Of a DNA stretch of 64,000 nucleotides, positions 1 through 64,000 are shown in pieces. A program made the translations under genes and the position numbers. The notes beneath the pieces were generated by a model, which was not told the DNA's origin, did no database searches, and worked only from the letters and a program-made list of their open reading frames with translations. Every line of letters begins with the position of its first letter. Positions within the stretch are counted from its first letter, which is position 1. Source of the stretch: an uncultured Lachnospiraceae bacterium (GTDB taxonomy: Bacteria; Bacillota; Clostridia; Lachnospirales; Lachnospiraceae). The stretch spans positions 1-64,000 of the forward strand of contig CASWVG010000007.1 of NCBI GenBank assembly GCA_949472775.1, given 5' to 3'.

Positions 1-156
1 TCGTTTCTCTTGGAATCTTTTCAGGGTTGCATTACTGTTTATTTGTCAAGGTGCTTCGAGGCAGGCTTCTTCTTAACCAGCCTCTGAAAGAATTGCTCAG
101 CATTCTTTCTCTATGTGTCATCCTGCTTTTGCGTATTTCCTGCAGGCGACTTTCAT

Positions 157-185
157 ATAATAGCAGATGAATAATTGGATGTCAA
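157..185 (-). promoter_or_regulatory. Strong sigma-A promoter reading out of the window
   Basis: On the minus strand TTGACA (180-185) is followed after exactly 17 bases by TATTAT (157-162). Transcription would run leftwards off the window. The transcribed leader (about 1-150) contains a hairpin with arms GAAAGAAT/ATTCTTTC and no visible coding frame. A long structured leader after a near-consensus promoter fits a stable-RNA or rRNA operon just outside the window, but that gene is not visible, so its identity is inference. Confidence 0.6.
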
Positions 186-228
186 CGGGTTTTTAGGAAT
201 TTTTTTCAAAAATTTTTAAAAGGAAAGC

Positions 229-717
229 TCAAAGCACGTAAATTTCAAAATGAGACAGTGCTTTGTAGCAAAAATATGCTAACAGACAGGCTTCTGCAGC
301 GCCCATGATCGCGCCCAATAGTTTGTTAATACCACTGACTATGGAAATACTGCCAACCGCCAGAAGCGGCGCAAAAATCAATCGGCACAGCTTAAAAAAT
401 ATCCCAAGCAGAATCAGTGCAATAATACACGCCGTCAATATGTGTGTTGATTTATTCATTACACTTGTGATTGCAAGAAAAGCCAGCACCACACATGCAA
501 TAGAAATTACACCCGACAAAAGGTTGACGGCTTCCTGCATCATACCACAGGCATACCCTCCCCGTATTCTCCATATAAATAGCAAAAGCACAACCGCTGC
601 AAAAGCAAACGTAATCATTTCCTGTCTCATTATAATATCAACCCGGTTTATCTCAAATCGAAACTGTTCAGTACCTTCACCGTTCTGGTGCAAAATCCAT
701 TTAAAATTGTCTTCCAC
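229..717 (-). CDS. CvpA-like integral membrane protein
   Basis: The protein has up to 162 residues and about four hydrophobic helices. A central GGY-x3-M-x2-A-x2-L pattern and a C-terminal INKLLGAIMGAAEACLL stretch resemble the CvpA (colicin V production) family, whose members are small four-helix membrane proteins of poorly defined role. The open frame begins at GTG (717). A more conventional family start is the internal ATG near 630, which would give 133 residues; neither start has a good ribosome binding site. It is last in a minus-strand run after the DUF5711 and LysM genes, so a cell-envelope role is inferred. The family call rests on recognisable pattern only. Confidence 0.6.
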   Translation of the reverse strand: MEDNFKWILHQNGEGTEQFRFEINRVDIIMRQEMITFAFAAVVLLLFIWRIRGGYACGMMQEAVNLLSGVISIACVVLAFLAITSVMNKSTHILTACIIALILLGIFFKLCRLIFAPLLAVGSISIVSGINKLLGAIMGAAEACLLAYFCYKALSHFEIYVL

Positions 718-776
718 AATGGGGTCACTATGCCATTACAGCCCCGGCAGTAAATACTCAGGCCTGTGCTGAACAA

Positions 777-1985
777 TTACCTCAATTCTATTGTGTCAAT
801 GGAATCCGGCGTCACCACCATATATGTGTAGGAGGCTTTCTGCGGTATCAGCATCAACGCCGTTTTATTAAATTTCCCAGCATATTTCTCCATCCCTCTG
901 CTGTTATAGATCCGGCAGTCGGATTCATTATAAATAATAATCTGATCATCATGGAACAAAATGTCTCTGCATTCTATATCATACGCGATGGAACACACAA
1001 AGTCACCCGACTTATGGTAGGCATCCAGCCGATATCTGCTGCCGGTCTCCCTACTGCTGAAAACCAGTCCCACATATTCACTCCCGTAATAAACGCCCCT
1101 TACCTCTTCGTCGAGCAGCTTCTCTGCTATGCTGACTGGTTTCTGCGCCCCACCGAAAAACATGATTCTGTCGTCAGACACTGCAAAGAGAGAACGGTTA
1201 TCAAGAAAGCGCGTAAACGGAACTACCCTGTCAATGTAATCATAGCCACTTACATAATTGTCCGTATTGTTCTGACCTACTGCGCCAAAATTATAAAAAG
1301 CCACGCTGGATTTCATATGTCCGCTGTCTACATATAAATAAGAAACGCACACAAGCTCACCGCTCGGTGAAATAGAGACCTCCGCCGGATAACCGCTCTC
1401 TTTCATAGTTGTCCGGAAACGTACGAGTTCATTCCCCTTCGCGTCATAAAGGCAGATCAAAGTGACATTTGTGTCATCCAGTACTGCCGCCACTACACCG
1501 CCTGCAGACACACAAAAATCACGCACCGGCCGGTTAGTTGTAATATTTCCCAACACAGATTCTGTGTTCATCACATAAATTTCCCTGCCGTTATAATCAC
1601 CGACCGCCACCACGTTCTGATTGATATCCACCATTGGATTCTGCATTTCAAAAGTCTGGTTCCACACCGCATTTCCTTTAGTATCCATGCAGCTGATTCC
1701 GTCTTTACTGTATGTAAGAAGATGTGACGCAAACGGCATCATCTGCGCGTCGGCCGGAATCTTGATTTCCACGTTTGAGAGTTCCACGCTCTCCGTATAA
1801 ACTTTGTTCTGCCATTGTATAAAAGCCACAGCGCCTACAGCCGCAAAAAGCAACAGAACAAGGGTCACCCTGTAAAATACAGTAAACTTATGGCTTTTGA
1901 TCTTTTCCCGATAGCTGATTCTGGGCGGCTTTTGTTCCTGATCACGCTTTTCTTTTTTCTTTAAATATTCTCTGATATTTACCAT
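777..1985 (-). CDS. DUF5711 family membrane-anchored beta-propeller-like protein
   Basis: This 402-residue protein has a charged cytoplasmic N-terminus (about 1-38), one transmembrane helix (about 39-58) and a long outer part of repeated beta-rich units, for example DTKGNAVWNQ, NQNVVAVGDYNG and DAKGNELVRF. These resemble PQQ/WD-like propeller blades. The architecture matches DUF5711, a family common in Lachnospiraceae with no known function. It lies 59 bases upstream of the CvpA-like gene and is probably co-transcribed with it. The propeller faces outside the membrane, so a scaffold or sensor role in the envelope is possible, but no catalytic motif is visible. Confidence 0.75.
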   Translation of the reverse strand: MVNIREYLKKKEKRDQEQKPPRISYREKIKSHKFTVFYRVTLVLLLFAAVGAVAFIQWQNKVYTESVELSNVEIKIPADAQMMPFASHLLTYSKDGISCMDTKGNAVWNQTFEMQNPMVDINQNVVAVGDYNGREIYVMNTESVLGNITTNRPVRDFCVSAGGVVAAVLDDTNVTLICLYDAKGNELVRFRTTMKESGYPAEVSISPSGELVCVSYLYVDSGHMKSSVAFYNFGAVGQNNTDNYVSGYDYIDRVVPFTRFLDNRSLFAVSDDRIMFFGGAQKPVSIAEKLLDEEVRGVYYGSEYVGLVFSSRETGSRYRLDAYHKSGDFVCSIAYDIECRDILFHDDQIIIYNESDCRIYNSRGMEKYAGKFNKTALMLIPQKASYTYMVVTPDSIDTIELR

Positions 1986-2244
1986 CTGCCGTATCCTTAA
2001 ATTCTAATCTCAGCCGCAGTACCGGGCTTGGTGCACCCTCAATTCCGCTTTGCTTCATCCCTCTCACGGACTGTGTCTTTGCTTTGCTTCGGTCCGTTCT
2101 GAGCAGGCGCTACTAGCGCTTAGCGCCCCTATGCCGACATGGGCATAATTGTTTCGGTAAGCAGCCTCCCCACTCCAATTATCCCTCTGTCCGCGCACTG
2201 CGCATTGCCAACGCGTACATTATACCACAGCCTTAACTACATTT

Positions 2245-3444
2245 CTACGGCAGGATTATTCTTTGCCCGTAACGGATTTTATCGGGATCTGAAATCTGGT
2301 TCACTTCACAGATTTTTTCCACACGCGAAATATCCCCGTAAATCTTCTGGCTGATTGTGTAGAGAGTGTCCCCCTGCTCTACCTCGTAATATCTGGTTAT
2401 GCTTCTGGAAAGCGCTTCCTCATTTTCCTCCTCGTTCTCCTCTATTGTACCCTCCCCGTCTGTCTGTCCGGGAGTCTCCTGCCCAGATTTCAATCCGTCC
2501 CCCTCCTGTTCCTTTTCCTCCATCGGCTTCTTTCCATCAGCGCTATCAGCCTGCGGGGAATCATCCCCTACTGCATCGGAATCCATAGTCTGTACCGGAT
2601 CATCCGCTTTTCCGCCGGAATCCTCATTCCGAGCCGGGGCATCCGCGGGTTCAGCGGAATCCGCATCACCTTCCATCCCATTCTCCGGCTTTTCTGGCGG
2701 ATCCGTTTTGTCGGAATCAATCCTATCAGAAGTCACTTCTCCTATCTGGTCATCTTTTGCCTCGTCGAAATCCACGTCCTGTGTCCGATCATCGACCGTT
2801 TCTCCAGAATCCGTGTCTTCTGACCGGTTGTCTGCCATTTCTCCCGCCTCCTGATTTTCTATGGCAAAAAAAACCTCCCTTGCGGAGCGGTTCAATTCTT
2901 CCATTTTATCATAGCTATCCGCAGAGGTAATCACAATAGCCACCAACACCACCAGAATCAGGCACAACTGCATGGACATGGCTCCGCGAGGTATTCGTTT
3001 TTTCTCTTCCTCCGGAAATGCCACCGAGGCGGACAGTGTCTCCGACGCGACGCTTTTTCCCGCAATCTGCCTTTTGCCAGTACTGCTTGTCCACTCCAGC
3101 AGATAATTCTGCATCGCTTCATTATTATCATAAAAAACCTGAAAGCCGGTTGCCCTGCATTCCCCGTCTGGTTCCCTGACAAGAAATACCGGGCCTGCCT
3201 GTGTAAGACGGCACACCAGCTCGGAAAGTGGCTCATATCCTGCGAATGCAGCAATTTCCCTGTCTCGGCCCGCCCCGTAAACATAAAGTTTCCTGCCATT
3301 GTCGTGACGGGAGCCATAAAAATAAATCTCGGACAGTTCCAACGAATCTGACTCGCGTCTTAAATATGACAAGACATATTCTTCCACATAAATATAATAT
3401 TTCTTTTTCTCATCTTTTCCAAAAACTGACAACCCGGATTCCAT
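2245..3444 (-). CDS. LysM-domain membrane protein with acidic linker
   Basis: The product is about 399 residues starting at ATG 3444, which is preceded by GGGGG at good spacing; an in-frame GTG at 3459 lacks a binding site. An N-terminal domain of about 155 residues comes before a single transmembrane helix (sequence around LCLILVVLVAIVITSA). A roughly 160-residue linker rich in Asp, Glu, Ser and Gly follows, with degenerate repeats such as DSGETVDDRTQ and DSGGKADDPVQ. The end is a LysM domain (YYEVEQGDTLYTISQKIYGD to YGQRIILP) that binds N-acetylglucosamine polymers such as peptidoglycan. By topology the N-domain is cytoplasmic and LysM lies in the wall. The N-domain is not recognised. The 259-base gap downstream (1986-2244) contains only short hairpins. 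Confidence 0.8.
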   Translation of the reverse strand: MESGLSVFGKDEKKKYYIYVEEYVLSYLRRESDSLELSEIYFYGSRHDNGRKLYVYGAGRDREIAAFAGYEPLSELVCRLTQAGPVFLVREPDGECRATGFQVFYDNNEAMQNYLLEWTSSTGKRQIAGKSVASETLSASVAFPEEEKKRIPRGAMSMQLCLILVVLVAIVITSADSYDKMEELNRSAREVFFAIENQEAGEMADNRSEDTDSGETVDDRTQDVDFDEAKDDQIGEVTSDRIDSDKTDPPEKPENGMEGDADSAEPADAPARNEDSGGKADDPVQTMDSDAVGDDSPQADSADGKKPMEEKEQEGDGLKSGQETPGQTDGEGTIEENEEENEEALSRSITRYYEVEQGDTLYTISQKIYGDISRVEKICEVNQISDPDKIRYGQRIILP

Positions 3445-3624
3445 CTTTTTCCCCCGCACCTGTTATATATTTTACTTTTGTGGCGAGTATACCACATCTT
3501 TGATGAAAAAAATGGCGTAAAGCGCGGTGGATGACAGCTTCTATGCAAATGAGCAGATTCATGAGCAGTCCTGATTACAGACATTCGCGATGACCGGACC
3601 CATTTTCCTCTTTGTCTGTCCATG

Positions 3625-3657
3625 AAAAAAATACCGCCATGTTTTGCACACGGCGGC
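3625..3657 (-). terminator. Rho-independent terminator after galM
   Basis: In the minus direction a CCGCC-GTGT/ACAT-GGCGG hairpin is followed by TATTTTTTT. It lies about 45 bases downstream of the galM stop codon. Confidence 0.8.
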
Positions 3658-3698
3658 ACTTTTATTCATATCTTATTTTAATATACAAGTTACCTCTT

Positions 3699-4739
3699 CT
3701 ACAAGAACTGATATATCGTCTCCGATTCATAGTCCTTGCCTGGTCCGAATACTGCCTGCGGGAAATTCGGGTGATGAATGTTGTCGGGGAAGTAATGGGT
3801 CTCCAGACAGAATCCAGTGCGGGGCGCATAATGCACACCGCCTTTTCCCTCCTGTTCGGCAATACAGTTTCCGGCATAGAACTGCATACCTGGCAGAGTG
3901 GTAAACACCTTCATTCTGCGTCCGCTCTTCTCATCCGTAGCCTCCGCGACCTCCCGCATCGTGCCGTCCGCTCCGTCAATCACAAAGTTATGGTCATAGC
4001 CAAGCACCAGTTTCAATTGTTCGTTGTCCGCGCCGATATCCTTGCCAATCTGTTTCATTTCAGTAAAGTCTAAAGGCGTACCCGCCACCGGTGCAATCTC
4101 TCCCGTAGGAATTGCCCCAGGAAGCACCGGCGTAAAATTGGATGCATGCAGCCGCAGGAGCTGTCCTTCTATGCTGCCGGAATCATGTCCCGCCAGATTA
4201 AAGTAGGTATGGTTCGTCAGATTGAGCAGTGTGTCCATATCGGAAGTAGCATGGTATTTGAGTTTCAGCTCATTATCATCCGTCAGTGTATAAATCATGG
4301 TAACCTTTTTGTTGCCCGGAAACCCCAAATCGCCATCCTTATCCTCAATCGTAAGTTTCAGACTGTCACCGTCTTCCTCCGCCTTCCAGAACCCTTTATG
4401 ATAACCACCATCCATATCGCTGTGCAAATTATTAGGTCCGTCGTTCACGGGCAGATGATACTCTTTTCCATTCAAAGTAAATGCTGCCCCGCCGACACGA
4501 TTTGCATTCGGTCCTATGGTCACGCCGAAAAAGCTGGGGTTTGAAAAATAATCTTCCCCCTTATCAAATCCCAGAACCACATCCGCAAACTCCCCGTCTT
4601 TATCTGGCACCATAAGACTCACTACCGCCGCGCCGATATTGGTAATCTTTACTTCCAGGCCGTTTCTGTTTTTCAATGTATACAGGTAAATCTCTTCCCC
4701 CGTTTTCATTGTCCCGAACTTCTCTTTTACGATCCCCAC
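3699..4739 (-). CDS. galM: Aldose 1-epimerase (mutarotase)
   Basis: This 346-residue protein has the usual GalM length and interconverts the alpha and beta anomers of aldoses such as galactose, glucose or arabinose in the cytoplasm. Family landmarks are visible: GPNANRVGGA near the N-terminus, NNLHSD-x5-HKGFW, the catalytic-region NLTNHTYFNLAGHDSG with its His, TPLDFT, and GYDHNFVID. The C-terminal LETHYFPDNIHHPNFP carries the last conserved segment. It stands alone between the LysM gene and recR with its own terminator. The sugar gene blocks further along the window make an accessory role in sugar uptake plausible. Confidence 0.93.
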   Translation of the reverse strand: MGIVKEKFGTMKTGEEIYLYTLKNRNGLEVKITNIGAAVVSLMVPDKDGEFADVVLGFDKGEDYFSNPSFFGVTIGPNANRVGGAAFTLNGKEYHLPVNDGPNNLHSDMDGGYHKGFWKAEEDGDSLKLTIEDKDGDLGFPGNKKVTMIYTLTDDNELKLKYHATSDMDTLLNLTNHTYFNLAGHDSGSIEGQLLRLHASNFTPVLPGAIPTGEIAPVAGTPLDFTEMKQIGKDIGADNEQLKLVLGYDHNFVIDGADGTMREVAEATDEKSGRRMKVFTTLPGMQFYAGNCIAEQEGKGGVHYAPRTGFCLETHYFPDNIHHPNFPQAVFGPGKDYESETIYQFL

Positions 4740-4837
4740 TTACCATACCCTCCTTCGTTTATACTCTATTCTATCTGCCATAATTAAGGCATATTTTCCG
4801 GACAATACTTCTGACTGCCGATGCTACCTCTGACATA

Positions 4838-5434
4838 TTACAGTTCCACCCGTCCTTCCAGAGCCCGCAAAAGCGTCACCTCGTCAATATATTCCAGGTC
4901 ACCCCCCACCGGCACACCGCTGGCTATTCTGGTCACCCTGATTCCTGTAGGCTTAATCAGCTTGCTGATGTACATCGCCGTAGTCTCTCCCTCGAGACTA
5001 GAATTAGTCGCGATAATTACTTCCGTGACGTCGCCTTCCAGCCGCTTCATCAGTTCCTTCAGTCTGATATCTCCCGGTCCGATTCCCAGCATGGGAGATA
5101 TCGCGCCGTGCAGCACATGATATACTCCCGTATATTTTCCCGTCTTTTCGTAAGCCGCCAGATCTCTCACGTTCTCTACTACCATGATAACACCGTGATC
5201 CCTGTTCGCGTTTGCACAGACCGGGCAGATTTCTTTATCTGTCAAGGTAAAACATTCCTGACAGTAACGAACGTTTTCCTTTGCCTCCACAATCGTCTTT
5301 GCCAACCGTTCCACCCGCGACTGCGGCATATTGATCAAGTGGAAAGCCAGGCGCTGCGCCGACTTATGCCCAATCCCCGGCAGCCCCGCCAGCTCTTCTA
5401 TCAATTTATTGATATGTCCGCTGTAAAGTTCCAT
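4838..5434 (-). CDS. recR: Recombination protein RecR
   Basis: This 198-residue protein matches the normal RecR length. It helps load RecA during RecFOR-dependent gap repair. An N-terminal helix-hairpin-helix ([16 protein letters not shown], about 18-33) is followed by a four-cysteine zinc finger (CQEC...CPVC, about 58-72) and a Toprim domain starting at [12 protein letters not shown]. It is the last gene of the dnaX-ybaB-recR cluster, an arrangement conserved in many bacteria. Confidence 0.97.
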
Positions 5435-5574
5435 GTCAGAAAAATCTCAACCTTTCGTCAGGACTGCACATTTGCTGCGCCGCCTATACACGCGCCCTTC
5501 CACTTACTGCATGTGTACACAGCGCTCAAAACATCCAATCCTAAATAATATCAGCCTTCTGCTTCCCTGGCCGT

Positions 5575-5928
5575 TTAGAAAGGCAGTCCTCCGCCAAGCC
5601 CCAGCCCTCCGGTCATCTTGTTCATAACCTCGGAATTGGCTTCCTCCGCCATACGCAGCGCCTCATTTGCCGCCGCCATGACGAGATCTTCCAACATTTC
5701 GATATCGTCCGGATCCACGACCTCCTCAGAAAGTTTCACCTTCGTCACCTCGCGCTTACCTGTCACGGTGACTTCCACCGCACCGCCGCCTGCCTTCGCC
5801 GTAAACTCCTTTGTTTCAAGTTCTTTCTGGCTCTCCTCCATCTGACGCTGCATTCTCTGTGCCTGCTTCATCAGATTACTCATATTGCCGGGCATTCCGC
5901 CGCCCGGGAATCCGCCTCGTTTCGCCAT
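5575..5928 (-). CDS. YbaB/EbfC family nucleoid-associated protein
   Basis: This 117-residue protein has a Gly/Met-rich N-terminus, a coiled helical arm (MSNLMKQAQRMQRQMEESQKEL) and the conserved VEVTVTGKREVTKVKLSEEVVDPDD core. Family members form dimeric tweezers that bind DNA and associate with the nucleoid. Its place between dnaX and recR is the classic one. AGGG precedes the ATG. A Gly-rich tail (GGLGLGGGLPF) closes the protein. Confidence 0.95.
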   Translation of the reverse strand: MAKRGGFPGGGMPGNMSNLMKQAQRMQRQMEESQKELETKEFTAKAGGGAVEVTVTGKREVTKVKLSEEVVDPDDIEMLEDLVMAAANEALRMAEEANSEVMNKMTGGLGLGGGLPF

Positions 5929-6065
5929 TATCCCTATTTTCCTTTCCTATATTTCATACATCATATATATGCACAGCATGCTGTCTTTCAAGCATTCTCC
6001 TATGCGGGATTCAGAACTTCACCGCAAGCAGCCCCTGCTGTGAGTGGTTAGAAGTTCTTCCTACG

Positions 6066-7625
6066 TTATTCTTCCACTATCTCCATATGAATCAACTGTG
6101 ATAAATCCACATAACTGTGCTCAAAGGTTTCCCTGTCCGGCACCGTCTGCACCGTCACATCAATCTCACGGCCCGTCATATCCGCCAGCATCTGCTCCAG
6201 CTGCTCCTTATGGCCTTCCTGCCGCAAAAAATAATCGGAGGCCAGACCGTCCTCCACAACCACCATCAACCGGCTGTCTCCGCCCAGACTAAGATGCGCC
6301 TCTTTCAGATAAAGCTTCATAGGCATAGTCGCATTCGCCACAATATCCTGCCACCGTTCTACTACCGCCTGTACATCCTCTGGAATCGCCTTTGGCAGAG
6401 GCTGCCGTTCTTTCGTCTGAACAGGCGTGGGAACATTTCCCCCTGTTTCCGCAGCCGCCACAGGCACAACGCCGTTTTCCAACTGTTCCTCTATTACTCT
6501 GACCCGTTCCACTACAGACCCGATATCTCGTTCCATATCGGGCCTGCAAAGTTTGACCAGTGCAATCTCAATTAGTATTCTCTTTTGCGGCGCATATCTG
6601 ATCTGCCCGGAAAGCTCTGAGAAAATGCGGATATAACGCATAAGCGTCTCTGTCTCCAGCATCCCCGACTCTTCCTTCAGGCGAAGCAGATTATCCGAAG
6701 ACACATCTATAATATCCTCAATGTCGTCGGAAGACTGCAGAAGCAGAAGATTTCTCAAATACCACGTAAAGTCCGTTACAAACTGGGAAAGTTCCCTTCC
6801 CTGCATAACAATTTCTTCCAGAAGCCCGATACAGCCCGTCACTTCGCGTCCGATCACATGGCGCAGAAGTCTGCTGAATACTTCCGTATCCACCGCGCCC
6901 AGAACGTCAAGCGCTTTATCGTAAGTCAGTTCCTGCCCGAAGTGAAACGCAATACACTGATCCAACAGGCTCAGTGCGTCACGCATGGAGCCGTCGGCGG
7001 TTTTAGCGATATAACGGAGCGCCTTCTCTTCCACCTGCACCTGCTCTTGTTCCATCAGCTCCCGCAGTCTCTCTGCGATCGTCTCGATCGAAATCCTGCG
7101 AAAATCATACCGCTGACAGCGGGAAAGTATGGTAATCGGTATCTTGTGCACCTCCGTGGTCGCCAGAATGAAAATCACATAGGAGGGCGGCTCTTCCAAC
7201 GTCTTCAGAAGCGCGTTAAAAGCGCCGATGGAGAGCATATGCACCTCGTCAATAATATAAACCTTAAACCGTCCCTCCGCTGGAGAATAGGACACCTCAT
7301 CCACAATTTCACGGATGTTGTCAACGCCATTATTTGAGGCGGCATCAATCTCGATCACATTCATACTGACGCCCGCCGCAATCGCCTTACAGCTCGCACA
7401 TTCCCCGCAGGGACTCCCCTCCACAGGGTTCTCGCAGTTCACCGCCCGCGCAAATATTTTCGCTATGGAAGTCTTACCGGTTCCTCTTGTTCCGCAGAAG
7501 AGGTACGCATGACCGATACGGTCCGCCTTAATCTGGTTCTGCAGAGTGGTAACTATATGCTCCTGCCCCTTGACATCCTCAAAACGGCCCGGGCGGAACT
7601 TACGATAAAGCGCTGTATATGACAT
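6066..7625 (-). CDS. dnaX: DNA polymerase III subunit gamma/tau
   Basis: This clamp-loader ATPase subunit has 519 residues. Walker A is GTRGTGKTS (about 45-53), a zinc-binding Cys cluster follows (CENPVEGSPCGECASC), Walker B is YIIDEVHML, and sensor regions include ATTEVHKIPITILSRCQRYDF. The C-terminal part (about 370-519) is the less conserved tau-like extension. The GGAG binding site sits inside the last codons of pfkA, only 5 bases upstream, so expression is probably coupled. No obvious slippery run that would yield a separate gamma form was noted. Confidence 0.97.
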   Translation of the reverse strand: MSYTALYRKFRPGRFEDVKGQEHIVTTLQNQIKADRIGHAYLFCGTRGTGKTSIAKIFARAVNCENPVEGSPCGECASCKAIAAGVSMNVIEIDAASNNGVDNIREIVDEVSYSPAEGRFKVYIIDEVHMLSIGAFNALLKTLEEPPSYVIFILATTEVHKIPITILSRCQRYDFRRISIETIAERLRELMEQEQVQVEEKALRYIAKTADGSMRDALSLLDQCIAFHFGQELTYDKALDVLGAVDTEVFSRLLRHVIGREVTGCIGLLEEIVMQGRELSQFVTDFTWYLRNLLLLQSSDDIEDIIDVSSDNLLRLKEESGMLETETLMRYIRIFSELSGQIRYAPQKRILIEIALVKLCRPDMERDIGSVVERVRVIEEQLENGVVPVAAAETGGNVPTPVQTKERQPLPKAIPEDVQAVVERWQDIVANATMPMKLYLKEAHLSLGGDSRLMVVVEDGLASDYFLRQEGHKEQLEQMLADMTGREIDVTVQTVPDRETFEHSYVDLSQLIHMEIVEE

Positions 7626-7630
7626 AAATT

Positions 7631-8704
7631 TTAATCTCCGAAACTGATACCCACCATCTTTGCCTCCTGGACAATGGTGGCATCAGGTGATACCATTTTC
7701 AGTTTTCCTGCCACTTCCTCTAACGGCACTCTCACAATCTCTCTGTTCTTATATCCTACCATGAACCCATACTCGCCCTGCAGAATCAGTTTGCCGGCTT
7801 CCGCGCCCAGTCTGGTAGCGAACACTCTGTCATAAGGGCAGGGGCTTCCGCCGCGCTGCGTGTGACCCGGAACCGTAACACGTACATCCATACCTGTCTT
7901 TTTCATAATCTTATCCGCAATTTCATAGGAAACAGAAGGGTAAGGATAATTCTTCATTTTCTCCTTTAATTCTTTCTTGGAAAGTTTTGCGTCCTCCTTG
8001 GAGATCGCGCCCTCTGCCACAGCCATAATCGTGAAACGGGATCCTCTCTGTGAACGCGCTTTGATCGCCTTAATTACACTGTCGATGTCATAAGGAATCT
8101 CAGGAATCAGTATGATATCCGCACCACCCGCGATACCGGCATTGAGCGTAAGCCATCCAACCTTATGTCCCATAACTTCCACGATAAAGATGCGTCCATG
8201 AGACGAAGCGGTAGTATGAATGCAGTCAATGCAGTCTGTTGCAATGTTGACCGCGCTCTGGAAGCCGAAAGTCATATCGGTGCCCCATAAGTCATTGTCT
8301 ATCGTCTTGGGCAGCGTAATGACATTCAGCCCTTCCTCACGGAGCATATTCGCGGTTTTGTGGGTACCATTGCCGCCAAGAATTACCATGCAGTCCAGTT
8401 TCAGCTTGTAATAATTCTGTTTCATCGCCTCCACCTTATCCAGCCCGTTTTCATCCGGCTCCCGCATCAGTTTAAAAGGAGTTCTGGAACTGCCAAGAAT
8501 GGTGCCGCCCTTCGTCAGAATACCAGCGAAATCGTGCCCTGTCAAAATCCGGAAATCTCCATAAATCAATCCTTTATAGCCATCCAGAAAACCATAAATC
8601 TCTACGTCCTCACTGCTGCATGAAAGACACTTCACCACACCTCTCATAGCAGCGTTTAGCGCCTGACAATCTCCACCACTGGTTAACATTCCGATTCTTT
8701 TCAT
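7631..8704 (-). CDS. pfkA: 6-phosphofructokinase
   Basis: This 357-residue protein phosphorylates fructose 6-phosphate in glycolysis. Landmarks are the N-terminal TSGGDCQALNAAMRG, the phosphoryl-donor loop GGNGTHKT, the catalytic PKTIDNDLWGTD and GHTQRGGSPCPYDR. By E. coli numbering the donor loop has Gly at 104 and Lys at 124, a combination described for actinobacterial-type group III enzymes that can use ATP; strict pyrophosphate enzymes have Asp104 with Lys124. Asn replaces the usual Asp103. The donor is therefore probably ATP but should not be assumed. AAGGAGGAAGCG precedes the ATG. Confidence 0.93.
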   Translation of the reverse strand: MKRIGMLTSGGDCQALNAAMRGVVKCLSCSSEDVEIYGFLDGYKGLIYGDFRILTGHDFAGILTKGGTILGSSRTPFKLMREPDENGLDKVEAMKQNYYKLKLDCMVILGGNGTHKTANMLREEGLNVITLPKTIDNDLWGTDMTFGFQSAVNIATDCIDCIHTTASSHGRIFIVEVMGHKVGWLTLNAGIAGGADIILIPEIPYDIDSVIKAIKARSQRGSRFTIMAVAEGAISKEDAKLSKKELKEKMKNYPYPSVSYEIADKIMKKTGMDVRVTVPGHTQRGGSPCPYDRVFATRLGAEAGKLILQGEYGFMVGYKNREIVRVPLEEVAGKLKMVSPDATIVQEAKMVGISFGD

Positions 8705-8739
8705 TACGCTTCCTCCTTATCTTTCCACATTTTTATGTT

Positions 8740-8967
8740 CTAATTTGGGTCTTTTTCCATTCCTATTTTATCCAGTAGCTCTACCATTGCATCTGCCGTA
8801 TGTTCTTTCTTATCTCCCTCTGTAATCATTAACCTTATTTCATATATAAAGCAGCCATCTTTGTATCTGCTCTTTCCTTTTCCGTGATACCCATGGCCCC
8901 ATCTTTGTTTCTCAATTTGGACATTCCGGTTTAAGATAATTATAGTAAATGCGGAAAACCCGGTCAA
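8740..8967 (-). CDS. Doubtful small ORF between tadA and pfkA
   Basis: A 75-codon frame begins with TTG overlapping the tadA stop, but no binding site supports that start. An inner ATG (8829) would give a 29-residue peptide beginning MITEGDKKEHTADAM, with weak AAGG upstream. Just before it another frame has a short ATG ORF reading MGITEKERADTKMAALYMK. The two peptides look alike (ITE, then Lys/Glu, then T-x-A). They may be remnants of a duplicated small gene or chance. No function can be assigned. Confidence 0.15.
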   Translation of the reverse strand: MTGFSAFTIIILNRNVQIEKQRWGHGYHGKGKSRYKDGCFIYEIRLMITEGDKKEHTADAMVELLDKIGMEKDPN

Positions 8968-9476
8968 GGTGTTTCGTTCATATCAGCCTGTTTTTCCCTC
9001 CGCTGCTGCTTTTCGATTTTATTTCTCTCCCGCAGTTCCCGGAAAAATTTCTTTAAAATCGACTGGCATTCCTCCTCCATAACGCCCCGGCGCACACTCA
9101 CCTGATGGTTAAACTCCTGCATTTCCAGAATATTTAAGATGGAGCCACCGCAGCCCGCCTTCGGATTCATGGCCCCAATCACAGCCTCCGTAACCCGTGC
9201 CTGCACAATAGCCCCGGCGCACATCTGACACGGTTCCAGCGTCACATAGAGCGTACACTCCTCAAGCCGCCAGTCCTTCATCGCGCGGCTTGCTTTATTG
9301 ATCGCCGTAATCTCCGCGTGGGCAAGCGTATTCCTGTCCGTATTGCGCCTGTTATATCCTCTGCCAATAATCTTATCCCGATACACAATCACACAGCCAA
9401 TCGGAACTTCCCCGAGAGCATAGGCCTTTTTCGCCTGCTTCAGGGCTTCCTTCATATACTTCTCATCCTGCGTCAT
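8964..9476 (-). CDS. tadA: tRNA-specific adenosine deaminase TadA
   Basis: The enzyme has about 170 residues from the ATG at 9476, chosen because GGAGG lies 5 bases upstream; an ATG at 9488 forms part of that site. It deaminates adenosine 34 of tRNA-Arg(ACG) to inosine. The zinc site is clear: HAEITAI with the catalytic Glu, and PCQMCAGAI with the two Cys ligands. A basic C-terminal tail (REKQADMNETP) follows. It is divergent from the tRNA-Ser/SRP RNA unit. Confidence 0.95.
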   Translation of the reverse strand: MTQDEKYMKEALKQAKKAYALGEVPIGCVIVYRDKIIGRGYNRRNTDRNTLAHAEITAINKASRAMKDWRLEECTLYVTLEPCQMCAGAIVQARVTEAVIGAMNPKAGCGGSILNILEMQEFNHQVSVRRGVMEEECQSILKKFFRELRERNKIEKQQRREKQADMNETP

Positions 9477-9655
9477 GCCGTCCTCCATGAAAACCGCAGA
9501 CTGCTCCGTCTGCGCGGATATTTCATTTCCCTCTGAACCCCTAAATAAAAAACCTGACGCCCAACTGAAAAGACTTTTTTAGCCATTTTCGGCTATAAAA
9601 GTACGGGTTCAATTTTTCAATCTAGGTTTTCCTCTGTATCATTATATTTTACCAC

Positions 9656-9675
9656 ATGTCCTATATACAGGACAT
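9656..9675. promoter_or_regulatory. 20-bp palindrome upstream of tadA
   Basis: ATGTCCT and AGGACAT form 7-base arms around ATATAC. On the minus strand a TATAAT box (9641-9646) lies 9 bases beyond, so the palindrome covers the place where the tadA -35 box would be. It could be an operator. No regulator is identified. Another inverted repeat (CTTTT-TAGCC/GGCTA-AAAAG, about 9570-9600) lies in the tadA leader. Confidence 0.35.
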
Positions 9676-9711
9676 AAAAAAAATTTCCGTAAAAATTTTA
9701 GTAAAAAACAG

Positions 9712-9740
9712 TAGACAAGGCTCACATTTCAACATATAAT
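9712..9740 (+). promoter_or_regulatory. Promoter of tRNA-Ser / SRP RNA unit
   Basis: TAGACA (9712-9717), a 17-base spacer and TATAAT (9735-9740) lie 11 bases upstream of the tRNA 5' end. Position and spacing fit a housekeeping promoter for both stable RNAs. Confidence 0.8.
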
Positions 9741-9751
9741 CTTATTCGTAC

Positions 9752-9837
9752 GGAGATGTATCGAAGTGGTCATAACGGGGCGCACTCGAAATGCGTTAGC
9801 CCTCCGGGGCACGAGGGTTCGAATCCCTCCATCTCCG
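9752..9837 (+). tRNA. tRNA-Ser (anticodon CGA)
   Basis: The 7-base acceptor arms are GGAGATG (9752) and CATCTCC, with discriminator G at 9837. The anticodon loop CTCGAAA gives anticodon CGA, reading UCG. A long variable arm and the T-arm GAGGGTTCGAATCCCTC are typical of class II serine tRNAs. CCA is not encoded. Only three bases separate it from the SRP RNA. Confidence 0.95.
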
Positions 9838-9840
9838 TTT

Positions 9841-10102
9841 CCGTGCAGCCGGGGCGTTAGCGGTGTCCTGTACCCACAATCCGCTCTAGTGGGGGTGATG
9901 CTTTATCGAGGGCCTGCGTCTGCGTAGCTGCCCTTTATAAGTGGCGTTGAAGTTTGGGTCTTACGCAATGAGAATCCATGAACCGTGTCAGGGTGGGAAC
10001 ACAGCAGCACTAAGTGGAACCTTTCATGTGCCGTGAGGGTGCCTGGCGGAGTTAACTGTAAAGGTAACGTACATGGGTTACGGTTCGACATAAAGCGCAC
10101 GG
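9841..10102 (+). ncRNA. ffs: Signal recognition particle RNA, large Firmicutes type
   Basis: The roughly 262-nucleotide RNA has pairing ends CCGTGC (9841) and GCACGG (10097-10102). It closely follows the Bacillus scRNA plan with an Alu domain: TAGCGGTG-CCTGTACCC near the start, GGCGTTGAAGTTTGGGTC in the middle, and the S-domain helix-8 region TGTCAGG-(GGAA loop)-AGCAGCA where Ffh binds. The RNA guides membrane-protein synthesis. It appears to be processed from a common transcript with the adjacent tRNA-Ser. Confidence 0.95.
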
Positions 10103-10151
10103 TTTTGCATTTAAAGGTTTCCGCTTTAAACCCATTATACGTAAAATCAAA

Positions 10152-11093
10152 ATGAGCGAAATAATACAGACAATCAATGAAACTGAGATGTGGCCGGAAT
10201 TGTCAGACTGTACGCTCTGTCCAAGAGAATGCCACGTTGACAGAAGCGCCGGAGAAACCGGATACTGCGGGCAGACCGCAAGGCTTGTAGCTGCGAGAGC
10301 AGCCCTCCATTTCTGGGAGGAGCCATGTCTGTCCGGCACAAACGGTTCCGGCGCTGTTTTTTTCAGCGGCTGTAATCTCCGTTGCGTATACTGCCAGAAC
10401 CACCAGATTGCGCAGGGAAAATCAGGCCGGGAGATCACAGTTACCCATCTGCCAGAAATTTTCCTGGAACTCCAGGAAAAAGGCGCACATAACATCAATC
10501 TCGTTACAGCTGCCCACTTTGTTCCACAGATTATAACCGCACTGGAAACATCAAAAAAACAGGGACTTTCCATCCCTGTTATTTATAATACTTCCGCTTA
10601 CGAAAAGGTGGAAACGCTCCGCAGGCTGGAAGGACTGATCGACATTTACCTTCCCGATCTGAAATACTTTGATACCACACTCAGCGAAAACTATTCCCAC
10701 GCGCCGGATTACTTTGAAACAGCCGCCGCTGCCATCACCGAAATGGTTCGCCAGGTCGGCGCTCCTGTTTTTGAGGCCGGAGAAGATTCTCTGATGCAAC
10801 GGGGTGTAATCGTTCGCCATCTGCTTTTACCCGGCTGCGGCAAAGACAGCCGCCGGATACTCCGGTTTCTTCATGAAACCTTTAAAAACGACATATATGT
10901 CAGTATTATGAACCAGTATACGCCTCTTTCACAGGTTTCCGGAATACCCGCACTGAACCGACGGATAACAAACGGAGAATATGAAAAAATCGTCGACTAC
11001 GCCATCCGTATCGGCATCGAAAACGGCTTTATCCAGGAGGGGAAAACAGCCTCGGAAAGTTTTATTCCCGCTTTCGACTGTGAGGGGCTCTGA
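10152..11093 (+). CDS. Radical SAM protein, PflA/PflX-like (COG1313)
   Basis: This 313-residue protein contains an N-terminal Cys cluster (CTLCPRECHVDR...GYCG) and the radical-SAM motif CNLRCVYC (CxxxCxxC) in FFSGCNLRCVYCQNHQI. It is annotated elsewhere as a putative pyruvate-formate-lyase activating enzyme, but this branch (COG1313) has no glycyl-radical partner established and none lies next to it. DIYLPDLKYFD and LPGCGKDS are family landmarks. It starts 49 bases after the SRP RNA with no clear Shine-Dalgarno, so it may be read through from that transcript. The substrate is unknown. Confidence 0.88.
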   Translation: MSEIIQTINETEMWPELSDCTLCPRECHVDRSAGETGYCGQTARLVAARAALHFWEEPCLSGTNGSGAVFFSGCNLRCVYCQNHQIAQGKSGREITVTHLPEIFLELQEKGAHNINLVTAAHFVPQIITALETSKKQGLSIPVIYNTSAYEKVETLRRLEGLIDIYLPDLKYFDTTLSENYSHAPDYFETAAAAITEMVRQVGAPVFEAGEDSLMQRGVIVRHLLLPGCGKDSRRILRFLHETFKNDIYVSIMNQYTPLSQVSGIPALNRRITNGEYEKIVDYAIRIGIENGFIQEGKTASESFIPAFDCEGL

Positions 11094-11181
11094 CATGCCG
11101 CTCACATACTTCTTTCACACGCTTCGCTGCCGCCAAAAAGGTAAAGCCGCCAAATGCTTTCCCTACAGCCGGAATCGTTCG

Positions 11182-12240
11182 TCACAGCTCTACCTTTCTC
11201 AGATAATACCCAAACTCGCCCGCCTTCGACTCGCCGCTTTCGCACTCGAATGCTTCAAAACCAAACATCACCGCCACCATCTTTTCTCTCTCATAGAAAA
11301 CACCGGGAACCCCCAGATAATACGCCTCTCCTTCTTTTCCTAAAATCACATGCCGATAATTATAAAATCCGTGCAGCAAAAAGCTGTTATTAACCAGATG
11401 CTGATATTTCCCGGACAGAATGATAAAATTCTTCGGCTCCAGTTTCACATAGATGCGCTCGTCACCGTAAGGATGGATGTTATCATATGTATCCAGAATC
11501 TGCTCCCACTTATCTTCTTTTAATCCTTCTATGGCAAGGGTATCTGCCATCAGCGGCTTCTGCGGCTGCTCCATGGCAGTGTGGCTCACCCTGCCACCCT
11601 GCCTCTGCACGACAATGCGTTCTATTTTTTGCTGCTCCGGCAGGGACACAGGCGGTTCCGCATCGACATGTCGCTCTGGTGCGTATACCACAGGTTTTGC
11701 GGCGGCAGACCGTTCCTGCTCTGCCTGCTCTGCTACAACAGCTCTCTTCTGCGAAGATACATACGGTTCGACGGAAACAGCAACGGCCTCTCCCCGGGAC
11801 TCTGCCTGCTCCCGCAAGTCCTGCTCCGGCTCCACGGCATCCGGCCGTTCCTGCTCTGTGCGCGTCTCTGCATCTGAAAGCCGTTCCCTCTTCTCCTCCT
11901 CTTTCACGGCAGCCGTCTGTCTCGTGGCATCCTTACTGGCACCCTCCACCAGATATCCGCCCGGCAGTATAATCTGCAGCCGGACCTGTTCCAGAGTATC
12001 TGGCTCCTGCCTTTCCCACTGTCCTTCACCTTCCCGCACTATAATGCCATCCGCTTCTTTCCAGTCAGAGCCATTGTAATAGCGCACCGGATATTTCCCG
12101 TTTATGGAATGCGGTACATTTTTGACTACCAATGAGAGGTTCCCGTCCTTGTCCCGTTTTTCTACCTTGAGAAAGCCCGCGCTCCCCAGGCGGTCTCCAT
12201 CCTTATACAAACCCAAATATATAATTTCCTTCTGATACAT
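11182..12240 (-). CDS. DUF6128 domain protein
   Basis: The product has about 352 residues from ATG 12240, which is preceded by GGAGGTTATT; the open frame extends further upstream without support. An N-terminal beta-rich segment (MYQKEIIYLGLYKDGDRLGS) is followed by a Glu/Arg/Ala/Val-rich central stretch of low complexity. The C-terminal block (IYVKLEPKNFIILSGKYQHLVNNSFLLHGFYNYRHVILG) matches the DUF6128 pattern seen in Lachnospiraceae. No enzyme motif or membrane segment is present. Function unknown. It is convergent with the radical-SAM gene. Confidence 0.7.
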   Translation of the reverse strand: MYQKEIIYLGLYKDGDRLGSAGFLKVEKRDKDGNLSLVVKNVPHSINGKYPVRYYNGSDWKEADGIIVREGEGQWERQEPDTLEQVRLQIILPGGYLVEGASKDATRQTAAVKEEEKRERLSDAETRTEQERPDAVEPEQDLREQAESRGEAVAVSVEPYVSSQKRAVVAEQAEQERSAAAKPVVYAPERHVDAEPPVSLPEQQKIERIVVQRQGGRVSHTAMEQPQKPLMADTLAIEGLKEDKWEQILDTYDNIHPYGDERIYVKLEPKNFIILSGKYQHLVNNSFLLHGFYNYRHVILGKEGEAYYLGVPGVFYEREKMVAVMFGFEAFECESGESKAGEFGYYLRKVEL

Positions 12241-12420
12241 AATAACCTCCATTCCGGAGCGCCCGGGCAGCCAGACGGCGCAAATTACAGATTTATAATC
12301 CTTCTGTTCATATATATGCGTCTCTGTGCCAGAATAGAACCTAATATAAAACAACAGGGACAGTCTCACATGCAAACATGCAATCCTGCCCCTGCCTCCT
12401 TATGACCCGGTTTATCTGCA

Positions 12421-13509
12421 TCAATAATCTAACGAATCCAGATACCTCATATAATTTACTACCATCAGTGCAATCTTAAATGTCAGCGCGTCATCAAAGA
12501 CACGGATATCCAGTCCTGTACTCTTCTGCAGCTTCTCAATCCGATACACCAGAGTATTCCGATGCACATAAAGCTGCCTTGATGTTTCAGAAACATTAAG
12601 GTTATTCTCAAAAAATTTGTTGATCGTCGTCAAGGTTTCATCGTCCAGTTCTGCCGGCACATTTGACCCGAAAATTTCATCTATAAAAAGCCTGCACAGA
12701 TTAATCGGGAGCTGATAAATCAGACGGCCGATTCCAAGCATATTATAGGCCGTCACATTTTTCTCCGCATAGAAGATTTTCCCCACGTCAAGAGCCATCT
12801 TGGCTTCCTTATATGATTTCGACACTTCTTTAAGCTCTTCTACAATCGTGCCATAGGCCACACGCACATTAAGCATTGCCTCCATGTTCATCATATCCGC
12901 AATCGTGTCAGCGATCTGTTCCAGCCTCTCATAACCATCCTCAAGGGCAAGCGCCTTAATCAGAATCACATTGCTCTCATCAACTGCTGTGATGTAGTCG
13001 CCAACCTGCGCTGTGAACATACCGTTCAAAAGCTCCATCGCCGTGCCATCTTTTTCTTTATCCGTTTCAATCAAAAACACCGCGCGGGGAACCACCGCTT
13101 CTATATGCAGTTTCTTGGCCCGGTTATAAATATCCACCAGAAGCATATTATCCAACAGCAGATTCTGGAAAAAGTTATTGCGGTCATACCGCTCCTTATA
13201 AGCTACAATCAAATGCTGAAGCTGGCTGACCGCGATCCTGCCGATCATATAAGTATCTTCGCTGCCACCTTTTGCGTCCAGGACAAAAAGTACCTCCTCC
13301 TCATCCAGAACCTTAAGAAGATGGTGCACCCCGATCACCTGACTGTCAGCGGGAGAGTCCACAAAACCAGTGATCAGCGACGGAGAAATATCGTCTGTCT
13401 CAAAAGTCGCCGTAATCTCCTTTCCCTCCGGGTCCCACACCGCAAGGGAAACCTTGGAAATCGCTGAAAGTTCCTCTATACTCGCCTTAATAATCTGACT
13501 TGAAATCAT
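12421..13509 (-). CDS. CdaR/PucR-type transcriptional regulator
   Basis: The protein has 362 residues from ATG 13509, supported by GGAGGAG. The N-terminal part (MISSQIIKASIEELSAISKVSLAVWDPEG) resembles the sugar-diacid-recognition domain. The C-terminal helix-turn-helix is of the PucR type (LNVSETSRQLYVHRNTLVYRIEKLQKSTG), a hallmark of CdaR-like activators. It lies downstream of the msmK-like gene but behind a terminator, so it is probably expressed from its own promoter in 13510-13680. The ligand and targets are not evident. Confidence 0.85.
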   Translation of the reverse strand: MISSQIIKASIEELSAISKVSLAVWDPEGKEITATFETDDISPSLITGFVDSPADSQVIGVHHLLKVLDEEEVLFVLDAKGGSEDTYMIGRIAVSQLQHLIVAYKERYDRNNFFQNLLLDNMLLVDIYNRAKKLHIEAVVPRAVFLIETDKEKDGTAMELLNGMFTAQVGDYITAVDESNVILIKALALEDGYERLEQIADTIADMMNMEAMLNVRVAYGTIVEELKEVSKSYKEAKMALDVGKIFYAEKNVTAYNMLGIGRLIYQLPINLCRLFIDEIFGSNVPAELDDETLTTINKFFENNLNVSETSRQLYVHRNTLVYRIEKLQKSTGLDIRVFDDALTFKIALMVVNYMRYLDSLDY

Positions 13510-13677
13510 ATCTCCTCCGCGTCGGAGCATCATTTTGCGACGGTACGCAACGAGAAATTCGCGTAGGCGATCTCTCATCCGCGATCACCGGGTTTGTGGC
13601 TCCGGCACAAACCCACAATTGAAAAATCAGCATATTAATGTAATTTTTCAATCTTTCCTCCGTTACCCATATTACAT

Positions 13678-13712
13678 ACAAAAGGGAGGGGTGCTTACGC
13701 CTCCCTCCCCTA
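13678..13712 (-). terminator. Rho-independent terminator after the msmK-like gene
   Basis: A minus-strand hairpin with GGGAGG/CCTCCC arms around a GGCGTAAGCACC loop is followed by CTTTTG. It starts about 13 bases after the stop codon. Confidence 0.75.
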
Positions 13713-13724
13713 CAGTTGTCTTTA

Positions 13725-14834
13725 TTAGTTCGTGATGGTCTGCTCTGTCTCTTTGTCAAATACGTGGATCTTCTCAACGTCGAAAGCAAACTTAACTGTA
13801 TCACCAGGTCTTGCTGTCGTACGGGAATCCACTCTCGCGGTAATCGGGAACTCAGCGAGATCGAAGTATAAGTAAACTTCTGCACCAAGCAGCTCGTAAA
13901 CCTTAATGGTAGACTCGAATACGCACTTAGCAGTCTCGATAAACATCTCGGAATCATATACATCCTCAGGACGGATACCGAATGTAACTGTCTTTCCTAC
14001 ATAACCGCCGTCGATCAGCTTCTTGGATTTAGCAGGCGGTAACGGAATGGTCTGGCCAGCAACCTTAAGGTTAGCCGTATCACCGTTCTTCTCTACAACT
14101 GCGTCAAGGAAGTTCATCTGCGGTGAACCCATGAATCCAGCTACGAACAGATTCTGAGGTTTCTGATATAAGTTCTGAGGAGTATCAACCTGCTGTACCA
14201 CGCCATCCTTCATAACAACGATTCTGGTACCAAGGGTCATAGCCTCTGTCTGGTCATGTGTTACGTAGATGATGGTGGTGCCCAGTCTCTGGTGCAGCTT
14301 GGAAATCTCAACACGCATCTGTACACGAAGTTTTGCATCCAGGTTGGACAGCGGCTCATCCATCAAGAATACCTTAGGGTTACGAACGATTGCACGACCC
14401 ATAGCCACACGCTGTCTCTGACCACCGGAAAGAGCCTTCGGCTTACGATCAAGGAGAGCTGTCAGATCAAGGATCTTCGCTGCCTCTTTAACCATCTTAT
14501 CGATCTCATCCTTCGGAACCTTTCTCAGCTTAAGACCGAATGCCATGTTATCATATACAGACATATGCGGATACAGAGCGTAGTTCTGGAATACCATCGC
14601 GATATCTCTGTCCTTAGGCTCTACATCGTTCACCACTCTGTCACCGATCTTCAGCTCACCGGAAGAAATATCTTCCAGACCAGCGATCATACGAAGTGTA
14701 GTAGACTTACCGCAGCCCGAAGGACCTACGAAAATGATGAACTCCTGATCCGCGATTTCAAGATTGAAATCTTTTACTGCCTCGAATCCATTAGGGTATA
14801 CCTTGCAGACATTCTTTAAAGATAAACTTGCCAT
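13725..14834 (-). CDS. MsmK/UgpC-type sugar ABC transporter ATPase
   Basis: The subunit has 369 residues. It shows Walker [10 protein letters not shown], the Q-loop [11 protein letters not shown], signature [15 protein letters not shown], Walker [17 protein letters not shown] and the H-loop [13 protein letters not shown]-terminal OB-like regulatory domain (about 240-369) is typical of MalK-like ATPases. No permease or binding protein is adjacent, so it probably serves several oligosaccharide importers encoded elsewhere, as MsmK/UgpC proteins often do. The 322-base gap upstream contains repeated GGAAACGA-like boxes (separate entry) and no ORF. Confidence 0.95.
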
Positions 14835-14882
14835 GATTGCCTCCTAAAATTATTTGTATTTTTTTAGTTTCTATTCGCCCCC

Positions 14883-14980
14883 GGAAATCGTTTCCCGGAC
14901 GATTAATTCTGTAAATTAGTATAACGGACTTTCGTTTCCTTTACTATACCACTATTCCACAAAGATTTCGTTCCCGATTG
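14883..14980 (-). promoter_or_regulatory. Three repeated GGAAACGA-like boxes upstream of the msmK-like gene
   Basis: A GGAAA-TCG-TTTCC palindrome (14883-14895) is followed by TTTCGTTTCC (about 14930-14939) and ATTTCGTTCCC (about 14965-14975). The TCGTTTCC cores are 44 and 36 bases apart. On the minus strand TATACT and TATAGT -10-like boxes lie among them without good -35 boxes. CGTTT/AAACG cores are typical of LacI-family operators. A regulated promoter is inferred. Confidence 0.45.
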
Positions 14981-15094
14981 TAGATTTTGCTTACAATATT
15001 AAGTTTTTTTTAAGACGCACGGCAATTTGACTAAGAATGTACCACTTTCCTGTGCATTTTGCCTAAACATCTGCAAATCGACGGTTGTGCAGCA

Positions 15095-15126
15095 CCGGCG
15101 CGGCACTTCAACAGCCACCGCGCCGG
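15095..15126 (-). terminator. GC-rich hairpin downstream of copA
   Basis: CCGGCGCGG (15095-15103) and CCGCGCCGG (15118-15126) form perfect 9-base arms with a 14-base loop, about 30 bases after the copA stop. There is no T tract directly after it, so it may protect or weakly terminate the mRNA rather than act as a canonical terminator. Confidence 0.45.
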
Positions 15127-15156
15127 GCGATTACAGGGCAATCCATCCATACCGTT

Positions 15157-15372
15157 TTACGCTGTCCGGCACCCTTTCACTTCGTACCCCGCCTCTGTCA
15201 CAGCGCCTGCAAGGATCTCTTCACCAATCTCACTTTCCATCGTCACTGTTGCTGTCCCGTTCTCCAGACTGACCTCCACAGCCGTCACCCCGGCAACGCC
15301 CTCCAGTGCTTTCTGCACATGTGCCTGGCACTTTGCGCACATCATACCCTCTACATCCAATACCTTAACCAT
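15157..15372 (-). CDS. Candidate internal start for a free CopZ-like chaperone within copA
   Basis: Inside the copA frame an ATG at 15372 is preceded by AAGGAG at a 9-base spacing. Starting there gives exactly 71 residues ([19 protein letters not shown]...), the size of a free CopZ copper chaperone with a CxxC metal site. The segment could thus be made both as the C-terminal domain of the pump and as a separate protein. Separate translation is inferred from the binding site alone. Confidence 0.5.
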
Positions 15373-17979
15373 ACTCTCGTTCTCCTTTCTTATTCTCCAA
15401 CTATCTTCCCTGCTGTTTTTCCAGTGATCAGCCTTGCAGTCTGGCTCCGGACATTCTGTCCCGTATTTTATGCCGTCCACATGGTCGTCCGTCTGTTCCA
15501 CCCGCACAGAATCGTCTGTCAGATCCGGCATAGGAACCATATACGCTTTTCTGTCTTTCGCCGGGCTGCGGACGGAAAACAGATTCAGCCGCAGAGCGTT
15601 CGTAACTACGCAAAAGCTGGACAGGCTCATGGCAGCCGCCGCAAACATGGGATTTAGTGAAAGCCCGGTGATCGGTACAAGCACGCCTGCCGCGACGGGA
15701 ATCCCGATGCAGTTATAGAAAAATGCCCAGAACAGATTTTCGTGAATATTTTTCAGAACCTGCCTGGAAAGACGCACTGCTGCCGACACATCTGTCAGTT
15801 TTGACTTGACCAGAACAATGTCCGCCGCATCCAGAGCCACATCCGCCCCTGCGCCTATGGCAATTCCTACGTCAGCTCTCGTCAAGGCGGGCGCATCATT
15901 GATTCCGTCCCCGACCATCGCCACCTTTCCATACCCGGAGAGCCGCTTAATTACCGCTTCCTTATCCCCCGGCAGAACATCGGCAACCACAGCATCTATC
16001 CCAACCTGCAGGCGGACAGCCTCCGCCGTGCGCCGGTTGTCCCCCGTCAGCATGATCACATGGATACCCATGTTTTTCAGTTCGTCAACCGCCTGTGCGC
16101 TGTCCGGCTTCACCACATCCGCCACGGCAATCATGCCAAGCAAAGTACCGTCCGCCGCAAAATAGAGCGGCGTTTTTCCCTCTTTTGCCATTTCCTCGCC
16201 CTGCCGTCCAAGCGCGTCCGTCATCAGTCCCCGTTCCTGAAGCAGCGCCGCCTTTCCACCCAGCGCCAAAACCCCGTTCTGGCCGCCCATACCGCCGCTT
16301 GCGCAAAGTCCGTGTTCTCTGTTCTCCGTCCCGCAGGCCAGGCTTCCCGGCGACGCGCTTTCCTCAGTACTGCCGGGCAGCCGCCTCAGCACGCCCTCCA
16401 CGCCCCATCCGGGAAGCGCTTTGAAATCCGCTGCCTCGCTGAGTGTAATCCCCTCTTCCTCCGCGCGTTCACAGATCGCCCTCGCAAGAGGATGCTCACT
16501 TTTCTTTTCCAGAGAAGCCGCTGCCCGCAGAAGTTCCTCAGCGGAGACACCTTTTGCCGGACAGATATCCGTCACGCGCGGTTTCCCCTCCGTCACGGTT
16601 CCCGTCTTATCCAGCACCACAAAATTTGTCCTGCCAGTCTGTTCCAGCGCCGTCGCATTTTTAAAGAGAATACCCTGCCCCGCGCCTCTGCCGTTCCCTA
16701 CCATGATCGCCACGGGCGTCGCCAGTCCCAGTGAGCAGGGACAACTTATCACGAGCACGCTGATCGCGTAGGAGAGCGCTTTTCCCACACCCGCCCCCGC
16801 AAGCAGCCAGACCGCGCCCGTGATGAGGGCAAGCGTAATCACCACCGGCACGAAAACGCCGGACACCCGGTCCGCAACCTGTGCAATGGGCGCTTTCGTC
16901 GCCACCGCATTTTCCACCATATCTATAATCTGGCGCAGGGTCGTGTCACCACCCACCCGCGTCGCCACGCAGGTCAGCGCACCGTTCTGGTTCAGTGTCG
17001 CAGCGCTGACCCTGTCCCCTATCCCTTTATCCACAGGAAGGCTTTCGCCCGTGAGCGCCGCCTCGTCCACCGCACTCTCGCCATCTGTCACCTCGCCGTC
17101 CACAGGAATGCTCTCGCCGGGTTTTACAATAAAAATATCCCCCACCGCCACTTCATCCGCATCTATCGTCACTTCCACGCCGTCGCGGATCACATGGGCG
17201 GTTTTCGGCGCAAGATCCATCAGACTCCTGACCGCGTTCGTCGTCTTGCCCTTGCTATAGGCCTCCAGCATCTTACCTACCGTAATCAAGGTAAGTATCA
17301 TAGCCGCCGATTCAAAATACATGTCGTGCAGACAGTGCGCTGCCATTTCCATGTCGCCTGCGCCATATGCGGCACCCATGCGGAACATGACCGCGGCGCT
17401 GTACACAAAAGCCGCCGCACTCCCAAGCGCTACCAGAGTGTCCATATTCGGCGCACGACGGATCAGTCCTGTAAAACCGTTTATAAAAAATTTCTGGTTA
17501 ATGACCATCACAAGCCCGGTCAGCAGAAGCTGATACAAGGCAATCGCCCAAGGATTTCCGGCAAATCCTTCCGGCACGGGCCAGCTCCACATCAGATGCC
17601 CCATGGACACATACATAAGGGGAATCAGAAGAAAGAGGGAGGCAGCCAGCCTGCGCCGCAGTCCGGGCGTCTCGTGGTCCACAAAGGCATCCGACATATC
17701 ACCCCGCCGCCCCGCCGCATCGTTCTGGTTCTCCAAGTTGCCCGCATTAGTCCGGGACATGCCACCTGCGCTGACGGGAGTCGCGCCGTACCCGGCTTTC
17801 TCCACCGCGCGGCAAATTGTATCCACCGTGACACTCTCTCCATAGGAGACCACCATATTATTCATAAGCAAGTTCACACTGACCGTATCGACGCCATCAA
17901 CACCGCGCACCGCTTTCTCCACATGCGCACTGCAGGCGGCGCATGTCATGCCCGTCACGTTAAACTTTTCTGTTTTCAT
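15157..17979 (-). CDS. copA: Copper-exporting P1B-type ATPase with C-terminal CopZ-like domain
   Basis: The pump has about 940 residues from ATG 17979, chosen for the GGGAGC upstream; an ATG at 18003 is also possible. Order of parts: N-terminal heavy-metal-associated domain (GMTCAAC, 10-16), membrane helices, actuator loop ([11 protein letters not shown]), the CPC motif ([12 protein letters not shown]), phosphorylation site [17 protein letters not shown], and the hinge [12 protein letters not shown]. An unusual Gly/Ser/Cys-rich insert of about 40 residues ([20 protein letters not shown] onwards) lies in the nucleotide-binding domain. After the last membrane helices comes a linker and a second metal-binding domain (GMMCAKC), described as its own entry. 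The csoR gene upstream supports Cu(I) as substrate. Confidence 0.95.
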
Positions 17980-18053
17980 ACTCAGCTCCCAATTAACATT
18001 CATTCTCAGCCCGCCGGGTCCACAAAGCAAATCCCTTGATTGAGCCTTAATTG

Positions 18054-18377
18054 TTATTTCAGTTTTTTCATCAGCTCCATAGCTTCCACAAGAATCTCCG
18101 TGTTCCCCTGCTGCACACCATCTGCCACACAAGTCATCATATGCTCCTCCAGAATCACATAGCCAAGGCTCTGGAGCGCGCTCTCCACCGCACCGATCTG
18201 TATCAGAACGTCACCGCAGTAGCGGTTCTCTTCGATCATTCCCTGAATCCCTTTTAGCTGACCTATAATCCGGTTGATACGGTTCTGTAACTTTTTCTGT
18301 TCTCCCGCGTCCCTTGGTGTGCTCTTGCTCCGACAGCAGGCACAGACATCGCCCGCGGCTGTTCTTTCCTCATTCAT
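18054..18377 (-). CDS. csoR: CsoR-family copper-sensing repressor
   Basis: This 107-residue, four-helix DUF156-type repressor has the Cys-His-Cys ligand set: YCGDVL and HMMTC. The helical [18 protein letters not shown] segment is typical of the family. An N-terminal extension carries an extra Cys cluster (VCACCRSK). Loss of DNA binding on Cu(I) uptake is the known family mechanism. The gene precedes copA in an operon, and its own promoter contains a palindromic operator. Confidence 0.95.
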
Positions 18378-18463
18378 GTATTTTCTCCTGTTTCTGTGAA
18401 TTTAAGTAATAATTCTTGCAAACCGAGTCGTTTTATTACAACATCTCATTATCTGGTGAAAAT

Positions 18464-18492
18464 ATTGTATACCCTTACGGGGTATATGTCAA
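18464..18492 (-). promoter_or_regulatory. csoR-copA promoter with operator in the spacer
   Basis: On the minus strand TTGACA (18487-18492), a 17-base spacer and TACAAT (18464-18469) form a near-consensus promoter. The spacer is almost entirely the palindrome TATACCC-N5-GGGTATA (18468-18486), matching the CsoR operator style of a G/C-tract dyad. Bound repressor would cover both promoter boxes. Confidence 0.85.
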
Positions 18493-18552
18493 TGTAAATT
18501 TTTCCTCAGACAAAGAGACAGGTTACCGATCCTAATATGTGCATAAAATAAG

Positions 18553-18576
18553 AAGGACGGTTTTTATCCGTCCCTC
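18553..18576 (-). terminator. Terminator after the GGDEF gene
   Basis: GGACGG/CCGTCC arms with an ATAAAAA loop on the minus strand, followed by TTCTTATTTT, lie about 35 bases after the stop codon. Confidence 0.7.
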
Positions 18577-18610
18577 CGTTTTCTCTCTTATTCTTACACA
18601 TCACAGCTGT

Positions 18611-20104
18611 TTATTCTTCCGTCACATCAGACGGCGCGTCGCTCTCCGCCGACCCCCTGTCCCGGTAAAACGCAAGCTGATTTTTTCCACGCTTCTTCGC
18701 TTTATATACGCCTTGATCGGCCGCTTTATAAAGCGTCTCAAAGTCGTTGCCCTCCTGCGGGAACACCGCCACACCGATACTTGCCGTCGCTTTATACTTT
18801 ACATATTCGCCGGCTTGAAAATGCTTAAAGAAAGTCTCCATTTTCCTGGCTTCTTTCAATATAGCCTCGTCCGTCCCGACATCCTTCAGAAATACCATAA
18901 ACTCATCGCCGCCCACACGGCCTATGATATCGCTTGCCCTGAAAATCGCCCCGATCTGGGTTCCCAGTGAACGCAACACCTCATCGCCGAAAGCATGACC
19001 CATGGTATCGTTGATCTTCTTAAAATTATCAATATCGACCATAAACATCATCGCCTGCTTATCCGGATACTTCGCCATATAATCCTTAATCTTACGTTCC
19101 GTGGCAAGTTTGTTGTTCAATCCGGTCAAAAGGTCGGTATCCGCCTTATCTTCCAGCTCTTTTTTCTTCTTATTGCTTCGTATCTTTCCTACAATATTGA
19201 TCACCATAACAACACAGAAAAATACGACAATCGTAAGAGCCAGTGCAAAAACCATGTCTCTCGTATTCTTTCTGATATAATTTGCCTGCCTCTCCGCATA
19301 GGCCTCACTGACGCCCAGTATCAGACTCCACCTGTTCGTCCCAAGTGGTACGGAAGTCAGAACCTGGTTCTGTTTGCCCGTCTGTATGTCTACGCTTCCC
19401 CGCGCACTGTTACTCAGCCGGTTGCGGATCGTTCTGGCATTCTCCTTGTTCTCCGCCTCTATCGCCGAAAAGATATTTCCCTTCTGCACGCAGGCGTTCG
19501 TCTCCGCTCCGCTCACACCCAGTATATTGCCTTCCAGATCTACAACAACAAGAAAGCTTATGGAATCATAGCCCGACTGCAGCAGCATATCCGCAAACCG
19601 TTCCATCGGATAATAAAGCATCAGATACCCATACTCCGCATTCTGTCCAATGCATTCTATCACAACGACAGACTGCTCCTCACCCACATATACATAAGGA
19701 AACTCACCTACAAGCGCCTCCGCAAACCAGGGTTCCTGCCCGACATCAAACGATGCTCCCGTCTGGTCTACTGCCTGTCCCTCCGAGGTGCAATAAATGA
19801 CTTTTTTAACATCCGCACACTTCGCCGCAATTCCAAGCATCTCCTTCATGCGTTCACTGTCGTCTGTCCCAATTTTCTCGAATATTTCACTGGTTGTCTC
19901 CCCAACCTTACCAACCTTTTGCAGCTCATGCAAAAAACGCTCTCCATACCCCTCCGCCGAAGCAATCAGCGTCTTAGAAACCGCCGTCTCCGCCTCTTTA
20001 TTACTTTTCGCTGAAAAACTAAGCAACATAGCAACAACGACCACCATCATGATGCCCGTCGGAATTAGCCACTGTAACACACTAGACCTGTTTTGATTAT
20101 CCAT
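18611..20104 (-). CDS. Membrane diguanylate cyclase with Cache-like sensor
   Basis: The protein has about 497 residues from ATG 20104, with AGGA upstream; this ATG overlaps the preceding stop codon. Helix 1 lies near the N-terminus (LQWLIPTGIMMVVVVAMLLSF). An extracytoplasmic region of about 240 residues resembles a Cache sensor and is followed by a second helix (MVFALALTIVVFFCVVMVINIVG). The GGDEF domain has GRVGGDEFMVF as the active site and an RASD inhibitory site five residues before it, so product feedback is likely. It makes cyclic di-GMP from GTP. The HD-GYP gene nearby would supply the opposing activity. Confidence 0.92.
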   Translation of the reverse strand: MDNQNRSSVLQWLIPTGIMMVVVVAMLLSFSAKSNKEAETAVSKTLIASAEGYGERFLHELQKVGKVGETTSEIFEKIGTDDSERMKEMLGIAAKCADVKKVIYCTSEGQAVDQTGASFDVGQEPWFAEALVGEFPYVYVGEEQSVVVIECIGQNAEYGYLMLYYPMERFADMLLQSGYDSISFLVVVDLEGNILGVSGAETNACVQKGNIFSAIEAENKENARTIRNRLSNSARGSVDIQTGKQNQVLTSVPLGTNRWSLILGVSEAYAERQANYIRKNTRDMVFALALTIVVFFCVVMVINIVGKIRSNKKKKELEDKADTDLLTGLNNKLATERKIKDYMAKYPDKQAMMFMVDIDNFKKINDTMGHAFGDEVLRSLGTQIGAIFRASDIIGRVGGDEFMVFLKDVGTDEAILKEARKMETFFKHFQAGEYVKYKATASIGVAVFPQEGNDFETLYKAADQGVYKAKKRGKNQLAFYRDRGSAESDAPSDVTEE

Positions 20105-20786
20105 CGATTTCCTGATTCCCCTCATCAATTCTCAGAGAAAAGTCCATATCGGAGACTTCCTCTGTTTCTGGTTCCAGTTTCTTAAAGATACCGCTGTAAA
20201 TCCAGGCTGCCGCGTAAGCCGGTGCTGAGATGCCGAACATGAAAACAAACAGGAGCGCATAACTCGAAAAGTACGCGATCACAATCGGAATTATATAGCA
20301 TCCCACCATCAACAGTGTTTTTGGCAGATTGGCAAAAGCCAGTATCATCGCATTTTTGAGCGTGTTCTTCACTGTATTTTCAAATCTCGCCTGCAGCGGG
20401 AAAACATAGACCGCCGCCAGCAAAAGCAGAACAGCCACCGCCACCACCACGACTACGAGCGCTTTCGGAAAAGTCAGTCCCGAATAGTTAAAAATCAACG
20501 AATCCCCCACATAGACCCCGATTACCAGAAGCATCAGCACCCATATGATGGTAGCCTGCCTGAAATTCTCCTTAAAGGATTTAAAAAAACCCTTGATCAG
20601 ATACCCCTCTTCCCCGCGCACGATCTTAAGCAGCACATAGTGCATCGCCGTATAAGCCGCACCAACGGTTATCACGGGAATACAGCAGAGAATCATCAAA
20701 AAATTCATAATCATAAGATCCCCCACGCGGTTTAAAACCCGCATAAAGGGACTATCCATATCAAAAAATTTACCCACGTCATTCAC
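20097..20786 (-). CDS. YesL-family (DUF624) membrane protein
   Basis: This 229-residue protein has about five hydrophobic helices and the family opening FFDMDSPFMRVLNRVGDLMIMNFLMILCCIPVITVGAAYTAM. YesL proteins are frequent beside sugar transporters and YesMN sensors, but their function is unknown. Here the gene overlaps the start of the GGDEF gene by 8 bases, so the two are translationally linked. That pairing with c-di-GMP signalling is uncommon among the genes I recognise. Confidence 0.85.
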   Translation of the reverse strand: MNDVGKFFDMDSPFMRVLNRVGDLMIMNFLMILCCIPVITVGAAYTAMHYVLLKIVRGEEGYLIKGFFKSFKENFRQATIIWVLMLLVIGVYVGDSLIFNYSGLTFPKALVVVVVAVAVLLLLAAVYVFPLQARFENTVKNTLKNAMILAFANLPKTLLMVGCYIIPIVIAYFSSYALLFVFMFGISAPAYAAAWIYSGIFKKLEPETEEVSDMDFSLRIDEGNQEIDG

Positions 20787-20872
20787 TCCAGAAGTTTACT
20801 CAGTTATAATTATAAATCACCAGGGCAGGAAAATCCATATGAAACGTAGAAATATGTAAAAAAACATACTAT

Positions 20873-22129
20873 CTAAATTTTATATTTCGTACTTACCTGC
20901 TGATACTGCATATTAAGGGTCTGATACATCTTCAGGATTCTGGCTGTTTCCTTCCTGACATGCTCCATAACTTCATCATAAGATTCCACCAGTACCATGA
21001 CCGGCTGTTTCTTAAAACGTTTTTTCTCAACCTCATCGTTCAGAAACCGGAGAACCTGCTGCTTCGATACGGCATCACGATAACTCCGCTTGTTTACAAG
21101 GGCGCTGACTACGTCCCCCACCTGCAGTACACCCTGCTGGAGACTGATCTGCTTGTCAGTCAGGCGTTTGGGATAGCCATTCCCGTCTCCTCTCTCATGA
21201 TGTGCCAGCGCGATCGCCACCACATCTTCATCCACCTTATGTATCAGCTTCTCCTGTGTAATGCCCACATGCGTGCGGACATGCTTAATCTCCTCGGGTT
21301 TCAGTTTGCGGGGCGCCTGCAGAATATCCTGGGATATCCCAAGCATCCCAAGGTCGTGGAGAAGGGCCGCATAGTAAATCATCTCCCTCTCCTGATCGGG
21401 AAGGAACAGGCGGGCAGAAATCTCACCACAGATGCAGATCGTGGTAACTGTATCCAGCACCATGCTCTCCCTGACAAAACCCATACAGTAAATCAGCATA
21501 TCCATGAAAGTCTTTTTACCTTCATTGGAAAAGATCATATACTCAGCGATCTCGTCCAGTTCCTCCTTATAAGAACCATCCTTAAGCTTTTCCAGAATAT
21601 TATACTTCGCGTCACACTGATAAAAGCGATCAAGCCCTGTGGCTGAAAGTTTGGTGCCTGCCTGCTTCTGGAACATGCGGGGATCAAACTGCGCACCCAT
21701 GGTATTGGCGTAAATGTCTATCTTCTCCGCAATATTAATGTAAGCCGCCACATCCTTGTACTCGTAGTCCACCGTCTGCAGCTTCTCATAATCACGACAA
21801 TGGTACATCAGAACTTTTGACATATCCGGCACCGGAGACAGATATTTAAAGAACAAATACCCATAAATGGAATGTGTCATACTGTCTCTTGTCTCATATT
21901 GCAGCATATCATTGAGCCTGGATTTTTCCGTCTTATACGCGCCGATATCATGCATCGTCGCAACCATAACGATATCTGCCAGCTCAAACTCCTCGTATCT
22001 GTTTTCTTCCCGAAGCATCTTGTAGACAATATAAGCCACTCTTGACCCATGCTCCATCAGAGTAGGATTAATCAGCTTCAGAATATCCCGCATTAACAGA
22101 TAAATATCTTTGCTCCTAATATACTCCAT
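20873..22129 (-). CDS. HD-GYP domain protein, likely c-di-GMP phosphodiesterase
   Basis: This 418-residue protein holds two HD-type regions. The N-terminal one contains MVATMHDIGAYK (about 52-63). The C-terminal catalytic HD-GYP domain has LLHDLGMLGIS, HVGITQEKLIH, HHERGDGNGYPKRL and VGDVVSALVNKRSYRDA. The HHE and GYP signatures are complete, so metal-dependent hydrolysis of c-di-GMP is likely. No receiver or membrane domain is present. It lies just upstream of the YesL/GGDEF pair on the same strand. Confidence 0.9.
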   Translation of the reverse strand: MEYIRSKDIYLLMRDILKLINPTLMEHGSRVAYIVYKMLREENRYEEFELADIVMVATMHDIGAYKTEKSRLNDMLQYETRDSMTHSIYGYLFFKYLSPVPDMSKVLMYHCRDYEKLQTVDYEYKDVAAYINIAEKIDIYANTMGAQFDPRMFQKQAGTKLSATGLDRFYQCDAKYNILEKLKDGSYKEELDEIAEYMIFSNEGKKTFMDMLIYCMGFVRESMVLDTVTTICICGEISARLFLPDQEREMIYYAALLHDLGMLGISQDILQAPRKLKPEEIKHVRTHVGITQEKLIHKVDEDVVAIALAHHERGDGNGYPKRLTDKQISLQQGVLQVGDVVSALVNKRSYRDAVSKQQVLRFLNDEVEKKRFKKQPVMVLVESYDEVMEHVRKETARILKMYQTLNMQYQQVSTKYKI

Positions 22130-22153
22130 AAATATCCTCCGTCTCCGATTCCG

Positions 22154-22624
22154 TCATAGCACAAACTCCATCGGCGTATAGATGATACCATCCCTCTTCT
22201 CCTGCGGCCGCAGATCCCGGAATCCCAGCCTGTGATAGAACTCTACCCCGTAAGGTGAGGAATTAACAGTCACGCGGGTTTCCTGCAGTTCCGTCAGCAG
22301 ATAATTCGCCATATATTGGATCAGAGCCCGCCCGATGCCCCTTCTGTGGTATTTTTCATCCACGAACAACAGGGAGATGTGAACCCTGTCCCGAAGCGTG
22401 AGCATACCCACAAGCTTCTTCCCGTCCAGCGCCACAAACATCTGGTAAGCACCCATGACAAACATTCTGTAAAGCGTCGAATCCGTAATAAAATTCTCGA
22501 AATTCTTCACACCTTCGGGCGAATAGACGTCCGCCTCAAACTTCATAAAAGTACGCCACGCCAATGACATGGCATCCTCCCATTCTTTCCGGTATGCACT
22601 TCTGATTTCATACGGTATCTCCAA
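22154..22624 (-). CDS. GNAT family N-acetyltransferase
   Basis: This 156-residue protein contains the acetyl-CoA loop YHRRGIGRALIQYM and the C-terminal VNSSPYGVEFYHRLGFRDL pattern typical of GNAT enzymes. The start is TTG (22624), with AAGGAG about 12 bases upstream; no in-frame ATG lies close. The substrate cannot be inferred. It is upstream of, and possibly co-transcribed with, the HD-GYP gene. Confidence 0.88.
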   Translation of the reverse strand: MEIPYEIRSAYRKEWEDAMSLAWRTFMKFEADVYSPEGVKNFENFITDSTLYRMFVMGAYQMFVALDGKKLVGMLTLRDRVHISLLFVDEKYHRRGIGRALIQYMANYLLTELQETRVTVNSSPYGVEFYHRLGFRDLRPQEKRDGIIYTPMEFVL

Positions 22625-22745
22625 AACGATCAGTGACTCCTTTGCTGTCTTCTTATCATTTTATCGTACTTTACCCAAAATTACAACCCGGACGAAAAAC
22701 AAAACCCCGCTTGCGATTCTTGATATTTTCTAATAGTTTGCACAA

Positions 22746-23078
22746 TCAGCCAAAAGCAGAACGTTTCTCCAAAGCCGCCAGAAAAACATCCACATTTTCC
22801 TGTTTCCAGAACTCAACAAACCGCTCCGCCATTTCCCCCAGATACTCCTTCTGCTGGACAAGTATCTGATAATAAAATACCCGGCCTTTCCTGTAGTTTT
22901 TCAAATACCCTTTTCTGACAAGCCGAGCCAAAAAAGTGGAAACTGTCTGCGGTTTCCACTCTTTATGATACGTCTCATTCACCCTCTGCGTGATATGCGC
23001 CAGATCAAGCTCTTTTTCAGCATCCCACACAGTTTTCATTACCATTTCTTCGCAGTTCGTCAAATTTTCGAATTCCAT
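22746..23078 (-). CDS. BlaI/MecI/CopY-type transcriptional repressor
   Basis: The protein has 110 residues from ATG 23078, which has GGAGGAG upstream. It shows the winged-helix pattern of the family: NCEEMVMKTVWDAEKELDLAHI, the recognition region WKPQTVSTFLARLVRKGYL and the wing YRKGRVFYYQIL. No BlaR1-type sensor protease gene is adjacent, so the usual inactivation partner is missing here. It is divergent from the MATE exporter, which is the most likely local target. I found no classical TACANNTGTA operator between them. Confidence 0.88.
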   Translation of the reverse strand: MEFENLTNCEEMVMKTVWDAEKELDLAHITQRVNETYHKEWKPQTVSTFLARLVRKGYLKNYRKGRVFYYQILVQQKEYLGEMAERFVEFWKQENVDVFLAALEKRSAFG

Positions 23079-23263
23079 GTATGATTCTCCTCCCATCCTT
23101 AACCTTTTAGAATTTGTGCATTTTCGCTTATTTCATCATATTTCATCATTCATTTAATGGCAAGACGGAATTTGCAGAAAAATCAACATTTTGTTCATTT
23201 TCATTCCCGCGTACAACAGTAAAAACCAGCGCCGGATACACTTGAAACTCCCCAAAAAACGAG

Positions 23264-23292
23264 TTGCAAACCCCACATAGATACTGTAGAAT
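23264..23292 (+). promoter_or_regulatory. MATE gene promoter, possibly leaderless
   Basis: TTGCAA (23264-23269), 17 bases, then TAGAAT (23287-23292). The ATG is at 23299, where transcription itself should begin, and there is no Shine-Dalgarno. Confidence 0.5.
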
Positions 23293-23298
23293 GGTAAA

Positions 23299-24696
23299 AT
23301 GAGACTTTTAGAAAAAACACCACACAAATTTATCGGAGACAAAAACTTTTACAAGATGGTTCTCGCCATCGCCGTTCCCATTATGATCCAGAATGGTATC
23401 ACAAATTTCGTGAGTCTTTTGGACAATATTATGATCGGGCAGATTGGCACAGAACAAATGTCTGGCGTCGCCATTGTAAACCAGCTTCTTTTTGTCTATA
23501 ATCTCTGCCTGTTCGGCGGCGTATCCGGCGCAGGTATTTTTACTGCGCAGTATTTCGGACAAAAAAACCAGGAAGGCGTCCGACAGACTGTCCGCTTTAA
23601 AATATGGATGGTTTCTTTGATTACACTTTTTACGGTAGTCCTCCTGCTGTCTGCCGGCGATCCACTGATTACATTGTATCTGCAGGGGGATGGCAGTGTC
23701 GAAAGTGCGGCGGCCACCTTACGTTATGGCAGAGAATATTTAAAGATTATGCTTCCCGGTCTGATTCCTTTTATGCTTGTCCAGGTTTATTCCAGCACGC
23801 TGCGGGAATGTGGAAAGACAATTCTTCCCATGAAAGCGGGCGTAATCGCAGTCTTTGTCAATCTGGTTCTGAATTACATATTAATATATGGCAAATTCGG
23901 TATGCCGGCTTTGGGCGTGCAGGGCGCTGCAATCGCCACTATTATTTCCCGCTTTGTCGAATGCGCTATCGTGCTGATACATACGCACCGTCACGCACAG
24001 GATCATCCCTTTGTCCAAGGACTTTACGTCACATTAAAAGTGCCGGCCTCACTTATGATAAAAATTATAACCAAGGGTATGCCGCTTCTTTTAAACGAAA
24101 CGCTCTGGGCTGCCGGAACGGCTATGCTGACACAGTGTTATTCTATCCGGGGATTAAACGTGATTGCCGCACTCAATATTTCAAATACGATTAACAATGT
24201 ATTTAACATCGTATTTATCGCACTGGGTGAATCTGTCGCAATCATTGTCGGTCAGCTTCTGGGCGCGGGTAAAATGAAAGAGGCAAGAGATACGGATAAT
24301 AAGATGATCGCCTTTTCCGTTTTCAGTTGCGTGCTTATCGCCGCAGTCATGCTTTTACTGGCGCAGTTTTTCCCGCTGCTCTACAACACAAACGACGAAG
24401 CAAGAAAACTGGCAACATACTTTATTATGCTTACCGCCGTCTTTATGCCGCAGAACGCCTTTCTGCACGCCTCTTACTTTACACTGCGCTCCGGCGGCAA
24501 AACGATTATCACTTTTCTTTTCGACAGTGTCTTCATCTGGTGTGTCAGCGTGGTGATCGCCTTTGCGCTCAGCCGCTACACGGTTCTGCCTGTTGCCGCG
24601 GTATATGCCTTTGTACAGATGGGTGACTGGATCAAATGCGTGATTGGATTTGTATTGGTTAAAAAAGGGGTATGGCTCCAGAATATAGTTTCTTAA
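23299..24696 (+). CDS. MATE family efflux transporter
   Basis: This 465-residue membrane protein has about 12 predicted helices. It shows the MATE landmarks PIMIQNGITNFVSLLDNIMIGQIGTEQMSGVAIVNQL at the N-terminus and a second homologous half beginning MPLLLNETLWAAGTAML. Such proteins export drugs or metabolites in exchange for Na+ or H+. The substrate is not predictable. Its upstream region is shared with the divergent BlaI-type repressor. Confidence 0.93.
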   Translation: MRLLEKTPHKFIGDKNFYKMVLAIAVPIMIQNGITNFVSLLDNIMIGQIGTEQMSGVAIVNQLLFVYNLCLFGGVSGAGIFTAQYFGQKNQEGVRQTVRFKIWMVSLITLFTVVLLLSAGDPLITLYLQGDGSVESAAATLRYGREYLKIMLPGLIPFMLVQVYSSTLRECGKTILPMKAGVIAVFVNLVLNYILIYGKFGMPALGVQGAAIATIISRFVECAIVLIHTHRHAQDHPFVQGLYVTLKVPASLMIKIITKGMPLLLNETLWAAGTAMLTQCYSIRGLNVIAALNISNTINNVFNIVFIALGESVAIIVGQLLGAGKMKEARDTDNKMIAFSVFSCVLIAAVMLLLAQFFPLLYNTNDEARKLATYFIMLTAVFMPQNAFLHASYFTLRSGGKTIITFLFDSVFIWCVSVVIAFALSRYTVLPVAAVYAFVQMGDWIKCVIGFVLVKKGVWLQNIVS

Positions 24697-24724
24697 ACAT
24701 GTGGTAGAATCGATATTATATTGC

Positions 24725-24779
24725 AAAAACGCACCGACTGTTTCCATAGTATAACGTGAAAACAGTCGGTGTGTTTTTA
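24725..24779. terminator. Bidirectional terminator after the MATE gene
   Basis: AAAACGCACCGACTGTTT and AAACAGTCGGTGTGTTTTT form a long hairpin around a 14-base loop. A and T tracts flank it on both sides. Confidence 0.85.
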
Positions 24780-24780
24780 T

Positions 24781-24960
24781 GTTATAACCATCAAATAAGA
24801 CATCAATTTATACATTATAATACTATAACAGTCGAAAAGTATTGATAATACACTTGAAAAACTTTCATACTGTTATTATACTATAACTAGCAAATAGTCA
24901 TTTTGTTTCATTGGTATATTTCTGTATTACACCCAAATACTACCTGTATCAGATAAGTGG
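24781..24960. repeat. AT-rich leader with inverted repeats before the AAA ATPase
   Basis: This stretch is markedly AT-rich compared with its neighbours. It contains ATAACAGT (24825-24832) and ACTGTTAT (24869-24876) as inverted arms. CTATAAC recurs, and GTTATAAC is palindromic. No ORF or clear promoter is present. It may carry control sites for the next gene or mark the edge of an acquired segment. Confidence 0.4.
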
Positions 24961-24969
24961 AGGTATCTC

Positions 24970-26433
24970 ATGGCAATTGTAGGTGAGGAGAAAATTATAA
25001 AAGTGTTGTGGCAGTATAACCCATGGTGGAGATCGCTCTCCGAAGTCAAAGACGATGCGAAGCCGCTCAGACGCCTGGCATATTACGAGGCATTCCAAAT
25101 GCTCAAGCATCCAAGCATCCGACGTTTCGTTGTCCTCTCGGGTATGAGACGTGTCGGCAAAACCACAATACAATACCAGATTATTGACAGGCTGTTGGAT
25201 GAAGGTGTCAATCCGAGAAATATTCTGTATGTCTCATTTGACAATCCAATCCTTAAGCTTGTCAGCGTAGAAACCGTACTGTCGGTCTACGAATCCATGT
25301 ATCCGATCGAGGGGGAGAAATATCTTTTCTTTGACGAAATACAATATACGGATGACTGGGAGTTATGGATGAAAGTGATTTATGACAGCAGGAAGGATAT
25401 TCGCATGCTTGCCACAGGATCGGCAAGCCCTATTTTGGAAAAAGGCTCTGCCGACAGCGGCACAGGCAGATGGAACATTTTGAAAATTCCCACCATGTCC
25501 TTTTATGAATATTGTATGATACTCGGTCTGGAAGACCCTCTGGCTTCAGAAACCATACAGCCCTGCGATCTTTCCGATATGAGTCATGCCCAGCTCAGCG
25601 ATCTGGTTGGCCGGTTTCTGACTCTGCGGACGCATTTCAACCGATATCTGACTCTCGGCGGTTTCCCGGAGCTTGTACTGTCCGGCGACGACCTGTACGC
25701 GCAGCGGATGCTCCGGGAAGATGTGGTGGATAAGGTCATTAAACGCGACGTGCTGTCCCTGTTTAATATCCGCAATCCTCTGCTGATAGAAAAGCTGTTT
25801 TTATATTTATGCATGAACACCACGGAAATTTTTAGTGCGACCACGGCCGCAAAGGAGCTTGAAAACATATCCGTCTCCACCATCGACAATTATATTGAGG
25901 CTCTGGAAATGTCCAACCTCATCTATCTGTCCAAGCCCATGAACGTAGGCAGCAAGGGAGCGCTAAAAGGGAAACCTAAAATTTTTATTGCCGATGCCGC
26001 GATCCGGAATGCGGTGCTGATGATTGACGATGTGCTGTCAGATGAAACCGAGTTGGGAGCCGTAGTGGAAACCGCTGTCTATAAGCACATGATTTCCTTC
26101 TATCAGGGCACTCCCGCACAGCTTGGCTATTTCAGAAACGCCAGAGACAACCAGAAAGAAGTCGATGTGGTGGTAGAACTGCCCCGGCAGAAAATTCTCT
26201 GTGAAGTCAAATACCGCGGCAATTCCCACATTCCTGCCACAGATGCAATTGTGGACTTGTGTAAAGATAAAAGCACAAAGGTGACCCACGCCTTTTTAAT
26301 TACAAAAGAGATAAACGATTTCGGTATCACAAAACACGAAACGGCTACCCCGATCCTGCGCGTGCCTGCCATCGTCTTCCTGTACCTTCTGGGAAAAGCG
26401 GAGGCAGCCCGCAAAGTCAATGGCGCAGTCTAA
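24970..26433 (+). CDS. AAA_14/DUF4143 family ATPase
   Basis: This 487-residue protein starts after GGAGG at good spacing. Walker A is GMRRVGKTT (about 57-65), Walker B is YLFFDEIQY, and the ATGSASP sensor follows. The C-terminal DUF4143 domain contains KEVDVVVEL...ILCEVKYRG, an Asp-x-ExK pattern typical of a PD-(D/E)xK-like fold. Members are widespread, patchily distributed and of unknown role. The gene stands alone, with an AT-rich leader and a shared terminator-like palindrome over its stop codon. This suggests an acquired unit. Confidence 0.88.
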   Translation: MAIVGEEKIIKVLWQYNPWWRSLSEVKDDAKPLRRLAYYEAFQMLKHPSIRRFVVLSGMRRVGKTTIQYQIIDRLLDEGVNPRNILYVSFDNPILKLVSVETVLSVYESMYPIEGEKYLFFDEIQYTDDWELWMKVIYDSRKDIRMLATGSASPILEKGSADSGTGRWNILKIPTMSFYEYCMILGLEDPLASETIQPCDLSDMSHAQLSDLVGRFLTLRTHFNRYLTLGGFPELVLSGDDLYAQRMLREDVVDKVIKRDVLSLFNIRNPLLIEKLFLYLCMNTTEIFSATTAAKELENISVSTIDNYIEALEMSNLIYLSKPMNVGSKGALKGKPKIFIADAAIRNAVLMIDDVLSDETELGAVVETAVYKHMISFYQGTPAQLGYFRNARDNQKEVDVVVELPRQKILCEVKYRGNSHIPATDAIVDLCKDKSTKVTHAFLITKEINDFGITKHETATPILRVPAIVFLYLLGKAEAARKVNGAV

Positions 26434-26445
26434 AAGACTGCGCCA
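26421..26445. terminator. Palindrome between convergent ATPase gene and rpe
   Basis: TGGCGCAGTCT and AGACTGCGCCA form perfect arms with a 3-base loop. They overlap the ATPase stop codon and lie just beyond the rpe stop. No T tract follows, so termination strength is uncertain. Confidence 0.5.
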
Positions 26446-26456
26446 TACGTTTCAAA

Positions 26457-27110
26457 TCAGAACTGTGCCAGATATCTCTTTACATTTTCTGTAATGCTGC
26501 CTCCGAAAACAGCGGAACCCGCCACAATCACATTGGCGCCGGCGTCCATCACGATTTTCGCATTGTCCACCGTGATGCCTCCGTCCACCTGAATGTCCAG
26601 GTCAAGTCCCATCTCGTCAGCCATCTCCCGTACTTTGCGGATACGCTCCGTAGATTCCGGAATGTATTTTTGTCCACCGAATCCCGGCTCCACTGTCATC
26701 ACCAGAAGCATATCCAGCTTCCGCAGGTATTTTCTGACTGCCTCCACAGGGGTTTTCGGCTTGATCGACATACCCACCCTGCAACCGAGGTTTCGTATCA
26801 GATCAATGGTCTCCTCCGCTTCGTCCGTGGCTTCCAGATGAAAAGTGATGCTGTCCGCACCGCACGCCTTGAACTCCTTCAGATACCGGTCCGGATCGAC
26901 GATCATCAGATGCACATCAAACACTCTGTCCGTCGCCTTACGGATGGAACGGATCACCGGCATCCCAAAGGAAATGGATGGTACAAACACCCCGTCCATC
27001 ACGTCGATATGTATATATTCCGCTCCGGCTTCGTCCGCCTCTTTGATCTGCTCCCCCAGTCTGGCGAAATCCGCCGCCAGAATGGAGGGAGACAAAATTC
27101 TTTTACCCAT
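26457..27110 (-). CDS. rpe: Ribulose-phosphate 3-epimerase
   Basis: The enzyme has 217 residues from ATG 27110, preceded by GGAGGAAATAAAA. It interconverts D-ribulose 5-phosphate and D-xylulose 5-phosphate. The family motifs are intact: SPSILAADFARL, HIDVMDGVFVP with its metal-binding His and Asp, SITFHLEAT, TVEPGFGGQKY and IQVDGGI. It is the last gene after the two transketolase genes, completing the link from arabinose-derived xylulose 5-phosphate to the pentose phosphate pool. Confidence 0.95.
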   Translation of the reverse strand: MGKRILSPSILAADFARLGEQIKEADEAGAEYIHIDVMDGVFVPSISFGMPVIRSIRKATDRVFDVHLMIVDPDRYLKEFKACGADSITFHLEATDEAEETIDLIRNLGCRVGMSIKPKTPVEAVRKYLRKLDMLLVMTVEPGFGGQKYIPESTERIRKVREMADEMGLDLDIQVDGGITVDNAKIVMDAGANVIVAGSAVFGGSITENVKRYLAQF

Positions 27111-27153
27111 TTTTATTTCCTCCGCAGTGCCACCTCTGTCTGTGCACTGCTCT

Positions 27154-28098
27154 TTAGTTTCGCGCAAACCCTTTTACCTTCTCGTAGATGCCCTTGCCGT
27201 CCAGGCCGTACTTCTCTACCAGCGCATTCGCGGAACCGGACTCACCGAAAGCATCCTGCATACCGATCCGCAGAACGGGTGTGGGATGTTTCTCGGACAG
27301 ACAGTCACAGACAGCGCTGCCAAGACCGCCGATCACGGTGTGTTCCTCCGCTGTAACCACCTTGCCAGTCTTCTTTGCAGAAGCAAGCACCAGCTCTTCA
27401 TCCAGAGGCTTGATGGTGTGAATATTGATAACTTCCGCGCTGATGCCGTCCGCTGCGAGCATCTCCGCCGCATCAAGAGCGGAGGAAACCGTAATGCCGC
27501 TTGCGATGATCGTCACATCCGTGCCCTCTCTCAGAAGAACGCCTTTACCGATCTCAAATTTATAATCCGGCTTGTCATTGATTACAGGAACAGCCGCGCG
27601 GCCAAAGCGCAGATATACGGGACCTTCCATCTCAATCGCCGCTCTCACCGCCGCCTTCGCCTCCACATCATCGGAGGGTACGATAACAGTCATGCCGGGA
27701 ATGGTCCGCATCAGAGCTACGTCCTCGTTACACTGATGGGTTGCACCGTCCTCGCCTACCGTAATGCCGGCATGGGTCGCACCGATCTTCACATTTAAGT
27801 GAGGATAACCGATTGAGTTACGAACCTGCTCAAAATTACGTCCTGCCGCAAACATAGCGAAAGAACTGATAAAGGGGATCTTGCCACAGGTAGCAAGACC
27901 CGCCGCAATACCTGTCATATTACATTCCGCAATACCGCAGTCGATATGACGGTCCGGGAATGCCTTTAAGAAAACGCCCGTCTTGGTCGCGCCCGCAAGA
28001 TCCGCATCCAGCACTACCAGATTGGGAAATTCTGCACCACACTCGGCAAGTGCATTACCATAGCTTTCTCTTGTTGCAATTTTCTTTACATCTGCCAT
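27154..28098 (-). CDS. Transketolase, C-terminal subunit
   Basis: This 314-residue protein carries the pyrimidine-binding and C-terminal domains of transketolase, as in other split transketolases. GIAECNMTGIAAGLA contains the catalytic Glu that activates thiamine diphosphate. GATHQCNEDVALMRTIPGM and the C-terminal AEEHTVIGGLGSAV are typical. The start codon overlaps the stop of the N-subunit gene by one base, so equal amounts of both are expected. Confidence 0.95.
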   Translation of the reverse strand: MADVKKIATRESYGNALAECGAEFPNLVVLDADLAGATKTGVFLKAFPDRHIDCGIAECNMTGIAAGLATCGKIPFISSFAMFAAGRNFEQVRNSIGYPHLNVKIGATHAGITVGEDGATHQCNEDVALMRTIPGMTVIVPSDDVEAKAAVRAAIEMEGPVYLRFGRAAVPVINDKPDYKFEIGKGVLLREGTDVTIIASGITVSSALDAAEMLAADGISAEVINIHTIKPLDEELVLASAKKTGKVVTAEEHTVIGGLGSAVCDCLSEKHPTPVLRIGMQDAFGESGSANALVEKYGLDGKGIYEKVKGFARN

Positions 28099-28937
28099 TA
28101 GTTTGCACCTCCTAACTCTTCACCGATCTTTTCAAGATCTGCCATCGCCGTCGCATACTCTTCATCGTTGGGAGCCTTGCCGTGCCAGCCCGCATTGTTC
28201 TCCATGAAGGAAACGCCCTTGCCCTTCACTGTCTTACAGATGATAGCGGTAGGCATACCCTTGGTCGCCTTTGCCTCCTTAAATGCCGCATCGATCTGGT
28301 CAAAGTCATTGCCGTCGATATTGATTACATGGAAGTTAAACGCCTCAAACTTCTTATCAATCGGGTAAGGCGAGCACACATCGTCGATCTTACCGTCGAT
28401 CTGCAAACCATTGTTGTCCACGATCACCACCAGATTGTCAAGCTTTCTGTGTCCCGCAAACATGGACGCCTCCCATACCTGACCTTCCTGAATCTCGCCG
28501 TCACCAAGCAGCGTGTAAGTTCTGTAATCCTTACCGTCCATCTTAGCCGCAAGCGCCATGCCTACCGCTGCAGAAATGCCCTGTCCCAGAGAGCCTGAAG
28601 ACATATCTACGCCAGGCGTCTCCTGCATACAGGGATGACCCTGCAGATAAGAGCCAAGATGCCGCAGAGTAGGCAGATCCTCTACCGGGAAGTACCCTCT
28701 GTTTGCCAGAACAGAATAAAGCCCGGGCGCCGTGTGTCCTTTAGAAAGCACGAAGCGGTCCCTGTCCGCTTTCTTGGGATCTTTCGGGTCAATGTTCATC
28801 TCCTCAAAATACAGGTAAGTAAAAATGTCTGCCGCCGACAGAGATCCGCCCGGATGTCCCGCCTTCGCGCCATGCACGGCGGTTACAATCCCTTTGCGGA
28901 CTTCATTAGCTGTTTTTTGCAACTCTAATTTGTTCAT
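28098..28937 (-). CDS. Transketolase, N-terminal subunit
   Basis: This 279-residue protein holds the thiamine-diphosphate domain: HPGGSLSAADIFTYLY, RDRFVLSKGHTAPGLYS, and the diphosphate/Mg motif GDGEIQEGQVWEA...NLVVIVDNNGLQIDG. GGAGGG precedes the ATG. Together with the next gene it forms a split transketolase transferring two-carbon units between sugar phosphates. The 160-base upstream gap separates it from araD and contains a distant 10-base inverted repeat. Confidence 0.95.
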   Translation of the reverse strand: MNKLELQKTANEVRKGIVTAVHGAKAGHPGGSLSAADIFTYLYFEEMNIDPKDPKKADRDRFVLSKGHTAPGLYSVLANRGYFPVEDLPTLRHLGSYLQGHPCMQETPGVDMSSGSLGQGISAAVGMALAAKMDGKDYRTYTLLGDGEIQEGQVWEASMFAGHRKLDNLVVIVDNNGLQIDGKIDDVCSPYPIDKKFEAFNFHVINIDGNDFDQIDAAFKEAKATKGMPTAIICKTVKGKGVSFMENNAGWHGKAPNDEEYATAMADLEKIGEELGGAN

Positions 28938-28996
28938 CGCTGCCCTCCATTTGATTTTAATATGTGTGCCACTTCCGGCATTTTACTATTTACGAA

Positions 28997-29066
28997 CATA
29001 TGCCGTGTGGGCCGATACCTTTCCTATTATCATCGCACATCGGTTCCTTCATTTCAACGGCATATG
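28997..29066 (-). repeat. Inverted repeat upstream of the transketolase genes
   Basis: CATATGCCGT (28997-29006) and ACGGCATATG (29057-29066) are perfect arms 50 bases apart in the leader/promoter region of the transketolase-rpe unit. It could form a long hairpin in the RNA or be a pair of regulator half-sites. No consensus promoter is obvious between the arms. Confidence 0.4.
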
Positions 29067-29101
29067 TCGCCTTTTTCTAACATTTTTAAAGTGCCAGCTT
29101 A

Positions 29102-29794
29102 CTACTGACCATAGTATGCGTTGGCGCCATGCTTGCGGAAATAATGCTTATCCTGCAGTTCCTGCGGTGCGGGCTGGATTCTCGCATTGATCGTCTCCGC
29201 GCGGTAAGCCATCTTCGCCACTTCCTCAAGTACAACCGCATTGTGCACCGCCTCGTGGGCGTCTTTGCCCCACGCGAAAGGCCCATGGTTCTTGCACAGC
29301 ACTGCCGGAACCGCCACCGGATCCTTATCCATTCTCTTAAACTCGCTGACAATCAGAAGTCCCGTGTTTTTCTCGTAAGCGTCAGCGATCTCGTCCTCAT
29401 TCAGGCAACGCAGACACGGAATATCCCCGTAAAAGTAATCCGCATGGGTCGTCCCGTAGCAGGGAATGCTCCTGCCCGCCTGCGCCCAGCTTGTGGCGTA
29501 GGAAGAATGGGTATGTACAACGCCGCCGATCTCCTTGTAAGCCTTGTAGAGCTCCACATGGGTGGCTGTATCAGAAGAAGGATTATACTTGCCCTCCACC
29601 TTATTGCCTTCCAAGTCCACAAGTACCATATCGTCCGGCGTCAGCTTGTCATAATCCACGCCGCTCGGCTTGATCGCAAAAATACCGCTCTCCCTGTCAA
29701 TCTCACTCACATTCCCCCATGTGAATGTGACAAGTCCATACTTCGGAAGCAGCATATTCGCCTCATAGACACGTTTTTTCAGTTCCTCTAACAT
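29102..29794 (-). CDS. araD: L-ribulose-5-phosphate 4-epimerase
   Basis: This 230-residue class II aldolase-like zinc enzyme converts L-ribulose 5-phosphate to D-xylulose 5-phosphate. Motifs include [27 protein letters not shown], the zinc-binding [28 protein letters not shown] and [23 protein letters not shown] precedes the ATG. It is the third gene of the araA-kinase-araD order. Confidence 0.97.
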
Positions 29795-29837
29795 GTTATA
29801 CCTCCTGTATATATTTCACTCTGCTCAGATTTTGATA

Positions 29838-31436
29838 TTACATAGATTCAACTGCCGCTCTCTCGATCGCAAGTCCCGCGCCGTATAACTTCATAAACTT
29901 GTTAAATCCTTCCACATCGGATGCCTTAGGCTCCAGCTTCTCACCCTTCTGACCCGCAAATACTTTGCTGTCGAGGAATGCCGCCAGACTCTCGTCCGCA
30001 CCCTTATTGATCATGTAGGAAGCCAGAAGCGCAATGCCCCATGCGCCGCCTTCACCCGCTGTCTCCATAACGCTCACGGGTGCGTTCATTGCCGCCGCAA
30101 GGATGCTCTGTCCTACGCCCTTGGTTTTGAACAGACCACCGTGCCCTAAGATCTCGTCCACTTCCACTTTCTCTTCCTGGAAAAGAATGTCAAAGCCGGT
30201 CTTGAGCGCGCCCAGAGAGGTGAACAGATGCACTCTCATAAAGTTCGCCAGATTGAACTTCGCGTCAGGCGTTCTCACAAACAGCGGACGTCCCTCGTTA
30301 AAGCCAGTCACATGCTCGCCGGAGAAGTAGTTGTAAGCAAGCAGGCCGCCGCAGTCGTCGTCTCCCTCCAATGCCTTGCGGTAGAGGTTGCCGTACAGCT
30401 CGTTCATATCCACCTTCATGCCCATCACTTCGGAGTACTCCTTAAACAGGTTCACCCATGCATTCAGATCGGAGGTACAGTTGTTACAGTGCACCATCGC
30501 CACAAGGCTGCCATCCGGGGTCGTCACCAGATCAATGGCGTCATAAACCTTGGACAGTTCCTTCTCCATAACGATCATACCGAACACGCTCGTTCCCGCA
30601 GATACATTGCCGGTACGCTGTGCCACGCTGTTGGTCGCCGCCATGCCTGTGCCCGCATCACCCTCGGGAGGACAGAACGGAATACCTGCCTGCAAGGTGC
30701 CGGTAGGATCAAGCAGCTTCGCGCCCTCTTCTGTCAGCGCGCCAGCCTGCTGCCCCGCGGTGTAAACTGCCGGAAGCACATCCTTCAGTTTCCATGCAAA
30801 GCCCTTGTCCGCAACTGCCTCGTCAAACTGTGCGATCATCTTTTCATTAAACTGCCCCGTCGCAATATCAATCGGGAACATACCGGACGCCTCGCCCACG
30901 CCGACAATTTTCTCACCCGTCAGTTTCCACTGGATATAGCCCGCCAGCGTGATGACAAATTTCAGATCCGGCACATGCGCCTCGCCGTTTAAAACCGCCT
31001 GATAGAGATGTGCAATCGTCCATCTCTGCGGAATATGATAGTTGAACAGCTCCGTCAGCTTTGTGGAGGCCTCTTCCGTAATGGTATTTCTCCATGTGCG
31101 GAAGGGAACCATCAGCTCATCCTTCTCGTTGAACGCCATATAGCCGTGCATCATTGCGGAGAAACCGATCGCCCCCAGCTTCACAAGCTTCTCCCCGTAC
31201 TGCGCCTGCACGTCTTCTGTCAGCTTCTTGTAGCAGTCCTGCAGTCCCGTCCAGATGTCATCCAGCGTATAAGTCCAGATGCCGTTCTCCAGCCTGTTCT
31301 CCCAATCGTGTGCCCCCGATGCGATAGGCTTATTGTTCTCGTCCACGAGAACCGCCTTGATTCTGGTAGAGCCAAACTCAATACCCAGCACCGCCTTACC
31401 ACTTGCAATACATTCTTTTGCTCCCATACTTATCAC
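29838..31436 (-). CDS. FGGY-family kinase, probable L-ribulokinase
   Basis: This 532-residue kinase starts at GTG 31436 or the ATG at 31427. It has the N-terminal phosphate-binding [15 protein letters not shown] and the C-terminal ATPase segments [24 protein letters not shown] and [14 protein letters not shown]. The sequence lies outside the classical AraB group, but its place between araA and araD makes L-ribulose the likely substrate. This is inference from context; xylulose or another ketose remains possible. Confidence 0.88.
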
Positions 31437-31487
31437 AAACCCTCCTTCTTTATTTCTGCAGCCTTTTATTCTCTAAATTTCGACGGA

Positions 31488-32984
31488 TCAGCGGTATGCC
31501 GCCTCGTTCCATCTCAGCATATTCTTAAAGTCACGAATATTGGTATCCTTGTCAATGATGACGCTCTCGATACCCATCGCGTCAGCCCAGTCTGCCATCT
31601 GCTCCACAGTCAGATCATAGGAGAACGCCGTGTGGTGTGCACCACCTGCCAGAATCCACGCAGTCGCACCGATTTCCATATTAGGCTGGGGCGTCCAGAA
31701 TGCTGTGCCAACCGGAAGCTTCGGCATGGGCTTCTCCACCTTCTTGCAGTCCACCGCATTGATCAGCAGGCGGAAACGGGTGCCCAGATCAACCAGGGAG
31801 CACGCAACCGCAGGGCCTGTCTTTGACGTAAACACCAGACGGGCGGGATCTTCCCTGTTCCCCATGGAAAGCGGGCATACCTTAATGCCGATGTCGCCTT
31901 CCGCAACGGAAGGACATACCTCAAGCATATGCGCCTGCAGAATACCCTCCTTGCCGGGCACGAGATTGTAAGTGTAATCCTCCATCATGGAAGTACCTTT
32001 CGCATCCTTGATACCCGCCGTCATCAGCTTCATAATGCGGACCATTGCAGCTACCTTCCAGTCGCCCTCCGCGCCGAAGCCGTAGCCTTTCTCCATCAGT
32101 CTCTGGATCGCCAGACCCGGAAGCTGCTTCAGACCGCCAAGCATACCGAAATGCGTTACCACCGCATGATAGTCGTTCTCTACGAGGAATTTCTCAATAC
32201 CGATCTCCTGCTGCGCCTGCACAGCCACATGTTTTTTGAACTCGTCGAGATCCCTGCCCTCGTCAATAATCTTATATTTGCTGTAGTACTCCTCAACCAG
32301 CGCGTTCACATCGCCCTGCGACACAGCGTCCACATACTCCACCACGTCGTTTACGCAGTAATGGTCGATTTCCCAACCGAATTTGATCTGCGCTTCTACC
32401 TTATCGCCCTCGGTAACTGCCACATTGTTCATGTTGTCGCCAAAACGGCACACGCGCACATGGGAGGACTCGATCACACCGATCGCCGTGCGCATCCAGC
32501 TTCCAAGCTGATTCTGCACGCTCTCGGACGCCCAATGTCCGACAATAATCTTGCGCTCGATACCCATGCGGCTCACGATATGCCCGTACTCTCTGTCGCC
32601 GTGTGCGGACTGGTTCTCATTCATGAAATCCATATCTATGCTATCGTAAGGAATCTCCTCATTGAACTGCGTGTGCAGATGGCAGAGCGGTTTCCGGAAC
32701 TCCTTCAGCCCGAGAATCCACATCTTCGCCGGAGAAAATGTGTGCATCCAGGTAATTACACCCGCACACTCCGGATCGTTGTTCGCGTCATTAAGTGCCT
32801 GCCGGATGGAAGCCTGACTGATTAACGTAGGTTTTAACACCACCTCAAAAGGCAGATTGCCGGAGGCATTCAGCCCCTCCACAATTTTCACGGAATGATC
32901 CGCCACTTTTCTCAGACACTCATCCCCATACAAGTCCTGAGACCCCGTGCAAAACCAAAATTTGTAGTTCTTTGCTGCGATCAT
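31488..32984 (-). CDS. araA: L-arabinose isomerase
   Basis: The enzyme has 498 residues, the normal AraA length, and isomerises L-arabinose to L-ribulose with Mn2+. Landmarks are KNYKFWFCTGSQDLYG at the N-terminus, GVITWMHTFSPAKMWI, LCHLHTQFNEEIPYDSIDMDFMN and the metal-site region GAEGDWKVAAMVRIMK with GTSMMEDYTY. It heads the catabolic run. Its promoter carries two AraR-like boxes. Confidence 0.98.
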   Translation of the reverse strand: MIAAKNYKFWFCTGSQDLYGDECLRKVADHSVKIVEGLNASGNLPFEVVLKPTLISQASIRQALNDANNDPECAGVITWMHTFSPAKMWILGLKEFRKPLCHLHTQFNEEIPYDSIDMDFMNENQSAHGDREYGHIVSRMGIERKIIVGHWASESVQNQLGSWMRTAIGVIESSHVRVCRFGDNMNNVAVTEGDKVEAQIKFGWEIDHYCVNDVVEYVDAVSQGDVNALVEEYYSKYKIIDEGRDLDEFKKHVAVQAQQEIGIEKFLVENDYHAVVTHFGMLGGLKQLPGLAIQRLMEKGYGFGAEGDWKVAAMVRIMKLMTAGIKDAKGTSMMEDYTYNLVPGKEGILQAHMLEVCPSVAEGDIGIKVCPLSMGNREDPARLVFTSKTGPAVACSLVDLGTRFRLLINAVDCKKVEKPMPKLPVGTAFWTPQPNMEIGATAWILAGGAHHTAFSYDLTVEQMADWADAMGIESVIIDKDTNIRDFKNMLRWNEAAYR

Positions 32985-33048
32985 ACAATGCCCTCTCTTT
33001 CTTAATTAAATATTTGTTTTCCTGCGACTAGGCTGCGCCGGCTCCAAG

Positions 33049-33064
33049 TTGTACATATATACAA
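33049..33064. promoter_or_regulatory. AraR-like operator, araA leader
   Basis: TTGTA-CATATA-TACAA forms a palindrome about 50 bases downstream of the predicted araA transcription start. It shares TTGTA/TACAA arms with three other sites in the window. Confidence 0.6.
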
Positions 33065-33115
33065 TTTTGTATACAGTATTACATGTATACCACACAGCCA
33101 TATCCCGCATTTCTT

Positions 33116-33144
33116 ACTATACAGTCTACTACTTGTACATACAA
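33116..33144 (-). promoter_or_regulatory. araA promoter overlapped by an AraR-like operator
   Basis: On the minus strand TTGTAT (33139-33144), 17 bases and TATAGT (33116-33121) form a plausible promoter. The -35 box lies inside TTGTACATACAA (33133-33144), which matches the core of the Bacillus AraR operator ATTTGTACGTACAAAT except at one central base. Repression by steric block is expected. Confidence 0.65.
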
Positions 33145-33170
33145 TTAATCAAGTTGTACTCTGCCGCTTT

Positions 33171-34250
33171 TTATATCTTCCGCACCGATCTGCGCGGCAC
33201 TACGTCCACCTCAAACTCATAAGTCGCGTCAAACCCCGGATCTTTAATCAGCCGCAGCAGATTTTCCGCTGCCTTTCCGCCGAGGCGTTCCATCGGATGC
33301 GGTGTGGAAGCGATAGGCACTTCCCCGAGAATAGCCAGTTCCGAATCATCCACACTAGCCACCGAAATATCCTGCGGAACCCGGATGCCGTTCTTCTTGA
33401 AAATATCCAGAAGTCCGAAAGCCACCTCGTCATTGTAACAGAACACTGCCGTACATTCCTTGAACCGTTCCAGTACCTTTCCTGCCGCTTTTTCCAGATT
33501 CTGCTTCTCTTCCGTGTCCACCCAGACGATCTGTCCGTCCTCCACCTCCAGCCCGTCGTCCATCATTGCGTCCATATATCCGGAAAAACGCGCCTGTCCC
33601 TGCCCGTCGTCCAGTTTAAAAATGCCACCGATTTTTTTATGTCCCATGGAGAGCAGGTATTTTGTCATTTTCCACCCTGCCATATGATCGTTGATGGACA
33701 CATGCGGAACCTTTAACTGCGGGTAATAGCTGTTGATAAAGATAACCGGAATCCGTTTCTTGCGGATCTCCTGATAGAGCCGCAGGTTGGGATTGGGAAT
33801 GCCGCTCTTCGTCGGCTCAACGATCAGCCCCGACACCTCATCCCGGCTGATAATGTCCTCAAGAATGGTCTTTTCCCGTCCGTGCTGGTTATTGGTAAAC
33901 GCGATCTGCACCGAATAACCCGCTTCCAGAAGCACATTCTCAATCCCCTGTATGGTTCGCGGGAAAATATAACCGTCCACATAAGTCGTCACTACAGAAA
34001 CACGCATCCGCTTTGTCAGGTTCGCCAGACGATTATCGTTAATATATGTGCCGCTCCCCTGAATCCGGCGTATAATGCCCTCGTTTTCCAAAATGCCGAT
34101 TGCATGTCTGACAGTCTGGCGGCTCACACCGAACATTTCTTTCAATGCGTTCTCCGAATACATCTTCTGACCCGGAACGAGCTTTCTCGTCTCTATCTGT
34201 TCGTTGATCCATCCAACCAACTCCATGTACTTAGGTGTTGCCTTTTCCAT
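33171..34250 (-). CDS. araR: GntR/LacI chimeric repressor, AraR-like
   Basis: The protein has 359 residues from ATG 34250, preceded by AAGGGGAATCGT. An N-terminal GntR winged helix (LVPGQKMYSENALKEMFGVSRQTVRHAIGILENEGIIRR...GSGTYI) is joined to a LacI/periplasmic-binding-like ligand domain (VSVVTTYVDGYIFPRTIQGIENVL to the end). This is exactly the Bacillus AraR architecture, where L-arabinose releases the repressor. It lies between the transporter genes and araA. Boxes resembling the known AraR operator occur in both flanking promoters. Confidence 0.9.
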   Translation of the reverse strand: MEKATPKYMELVGWINEQIETRKLVPGQKMYSENALKEMFGVSRQTVRHAIGILENEGIIRRIQGSGTYINDNRLANLTKRMRVSVVTTYVDGYIFPRTIQGIENVLLEAGYSVQIAFTNNQHGREKTILEDIISRDEVSGLIVEPTKSGIPNPNLRLYQEIRKKRIPVIFINSYYPQLKVPHVSINDHMAGWKMTKYLLSMGHKKIGGIFKLDDGQGQARFSGYMDAMMDDGLEVEDGQIVWVDTEEKQNLEKAAGKVLERFKECTAVFCYNDEVAFGLLDIFKKNGIRVPQDISVASVDDSELAILGEVPIASTPHPMERLGGKAAENLLRLIKDPGFDATYEFEVDVVPRRSVRKI

Positions 34251-34332
34251 ACGATTCCCCTTATCTTTTATTCCCGCGGACAACGGGAAAAGTGACTGTC
34301 AGCAGACATCCGACTTATCCCACACACGCACA

Positions 34333-34356
34333 AAGGCTGCCCTTTCAAGCAGCCCT
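34333..34356. terminator. Hairpin between mmsB and araR
   Basis: GGCTGC/GCAGCC arms around CCTTTCAA, followed on the plus strand by CTTGTCTTTTT, lie just after the mmsB stop. Plausible but weak for the minus direction. Confidence 0.5.
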
Positions 34357-34375
34357 TGTCTTTTTAAGGACTAAC

Positions 34376-35548
34376 TTAGCCCTTCTTTCTCTTGGAGATA
34401 ACGTCCACGGTTACGGCACCGAGAAGAACCGCACCTTTCACGATCTTCTGAATATCTGTAGACCAGCCGTACAGGGACATACCGTTATTCAGGATACCCA
34501 TGATAAACGCGCCGACTACCGCACCCATGATTGTACCGGCACCACCGGCCACTGCCGCGCCACCGATGTAGCAGGATGCGATGGCATCCATCTCGAAGCC
34601 GTCGCCGGCCTTCGGGGTGGAAGAGGAGTTACGCGCGGATAAAACGATACCTGCAACCGCACTTAAAATTCCCATGTTGGTGTACACCCAGAAGAACACC
34701 TTCTTCGTATCGATACCGGAAAGGTTTGCCGCCTTTCTGTTGCCGCCCAACGCGTAGATCTGACGGCCTGCCACCGTCTTGCTTGTGATGAATCCATACA
34801 GTGCGATCAGCAGAGCCATGATGACAAGCACGAACGGAAGACCGTTGTACTGCGCCAGCTTAAGGAAGCAGAACCAGATGATAAAGAGCATAACCAGCAG
34901 TTTCAGTGCAACCTGCCACATAGGATTGGTTGCAAAATTGTATTTTTCTTTTGTCTTAATGCTGCGGATCTCATTGAGAACCAGAGCAACAGAAGCAATA
35001 ACCGCCACTGCGATACAAACCAGATCCAGCGTGCCGTCCCCAAAGCTGATCTTCGCCGTGGGAAGGAAGCCTGCGCCCAGATATACAAAATTGTCGGGGT
35101 GAGGACCCTTTGTCTGTGCCTTTAAGAGCGTATATGTAAGTCCGCGGCCCATCAGCATCGTAGCCAGCGTCACAACGAAAGGCGGGATGTCCAGATAAGC
35201 GATGAAAAAGCCCGCGAACATACCTACCAGAAGACCGATCATCAGCGCTACAAAGATTGCTACCCACATATTCAGCTTATAGTCGATCAGAATAATACCT
35301 GCTGCCGCGCCTGTAAGAGCTACAACAGAACCAACGCCCAGATCAACGTTACCGGTCAGCACGCACAGCAGCATACCGATGGCCAGGATAACCACATAAC
35401 CATTCTGCATGATAAGGTTGTTGATATTAGCCGGGGAAAGGTTTTTCCCACCCGTCATAATGGCAAAGATAACATAGATGGCAATAAGCGCCAGAAACAT
35501 ACCGTACTGTTTCATGTCAAGATTGACTACTTTTTTCTTCTCATTCAT
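34376..35548 (-). CDS. mmsB: Multiple-monosaccharide ABC transporter permease
   Basis: The permease has about 390 residues from ATG 35548, with AAAGGG at 8 bases; it overlaps the ATPase gene. It has about ten hydrophobic helices and the branched-chain/ribose-type permease signature AVAGIVLSARNSSSTPKAGDGFEMDAIASCYIGGAAVAGGAGT. The long insert with helices before it marks the GguB/MmsB (XylH-like) subgroup, where one permease gene serves as a homodimer. It works with the MmsA-like ATPase and ChvE-like binding protein. Confidence 0.93.
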   Translation of the reverse strand: MNEKKKVVNLDMKQYGMFLALIAIYVIFAIMTGGKNLSPANINNLIMQNGYVVILAIGMLLCVLTGNVDLGVGSVVALTGAAAGIILIDYKLNMWVAIFVALMIGLLVGMFAGFFIAYLDIPPFVVTLATMLMGRGLTYTLLKAQTKGPHPDNFVYLGAGFLPTAKISFGDGTLDLVCIAVAVIASVALVLNEIRSIKTKEKYNFATNPMWQVALKLLVMLFIIWFCFLKLAQYNGLPFVLVIMALLIALYGFITSKTVAGRQIYALGGNRKAANLSGIDTKKVFFWVYTNMGILSAVAGIVLSARNSSSTPKAGDGFEMDAIASCYIGGAAVAGGAGTIMGAVVGAFIMGILNNGMSLYGWSTDIQKIVKGAVLLGAVTVDVISKRKKG

Positions 35549-37100
35549 TTCCATCACCCTTTCTATTATGTGCCATAATACACTGCATAATTTTTTCCTG
35601 TGTCAGCTCCTCGTGATTCAGCTCACCTGCGATCTGTCCCTCGTTGATAACATAAGTTCTGTCACAGGTACCGATGATTTCCGGCATTTCAGAGGAGATG
35701 ATGAGCACCGCCTTTCCTGCTTTTGCCAGCTCATTGATAACACAGTAAATTTCATACTTAGCACCCACGTCGATACCGCGGGTAGGCTCATCCAGAATCA
35801 GCACATCCGGCTGTGTCAGCATCCACTTCGCCAGAACCACCTTCTGCTGGTTACCGCCGGACAGCGAGCCAACCACCTGCTCGATGGAAGTAGCCTTGAC
35901 ATTAATCCTCTTCTTGTACTCTTCCGCCGCAACGATCTCATCGTTTCCGTTGATCACACCGTGCTTGGAAAAGAATTTCGGACGGGCCGCTATGGTCATA
36001 TTCTCCTTGATCTCGCCGATCAGATTCAGACCGTACACCTTTCTGTCCTCAGACACATAGGCAAGCTTAGAGTCAATTGCCTGCTTCACAGTCTTCATCT
36101 CCACTTCCTTGCCGTTAATCTTAACGGTCCCGGAAATCTTCTGCCCGTAGCTGTGTCCGAATACGCTCATGGCGAACTCGGTACGCCCCGCACCCATCAG
36201 TCCGGCAAGCCCCACTACCTCGCCCGCCTTAACACTGATGTTAATATTTTTCAAAACCTGACGATCCGAATCATCGGGATGGTAAACATTCCAATCCTTG
36301 ACTTCAAAAATGGTATTGCCAATCTTAACACCCTCACGCACCGGGTAGCGGTTGGTCATCTCACGACCTACCATACCCTTAATCACGCGATCCTCGGACA
36401 TGTCGTCCTTACCCTTGATCAGCGTTTCAATGGTCTTACCATCACGGATGATCGTAACAGAGTCAGATACATATTCGATCTCATTCAACTTATGGGAAAT
36501 AATAATACAGGTAATTCCCTGTTTCTTAAGCTCCAGCATAATGTCCAGAAGCTTTTTACTCTCCTCGTCATTCAGCGCCGCGGTCGGCTCGTCGAGGATC
36601 AGGAGTTCTACCTTCTTAGCCATCGCCTTCGCAATCTCGATGAGCTGCTGTTTGCCGACACCCAGAGAGTTAACCGGCACATTGACATCTTCATGCTCCA
36701 GACCTACCCTGGCAAGCATCTCCTGCGCACGCTGTCTGGTTTTTGTCCAGTCGATAACCCCTTTTGCCGCAAGCTGCTCATTGCCAAGGAACACATTCTC
36801 CGCCACTGAGAGAAGCGGACTCAAAGCGAGCTCCTGGTGGATAATAACGATACCTTTCGCCTCACTGTCCCTCAGATTGTGGAACTTACATGTCTCCCCC
36901 TTGTACACAACATCGCCGGAATATGTACCATGAGGCCAGACACCCGAGAGAACGTTCATCAGCGTAGATTTTCCCGCACCGTTCTCGCCGCACAGAGCAT
37001 GGATCTCCCCGCGTCTCACCTTCAGATTTACATCATCCAGCGCCCGGACACCTGAAAATTCCTTGACAATGTGGTTCATTTCCAAGATGTAATCCGACAT
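35541..37100 (-). CDS. mmsA: Multiple-monosaccharide ABC transporter ATP-binding protein
   Basis: The protein has 519 residues from ATG 37100, with GGGAG upstream. It is a double ATPase typical of ribose/xylose/ChvE-linked importers. The first half has GENGAGKST and VGKQQLIEIAKAM with LILDEPTAAL; the second half has AGLMGAGRTEFAM and LSGGNQQKVVLAKWM with LILDEPTRGIDVG. The degenerate second Walker A (GLMGAGRTE) is normal for this family. A hairpin separates it from the binding-protein gene. Confidence 0.95.
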   Translation of the reverse strand: MSDYILEMNHIVKEFSGVRALDDVNLKVRRGEIHALCGENGAGKSTLMNVLSGVWPHGTYSGDVVYKGETCKFHNLRDSEAKGIVIIHQELALSPLLSVAENVFLGNEQLAAKGVIDWTKTRQRAQEMLARVGLEHEDVNVPVNSLGVGKQQLIEIAKAMAKKVELLILDEPTAALNDEESKKLLDIMLELKKQGITCIIISHKLNEIEYVSDSVTIIRDGKTIETLIKGKDDMSEDRVIKGMVGREMTNRYPVREGVKIGNTIFEVKDWNVYHPDDSDRQVLKNINISVKAGEVVGLAGLMGAGRTEFAMSVFGHSYGQKISGTVKINGKEVEMKTVKQAIDSKLAYVSEDRKVYGLNLIGEIKENMTIAARPKFFSKHGVINGNDEIVAAEEYKKRINVKATSIEQVVGSLSGGNQQKVVLAKWMLTQPDVLILDEPTRGIDVGAKYEIYCVINELAKAGKAVLIISSEMPEIIGTCDRTYVINEGQIAGELNHEELTQEKIMQCIMAHNRKGDGNE

Positions 37101-37216
37101 TTTCCCAACTCCCTTCTCTTTGATATATAATCGGGCGGGAAAGCTTTTCCCTGCCCGCCGCGCAGTCCGCCCGCCGCGTCGGCAGCATTCTTTCATATGC
37201 GGATCTGTGCATAAGA

Positions 37217-37246
37217 GAGGGCGGCAGCAAAACTGCCGCCGCCCTC
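37217..37246 (-). terminator. Intercistronic hairpin between chvE-like gene and mmsA
   Basis: GAGGGCGGCAG and CTGCCGCC-GCCCTC form a strong GC hairpin without a T tract. It probably stabilises the upstream message or reduces read-through, giving more binding protein than transporter. Confidence 0.6.
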
Positions 37247-37367
37247 CTGAAATCTTATAGAAGATTATTCACTGCTTCTCACATTCGCGCCATGCACCGA
37301 TTGTTACAATTCACACTGAATAGTTGTAAACGGATGCGAAATCTGGTTTGCATGTGAACTGTACCGA

Positions 37368-38540
37368 TTACTCAGCTAACTGCTCCTCTGTGTAGTAACC
37401 GCCCTCTACAATGATCTCCTTGTAGTTGGACTGGTCAACTGCTACAGGTGTGCACAGGTAAGAAGGAACTACGATCTTACCATTGTCATACTGCTCGGTA
37501 TCGTTGATCTCAGGCTCTGCACCCTCAAGCACTGCCTGTACCATGGTAACGCACTTCTCAGCCAGGAGACGGGTATCCTTGTAGATGGACATGGTCTGCT
37601 TGCCGGAGATGATGTTCTTGGTAGCCATCAGCTCTGCGTCCTGACCAGTGATCATCGGCCAGTTTTCGTCTGTGTAACCAGCACCCTCAAGAGCTGCCTT
37701 ACAGCCGTATGCGAAACCGTCGAAAGCGGTAGCGCAGATGTCAAGATCCTCGTCAGCATAGAAACCTGTCAGATAGTTCTCACAGTTCTGCTGAGCGGTC
37801 TCCTGGGACCATCTTAAGATACAGGTGTCATCGAAAGAAGTTCTGCCGGACTTACAAACCAGTGCGCCGTTGTCCAGATAAGGCTGAAGAACTTCCATCA
37901 GACCTGCGTAAAGCATATGTGCGTTGTTATCATCAGGAGAACCCATGAAGAACTCGATGGTCTTCGGGTCTGCAGGATCAAGACCTGCATTGTCCTCAAT
38001 GTACTTACCGATTGCGGTACCAACGCCCTTGTTATCAAAAGTAGCGTAGTAGGAAACTGCATCCGTGTTCATCAGCAGACGGTCGTAAGCGATGATCGGA
38101 ATACCTGCCTCTTTCGCCTGTGCCTCTACGTTAACCAGAGCATCAGAGTCGATAGAAGCGATAACCAGGCAGTTTACGCCGGAAGCGATCATGTTCTCAA
38201 CCTGGGAAACCTGTGCCTGTACATCATCCTCTGCGTACTGAAGGTCTACTTCGTAGCCGAGAGCCTCGAGCTGAGCCTTCATGTTCGCGCCGTCATTGAT
38301 CCATCTCTCGGAAGACTGGGTAGGCATTGCCACACCAACCTTCTTGCCGCCGGATGCTGCAGGTGCCTCAGCCGCCGGAGCTTCCTCCGTTGCTGCGTCT
38401 GCCGCAGGAGCTTCTTCTGCTGCCGCGGGAGCCTCAGTCGCTGCGGGAGCTGCTGTCTCCGCCTCGCCGCCGCCACATCCTACAAGCATGGAAGCAACCA
38501 TTGCTACACTCAGAAATGTGCCTAAAACTTTCTTTTTCAT
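37368..38540 (-). CDS. ChvE-type sugar-binding lipoprotein
   Basis: This 390-residue protein has a lipoprotein signal with lipobox LVGC (Cys22) and a 45-residue Ala/Glu/Pro linker (repeats of EEAPAA). A periplasmic-binding fold starts at KKVGVAMPTQSSERWINDGANMKAQLE. SIDSDALVNVEAQAKEAGIPIIAYDRLLMNTDAVSYYATFDN and TGQDAELMATKNIISGKQTMSIYKDTR match the ChvE/multiple-monosaccharide binding family, which binds arabinose, glucose, galactose or xylose. GGGAGG precedes the ATG. Its promoter holds two AraR-like boxes, so L-arabinose is the favoured ligand. Confidence 0.93.
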   Translation of the reverse strand: MKKKVLGTFLSVAMVASMLVGCGGGEAETAAPAATEAPAAAEEAPAADAATEEAPAAEAPAASGGKKVGVAMPTQSSERWINDGANMKAQLEALGYEVDLQYAEDDVQAQVSQVENMIASGVNCLVIASIDSDALVNVEAQAKEAGIPIIAYDRLLMNTDAVSYYATFDNKGVGTAIGKYIEDNAGLDPADPKTIEFFMGSPDDNNAHMLYAGLMEVLQPYLDNGALVCKSGRTSFDDTCILRWSQETAQQNCENYLTGFYADEDLDICATAFDGFAYGCKAALEGAGYTDENWPMITGQDAELMATKNIISGKQTMSIYKDTRLLAEKCVTMVQAVLEGAEPEINDTEQYDNGKIVVPSYLCTPVAVDQSNYKEIIVEGGYYTEEQLAE

Positions 38541-38605
38541 GTTTTCTTTTTCCTCCCTTAGAGTAGTTGTTTCGTACAGGAAACTTGTCTGCCTGTGCCT
38601 GTAAG

Positions 38606-38620
38606 TTGTATTCTATACAA
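38606..38620. promoter_or_regulatory. AraR-like operator in the chvE-like gene leader
   Basis: TTGTA-TTCTA-TACAA palindrome about 120 bases downstream of the predicted transcription start. Confidence 0.6.
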
Positions 38621-38745
38621 TTTGCCAGTTTTTAAAATATTTTAGGTTTTCGACAAATTTGTAATTGGAACATTTTGCTTAATTGGCACCTAATAAGAAA
38701 GTTATTCTGTACATTTTTACCACCGTTTTGTCAGATGATATTTCC

Positions 38746-38774
38746 ATTATATCTACATGTCGCTAAATTGTCAA
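38746..38774 (-). promoter_or_regulatory. Promoter of the chvE-mmsAB operon
   Basis: TTGACA (38769-38774), a 17-base spacer and TATAAT (38746-38751) on the minus strand form a consensus promoter about 200 bases before the coding start. The rest of the 468-base gap (38541-39008) holds the long leader and two operator-like sites; no gene was seen. Confidence 0.85.
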
Positions 38775-38810
38775 TCTTTTTATTCAATATCTACATACAT
38801 CTCCGCCAAG

Positions 38811-38825
38811 TTGTACAGCATACAA
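38811..38825. promoter_or_regulatory. AraR-like operator upstream of the chvE promoter
   Basis: TTGTA-CAGCA-TACAA palindrome about 37 bases upstream of the -35 box. With the site at 38606-38620 it brackets the promoter, centres about 205 bases apart. Confidence 0.6.
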
Positions 38826-39008
38826 CCTTTGATGAATAATGAGGTGCCTTTACAATGAACCGCATGGTCTTCTTCTCCTCCCACGCGTTTCTGCAAAGCA
38901 AAAACACGCAATGCCATTATACCCTCCTCCCGTGCAGAAGAGACAAGTGCTTTACGTGTTTTTTAGAATGATATATATTTTTACATACCGTCCGCTTTCT
39001 TTTAAGAC

Positions 39009-40733
39009 TTAGATTTTAAACTCACCTACCAGTCCTTCCACATCACCCGTGAGCACCAACAGTTTATCCATGGCCTCGGACACCTCCTCCAGATTCGCGG
39101 ACTGTTCTGCAACCACCGCGCTGACCTCGTTGATCTCCGTCACATTGCCGTCCGCGGCTTCCTTGACGGTTCCCATGCTCTCCATGGCCTCCTGGATTTT
39201 CCCGGTCAGAACCTCAACGCCGCTTATAATGTCCTCCACGTTATTGCTGACCTCGTCCGTACCGGCGGTGATAATCTCAAAGCTGTCCTTCGCCTCGCCC
39301 GTCATCTGATTGCCTTTCTCAAGCTGGTCAAGGCTCTCCCTCAGCCTTGCTGTCATCTGATCCGCCTGACTGCTCACCGCCTCAATCATCTTGCCAATAT
39401 GGGCTGCCGCTGCCTGTGAATCATCTGCCAGATTCCGGATTTCCGTAGCAACCACCGCGAAACCTCTCCCGGCTTCCCCGGCTCTCGCCGCCTCAATGGA
39501 TGCGTTTAACGACAACAGATTCGTCTGGGAAGCTATGGAAGAAATAGACGCCAGTGCCTCCGTCATTCCTCTCGTGTTCTCACCGAAGGAAGCAAATACG
39601 CTCTCCATCTCCTGCATGGAGCGGTTGACCTCACGCATCTGCTCCACATAAGCCATGATTTTCTGCATACCGTCTCTGGCATTATCCCGCGTCTTTCCTG
39701 CGTTTCCGTGAATCGCCTCGGCGTAGTCCGCCACCTTTTTCGCGATGTCGCCCATGTCGCCGATCTGCACCTGTGCGCGGCTGACCTCCGCCTGCTGTCT
39801 CTCCAGAGCCGCCAGCATCCCTTCCACCGCATCGGCAATACGGCTTCCACCCTGCGCATTCTCATCCACACTGTTATTAACTGTCGCAGTTGCCATTTTC
39901 AGCTCTGACATATTGGTCGCCACTTTACTGATCAGATGTACCAGGCTGCCCTGCATTTTGTTGAAAGCTGACGCGGCGCGTCCCGCCTCATCCCTGCTTT
40001 TTACCTTGATGTCCTCGCTCGTCAGATCCCCCTCCGACATAACCGAGAGTTTCTTTTCGAGCTGTATGATAGGCGCGGTAATACTCTTTGTCAAAGCAAA
40101 AGCTGCCGTCAGAACCACAACCGATGTGATCAGAACGATCACTACTATCAGATTTCTCATATTGCTGAACGCACTCTGTATCTCATCCGCTACCTGCTCG
40201 CTTCTCGCAATCTCCGAAGCAAGGAGCGTCTCCGCGCTGGTGCTGACAAAGCTCATGCTGCCGCTCATATTCTGCGCCGCGTTCAGACCTTTCGATGAAT
40301 ACTGGGTTCCACAGGCAGCCTGCAGTTCCCGGAAGGATGCGATAAACTTCCCCGCCTCGGAAGCAAATTTGTCAAACTGGTTGCGCATCTCCGAGTACTC
40401 CGCCTCCTGGGGTATGTTCTCTCCGACTTCCGCCACATACTGCTCCATGGTATCCATGATTTCCACATGTCCGCTGGATGCAAGGTCACCGCCAGTGCTG
40501 CACTTAACGACAACGGTGCGTCCCAGATAGGAAGCGTTATCCTTGACGAACGTCACCTTGCTGATGCTGTCAAGAATCTGGGAATACTGCGCATTATATT
40601 TGCTGGATCTGTCCACCAGTATCATCATTAACGCGATCAGTACAACCAGTGTGCACAAAATGCAGGCATTGATCTTAAGTCTGATCCCCGCACCTTTATT
40701 ATTCTTCGTCGTCTTTTGTCTCTTCATTTGCAT
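39009..40733 (-). CDS. Methyl-accepting chemotaxis protein
   Basis: The receptor has about 574 residues from ATG 40733, 7 bases after GGAG. Helix 1 lies near 19-38, a periplasmic helical ligand region follows, helix 2 ([21 protein letters not shown]) and a HAMP segment come next. The highly conserved signalling tip [33 protein letters not shown] is intact. It reports to the CheA/CheW system. The start lies inside the small membrane-protein gene upstream, indicating coupled translation. Signal unknown. Confidence 0.93.
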
Positions 40734-41043
40734 CCACATACTCCTTCCGAATCAGTTTTTTCGCCGATAAGATCAGGATCGCACCGCCCGCCGCCACAAA
40801 AACAACAATCGCTATCGCGATAAATATCCTGTCGTTCCCTGTGGTATCTCCAAACCCCTGTATCAGACCAAACGCCAGATACAGCACATAAGCTGACACA
40901 AGAATGCGAAGCGTAAGTCCCACTTTCGTGTCCCTGTATTTTTTATTCTCTTTTTCGTCCGGGCCGTCAGCCGTCTGATGTATATCCGGCAGACCGCCAT
41001 TTTCTTTCTCCGTCAGATTCTCTCCCAAAGCCGTCTCCTCCAA
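40699..41043 (-). CDS. Small two-helix membrane protein
   Basis: This 114-residue protein has a charged N-terminus, two hydrophobic helices ([24 protein letters not shown] and [21 protein letters not shown]) and an acidic tail ending ETKDDEE. It is not recognised. It sits between two chemotaxis receptor genes and overlaps the start of one by about 35 bases, so a role linked to the receptors is possible but unproven. Confidence 0.65.
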
Positions 41044-41075
41044 CTCCGCCTGTCCCCTGCAATCAGCCGTTGAAT

Positions 41076-42794
41076 TTATCCTTCAAAGCATGCCGTCTGC
41101 TCGGAGAGGTGGCTTACCACGCCGGAGACCTGATTCAGAGCCTCCACTATACCCTTCATGTTTTCCGCCAGCGCTGCCGTGTTATTCACCACGCCGCCAA
41201 CACCCTGTGCGCTCTCTCTCACATTGCTTGTGATGTTCTCATTGGATTCTGCCACCGTGCGCATCATACCGCCAATATTCTCCATGGAATCCCGCATTTC
41301 AACCATCATCCGGTCTACCGTTATGGAATCGTTCAGGTACTGTTCTCCGGTACGCTCCAGAATCTCATAATCTGGCAGCACCTGCTCATTGATAAACTTA
41401 ACCAGACTGCCGGCATTCTCCGCCAGTGTCATAACCGCGGCGACTACGCCCGACGAAATCTGCTGGATATTTCCCGCCGTCTGCTTCGAGTTGTCAGCCA
41501 GCTGACGGATCTCGTCAGCCACCACAGCGAAGCCTTTTCCCGCTTCGCCTGCCCTTGCCGCCTCTATGGATGCGTTCAGTGCAAGCAGGTTCGTCTTGGA
41601 GGCAATACTCAGAATATCCGCCGTCAGATTTCCGATCTTTTCAATCTGTTTACTGTCCTCAATAGACGCGTTCAGGGACACGTCAAATTCCTTAATCATA
41701 CCGTCCGCAGTCGCGCGGCTTTCCTGTGCCAGCTTACGAAGTTCCTCGGCGCGGCTGCGGATCTCCTCCGCAAACTTCGTGCCATTTACCGCCTGATCAA
41801 CCATGTCCCCGACAGAAGCTTCCGCCTCTCTCGTATTCTCGCTGACATAACCGACCGTAGCGGACACCTCTTCCATGCTGGCCGCCAGTTCTTCCATCGT
41901 AGCCGAAGTGTCACTGGCATTCTGGTTCGTCACCTCCACCACTTCATTGACATGGAGCTGCTGTCTGTTAATTTCATCGCTGCAGGAAATCACCCCGCTG
42001 ATCACATCCTGCAGAATATCCAGAAATTCATTCACACCTGTAGCCAGTGTCGCAATCTCATCCTTCGTCAGCACAGGCACTCTCTCAGTCAGATTCCCCT
42101 TATTATTATGTATATCTTCGATCATTCCGTTGATTACTCTGGCAATCTTCTGAATCGGCGTCACAATAATCCGATTCGCGATAAACAGTACCAGAACCGC
42201 CGTCACGATCAGTATTCCAATGACGGACACAATCAGCACATAGGAACTCTCTGCCTCCCCCTGCAGATACGCCTTGCCCTCAGCAAGCTCCGCATCCGAA
42301 AACTCCAGCAGATCATTCATGCTGTTGTCGATGGTATTATTCAGCATGCCAAGGTTATTGGCAATCAGGTTATTGGCACGTTCCTTGTCCCCTGCCCTGC
42401 TATACTCTATAATCGAATCCACGTACGTGTCGAAGCTGGAAAGCCGGTCTTCCAGGGAATCGTAGACCCCCTGTGTTTCCTCTGAGGCAATCATGCCCTT
42501 ATAAGCCTCCATAGCTTCCCACATCTTCGCTCTGCGCTCCAGGACATCCTCCGCACGCTTATCCATCGTCCGCAGCAGCTTGGCGTTCACATGAGCGTAC
42601 ACATTCATGTACATATCCAGATAGTCCTCGTAGATACCATGGATCAGATTGATCTTCTCCACCTCGTTGTTCATTATCTTCTGACTGCTCTGGGAAATCG
42701 CTGTCATGCTGTTGGCAAGCAGCCCCAGCGAAATAATCGAAATCAGTGCAAGCACAATGATTGCCAACGCAAATTTAAAGCCAATCTTCTTCAT
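41076..42794 (-). CDS. Methyl-accepting chemotaxis protein
   Basis: The receptor has 572 residues from ATG 42794, supported by GGAGG 8 bases upstream. Helix 1 is at about 5-28. A four-helix-bundle type outer domain (ISQSSQKIMNNEVEKINLIHGIYEDYLDMYMNV) precedes helix 2 (YVLIVSVIGILIVTAVLVLFIANRII), HAMP and the signalling tip [34 protein letters not shown]. It is first in the receptor operon. The ligand is unknown, and neighbouring sugar importers make a sugar-related signal conceivable. Confidence 0.93.
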   Translation of the reverse strand: MKKIGFKFALAIIVLALISIISLGLLANSMTAISQSSQKIMNNEVEKINLIHGIYEDYLDMYMNVYAHVNAKLLRTMDKRAEDVLERRAKMWEAMEAYKGMIASEETQGVYDSLEDRLSSFDTYVDSIIEYSRAGDKERANNLIANNLGMLNNTIDNSMNDLLEFSDAELAEGKAYLQGEAESSYVLIVSVIGILIVTAVLVLFIANRIIVTPIQKIARVINGMIEDIHNNKGNLTERVPVLTKDEIATLATGVNEFLDILQDVISGVISCSDEINRQQLHVNEVVEVTNQNASDTSATMEELAASMEEVSATVGYVSENTREAEASVGDMVDQAVNGTKFAEEIRSRAEELRKLAQESRATADGMIKEFDVSLNASIEDSKQIEKIGNLTADILSIASKTNLLALNASIEAARAGEAGKGFAVVADEIRQLADNSKQTAGNIQQISSGVVAAVMTLAENAGSLVKFINEQVLPDYEILERTGEQYLNDSITVDRMMVEMRDSMENIGGMMRTVAESNENITSNVRESAQGVGGVVNNTAALAENMKGIVEALNQVSGVVSHLSEQTACFEG

Positions 42795-42982
42795 GCAGTA
42801 GTCCTCCTGCGTACCCTTACCCTTATATTCTATATAGTGCAATCTGCCTAATCACAATTCTGCATTGTTCTCAGTATATCACCTTTTGTTGCACAAAGAT
42901 AGTCCCATTACGGGAATATTTATTACAGTTTCACAAAACCATTACAATTCAGAGGCATACATCCCCTGCGCGGGGCTGCACA

Positions 42983-43065
42983 TAAAAAAAGAAAAACCTA
43001 TTCATTCAGAATAAGTCTTTCTTTAGGAGTGAAGGGGCTTATAATGTCAAACGACAAGCCCCTTC
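42983..43065 (-). terminator. Two hairpins ending the giant surface-protein transcript
   Basis: In the minus direction, GAAGGGGCTT/AAGCCCCTTC (43031-43065, perfect 10-base arms) comes first. It is followed by ACTTATTC/GAATAGGT (42996-43016) with TTTTTCTTTTTTT after it. The second is a canonical terminator. The remaining gap to the receptor gene shows no ORF. Confidence 0.8.
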
Positions 43066-43109
43066 GTTATATTGTGATGAGTGAATCACCTAAATTTAAG
43101 AGCTCTTTC

Positions 43110-46100
43110 CTAATAGAGCTTTTCTACATAGACATCTGCAGACACAGGGGCACCCAAATTATAGTAACCCACTGCCAGGTATACCGTTTCGCCCACTGAC
43201 AGATTGTCAATCTCATGAGAAAAATTAACATCATCAGCGTCATCATTATACCCATACCCATAGTTAAATGGACTGCTCCAACTATTCATTTTACTACTGT
43301 CAATCCCCGTTTGTCTGTCAACATAGTTTTTACCTGTCTGGGTAAAGAACCATGCTTTGGGATCCCCGTAATTATTTGCCGAATAGAATCGGTACGTACC
43401 TGCTTCCGATGCTGTAAATCTCACCCATTTAAACTGATTCTCAGTCACAGATACATAAGCAGGCGACCCGACAGAAAGGGACGCTGTTCCCGGCGCCGGT
43501 TTCGCATCAGATTCGCCAGATCCACCGTTGTCTCCAACCACACTAACATAAGTACCAACAAGTGCATCCATCAGTTTGTCGTAACCCACTGCGAAGTATA
43601 CCGTCTCGCCTGCCGCCAGCTTAATCTTTTTGCCATTCTCGTTCATTCTGGCATACTCGCTGCGTTTGCTGTCCAGTACATCTCTGTCCGCGCTATTGCC
43701 AATTCGGTCGATCACAGCCCTCTCCGTATCATAGAACAGCCATGCATAAGTTTTGTCGTTATCTGAACTAAAGGTATATACATCCGTTATACTCGCTGTA
43801 AAGCTGAACCACCTGTACTGTCCCTTCTGCACGTTCACCGATCCGTTAGTGCTGACACTTGTCACCGATGCCGTTTTTTCTGACGTATTCGAGCCGGGCA
43901 TGGACGGCTGGCCGAGATACTCATTATCCCCATGGTACCAGTCCGCATTTGCCACCGGTTCTACCGTTACCTCCCATCTGGCAAATACCGCTTTTGTTAT
44001 CTTGGAGCGCACTTCTATAAATGTCCTGCCTGCTCCTACCGCCTTGAAGGATGCGGTATATGTGCCCGCATTCGCCTTCACAGTCGCTACTTTCTTATTC
44101 GTAACCGTCCATGTCAGCGTGTCCGTCTTGGCATACTTTGCTCCCACATTATACTCGCTCGCATCCAGTCCCAGTGTATAGACATTGCCCGAGTACAAGG
44201 CGTTCTCCGTAATATCGTCGTCCCCATTATTTGGAGCTGTAATGGTTACACCACCCTCATAGTACGGATCAGCTTTTATACTGTCATCCAACCTCCGATA
44301 GCTTGCCGGGAGCAGTGTCGTCTGGATTTTGCCCTTTGCCTCTTTGGAGGCAAGGTTTCCATACAGTGCTGTTATTGTCACATCGTACTTTGATTTCTGC
44401 GTCAGATTTCCGACCCTGTAGGTGTACAGTTTCGTCTTCGCATTATAGATATTGCTGTTTCTCGGCACATACTTACTCTGCAGTATATGACCTCTCGCAT
44501 CTGTCACCTGGATCCGGAATGCCTCCGCATAGCCTGTATAGTCAAACGTGAGATCCGCAAACTGGTCGGTGACAAATGTTGTCTGGATCTTCTTAACAGG
44601 ATCAAGGCCTGTAACAGAAAGCTTCACCGCCGCCGTCTTATCCGTGCCGACAACGCTGTCCTTCAGCGTAAGATTCATCGGCTGTTTGCCTTCCTTAACC
44701 GCCTTGACCATAACGCCGTCTAATTCGAAGCGTTCATCCGCCTCAAACACATTCTTCAGCTCTTCATCCACCACGATGGATTTCTCAAAATCGCCGATCA
44801 GAACTTTTCTGCCTTCGGAGTAGGTCACCATATCGTACAGAGACATGCTCTGTCCCACCTGCATTTTGACCGTCTTACCTTTGATACTGTCCGCCTTCGC
44901 GGTGATATTCACAAACGCTACCGCGTGCACACCCAGTGTGGTGGGATCAATCGCAACGACAGCTACCTTTCCTACCCCATTCAGTGTCAGCTTCTCATTC
45001 TTGATGGTGGCAAGGGGCGTGTTATAAAGATAAATACTACCCCCATTATAACCAACTGACACTCCCGTAAAACCGTCTCCAGTTTTTACATTGCGGGCTT
45101 CGCCTACACAATAAATGAGTTTCGACGTCATATAATTTTTCTGGTCATCCTTGGAAAGCGGTAAGTCTTTCCAGATACGGTCTGCCCAATCTGCCGCACC
45201 CGACTCTACATTCTCGCGGAACTTACCCTCGAGAGCCATCGTCAGGCTTCCCTTGGATAATGCCACCGTATAGCAGTTGCTATCTTTGTCATACTCGGCA
45301 TACTCAGCATCCGTTATTCTCTCCGGATCAAACCGCAGACCTATCAGCTGTGATTTCGTCGTCTTCGCAGTTTTCACAGCGCCCGCAAAGGATTCGCTGA
45401 CCTTACAGCGCACCTCGTGGTCACAATACTCCAGACCACGGATTCCGCTCACGTTGCGCACATATACCGTGTAGGTCTCCTCTGTTGACAGACCACTGTC
45501 CTCCAAAGTTATGGTATACAACTTGGTCTTTGGGTTATAAATGTCATTACCATAATCATCGGTGTCATCATCGGAAACATAAACCGGAGCGATTTCAAAG
45601 ATACCTTTCCACACCCCATTCTTCATGGTGCCGATCTGTTCTTCAAAATCTTGCGGTTTTTTCTTGTCCTTCATTACATAAATCTCGCTGCGATAACCAT
45701 CTGTATAGCCGTCAACCGGTCCGGACCAGGACACTGTCAGACTATGATCTCTCGCTGTCAGAGTCTTAATCTTCGGTGCGGTCACATCATTGATCGTAAC
45801 CTTAAGCTTCGCTTCTCTGGCCGGTTCCGTGGGTATCCATGTCTGCTTTCCGTCCTCGTCAATCTTCAGTCTGGAGGAATAGACGTAAACGGTCGCACTG
45901 CCCTTCTTCAAAGCTGTCACATATCCATCCTCAGTAACGCAGAGGAAGTCTTTGCCAGCCTCATCTACCTTATAGCTCAGATGAATGACATCGCTTTCCT
46001 GAGATTTGGAAAGTTTCACATCCAGCCTCTGGGTAGTTCCTACTACCATCTTGTTCAACGCCCCGTTGAACGCAAGAGACTTAGGAGCCACCGTCTCCAT

Positions 46101-49100
46101 TAAATTATCACCGAATATCGCGTTTGCAAAATCCAGAACAAAATGCTCTGTGAAGCCTTCCTCCCAGCGGATATCAAATTCCGGCTTCTCCGCCTCGTTC
46201 GCGTCAAACGCAACCCGGATGGAATTGTCGTCAGCCGCATCAAGAATAAGACCTTTTGCGCTCTTCACACTGCTTTCATACATCGGATTGATGTCTGAAA
46301 GAGCTTCATACTCCGCAGGTATGGCAATATCAATTGCAATATAGTTGCCCTCCCTGTGTTTGTCGTCAAGACTGCTCAGATTATAAACATAAGGAATTGC
46401 CTGCAACGTCGTAACTGTGTGCGTGTAGGCGCCATCCTTGGACACAACGACATCGTTGATCTTTATGGGTGCAGTATTGTTTCTGTCAGGGCTTGTCGCC
46501 GTCACTGTGGATTTACTGCGCACAGTCGTAAAAGTCTTGCTCTCACCCGCTTTTAATGTATAGTTCCTTGCGTAACCGGCAGTCAGATCTGCACTGTCAA
46601 ATTTTACAGTGTAGGTCTCCGCCCCTTTCAATTTTTCGCCGTATGTAAGTTCTCTTCCTTTTGCGTCAAATACATCGAAGGAAATCGTACCGTCTACAGC
46701 CTGGTAACCGTACGTAAAGCTGCCGTCTTCCTCATACCTTCTGTAGGTAAACGCATCTTTATCCTTCTCCACAGGCGTCTCAAACACTGCCGCGTTGACG
46801 TCGTAAGCATACTGTACCCGGGTACCTCCCGCAACCTCATCCTTGATGGAAGGGGTTACCGTAAGTTCCGCCTGCTTGATTTCATAGACAATATCTGTTT
46901 CATATACAAAGTTCGAGTAGACAACGCCGTCTTCTCCCTCAAACGTATCCGGATTACTGATGAATCCCTGATACGTCTCATCTCCGCCGAAGCCAAGATA
47001 ATACTTATATGTGCCGGCATCAACCGGCTTTTCCACGTATTCCGGCGTCTTTCCTGTGATTTCTACCCAGAATTGATCCATCTTCGGCAAAACCGTATTC
47101 GTCACAACGGTCTCTCCTGCCTTAATTGTAATCAGACCGTTATTCACAGCTTCCGTAACATCAAATGCCTCGCCGTTATACACCTTAGACTTGTCTGCCA
47201 GTTTAGTCAGATCCGTGGTCACCGTCAGCGCAGTAGCGCCCATCTTGGTCAGGGTGATATCCTTTGTCTCATTGAAATAAGTAGTCTTTGTGGATGTTGT
47301 CCCGTCCTCTGCTTTTTCCTCTACCTCTTCGTAGTCGGCATAATTCGAATCATAATAAGACAGCACAGCCGCCAGTCTTAACTGGTCGCCCTCCGCAAAA
47401 CTGTAGCCGTTACCTGTCTGATTCCACTCATTCTTTTCCGCGTCCTTCTTCTCCACATGCCAGGTAATCCTATAGTCTTCCTCTTCAACCCACCCGGCCA
47501 GAATCTCATTCATCGCGTCGGCGTCCTCGTCTTCCGTGACCACCTTGATCTCATGGGAAACATCTGTCATGGACAGGTATTTCTGTGAGGTAACACCCGT
47601 ATATGCACTGTAGTCACCCGAAGGAACAACCTTGATCTTTCTCGGTTTGATTTCGTAAATTACCTCTTTTTGAGCCGAAGCATTCGCATGGGTGCTGTCA
47701 GAATAGCTCACCAACAGTCTGTATGTGCCTGCATCTTTCGGCTTAGCAGCAGTTCCCAGGTAACGCCAGGCAGGTTTCTCGATGTATATCGGATTCCCGT
47801 CCGCATCCGTCTTAATGGAACCGTCAGCGTTTGTATCGGGTTCAGACGTCACTCCGTCCTGCTCATACCAGGTATATGTCAGCTGACTGGCAGTTCCCTC
47901 CGCAACACTCTTGCCGTCCACTGTCACTTTTGCTTTCTTATAGTCAGCCCTGTTTTCGTACAAAGGTTTCCCATTGTACTCTCTGTTGATGGGTGTGATC
48001 TCGCTCACATCAATAGCCGCAGCCGCAGCCACATTTATGATGAGTGCTTCCTTGCTGCTAATTACATGTTCCTCATCCACCATATAGTTAAGGCTGTTGG
48101 AATTTGCAAGATTTACATGATAGCTATATCCATCACTGTCCGTACCATCGCCATAGGCATTAATCGGACAAAAAAATCCCTCTGAAACAGAGCCGTCTGC
48201 ATTATAAGCCGCCTTATAGCCGGTAAACATGACACGGTACGTCTTACCGCTTTCCAAGCGGTCTCCATCATTCAGCCAATCGCTTAAATCTTCTGTCGTC
48301 CCATCCTCATTTGTCGTCTTTTCTTCGTTCCATATTCCAAAAACCGGCTGATAGGACTGCGTTTTCGATGAATTGGCATAAGACGTCCCCCAGAAGGTAT
48401 CTCTGTCAAACTCATCAGTATCGTCAAAACGCGCTCCCAGGCCATTGGCAGCCTTTTCATCATATCTGTAAACCTGATAATCCACCTGATCAAGCACTTC
48501 TTTAGCCGTCGTCCCAGCGCTGAAAGTGGTGCCGCCTTCCGGTATCGGCACAAGTTCCAGTATAGCCGGTTCAATCGTTACGTCCATGATCGATTTATCA
48601 CTCTCATCATAAAGGCCTTCCTCACCTTCATAATGCAGTGCGATACCGTATTCACCCGCATTCACAGGCGCCTGCTCCAGTTCAACCCAGCCCGATCCAA
48701 GTCTGTATTCACACCAGACTTTCTTCAGTTCACCCGTAAGTTCCCGATAGGTGTCATTACCCTGATCGTCTTTGCCAACTACCTCACTGCTAAAAATTTT
48801 AGCCTCATAATCAGTGCCGTCCACAGGTTCCTGCGCACTGCCGGTATAGGCGTATGTAAAGGGCTCATACTCACCTTCTATCGGATTTCCCTCCTCATCC
48901 TTTACAGGATGGGCCGCCTTATAAGCCGCTGTGTAATCCCACTCTACCCAGGTAGAAATCAAATCGGACATTTCGATGTCCATAACCTGATCCGCGGGCA
49001 TCGCATAGTTATTTTTCTCTGTCTCACCCGCCTTATCGGTAAACTTAAAAGACAGGGTGATCGCATAGTCACCGCCCTTTTTCAGCACGTCCTCGTTACC

Positions 49101-50024
49101 GAGCACATTACCGGTAATCGCCTCTTTCACGCCTGCGGACGTGACAGCCAGTTTCGACGCCGCATTCGCTTCCGCATCAGTCGCAGAGACAGAAGCGAAC
49201 GTAGTGCCGTCCTTATCCACTACACTCACACCGACCTTAATGTCCTTGACTTTGGTCCCCGGTGTAACGGATATGGAATCCTCTGCAACAGAGAGCACCT
49301 GTGCGGTGATTTTAAAATTAATTCTTTTCTCTACTGCGTCATTTCGGTCACTCGCCGGTATCGTCACGAGAAGCTGATACTCGCCTGCGTCAACCGGGCT
49401 TACTTCCTCGGTCGTGTCTTTCTTCACCCACTTTTTAGTGAGGCCGGCAACGTCTGCCTCATTCACAGACTCACCATTTTTCTTGATCACAACCTGTGCG
49501 TCCCAAAACTGTTCACTGCCGTCATATTCTGCAGTCGTGTCGCCAACATTGCTGTCATCTACTTCATAGACATCCTTTTCCGGCGCCGCACCATCTGCGT
49601 TTATGATCTCGTCTTCAACCGCCGAACCGGCATCTTCCTCTTCTGTCGTCTGATCCGTTTCTGTACCGGCTGTATTGTCAGCCGCCGCATCATCCACCGT
49701 AACGTCCGGATCATCGGTTCGCGTATCGTCCGGCACCTCTGTATCCGGCGCTTCCGTGGAATCATTATCCACTGAATCGTCCACCGCATCATCCGCCGTC
49801 GCATTTGCGTCGGGCGCCTGAACGTCTGCGCCTTCATCTGCCTGGCTCTCAGAAGCCTCACCGTCAGCCGGTAAGGAATCCACAGCCGTACTCTGCTCCT
49901 CTGACACATCGTCAGCCGAAGGAGCGGCGTAAGCCGTTGTAGGCAGCATGGTCACAGCCATGGCAATTGCTAAAGCCAGCGCTAAAATTCTTTTAGCCTG
50001 GAATAGCTTTTTCAGCTCTCTCAT
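43110..50024 (-). CDS. Giant secreted multi-domain surface protein (2304 aa)
   Basis: A signal peptide (1-33, ending TAYA-A) is followed by an acidic Asp/Thr-rich region (35-165). At least four MBG/YDG-like repeats come next, each with a Y-x-G opening (YDGSEQF, YTGSAQE, YNGKPLY, YNGEAFD) and a closing (D/N)AG(E/T)Y strand. A Big2-like module (GALNKMVVGTTQRLDVKLSKSQ) and fibronectin-III-like segments (IKTLTARDHSLTVSWSGPVDGYTDGYRSEI) follow. The C-terminus has two related beta modules containing RWFSFTAS...YFAVGY and KWVRFTAS...YLAVGY. No LPxTG sorting motif is present, so anchoring is non-covalent or the protein is released. AGGAGG precedes the ATG. An adhesin or glycan-binding role is inferred; no catalytic motif was recognised. 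Confidence 0.88.
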   Translation of the reverse strand: MRELKKLFQAKRILALALAIAMAVTMLPTTAYAAPSADDVSEEQSTAVDSLPADGEASESQADEGADVQAPDANATADDAVDDSVDNDSTEAPDTEVPDDTRTDDPDVTVDDAAADNTAGTETDQTTEEEDAGSAVEDEIINADGAAPEKDVYEVDDSNVGDTTAEYDGSEQFWDAQVVIKKNGESVNEADVAGLTKKWVKKDTTEEVSPVDAGEYQLLVTIPASDRNDAVEKRINFKITAQVLSVAEDSISVTPGTKVKDIKVGVSVVDKDGTTFASVSATDAEANAASKLAVTSAGVKEAITGNVLGNEDVLKKGGDYAITLSFKFTDKAGETEKNNYAMPADQVMDIEMSDLISTWVEWDYTAAYKAAHPVKDEEGNPIEGEYEPFTYAYTGSAQEPVDGTDYEAKIFSSEVVGKDDQGNDTYRELTGELKKVWCEYRLGSGWVELEQAPVNAGEYGIALHYEGEEGLYDESDKSIMDVTIEPAILELVPIPEGGTTFSAGTTAKEVLDQVDYQVYRYDEKAANGLGARFDDTDEFDRDTFWGTSYANSSKTQSYQPVFGIWNEEKTTNEDGTTEDLSDWLNDGDRLESGKTYRVMFTGYKAAYNADGSVSEGFFCPINAYGDGTDSDGYSYHVNLANSNSLNYMVDEEHVISSKEALIINVAAAAAIDVSEITPINREYNGKPLYENRADYKKAKVTVDGKSVAEGTASQLTYTWYEQDGVTSEPDTNADGSIKTDADGNPIYIEKPAWRYLGTAAKPKDAGTYRLLVSYSDSTHANASAQKEVIYEIKPRKIKVVPSGDYSAYTGVTSQKYLSMTDVSHEIKVVTEDEDADAMNEILAGWVEEEDYRITWHVEKKDAEKNEWNQTGNGYSFAEGDQLRLAAVLSYYDSNYADYEEVEEKAEDGTTSTKTTYFNETKDITLTKMGATALTVTTDLTKLADKSKVYNGEAFDVTEAVNNGLITIKAGETVVTNTVLPKMDQFWVEITGKTPEYVEKPVDAGTYKYYLGFGGDETYQGFISNPDTFEGEDGVVYSNFVYETDIVYEIKQAELTVTPSIKDEVAGGTRVQYAYDVNAAVFETPVEKDKDAFTYRRYEEDGSFTYGYQAVDGTISFDVFDAKGRELTYGEKLKGAETYTVKFDSADLTAGYARNYTLKAGESKTFTTVRSKSTVTATSPDRNNTAPIKINDVVVSKDGAYTHTVTTLQAIPYVYNLSSLDDKHREGNYIAIDIAIPAEYEALSDINPMYESSVKSAKGLILDAADDNSIRVAFDANEAEKPEFDIRWEEGFTEHFVLDFANAIFGDNLMETVAPKSLAFNGALNKMVVGTTQRLDVKLSKSQESDVIHLSYKVDEAGKDFLCVTEDGYVTALKKGSATVYVYSSRLKIDEDGKQTWIPTEPAREAKLKVTINDVTAPKIKTLTARDHSLTVSWSGPVDGYTDGYRSEIYVMKDKKKPQDFEEQIGTMKNGVWKGIFEIAPVYVSDDDTDDYGNDIYNPKTKLYTITLEDSGLSTEETYTVYVRNVSGIRGLEYCDHEVRCKVSESFAGAVKTAKTTKSQLIGLRFDPERITDAEYAEYDKDSNCYTVALSKGSLTMALEGKFRENVESGAADWADRIWKDLPLSKDDQKNYMTSKLIYCVGEARNVKTGDGFTGVSVGYNGGSIYLYNTPLATIKNEKLTLNGVGKVAVVAIDPTTLGVHAVAFVNITAKADSIKGKTVKMQVGQSMSLYDMVTYSEGRKVLIGDFEKSIVVDEELKNVFEADERFELDGVMVKAVKEGKQPMNLTLKDSVVGTDKTAAVKLSVTGLDPVKKIQTTFVTDQFADLTFDYTGYAEAFRIQVTDARGHILQSKYVPRNSNIYNAKTKLYTYRVGNLTQKSKYDVTITALYGNLASKEAKGKIQTTLLPASYRRLDDSIKADPYYEGGVTITAPNNGDDDITENALYSGNVYTLGLDASEYNVGAKYAKTDTLTWTVTNKKVATVKANAGTYTASFKAVGAGRTFIEVRSKITKAVFARWEVTVEPVANADWYHGDNEYLGQPSMPGSNTSEKTASVTSVSTNGSVNVQKGQYRWFSFTASITDVYTFSSDNDKTYAWLFYDTERAVIDRIGNSADRDVLDSKRSEYARMNENGKKIKLAAGETVYFAVGYDKLMDALVGTYVSVVGDNGGSGESDAKPAPGTASLSVGSPAYVSVTENQFKWVRFTASEAGTYRFYSANNYGDPKAWFFTQTGKNYVDRQTGIDSSKMNSWSSPFNYGYGYNDDADDVNFSHEIDNLSVGETVYLAVGYYNLGAPVSADVYVEKLY

Positions 50025-50104
50025 CCTTCTCTTCCTCCTGTTTTGTCAAATTTTCTTCCCTGATCCAGAAGAACTCCTCTGCATCCACCTAAAGTTTCTA
50101 TTAA

Positions 50105-50135
50105 ATCATACACCCCCCCCCCCTAAAATTGTCAA
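50105..50135 (-). promoter_or_regulatory. Promoter with 11-base poly-G spacer upstream of the surface-protein gene
   Basis: On the minus strand TTGACA (50130-50135) is followed by ATTTTA, eleven G (50113-50123), TG and then TATGAT (50105-50110). The spacer is 19 bases; nine G would give the optimal 17. The tract lies about 89 bases before the ATG. This layout matches slipped-strand phase-variable promoters such as Neisseria porA. Confidence 0.65.
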
Positions 50136-50195
50136 GGATAGCTTCCCTCTTGAATATCCCCCCGGAAACTGGTTCCATGTCTACCGCTGCCAGGA

Positions 50196-50243
50196 CATAG
50201 AAAGACCGCCGGGAATTGCATCACCTCCCGACGGTCTTTTTTT
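50196..50243. terminator. Bidirectional hairpin between the importer operon and the surface-protein gene
   Basis: AAAGACCG-CCGGGA and TCCCG-ACGGTCTTT form a strong stem. TTTTTTTAT follows on the plus strand and TCTTTCTATG on the minus strand. It ends the YjfF-like permease transcript. Confidence 0.75.
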
Positions 50244-50300
50244 ATATGATATAAAATTATTTTGCTGCCTTCTCACTGGCATATTCTGGTATATTAACTT

Positions 50301-51368
50301 TTAGTTCGCTGCATTTCTCTTCTTTCTCACAGACATAACCACGCTCTGAACCACGAGGAACAGGCAGAGCATAACTGCTTTTGTGATACCGGTCCACCAT
50401 GCTTCATCAAATCCGACGGAGGATACGATATTCTGAATCGTGTTCAGAGAGAGCACGCCGAAGAATGTACCAAGCACATTACCTACACCGCCTGTCAGCA
50501 TGGTGCCGCCGATAATGGAGGATGCGATCGCGTCCATCTCCGCGCCCGACGCATGAGAGGGGGAACCGGAACCTACATGCAGGAAGTAGACGAAACCGCC
50601 GATACCTGCCAGAAGCCCACAGATCAAGTGGGAGAGGAACTTCGTTCTCTTCACGTTGATACCGAGCATCAATGCGCTCTGCTTGTTGCCGCCGACTGCG
50701 TAGAAGTTACGTCCCAGCTTCATCCAACGGAGCAATACGAACATTACGATCACTACCAGAAGCGCTACCAGCACACCGATCTCCACGTAAGCGGGCACAT
50801 ACTTACCCAGCTTATTCACAGAACCAAGACCAGGCACATTCACACGAGTCATCTTCAATGCTACAAACGCCTCGTTCTCCACGTTGAAAGGTGAGGTGTT
50901 AACAATCGTTGTCATACCTCTCGCAAAGAACATACCCGCCAGTGTAACAATGAAAGGCTGAATGTCCAGATACGCAACAAGGGCACCCTGAAATGCACCG
51001 AATGCCAGACCGATCAGAATCGCGATAACAGCTGCCATAAATACGTTGCCGCCTTTGTAGTCAAGATAAACTGCGCAGCACATGCTCACAAGAGCCGTCA
51101 CGCCGCCCACGGAAATATCGATTCCGCCAGTAATCATAACAAGGCTCATGCCACAGGCAAGAATGATCAGCGCCGCATTGGCATTTAAAATATTAAAGAA
51201 AGTCTGCGGCTTTAAAAATCCCGACCGAAGAAAAACCATTGCACCTATGTACAGCAGGAAAAATACGGCAATTGTAATCGTGAGGAGCAGGTTGGTGTCG
51301 GTCATGCCCGCCAGCTTCGCGCCGAGACCCTTGCCCGTAGATGCATTACTCTTATCTGTCTTTGCCAT
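50301..51368 (-). CDS. Sugar ABC transporter permease, YjfF-like
   Basis: This 355-residue protein has about nine hydrophobic helices and the ribose-type permease signature GGIDISVGGVTALVSM, AYLDIQPFIVTLAGMFFARGM and GSGSPSHASGAEMDAIASSIIGGTMLTGGVGNVLG. It pairs with the adjacent permease as a heterodimer, as in the E. coli YtfT/YjfF galactofuranose importer. GGAGGTGGCTTGAG precedes the ATG, one base after the previous stop. Confidence 0.92.
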   Translation of the reverse strand: MAKTDKSNASTGKGLGAKLAGMTDTNLLLTITIAVFFLLYIGAMVFLRSGFLKPQTFFNILNANAALIILACGMSLVMITGGIDISVGGVTALVSMCCAVYLDYKGGNVFMAAVIAILIGLAFGAFQGALVAYLDIQPFIVTLAGMFFARGMTTIVNTSPFNVENEAFVALKMTRVNVPGLGSVNKLGKYVPAYVEIGVLVALLVVIVMFVLLRWMKLGRNFYAVGGNKQSALMLGINVKRTKFLSHLICGLLAGIGGFVYFLHVGSGSPSHASGAEMDAIASSIIGGTMLTGGVGNVLGTFFGVLSLNTIQNIVSSVGFDEAWWTGITKAVMLCLFLVVQSVVMSVRKKRNAAN

Positions 51369-51369
51369 C

Positions 51370-52455
51370 TCAAGCCACCTCCTTGCTCAGTTTCATTTTT
51401 TGTGTAATCTTATTTAAGTACTCTCTCACAGTAGGTGCGCTGACAACTACCAGCAGGATAACCACTACCGCCTTGTAAGCGGGAAGCGCTGTTGAGGAAA
51501 CTCCAAATTTGTAAAGCGTCGTCGTCAAGCACTGGATTACAAACGCGCCGATAATGGAAGACGCCATATTGAACTTACCGCCGGAAAGCGCGTTACCGCC
51601 GAGAGCAACGGCAAGGATCGCATCCATCTCAATATCCTTCGCGATAACGGAGTAGTTGATGGAAGACACACGGCTTACCTTAATCAATCCCGCAACCGCC
51701 ACACACAGGCCGAGAATCACGAAAGCCAGCACTTTGATCATCTCGGGGTTCAGACCGTTTAACTTAGACGAACTCTGGTTGATACCAACCGCCTGCGTGT
51801 ACAGCCGCAGATTTGTCACTTTCAGCACAATGCCGATCACAACCATGCATGCAATCGCGATAAAGCAAGGCGTCGGGATCGGTATCCCCGGAATAAACCC
51901 GCCGAAATAAGCAAACTTGGGATCGCTGATAACGGGGAGCTCATTGTTGTTAATCCATGCCGCAATGGAGCGTCCCGCCGTATACAGAATCAGCGTCGCG
52001 ATCATGGGCTGGATCTTGAAATAAGCCACCAGCACGCCGTTGAATGCGCCAAAGAGCATTGCAACCACACAAGCCACCAGAAACGCTACGATGATGGGAG
52101 CCTGCAGGGTTTCGGGACGGGCATTTCCGCCGCAAAGCACCCGCAAAACCACGCTGCCCGCAATGGCGATCGCAGCGCCCACGCTGATATCCTGTCCGCC
52201 GGAAGCCGCTGTTACAAGCGTCATGCCGATCGCCAGAATCGCCAGCTCAGAACCGTTATTGATAATGTCGATGATAAAGCCGGACAGCACCGGATTCCCT
52301 GCGCTGTTGTAACCCAATGTAATTCTAAAGAAAGAAGGATCTGCAATCAGGTTGAAAACCGCCAGCAGCAAAAGCGCCGCAACCGGGATAAAACACTGAT
52401 TTCTGACAAGATTCTTTAAAAAACCTGCCCCAGATGTTTTTTCACTGTTTGCCAT
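51370..52455 (-). CDS. Sugar ABC transporter permease, YtfT-like
   Basis: This 361-residue permease has the same family landmarks: AASGGQDISVGAAIAIAG, VAYFKIQPMIATLILYTAGRSIAAWINN and INYSVIAKDIEMDAILAVALGGNALSGGKF. It follows the ATPase gene with no gap and uses GGAGGTGACA in the end of that gene. The two-permease arrangement distinguishes this importer from the MmsAB system at 34-38 kb. Confidence 0.92.
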   Translation of the reverse strand: MANSEKTSGAGFLKNLVRNQCFIPVAALLLLAVFNLIADPSFFRITLGYNSAGNPVLSGFIIDIINNGSELAILAIGMTLVTAASGGQDISVGAAIAIAGSVVLRVLCGGNARPETLQAPIIVAFLVACVVAMLFGAFNGVLVAYFKIQPMIATLILYTAGRSIAAWINNNELPVISDPKFAYFGGFIPGIPIPTPCFIAIACMVVIGIVLKVTNLRLYTQAVGINQSSSKLNGLNPEMIKVLAFVILGLCVAVAGLIKVSRVSSINYSVIAKDIEMDAILAVALGGNALSGGKFNMASSIIGAFVIQCLTTTLYKFGVSSTALPAYKAVVVILLVVVSAPTVREYLNKITQKMKLSKEVA

Positions 52456-53970
52456 TTATTTGTCACCTCCCGCAATCGTATTCATAACCGTACCCTGATT
52501 CAGATCATCGCCTGTCAGCTCGCCAACTGCCTTGCGGTCGCGCATGACGATCAGACGGGAACAGGTTCTGAGCATCTCGTCAAGCTCCGAGGAAATAAAG
52601 GTTACGCTCATACCCTCGGACGCCAGTTTCAGCACCAGCTTCTGGATATCGACCTTCGTACCCACGTCGATACCACGGGTAGGCTCATCCAGAATCAGAT
52701 ATTCGGGATGGGTGAAAAGCCATCTCGCCAGAATAACCTTCTGCTGGTTACCGCCGGAAAGAGACTTAATCGGGGTGTCCTTAGAAGCTGTCTTAATATT
52801 CAGAAGTTTTATGTATTCGTCCGCAACCTTATTTGCTTCTGCCTTGGAGAAAGGCTTGAAGAAGCCCTTAAGCACCTGCTGCGCCAGAATAATATTGTCA
52901 CGCACGGAAAGGTCTCCTACGATACCGTCCACCTTACGGTCTTCGGGCAGATACGCGATGCCGTTCTTCATGGCGTCAAGCGGCTTCGCAATCTTTACGT
53001 CCTTGCCGCCCATCTTTACTTTTCCGCCGGTCACTCTGTCCGCACCGAAAATGGCACGCACACACTCACTTCGCCCGGAACCGAGAAGTCCGGTAAATCC
53101 GTTTACCTCGCCCTTGTTGATATGGAAATCGAACGGCTTGATACCCGCACTGCTGACAAGACCTTCCGCCTCCAGCACGGGAACCGCATCCTTCCCTGCG
53201 TCAAATGTCTTAACCTCACTCTTGATATCGGAGAGATCGTCCACCTCTTTACCGAGCATCTTGGACACCAGCTGTACACGGGGCAGATTTTCAATTTCAT
53301 ATTCGCCCACAAGTTTACCGTCTCTCATAACAGTAATCCTGTCGCAGACCTCGTACACCTGCTCCAGGAAGTGTGTTACAAAGATAATGCCTACGCCTTT
53401 GGCACGGAGATCCCGCATCAGCTTAAAGAGTTTCTCAACTTCCTGCTCATCCAGAGAGGAAGTAGGCTCATCCAGAATCAGAACTTTACATTCCATGTCA
53501 ACCGCACGCGCGATAGCAATCATCTGCTGCACCGCCAAAGAACAGGTCCCCAGCTGCTGTGCCGCTTTCGCGGGAATCTGCAGCGACTGCAGAATTTTGT
53601 CCGTGTCAGCGTTCATCTTTTTCCAGTTCTGTACTGCGCCCTTGGTACGACCGATAAACATATTCTCAGCCACAGTCAGATTCGGGCAGAGCGTGATCTC
53701 CTGATACACGGTACTGATACCCATATTCTGCGCATCCTGAGGCGAGTGAATCGCAACCGCGCCCTCTGTGCCGTCTAAGAAGATTTCTCCGTCCTCCTTG
53801 CCGTAAACCCCGGTAAGAACCTTGATCAACGTCGATTTCCCGGCGCCGTTCTCCCCCATCAGCGCATGAATTTCACCCTTGCGAAGTGTAAAATCTACAC
53901 CTTGCAGGGCGTGCACGCCGGGGAAGATCTTGTGAATGTTTCTCATTTTTAATACAACATTTCCTTCCAC
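52456..53970 (-). CDS. Sugar ABC transporter ATP-binding protein, YtfR-like
   Basis: The double ATPase has about 504 residues, starting at GTG 53970 (or 53982, which overlaps the GGGAGG site). The first half has GENGAGKSTLIKVL, LAVQQMIAIARAV and LILDEPTSSLDEQEVE; the second half has GLLGSGRSECVRAIFG, LSGGNQQKVILARWLF and LILDEPTRGIDVG. It energises the two permeases encoded downstream. A stack of hairpins separates it from the binding-protein gene. Confidence 0.94.
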   Translation of the reverse strand: MEGNVVLKMRNIHKIFPGVHALQGVDFTLRKGEIHALMGENGAGKSTLIKVLTGVYGKEDGEIFLDGTEGAVAIHSPQDAQNMGISTVYQEITLCPNLTVAENMFIGRTKGAVQNWKKMNADTDKILQSLQIPAKAAQQLGTCSLAVQQMIAIARAVDMECKVLILDEPTSSLDEQEVEKLFKLMRDLRAKGVGIIFVTHFLEQVYEVCDRITVMRDGKLVGEYEIENLPRVQLVSKMLGKEVDDLSDIKSEVKTFDAGKDAVPVLEAEGLVSSAGIKPFDFHINKGEVNGFTGLLGSGRSECVRAIFGADRVTGGKVKMGGKDVKIAKPLDAMKNGIAYLPEDRKVDGIVGDLSVRDNIILAQQVLKGFFKPFSKAEANKVADEYIKLLNIKTASKDTPIKSLSGGNQQKVILARWLFTHPEYLILDEPTRGIDVGTKVDIQKLVLKLASEGMSVTFISSELDEMLRTCSRLIVMRDRKAVGELTGDDLNQGTVMNTIAGGDK

Positions 53971-54011
53971 TCTCAGGTCCACCTCCCAAATTATTATAGT
54001 TTTTTTCGTGC

Positions 54012-54195
54012 AAACGAGCGCGGGCAGGCTTTTCGCTGCGCCGCGCTCGTCTTATACATTATAACATATTTTTTATTTCACAGCAAACGATTCACTCGAA
54101 AGCCCGCGTCTTCGACGCTCCCTGTTCGACTTCGTCGAACGCTTTCTCGTTAGTGCTGCCGGAAATCAAATGCCGCTTCGCGCCGCTTGATTTCC
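54012..54195 (-). repeat. Three stacked intercistronic hairpins
   Basis: GGAAATCAA/TTGATTTCC (54161-54195), GTTCGAC/GTCGAAC (about 54124-54140) and ACGAGCGCGG/CCGCGCTCGT (54014-54050) lie between the binding-protein stop and the ATPase start. No T tract follows. They probably protect the binding-protein mRNA and reduce read-through. Confidence 0.6.
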
Positions 54196-54206
54196 TTGCG
54201 CAGCTA

Positions 54207-55301
54207 CTAGATGCCGTACTTGTCTACATCTTCCTGTGTGATGGTTGTTGCATCGAAGCCCTTCTCATCCATGATGATTGTCTTCTCAGCAGGTGCACCA
54301 TTCTTGATTACATCGTCGATGTAAGAAGACTGGAAAGGATTACACTGACCATCGTAGTTCCAGTTGCCTGCCAGCAGCTCTTCCAGAGCCCACTTGTTGC
54401 AGTCAAAGCCCATTACGATAACGTCCTTGCCAACGCCGTGAGAGATGTTAGCTGCATCCAGAGCTGCAACTGCGCCCTTAGCCATATCATCGTTCTCAGC
54501 GTAGATTACGTTGAACTCTTTACCAGAGCTGATTACGGACTGAACGATCTGCTGTGCATTCTCTGCGTTCCACTCAGCGGTCTGCTGCTCAACGATGTTC
54601 CAGTTAGCTTCTGCATCTGCCTTAGCCTGAAGAGCGCCGCTGCGGCCTTCCTGTGCTGCGGAACCCATCACGCCCTGAAGGTGGATGATGTTGTAAGTCT
54701 CAAGACCCTGATCTGCAAGCCAGTTAACAGCGGTCTCACCCTCTTTGTCCATATCGGATACGATGGATGCAAGGTAAAGGCTCTCGTCTGCGTCGATGGT
54801 ACGGTCGAACAGGATAACCTGAACGCCAGCGTCCTGAGCATCTGTCAGTACGGAATCCCAGCCTGATGTATCAGCTGCGGAGAGAAGCAGATAGTCAACG
54901 CCGTCCTGGATGAACTTCTGAGCTGCTGCGATCTGCTCGTCATTCTTCATGCTGTAAGCGAAGGATGCGGAGTAGCCGTTCTCCTCTGTGAAGGTAGCCT
55001 TCAGATCTGCATCGTTAGCGGTACGGTAACCGGACTCATTAGGATCGTTGTTGATGATACCAAGGGTGATCAGCTCGCCGCTTGCTGCAGGTGCCTCAGC
55101 CTCCTCTGCGGGTGCCTCTTCCTCTGCTGCAGGAGCTTCCTCTTCTGCTGCAGGAGCTTCCTCCTCTGCGGGTGCCTCTTCTGCTGCAGGTGCCTCTGCT
55201 GCGGGCTCAGTTGCCGCGGGAGCTGCCTCGCCGCCGCCACAGCCTGCCAGAGTAGCCATTACCATAGCGCCTGTCAGTAAAACTGCCATCTTTTTCTTCA
55301 T
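54207..55301 (-). CDS. YtfQ-like sugar-binding lipoprotein
   Basis: The product has 364 residues from ATG 55301, preceded by GGGAGG. A lipobox LAGC (about residue 20) is followed by a 50-residue Ala/Glu/Pro linker with repeated EEEAPAAEE units. The binding domain starts at LITLGIINNDPNESGYRTANDADLK. SAADTSGWDSVLTDAQDAGVQVILFDRTID, QGVMGSAAQEGRSGAL and AENDDMAKGAVAALDAA are the YtfQ pattern, whose E. coli member binds galactofuranose. An arabinofuranose-like ligand is possible given the arabinose genes nearby; this is inference. Confidence 0.9.
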   Translation of the reverse strand: MKKKMAVLLTGAMVMATLAGCGGGEAAPAATEPAAEAPAAEEAPAEEEAPAAEEEAPAAEEEAPAEEAEAPAASGELITLGIINNDPNESGYRTANDADLKATFTEENGYSASFAYSMKNDEQIAAAQKFIQDGVDYLLLSAADTSGWDSVLTDAQDAGVQVILFDRTIDADESLYLASIVSDMDKEGETAVNWLADQGLETYNIIHLQGVMGSAAQEGRSGALQAKADAEANWNIVEQQTAEWNAENAQQIVQSVISSGKEFNVIYAENDDMAKGAVAALDAANISHGVGKDVIVMGFDCNKWALEELLAGNWNYDGQCNPFQSSYIDDVIKNGAPAEKTIIMDEKGFDATTITQEDVDKYGI

Positions 55302-55395
55302 TGTTTGTTTCCTCCCTTTCATGGTCTCTCCCACCCCTGTGGTGGAAGATATGTTTTGGGGTAGCGGGATTTCATGTTTCCCCGTCCCTGAGAAC

Positions 55396-55424
55396 ACTTT
55401 AGCAAAATGCACGAAACAGTTCAA
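55396..55424 (-). promoter_or_regulatory. Promoter of the ytfQ-like operon
   Basis: TTGAAC (55419-55424), 17 bases, then TAAAGT (55396-55401) on the minus strand. GTTCAAC overlapping the -35 box is repeated at 55459-55465, and ACCC-AAAAT/ATTTT-GG-ATGGGT forms an imperfect dyad between them, a likely regulator site. The palindrome ACAAATTTGT (55469-55478) lies beyond, towards the divergent GntR gene. Confidence 0.6.
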
Positions 55425-55712
55425 CACCCAAAATCATCCTTTTGTGTATTTTGGATGGGTTCAACAATACAAATTTGTGCTACAATAAAAAATAATAATA
55501 CAAATATAAAAATTCAGGGTATTTTTTTACGATTCGGTTGTTTTTTTATGGATTTTTACCATGATTTTTCCATATTTACCCATATTGCATCTATGGTCAA
55601 TCTTATCAAAACCGGCTTGTAAGTGATGTTTTTTTCCGATTGGGGCAATTTTGTGAATAAATTTGATGTAATTTGTTAATAAACCATGAACAAAAAAGGA
55701 GATTTTTTTACT

Positions 55713-56795
55713 ATGAACAAGTACGAAACACTTTCGGAACAGCTTACGGATCTGATTTCCAGGAATTTAAAGGAGGGAATCACCGCGCTGCCCACGGAAG
55801 CTGAGATCGCCCTGCAGTATCAGGTCAGCCGCCAGACTGTCCGCGCTGCCCTCTCTCTTCTCAAAAGCCAGGGGCTGATTGAAAGCCGGAGAGGCAGCGG
55901 CTCCTACGCGACGGGACTTTCTCCCGACGCAGACCGGAACCTCATTCCCATTCTGATCGCCAGCAGCCAGGAATATATTTACCCCCATCTGCTGACTGAT
56001 ATCCGCACGGCGCTCGCTGCCAAAAGCTATCAGCTTAAGGTCCATCCCACGGAGAACGATACCTCTCTGGAAAGACGCCTTCTGCTCTCCCTGCTGGAGT
56101 CTCCGCCCCGGGGTCTGATTGTGGAAGGCTCAAAGAGCGCGCTTCCCACGCCCAATAGCGATCTCTATGAAAAGCTGAAAGCCGCCGGGACAAAACTTCT
56201 GTTTCTACATAATAAATACGGTGAACTGCCGGACGAAATCTGCATCAAGGACGACAACTATTACGGAGGCTACCTTCTGGCAAACCATCTGACGGAGTTG
56301 GGACACACCCGTGTCGCCGGTATCTTTAAGATAGACGACAGGCAGGGACCGGAACGCTATCTGGGCGCTTTCTGCTGTCTGCGCGACCAGAACGTGGAAC
56401 TTTCCGACAGAAATGTGGGCTGGTTCCAGAGCACAGATCTGGAAGGGCTTGAGAAAAAGCAGGACAGCCGGTTCCTTGCCACCTATATCAAAGAACACCT
56501 TTCCGACTGCACCGCCGTCATCTGCTACAACGACGAGATTGCCTACTGGCTGATAAAGGAGCTCTCTTACGCCGGCATCCGGGTGCCCCGCGATATCTCC
56601 GTAGTCTGCTTTGACAACAGCTATTTGAGCGAACTGAGTAAAATCCGCATCACCACCTTAACCCACAAGCCCCACGAGATGGGCACCTGTGTGGCAGAAA
56701 CCATGATACAGATGCTGCAGGGAATCCCCGTCGTCTCCCAGGAAATTCCGTGGGAACTTGTAAAAAGGGAGAGCGACGGGCCGGTTCACATGTAG
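55713..56795 (+). CDS. GntR/LacI chimeric regulator, second AraR-like protein
   Basis: The protein has about 360 residues from ATG 55713, with AAAGGAG upstream; an earlier ATG at 55686 lacks a site. The GntR helix-turn-helix (ALPTEAEIALQYQVSRQTVRAALSLLKSQGLIESRRGSGSYATG) joins a LacI-type ligand domain (LIPILIASSQEYIYPHLLTDIRTALAAKSYQL). It resembles the araR product in this window. Divergent from the ytfQ-like operon, it probably controls that operon and itself. Confidence 0.9.
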   Translation: MNKYETLSEQLTDLISRNLKEGITALPTEAEIALQYQVSRQTVRAALSLLKSQGLIESRRGSGSYATGLSPDADRNLIPILIASSQEYIYPHLLTDIRTALAAKSYQLKVHPTENDTSLERRLLLSLLESPPRGLIVEGSKSALPTPNSDLYEKLKAAGTKLLFLHNKYGELPDEICIKDDNYYGGYLLANHLTELGHTRVAGIFKIDDRQGPERYLGAFCCLRDQNVELSDRNVGWFQSTDLEGLEKKQDSRFLATYIKEHLSDCTAVICYNDEIAYWLIKELSYAGIRVPRDISVVCFDNSYLSELSKIRITTLTHKPHEMGTCVAETMIQMLQGIPVVSQEIPWELVKRESDGPVHM

Positions 56796-56850
56796 GTCCC
56801 GAAACGGTGCGCCCCGGAATTTCCACCGTGGCAGCACACAACAGGCGCTG

Positions 56851-58479
56851 TCAGGTTTTCCCGCCGGATCTGTACTCCCTCGGTGTGCAGCCCTGCGTCT
56901 TTTTGAACACAAAGCTGAAGTAGTGCGGGTCTTTGTATCCCACCTCCATGGCAATCTCCCCGGTGTGCATCTGGGTCTGGCGCAGGAGTTTCTTCGCCTT
57001 GTCCATGCGCTTGCCCGTCACATACTCCACAAAGGTCATCTGCATCGCCTGCGAGAAAATCGCGCTGAAATAATTGGCGCTGACGTTGACTTCCCCTGCC
57101 ACGGAATTCAAAGAGAGAGACTCCTGGGAAAAGTTTTCTTCTATATAAGAGAGCGCTTTCTTCAAAATGTGTCTGCTCTGGTTGTCCGACTCCCTGTCGC
57201 GTAGTTCCATCGCCTTCTCGATCAGCCCGCAAAGATAATCCGGCAGCGTGTCCACGTCGTATTGTCCCTCCGGCGTCAGTCTCTCATCGTTCAGAAGCCG
57301 TAAAAGTTCCTCCCTGCCACAGCCAAGAGATTCCACATGGGAAACCGTCGCAAAATAGACGTGCAGTGTCAGATAATTGCGGAACATTGCCGACTGCAGC
57401 GCCTCACCTACTGCCAGCAGATAGTTCTCCACAAAATCCGCAATCTCATCCCGCACACCCTGCCGCAAAAAGTCCCTGATCAGATCCGCATCCATCTTCG
57501 CCGGGTCAATGTCCCTGATTCTGCCACCCTCTTCCTTTTCCGGCATATCGCGCCCCATGGTCTCCCCTGTAAAGACATGCACCTGCGGCATCAGAAAGCG
57601 GTAGGCAAAAATATGATTCACCTTGCTGTAACACTCTGCCAGCATACTCAGTCTCTCCACCGGCTCACCGAGCGCCACATACCAGTCCAGAACATCCTCC
57701 GCCGGATGGCATATGCGCTCCACATTTTCCAGACACCTGGCACCAAGCTCCTGCATCTGCGCGGGGCTTCCCTTAATCAGTACACCATAAGTATTCACAT
57801 TCCATCGAAAGACCAGATTCTCCGGATAGCGTATAAAATAATGTAAAAGCTCCTCCCGTTTTCTGGCAAAGCTCTCGGACTCCATGCCCCGGTTTTCTCC
57901 CGTACGCTTTTCCTGTAAATTAAACAACAAAATGTTGTAACACGGTGCATTTATTCTCAGAGAAAGCTTTGCCGCCTCCTCATACATATCCTGTACCGGC
58001 ATACGTCCCTCGAACACCTTGACGAAAAAGTCTGTCCGGGAAAACTGCTCGTACTCTCTGGCCTCGCTCTGAAACTTTTCCTGATAAGTTTTCTGTTCCC
58101 TTTCCGACTCAATCTTCGTCTTAAGATCCGCCAGCACTTTCTGCAAAGCCGCCCTGGTAATGGGCTTCAGAAGGTACTGCTCCGCCCCCACAAGAATCGC
58201 GCCGCGGGCGTACTCAAAATCATCATAGCCGCTTATAATAATGATCTTCATGTCCGGAAATTCCTGATGTACCAGTTTACTCAAAGACAGACCATCCATA
58301 AAGGGCATTTTGATATCCGTGAGCAGGACATCGGGCTTTGTCTTCTGGATCAACGGCAGCGCCATCTCCCCGTCACTGGCCTCCCCCACAAACTCATAGC
58401 CGTACTGCTGCCACGGTATATTATCCCGAAGCCCCTCTCTGACGATACTTTCATCTTCCACCAAAAACACTTTCAGCAT
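56851..58479 (-). CDS. YesN-type response regulator (receiver + AraC)
   Basis: The regulator has 542 residues from ATG 58479, with GAGGT upstream. The receiver domain (MLKVFLVEDESIVREGL; phosphorylation Asp in PDVLLTDIKMPFMDG) is followed by a long central region and a C-terminal AraC double helix-turn-helix (SLNSVAGEVNVSANYFSAIFSQAMQMTFVEYVTGKRM...GYKDPHYFSFVFKKTQGCTPREYR). It is activated by the kinase two genes upstream and probably turns on the ytfQ-like importer. Confidence 0.94.
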   Translation of the reverse strand: MLKVFLVEDESIVREGLRDNIPWQQYGYEFVGEASDGEMALPLIQKTKPDVLLTDIKMPFMDGLSLSKLVHQEFPDMKIIIISGYDDFEYARGAILVGAEQYLLKPITRAALQKVLADLKTKIESEREQKTYQEKFQSEAREYEQFSRTDFFVKVFEGRMPVQDMYEEAAKLSLRINAPCYNILLFNLQEKRTGENRGMESESFARKREELLHYFIRYPENLVFRWNVNTYGVLIKGSPAQMQELGARCLENVERICHPAEDVLDWYVALGEPVERLSMLAECYSKVNHIFAYRFLMPQVHVFTGETMGRDMPEKEEGGRIRDIDPAKMDADLIRDFLRQGVRDEIADFVENYLLAVGEALQSAMFRNYLTLHVYFATVSHVESLGCGREELLRLLNDERLTPEGQYDVDTLPDYLCGLIEKAMELRDRESDNQSRHILKKALSYIEENFSQESLSLNSVAGEVNVSANYFSAIFSQAMQMTFVEYVTGKRMDKAKKLLRQTQMHTGEIAMEVGYKDPHYFSFVFKKTQGCTPREYRSGGKT

Positions 58480-58519
58480 ATTTACCTCGTATTCCGGAAC
58501 TCTCCGCATTCTGCCGCCA

Positions 58520-59545
58520 TCAGTATGTCCTATCCTGCAAAAGCTCCTCTGTCACGTTTTCTATAGTGAAAACGTCCTCCTCCACATAATATTTCTTCTC
58601 AACCGGCTCATCCGCCTCCAACATATCTATCACCCGCAAAAGATACTCCCCCTGATTCGGGTTACACTCAATATCCACGTTGATCGTGCCGTTTGCCACC
58701 ATTTCAAGCGCTCCCCGCACCGCGTCGAAGGAAAGGATCATAATGTCGCCGTCCACGCCCACCGTTCTGCCGGATTCCTGGATCGCCTCGATCGCGCCGA
58801 AGGTCATATCGTCATTCTGGGAAACCACCACGTCGATATCCGGGTATCGTTTCAGAAATGTTTTCATCACTTCCTTGCCTTTCGTGGAGGTAAATTCCGC
58901 GCATTTTTCTTCAAGGACATTCCAGTTTTTATGCCCCTCCGCCACCTTTGCAAACCCTGCTGAGCGTCCGATCTGGGAGGAAGACCCTTCCGTTCCCGTC
59001 AGTATCACAATATTGACGGACTGGCCTGATCTCCGCTGCTGCACAAGTTCCCTTTCGAGCCAGTGTCCCGCCTTCTCGCCTTCCTTCTCAAAATCACTGC
59101 CCACGCATGTCACATAAAGGCTCTCATCTTCCACATCCACGTTGCGGTCCATGAGGATAACAGGAATCCCCGCCTGCTTCGCCTCCTGCAGCACTGTTTC
59201 CCAACCCGTCTCTACCACGGGCGAAAATATAATATAGTCCACCCGCTGGGAAATAAAACTGCGGATCGCCTTCAACTGGTTTTCCTGTTTCTGTCTGGCG
59301 TTATGGAAAATCAGAAAATACCCGTTTTTCTGTGTAAACGCCTGCTGCACCGATTCTGTATTGGCCGTCCGCCATCCGGATTCACTGCCAAGCTGCGACA
59401 CCCCCACAACAATCCGGTTCTCCTGCGTGATATGGGCTTCCTCCTCAATGTCCGTAAAAAGCCTGCTGCCATAAAACAGAAGCGCCATGGTCATCACGAA
59501 GAGCAGTCCGACCACGATCAAACTGTAAGATCTTTTCCGAAACAC
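58520..59545 (-). CDS. Membrane-anchored YtfQ-like sugar-binding protein of a three-component sensor
   Basis: This 341-residue protein starts at GTG with GGAGGG upstream. It has an uncleaved N-terminal helix (YSLIVVGLLFVMTMALLFYG) instead of a lipobox, then a periplasmic-binding domain with ESGWRTANTESVQ, FSPVVETGWETVLQEAKQAGIPVILMDRNVD, LTGTEGSSSQIGRSAGF and SQNDDMTFGAIEAIQ. These match the transporter binding protein at 54-55 kb. Its place between YesM and YesN genes mirrors XylFII of the Clostridium beijerinckii XylFII-LytS-YesN system, where such a protein presents sugar to the kinase. Confidence 0.88.
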   Translation of the reverse strand: MFRKRSYSLIVVGLLFVMTMALLFYGSRLFTDIEEEAHITQENRIVVGVSQLGSESGWRTANTESVQQAFTQKNGYFLIFHNARQKQENQLKAIRSFISQRVDYIIFSPVVETGWETVLQEAKQAGIPVILMDRNVDVEDESLYVTCVGSDFEKEGEKAGHWLERELVQQRRSGQSVNIVILTGTEGSSSQIGRSAGFAKVAEGHKNWNVLEEKCAEFTSTKGKEVMKTFLKRYPDIDVVVSQNDDMTFGAIEAIQESGRTVGVDGDIMILSFDAVRGALEMVANGTINVDIECNPNQGEYLLRVIDMLEADEPVEKKYYVEEDVFTIENVTEELLQDRTY

Positions 59546-59659
59546 CGCTTTCCCTCCATGATTCCGCTTCGCGGAATCTCAAATTCATGCGGAGAATGCC
59601 TTTTTTCAGGCAATCTCCTGTGTGAGACTTCGCGCTTCCTACCGAAGCAGCCTCTGCCG

Positions 59660-61156
59660 CTAAGTCTTAGAAGTACTTCTCACACCATCCTCTTTCCCTG
59701 CCGCGTAAGACACAGCCGGAATCACAATCTCCACGCATGTGCCTTTCCCTTTGACAGAATCTATCGTCATACCGTATTCCGCACCGAAGTTCATACGGAT
59801 CCTCTCGTTGACATTGGCAAGCCCAAACCCCTTTTCCGTCTCCTTACATGGTTTCTCAATCTCTTTTTGCAGCTTGTGAAGGTCTTTCTCCTCCATGCCG
59901 ACGCCATCGTCCACCACCCGGAGCCTGATCTGATCCCCCTCCATCTGTCCCGTCACAATGATGCTGCCTTTGGCACGCTTATATTTGATGCCGTGATAGA
60001 GAGAATTTTCCACCAGCGGCTGCAGGGTCAGCTTCAGAATCTGATATTGATAAAGCGCAGGATCAATCTGAATCTGATACTCCAGAATATCCCGGTAACG
60101 TACCTGCTGGATTTCCAGATAACTTTTAATATGAAGCTCCTCTTCCTGAATCGTAATATATTCCTTTCCCTTGCTTAAGACCAGTCTGAAAAACTCCGAC
60201 AGCGACATAACCATATTCACCGCCTTATCGGAATCGTTTCCCTCGATCAGCCAGACAATGGTATCCAGTGTATTATAAAGGAAGTGCGGGTTGATCTGCT
60301 CCTGCAGAAGACGCAGGTCGGCTTTCCGCATCTTTCTCTCATCCTCCTTGATCTTCGACACAAGCCCTTCCAGACTCTCCGTCATCAGATTCACACTGTC
60401 CGCCAGAACCGCCACCTCATCCTGCGTCTCCACCTTCGCCCTTGCCGAGAAATCACCTTCCGCCACCTGCTCCGTCACTCTGGAAAGAACCTTGATCGGC
60501 CTTATGATATCCGTCACAATCATCACAATCAGAACCGCCACCATCAAGACCAGCAGGGCGAGAAGTATGCCTGAGAAAATAGTAAAGCTGTGTACCTTCA
60601 CGTTCAACTGGTTCGTCAGATACTCCATGCTTTTCGTCTGATAATAGATATAAGACTGGATATTATCCTGAATCAGCTCTGTCAGGACATAAATATTGTT
60701 ATCAAGCATCTCAATATTGATATCATACCCCACATCCGTCTCCAGATTCGTCCGAATGTCATCCACGCGATCCTCCAGTGTGTCGATATTCCGCAGAAGG
60801 ATCTGCAGTCTGGCGCGGCTCTCGTCATCCCTGGTGATACTCATCAGGTTGTTAAACTCCCCCCGCAGCTCATCCAGATGCTCGTACGGATCTACCAGGC
60901 TCCCGTCGTTTCCCACCGTGTCGAAAGTGACGAATCCTACCACCAGTTTGTAGAGACTCTCGTCCATCTCCTCTTTAAAATTCATGTTGTAGTTATTGGC
61001 CACCGTCATATTCCCCACAATCGCGTCATAGGCGCTGCTGTAGTTGTGCAGGGCATAGAGCAGATAAAGCACCATTACCAGAAAAGGTACGGCTACCATA
61101 ACTGACAGGAGTATCAGTTTGTATTTGATGGAATACTTGACCTTCGCAGTCTGCAT
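59660..61156 (-). CDS. YesM/LytS-type sensor histidine kinase
   Basis: The kinase has 498 residues from ATG 61156, preceded by AAAGGAG. Helix 1 (LILLSVMVAVPFLVMVLYLLYAL) and helix 2 (FTIFSGILLALLVLMVAVLIVMIV) enclose an outer helical domain of about 150 residues. HAMP, the His_kinase segment LLQEQINPHFLYNTLDTIVWLI with the phosphorylated His, and the ATPase boxes LVENSLYHGIKYKRAKG and VVDDGVGM follow. It is first in the operon with the anchored binding protein and the YesN regulator. Confidence 0.95.
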   Translation of the reverse strand: MQTAKVKYSIKYKLILLSVMVAVPFLVMVLYLLYALHNYSSAYDAIVGNMTVANNYNMNFKEEMDESLYKLVVGFVTFDTVGNDGSLVDPYEHLDELRGEFNNLMSITRDDESRARLQILLRNIDTLEDRVDDIRTNLETDVGYDINIEMLDNNIYVLTELIQDNIQSYIYYQTKSMEYLTNQLNVKVHSFTIFSGILLALLVLMVAVLIVMIVTDIIRPIKVLSRVTEQVAEGDFSARAKVETQDEVAVLADSVNLMTESLEGLVSKIKEDERKMRKADLRLLQEQINPHFLYNTLDTIVWLIEGNDSDKAVNMVMSLSEFFRLVLSKGKEYITIQEEELHIKSYLEIQQVRYRDILEYQIQIDPALYQYQILKLTLQPLVENSLYHGIKYKRAKGSIIVTGQMEGDQIRLRVVDDGVGMEEKDLHKLQKEIEKPCKETEKGFGLANVNERIRMNFGAEYGMTIDSVKGKGTCVEIVIPAVSYAAGKEDGVRSTSKT

Positions 61157-61334
61157 ACGCGTTTCTCCTTTATTTATCCATTTTACCAATTTTTCGGCAA
61201 AAAACAAATTGATTTTTCAGGAACCGATTTTTTAAATGTTTGTTTGCAATCTTGCCCGCAAGGGTGTATTATAAATATAAGTATGCTTTTTTGAAATTAT
61301 ATTGGGAAAGTATATCAGTTTTAAAAATACATAG

Positions 61335-62438
61335 ATGAAAGAATATGAAATGAAAGAACATTCCACTTTATCTACAATTTATGAGAATATCTGCCGGGAT
61401 ACCGGAAAACAGAACGAATCAGCCAAGCTTATCGCCGTGGTTCGTCTATTAACGCTTTCCATGTTGGTGCATTCCCTGGCATTCTGTATTTTGGTTTCCT
61501 TCGCGGGGCATATCGGTACGTTGGTATTCGGGATCGCTTCTCCCGTTTTATTTCTCGCCGTTTTTGTATTGTCCTATCACTGCAGTACTTTTGTATCGTA
61601 CTGCATTCTGAATGTCTGTATTTTATTCTGGACCTGCATGAATATTTACTGCTTCGGCTGGGATATCGGCATTCAGCATTTTCTGGTAGTGCTTCTCGTA
61701 TTTGTTTTTTTCTGTAAATACAAACACGAGCTGATTAAAATTCTTTTTGCCGTCGCCCTGTTTGTACTGCGCTTATTCTTATTTTTTTATTGCAAAACCA
61801 ACGATCCGCTCATTGTTCTTGCGGACAATCTGACAAACAGCCTGCAGATGGTGAATACGTTCTTCATTTTCCTTGCACTGGGACTGGTGGCGTATCTTTT
61901 CAGCACTACCACACAGGAGATGGAAGGCAAGCTCATCGAGTATAACCGTAAGCTGATGAAACAGGCCAACACCGACACGCTGACCGGACTTTATAACCGC
62001 CGGCGTACGATGGAATATCTGGAAAATCTCCTCAAAGCCGCGGACTCGCAGATCAGCATCTGTATTTGCGACATCGACCATTTTAAGCGGGTCAACGATA
62101 CATACGGACATAATGTGGGCGACGTGGTTTTGAAAACCATCTCAGAAACTTTCCAGAAAAGGCTGCCGCCCGACACTTTCGTCTCCCGTTGGGGCGGCGA
62201 GGAATTTCTGCTGATCTTCCCCCGGCTGAACGGGGACGAAGCCATCACCGCACTGGAAACCCTCCGGCAGAAGATCCGGGAGCTCAGCTTTGACGGCGGC
62301 TTTGAAAGCTTCACCATCTCCCTCACCTACGGACTGGTGGAATACGATTATCACAGCGATATTACCACGCTCTTAAAGGAAGCGGATGAAAAATTATATA
62401 TCGGCAAGGAAGGCGGCCGCGACCGGATTGTATTCTAG
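61335..62438 (+). CDS. Membrane diguanylate cyclase (GGEEF)
   Basis: This 367-residue protein has about six N-terminal hydrophobic helices (residues 35-195) and a cytoplasmic GGDEF domain (TDTLTGLYNRRRTMEYLENLL, DIDHFKRVNDTYGHNVGDVVL, RWGGEEFLLIFPRL). No RxxD inhibitory site stands five residues before GGEEF, unlike the enzyme at 18.6 kb, so feedback control may differ. The start has no strong Shine-Dalgarno. It is divergent from the sensor kinase. Confidence 0.92.
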   Translation: MKEYEMKEHSTLSTIYENICRDTGKQNESAKLIAVVRLLTLSMLVHSLAFCILVSFAGHIGTLVFGIASPVLFLAVFVLSYHCSTFVSYCILNVCILFWTCMNIYCFGWDIGIQHFLVVLLVFVFFCKYKHELIKILFAVALFVLRLFLFFYCKTNDPLIVLADNLTNSLQMVNTFFIFLALGLVAYLFSTTTQEMEGKLIEYNRKLMKQANTDTLTGLYNRRRTMEYLENLLKAADSQISICICDIDHFKRVNDTYGHNVGDVVLKTISETFQKRLPPDTFVSRWGGEEFLLIFPRLNGDEAITALETLRQKIRELSFDGGFESFTISLTYGLVEYDYHSDITTLLKEADEKLYIGKEGGRDRIVF

Positions 62439-62450
62439 CCTCCACAGTTT

Positions 62451-62517
62451 CCCCGGACCGTATCTGATCTGTCAAATCGTACATACAAGAATTTGACAGG
62501 CAGATAACGGTCCGGGG
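62451..62517 (+). terminator. Long stem-loop after the GGEEF gene
   Basis: CCCCGGACCGT-ATCTG-CTGTCAAAT pairs with ATTTGACAG-CAGAT-ACGGTCCGGGG with two small bulges and a 13-base loop. Only a delayed T-rich stretch (CATTTTTTCTTC) follows. It may be a terminator or a processed structured RNA element. Confidence 0.55.
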
Positions 62518-62584
62518 AGCTGTCATTCATTTTTTCTTCATTTCTTTCATATAGTAATACAAATCTTTTTCTGCAGGTGTTCCC

Positions 62585-64000
62585 TTGAAACGTTCCCTCT
62601 CTTCCAGACAATGTACTTTTGTGTTGATTCTGTTTACCGCTTTGAGCATTCTGACACTGCACTGGTACAGCCGCACGCATCAGGACAGCAAATTCTGCGC
62701 TTTCGCCCAGGCATTTTTCTTAAACGAGGTGCAGGCGAATCCCATTCATTTCCACTATACCATAGATAACCCGTCCGCTTACGGTGTGGATGAATCGGCT
62801 CTGACCCTGCCCGTCTACCAGCCCGGAGACGCTGCGAACGAAGTGTACGCGCTGTCGCTGGCGCGGGAAGATCTGAGCGAAATCAACCCCGATGCCTTGA
62901 ACGAAGAAAACCGCAGGCTTTATGAGCTTCTGGACAGTTACCTCGCGGTGGCGGCTTCCACTTCCGCTTACCCCTATTTTTCAGAACCGCTCTCACCCTC
63001 CTCGGGCGTGCCTTCAGAGCTGCCGATTTTGTTCTCCGAGTATCGTCTTGACGACAAAGCCGATATTGAAAACTATCTCTCTATCCTCTCGCAGATCCCC
63101 GCTTATTTCGAAGGGCTTCTCATCTATGAGCAGGAAAAGGCGGAGGCGGGACTTTTTATGTCAGATCTGACTGCCGACCGGGTAATCAGACAGTGTTCCG
63201 AGCTATTGGACGCCGCCGCTATGGAGGACGGCACCCATTTCCTGGAAATTACTTTTAAAGAGAGGCTGCAGCAGCTTGCGGACAAAAAAATCCTCTCCAC
63301 CGGAGAGATGGACTCTTATATATCCAGGCACAACCGTTTGTTGACCACATTGGTCATCCCAGCCTATGACCGTCTGGCGGACGGACTGACTGTCTTAAAA
63401 GGCTCCGGAAAACAGACTTGTGGCCTGGCAGGGCAGGAAAACGGCCGGGATTACTACCGGGCTCTTGTCCGTCTTCGCACCGGTTCCTACCGCGACATAG
63501 ATGAGATCAAACGCCTTCTCGCCAGGGATCTTCGTTTTAACTACGAATCGCTGTTTGCGCTTCTGACCGCAAATCCGGGGCTGAAGGACATGATCACCGA
63601 GGCTCCCTCCCTCCTGCCGGAAATGACGCCGGAAGAGATTCTTTCCGATCTGCAGTCCGAAATCGGCAAGGAATATCCGCCCATCCCCACAGGCCGGGAC
63701 AACGCACCCATCCGCTCCACCATCAAATACGTGGATGCCAGTCTGGAAGCTTACAGCGCGCCCGCCTTTTACATGATGCCGCCCATCGACAACATCTGCG
63801 ACAATCTGATCTGCTTAAACGCGAAAGATACGGAGAACGATCTTGCCCTCTACACCACCCTTGCCCACGAAGGCTATCCGGGTCACCTGTACCAGACCGT
63901 TTACAGCAAACGCTATCAGGAACAGGAAAATATATTGCCCCTCGGGAACGTTCTCTACTACGGTGGGTTCGTGGAAGGCTGGGCGATGTATGTGGAGCTT
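62585..64000 (+). CDS. DUF885 family protein, probable metallopeptidase (3' end cut off)
   Basis: An open frame of 472 codons runs off the window. The only plausible start is TTG 62585, giving a basic N-terminus (MKRSLSSRQ) and one hydrophobic helix, so the protein is membrane-anchored or secreted. The region SYRDIDEIKRLLARDLR and the zinc motif THEGYPGHLYQTVY (HExxH-like; here AHEGYPGHLYQ) are hallmarks of DUF885, related to zinc peptidases. SAPAFYMMPP and GFVEGWAMYVEL also fit. The substrate is unknown. Confidence 0.88.
   Translation, partial: MKRSLSSRQCTFVLILFTALSILTLHWYSRTHQDSKFCAFAQAFFLNEVQANPIHFHYTIDNPSAYGVDESALTLPVYQPGDAANEVYALSLAREDLSEINPDALNEENRRLYELLDSYLAVAASTSAYPYFSEPLSPSSGVPSELPILFSEYRLDDKADIENYLSILSQIPAYFEGLLIYEQEKAEAGLFMSDLTADRVIRQCSELLDAAAMEDGTHFLEITFKERLQQLADKKILSTGEMDSYISRHNRLLTTLVIPAYDRLADGLTVLKGSGKQTCGLAGQENGRDYYRALVRLRTGSYRDIDEIKRLLARDLRFNYESLFALLTANPGLKDMITEAPSLLPEMTPEEILSDLQSEIGKEYPPIPTGRDNAPIRSTIKYVDASLEAYSAPAFYMMPPIDNICDNLICLNAKDTENDLALYTTLAHEGYPGHLYQTVYSKRYQEQENILPLGNVLYYGGFVEGWAMYVEL

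Follow-up and report, generated by a model that had tools for sequence, protein, structure and literature searches.

The window, a stretch of 64,000 nucleotides from an uncultured Lachnospiraceae bacterium (genome G000; a draft of 119 contigs, 84.6% complete), carries on its minus strand a gene for a 2304-residue protein, preceded by a promoter, a terminator-like hairpin and an ABC-transporter permease gene (Table 1). Read from 50135 to 50105, the promoter is TTGACA - ATTTTA GGGGGGGGGGG TG - TATGAT, and its boxes are separated by exactly 19 bases, 11 of them consecutive G residues, just as the first-pass annotation had described. The same annotation had called this the only good promoter ahead of the giant gene, and this is borne out by a loose promoter list for 50300-50025, in which it scores 11/12 against 9/12 for each of the next three minus-strand sites. 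In a standard scan of 49000-51500 with 16-18 spacing, the nearest minus-strand site lay already inside the upstream permease gene. Transcription probably starts a few bases downstream of the -10 box, within 50025..50104. The hairpin has 14-base arms and a fold z of about -5.7 on both strands.

Table 1. Features of the promoter region and the giant gene, by position in the window.
Feature	Position	Strand	Basis
ABC-transporter permease gene, upstream; unit boundary, outside the proposed switch	50301..51368	-	Pfam BPD_transp_2
Two-way terminator-like hairpin, parting the upstream operon from the poly-G promoter	50201..50239		Fold and inverted-repeat search
-35 box TTGACA	50130..50135	-	Read directly; kept in the G044 orthologue
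Spacer ATTTTA-G11-TG, 19 bases	50111..50129	-	Sequence
Uninterrupted run of 11 G, proposed site of slippage	50113..50123	-	Sequence; orthologue has 13 G
-10 box TATGAT	50105..50110	-	Sequence; kept in G044
Stretch from -10 to start codon, 80 bases, includes 5' leader	50025..50104	-	Sequence
Ribosome-binding site AGGAGGA, upstream of ATG	50033..50039	-	Sequence
Giant secreted protein gene, 2304 aa, proposed phase-variable target	43110..50024	-	ORF; weak below-cut-off fn3 match only
Signal-peptide-like N-terminus MRELKKLFQAKRILALALAIAMAVTMLPTTAYAA, boundary approximate	49923..50024	-	By eye and hydrophobicity script

The tract is the sole run of eight or more C or G residues in the window. A run of 11 is mildly unusual on its own, being expected 0.10 times by chance and present in 7 of 100 shuffles; the unusual part is its position within an 11/12 promoter match. 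The shuffles, the 119-contig draft and the artefactual look of some G runs at contig ends would fit a chance run or a sequencing artefact, but we find this scarcely credible, since the promoter has unique flanks and is internal to a contig of 95 kb, has an orthologue in a second genome (G044), and belongs to a layout with 92 matches in the genus against 4 in a control. The case for a real promoter is made from sequence, by the 11/12 match, by consensus bases across the promoter class at positions that the search left free, and by the boxes kept in the orthologue.

A search for inverted repeats of at least 10 bases in 49850-50450 returned the terminator hairpin alone, and promoter inversion was rejected, as inverted repeats flanking the promoter were absent from this interval. 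The window promoter had no match in viral_contigs, and its surroundings had none in plasmids.

The giant protein and tract length among its relatives

The 2304-residue product begins with a signal-peptide-like N-terminus (such starts were judged by eye and with a hydrophobicity script) and is likely to be secreted; its surface location, which the first-pass annotation had taken as given, is putative. A protein search found relatives in 18 of the 77 genus genomes, own genome included. One of these, in G044, is an orthologue at 90% identity, and the other matching stretches are 25-50% identical. By a hand count in which two members (L407, L417) were unreadable and those cut by contig ends were left out, 23 of 30 readable 5' flanks in this family carry a pure tract of G9-11 (G13 in G044) followed by a -10-like box. 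Some family flanks have a TTGCT or TTGAT -35 box, which a TTGAC pattern misses. The remaining flanks comprise one with G7, one with an interrupted tract (GGGGGAGGG) and five without a G run of at least 7, at least two of which (L409, L414) have ordinary 17-base promoters, read by eye. The member with the interrupted promoter tract (L418) is possibly a locked version.

The orthologous promoter in G044 reads TTGACAATTTTAA-G13-TGTATGAT, with a spacer of 22 compared to 19 in the window. From the -35 box to the start codon, substitutions separate the two at 5 of the 103 positions compared (the 103 include the mark that replaces the tract), and their indels are confined to the tract and one A beside it. 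In 11 disjoint pairs whose flanks are at least 80% identical, all of them comparisons between species, tract length was unequal in five, against 0.99 expected from the indel rate of the flanks (P = 0.0035). One of the five unequal pairs lies outside the promoter set (L052 position 4391 and L302, G10 vs G9); this tract is upstream of a gene that looks prepilin peptidase-like by eye and has no clear promoter boxes. Tract length was equal in the other six pairs, including the three closest (95.5-96.0% flank identity), which counts against a switch. The differences in length are consistent with slippage and support it without proving it, because assembly error can create false differences. Assembled homopolymer lengths may be wrong; in Bifidobacterium breve, real homopolymer lengths differed from the annotated sequence (PMC9187656).

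Poly-G promoters in the genus: spacing and targets

The pattern TTGACN{5,14}G7N{0,3}TANNNT was searched in 77 genus genomes with the reversed pattern as control, and gave 92 matches (89 distinct sites by hand count) in 38 of the 77, while the control gave 4. Of 397 family genomes sampled, 49 had a match to a G8 version, with a single match for its reversed control. The layout is hence more common than the first-pass annotation allowed when it considered homopolymer slippage unusual for gut Clostridia. A poly-C version, with a slightly narrower gap range and a run one base longer, stayed at control level (3 matches vs 3), and a single interruption in the middle of the tract, the one interruption position searched, gave 5 matches against 2 in the control. 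Four of the 89 sites were left out (one each in G039, G073, G074 and G075); the table made from the others has 87 rows, and 84 promoters after de-duplication. At least nine G residues are present in 71 of these 84 pure-tract promoters, and the tract adjoins the -10 box directly in 71 of 84, the search having permitted just 0-3 bases there. Across 73 de-duplicated promoters with spacers of 16-20, the positions left free by the search carry the consensus A at the sixth base of the -35 box (64/73) and at the fourth (57/73) and fifth (63/73) bases of the -10 box.

A long, N-terminally hydrophobic ORF lies downstream of 37 of 64 poly-G promoters in the genus and of 3 of 27 distinct ordinary promoters in the own genome (Fisher P = 3e-5, an indicative value, as the sets come from different genomes and related promoters are non-independent); the hydrophobicity score does not separate signal peptides from membrane proteins. 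The 64 are what was left of the 84 after dropping 10 with a spacer outside 15-21 (including the window's orthologue), 2 with fewer than 8 G and 8 with a short downstream sequence. The ordinary promoters came from the 30 of 38 matches that had loci, of which 27 were distinct and assessable and 3 were too short. An ORF of at least 1000 aa with a hydrophobic N-terminus follows 30 of the 84 promoters, and some of the others are cut by contig or locus ends. Many poly-G promoters sit before transporters, lipoproteins or small membrane proteins, and this was counted against a switch. On these counts, the poly-G spacer layout is a real promoter class, with a pure tract and with targets skewed towards secreted and membrane proteins.

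The spacer of the 84 genus promoters is most often 19 (40 promoters), followed by 16 (13), 18 (9) and 17 (7); spacers of 12-14 in the set are probably chance alignments. Among TTGACA-N12-20-TATGAT sites in the own genome, the sole ordinary set in which the spacing was allowed to range widely, 17 is commonest (11 of 21). The first-pass annotation had proposed that losing two G residues would restore the optimal spacing; the spacings do not bear this out as stated, since the poly-G set has its peak at 19, which leaves it doubtful that 17 is the ON spacing. Either these promoters work best near 19, or what the assembled genomes capture is mostly a weak state.

The peak at 19 would equally fit a fixed preferred spacing and was counted against a switch. 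The G tract might then serve as a structural spacer, through the shape of poly(dG) (A-like, with a shorter rise) or through contact with a protein or a G-quadruplex, with a length that does not switch in practice. The contrast with the ordinary 17, extended in a collection of named species where 18-19 accounts for 48 of 85 spacers among the matches listed, speaks for such a role, as do the six equal pairs, the tract's abutment on the -10 box within the 0-3 bases permitted, and the control-level count of C in place of G. A one-base interruption would preserve the shape and promote quadruplexes, yet interruptions at the middle position are rare; purity is favoured, and on the one position searched a G-quadruplex or shape-only role is disfavoured accordingly. 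Moreover, indels in the tract exceed those in the flanks, the window's orthologue has a spacer of 22, and tracts also occur inside coding sequences of the same gene class, one of them (contig C39) clearly out of register. We regard a fixed spacer as unlikely.

Tract length showed no compensation by the rest of the spacer in 70 of the 84 promoters (correlation +0.25, permutation P = 0.98), and spacing compensation was rejected on this result; for spacers of 16-21 the correlation was -0.17 (n = 63, no significance test). Failure to show simple compensation would fit a tract length that tunes a transcription factor more than the spacing seen by the polymerase, as has been reported for the tpr promoters of Treponema (PMC7864442). 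Near the window promoter, however, the terminator hairpin is the only inverted repeat of at least 10 bases in 49850-50450. Both core boxes are also near consensus, and near-consensus core boxes lessen the need for an activator. Tuning of a regulator is a very improbable account of the tract.

A mutS match was found in 75 of 77 genus genomes (74 above the cut-off), in all 39 good ones, and as a full match in the own genome. Loss of mutS as a cause was rejected on these matches. With mutS present slippage should be lower, which was counted against a switch.

In the named collection of 84,980 species, at least 117 stretches at no fewer than 80 loci match the pattern, chance matches included. Among the matches listed are Clostridia, Bacilli, Spirochaetes, Saccharibacteria, Coriobacteria, Alphaproteobacteria, Lentisphaerae and others, many of them gut-derived and some free-living. 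Two named isolates with the layout are Mediterraneibacter agrestimuris DSM 111629 (L164) and Massilimicrobiota timonensis An13 (L100). An N-terminally hydrophobic ORF starts within 400 bases in 57 of 78 assessable cases among the matches listed, and the spacer is 19 in 28 of 85 and 18 in 20 of 85. Three loci from Lentisphaerae and Alphaproteobacteria (L143, L107, L146) have two poly-G promoter matches each, and in L143 both promoters precede proteins with similar secreted N-termini. The pattern is also matched by 27 viral-contig stretches (viral_contigs L350-L376).

Further G tracts in the same genome and in G044

A pattern search of the own genome, counted by hand, found 17 tracts of at least G9, of which 5 are in promoters, 5 within ORFs and 7 elsewhere, some of the last at contig ends. 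The five promoter tracts have TTGAC(A/G) on one side and a -10-like box on the other (the window site, C7:85895, C11:17066, C17:31916 and C52:5016); a sixth pattern match, C3:50383, lacks TTGAC and was not counted among them. Each of the five stands before a giant, predicted secreted protein; four of these have 2304, 2554, 1517 and 2111 aa, and the fifth, cut by a contig end, has at least 1649 aa. A domain scan of four of these five products (that of C52 being left out) found differing domains: fn3 (weak), Big_2 (just below the cut-off), BspA-type leucine-rich repeats with DUF285, and RCC1 repeats.

The tracts within ORFs (G9-13) are in the 5' part of signal-peptide-like ORFs on C39, C43, C62, C67 and C68 (L059, L053, L046, L048 and L055, respectively). 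On C43, C67 and C68 the frame stays in register past the tract for as far as the sequence extends. On C39, a frame of no fewer than 2197 codons follows the tract and is out of register at the assembled tract length, and on C62 the frame stops 22 codons past the tract, close to the contig end. These intra-ORF tracts suggest that this genome has a further switch, acting on translation. The genome has several loci of one repeat type, as is required of simple-repeat contingency loci.

Five of the 119 contigs (C62, C67, C72, C82 and C97) have a long C/G run no more than about 260 bases from their start; L407 was noted with them. Some of these contig-start runs look like a sequencing artefact, and others could be assembly breaks at tracts of mixed length. 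G044 has 38 tracts of at least G9. On its contig C28 (L316-L319) five listed tracts, one of 21 G, are near genes that look membrane- and acyltransferase-related by eye, and at C20:48034 (L312) a G10 tract occupies the ribosome-binding-site position a few bases before a possible start codon, the ORF being flagellin-like by eye.

Candidate phase variation and known systems

We consider it probable that this promoter phase-varies by strand slippage in the tract, as Neisseria porA does, here in a member of the Lachnospiraceae. Those marks of a porA-type promoter that DNA can show are present: an uninterrupted homopolymer between the boxes, the promoter boxes themselves, and differences in length between related genomes. 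Of the porA-like phase-variable promoter that had been proposed for this site, the pure G tract in a likely real promoter, the giant, secreted target and the unequal lengths (11 vs 13 G, and 5 of 11 pairs) are supported, and the switch itself is a prediction. The tract would gain or lose G residues during replication, each change shifting the -35 box by one base relative to the -10 box. The shifted boxes would alter binding of RNA polymerase with the housekeeping sigma factor, and transcription of the giant protein would go up, down or off in a heritable, reversible and recombinase-free manner. Five such promoters, together with the intra-ORF tracts in signal-peptide genes, would make many combinations of surface proteins possible per cell population. 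What we infer is slippage in living populations and its reversal, which way and how far expression moves, and a surface location of the product; an advantage may go with these, for instance in adhesion or in evading phages or immunity.

A broader proposal is tentative and, taken whole, rather doubtful. It holds that gut Lachnospiraceae and, from the named scan, other phyla share a recurrent promoter class made of a -35 box, a short stretch, a pure G9-11 tract and a -10 box; that its optimum may be about two bases above normal because poly(dG) compacts the spacer; and that slippage might act as an adjustable control on entire groups of giant surface proteins and provide mismatch-repair-proficient commensals with combinatorial coats.

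If slippage does control these promoters, strains within a large gut commensal group would differ at their surface partly through homopolymers, and tools that seek DNA inversions would miss such differences. The G count at known loci would be a simple genotype for testing immune, phage or diet selection on surface states, and the promoters would offer a test of how a poly-G spacer affects promoter geometry.

The kind of switch is already known, from Neisseria and Treponema, with a gut Gram-positive precedent in B. breve. None of the open-licence PMC papers listed (subscription papers and bioRxiv lie outside them) deals with slippage at poly-G promoters of Clostridia or Lachnospiraceae, and the covered parts of PMC13317340 hold nothing on poly-G in Clostridium. 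The Lachnospiraceae setting, the scale and the giant-protein targets were likewise found described in none of the papers listed. Within the family, the capsule promoters of Mediterraneibacter gnavus are not bimodal (PMC13121745), a mild counter-example. The invertible promoters of Clostridioides difficile and Bacteroides likewise give heritable variation in gut bacteria (PMC11868660), but by recombinase-driven inversion, whereas no inverted repeats flank the promoter described here within 49850-50450.

In Neisseria porA, as in fetA and opc, a homopolymer lies between the -35 and -10 boxes of a promoter for a surface protein, and one-base changes in it alter expression (PMC3639595, PMC3899988, PMC2791445); in N. 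meningitidis, surface expression of porA is about two-fold lower with 10G and 13-fold lower with 9G than with 11G (PMC3639595). The window promoter shares the homopolymer in the -35/-10 spacer, and differs from porA in its Gram-positive gut anaerobe lineage, its giant secreted targets and a modal spacing of 19. Treponema pallidum has poly-G promoters at the putative outer-membrane protein genes tprE, G, J and L, and tprL shows mixtures of 7-11 G in vivo (PMC7864442). Transcription of tprE, G and J occurs at 8 G or fewer, whereas the common length here is 9-11. A gut precedent is B. breve UCC2003, in which G-tract slippage controls a pilus, with enrichment in mice, and for which further G tracts in promoter spacers are mentioned by the authors without data (PMC9187656). 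Like the bacterium studied here, it is a Gram-positive gut commensal, and its G tract governs a surface structure, as is proposed here; unlike here, the tracts studied in it are intragenic and switch the reading frame, and it belongs to a different phylum.
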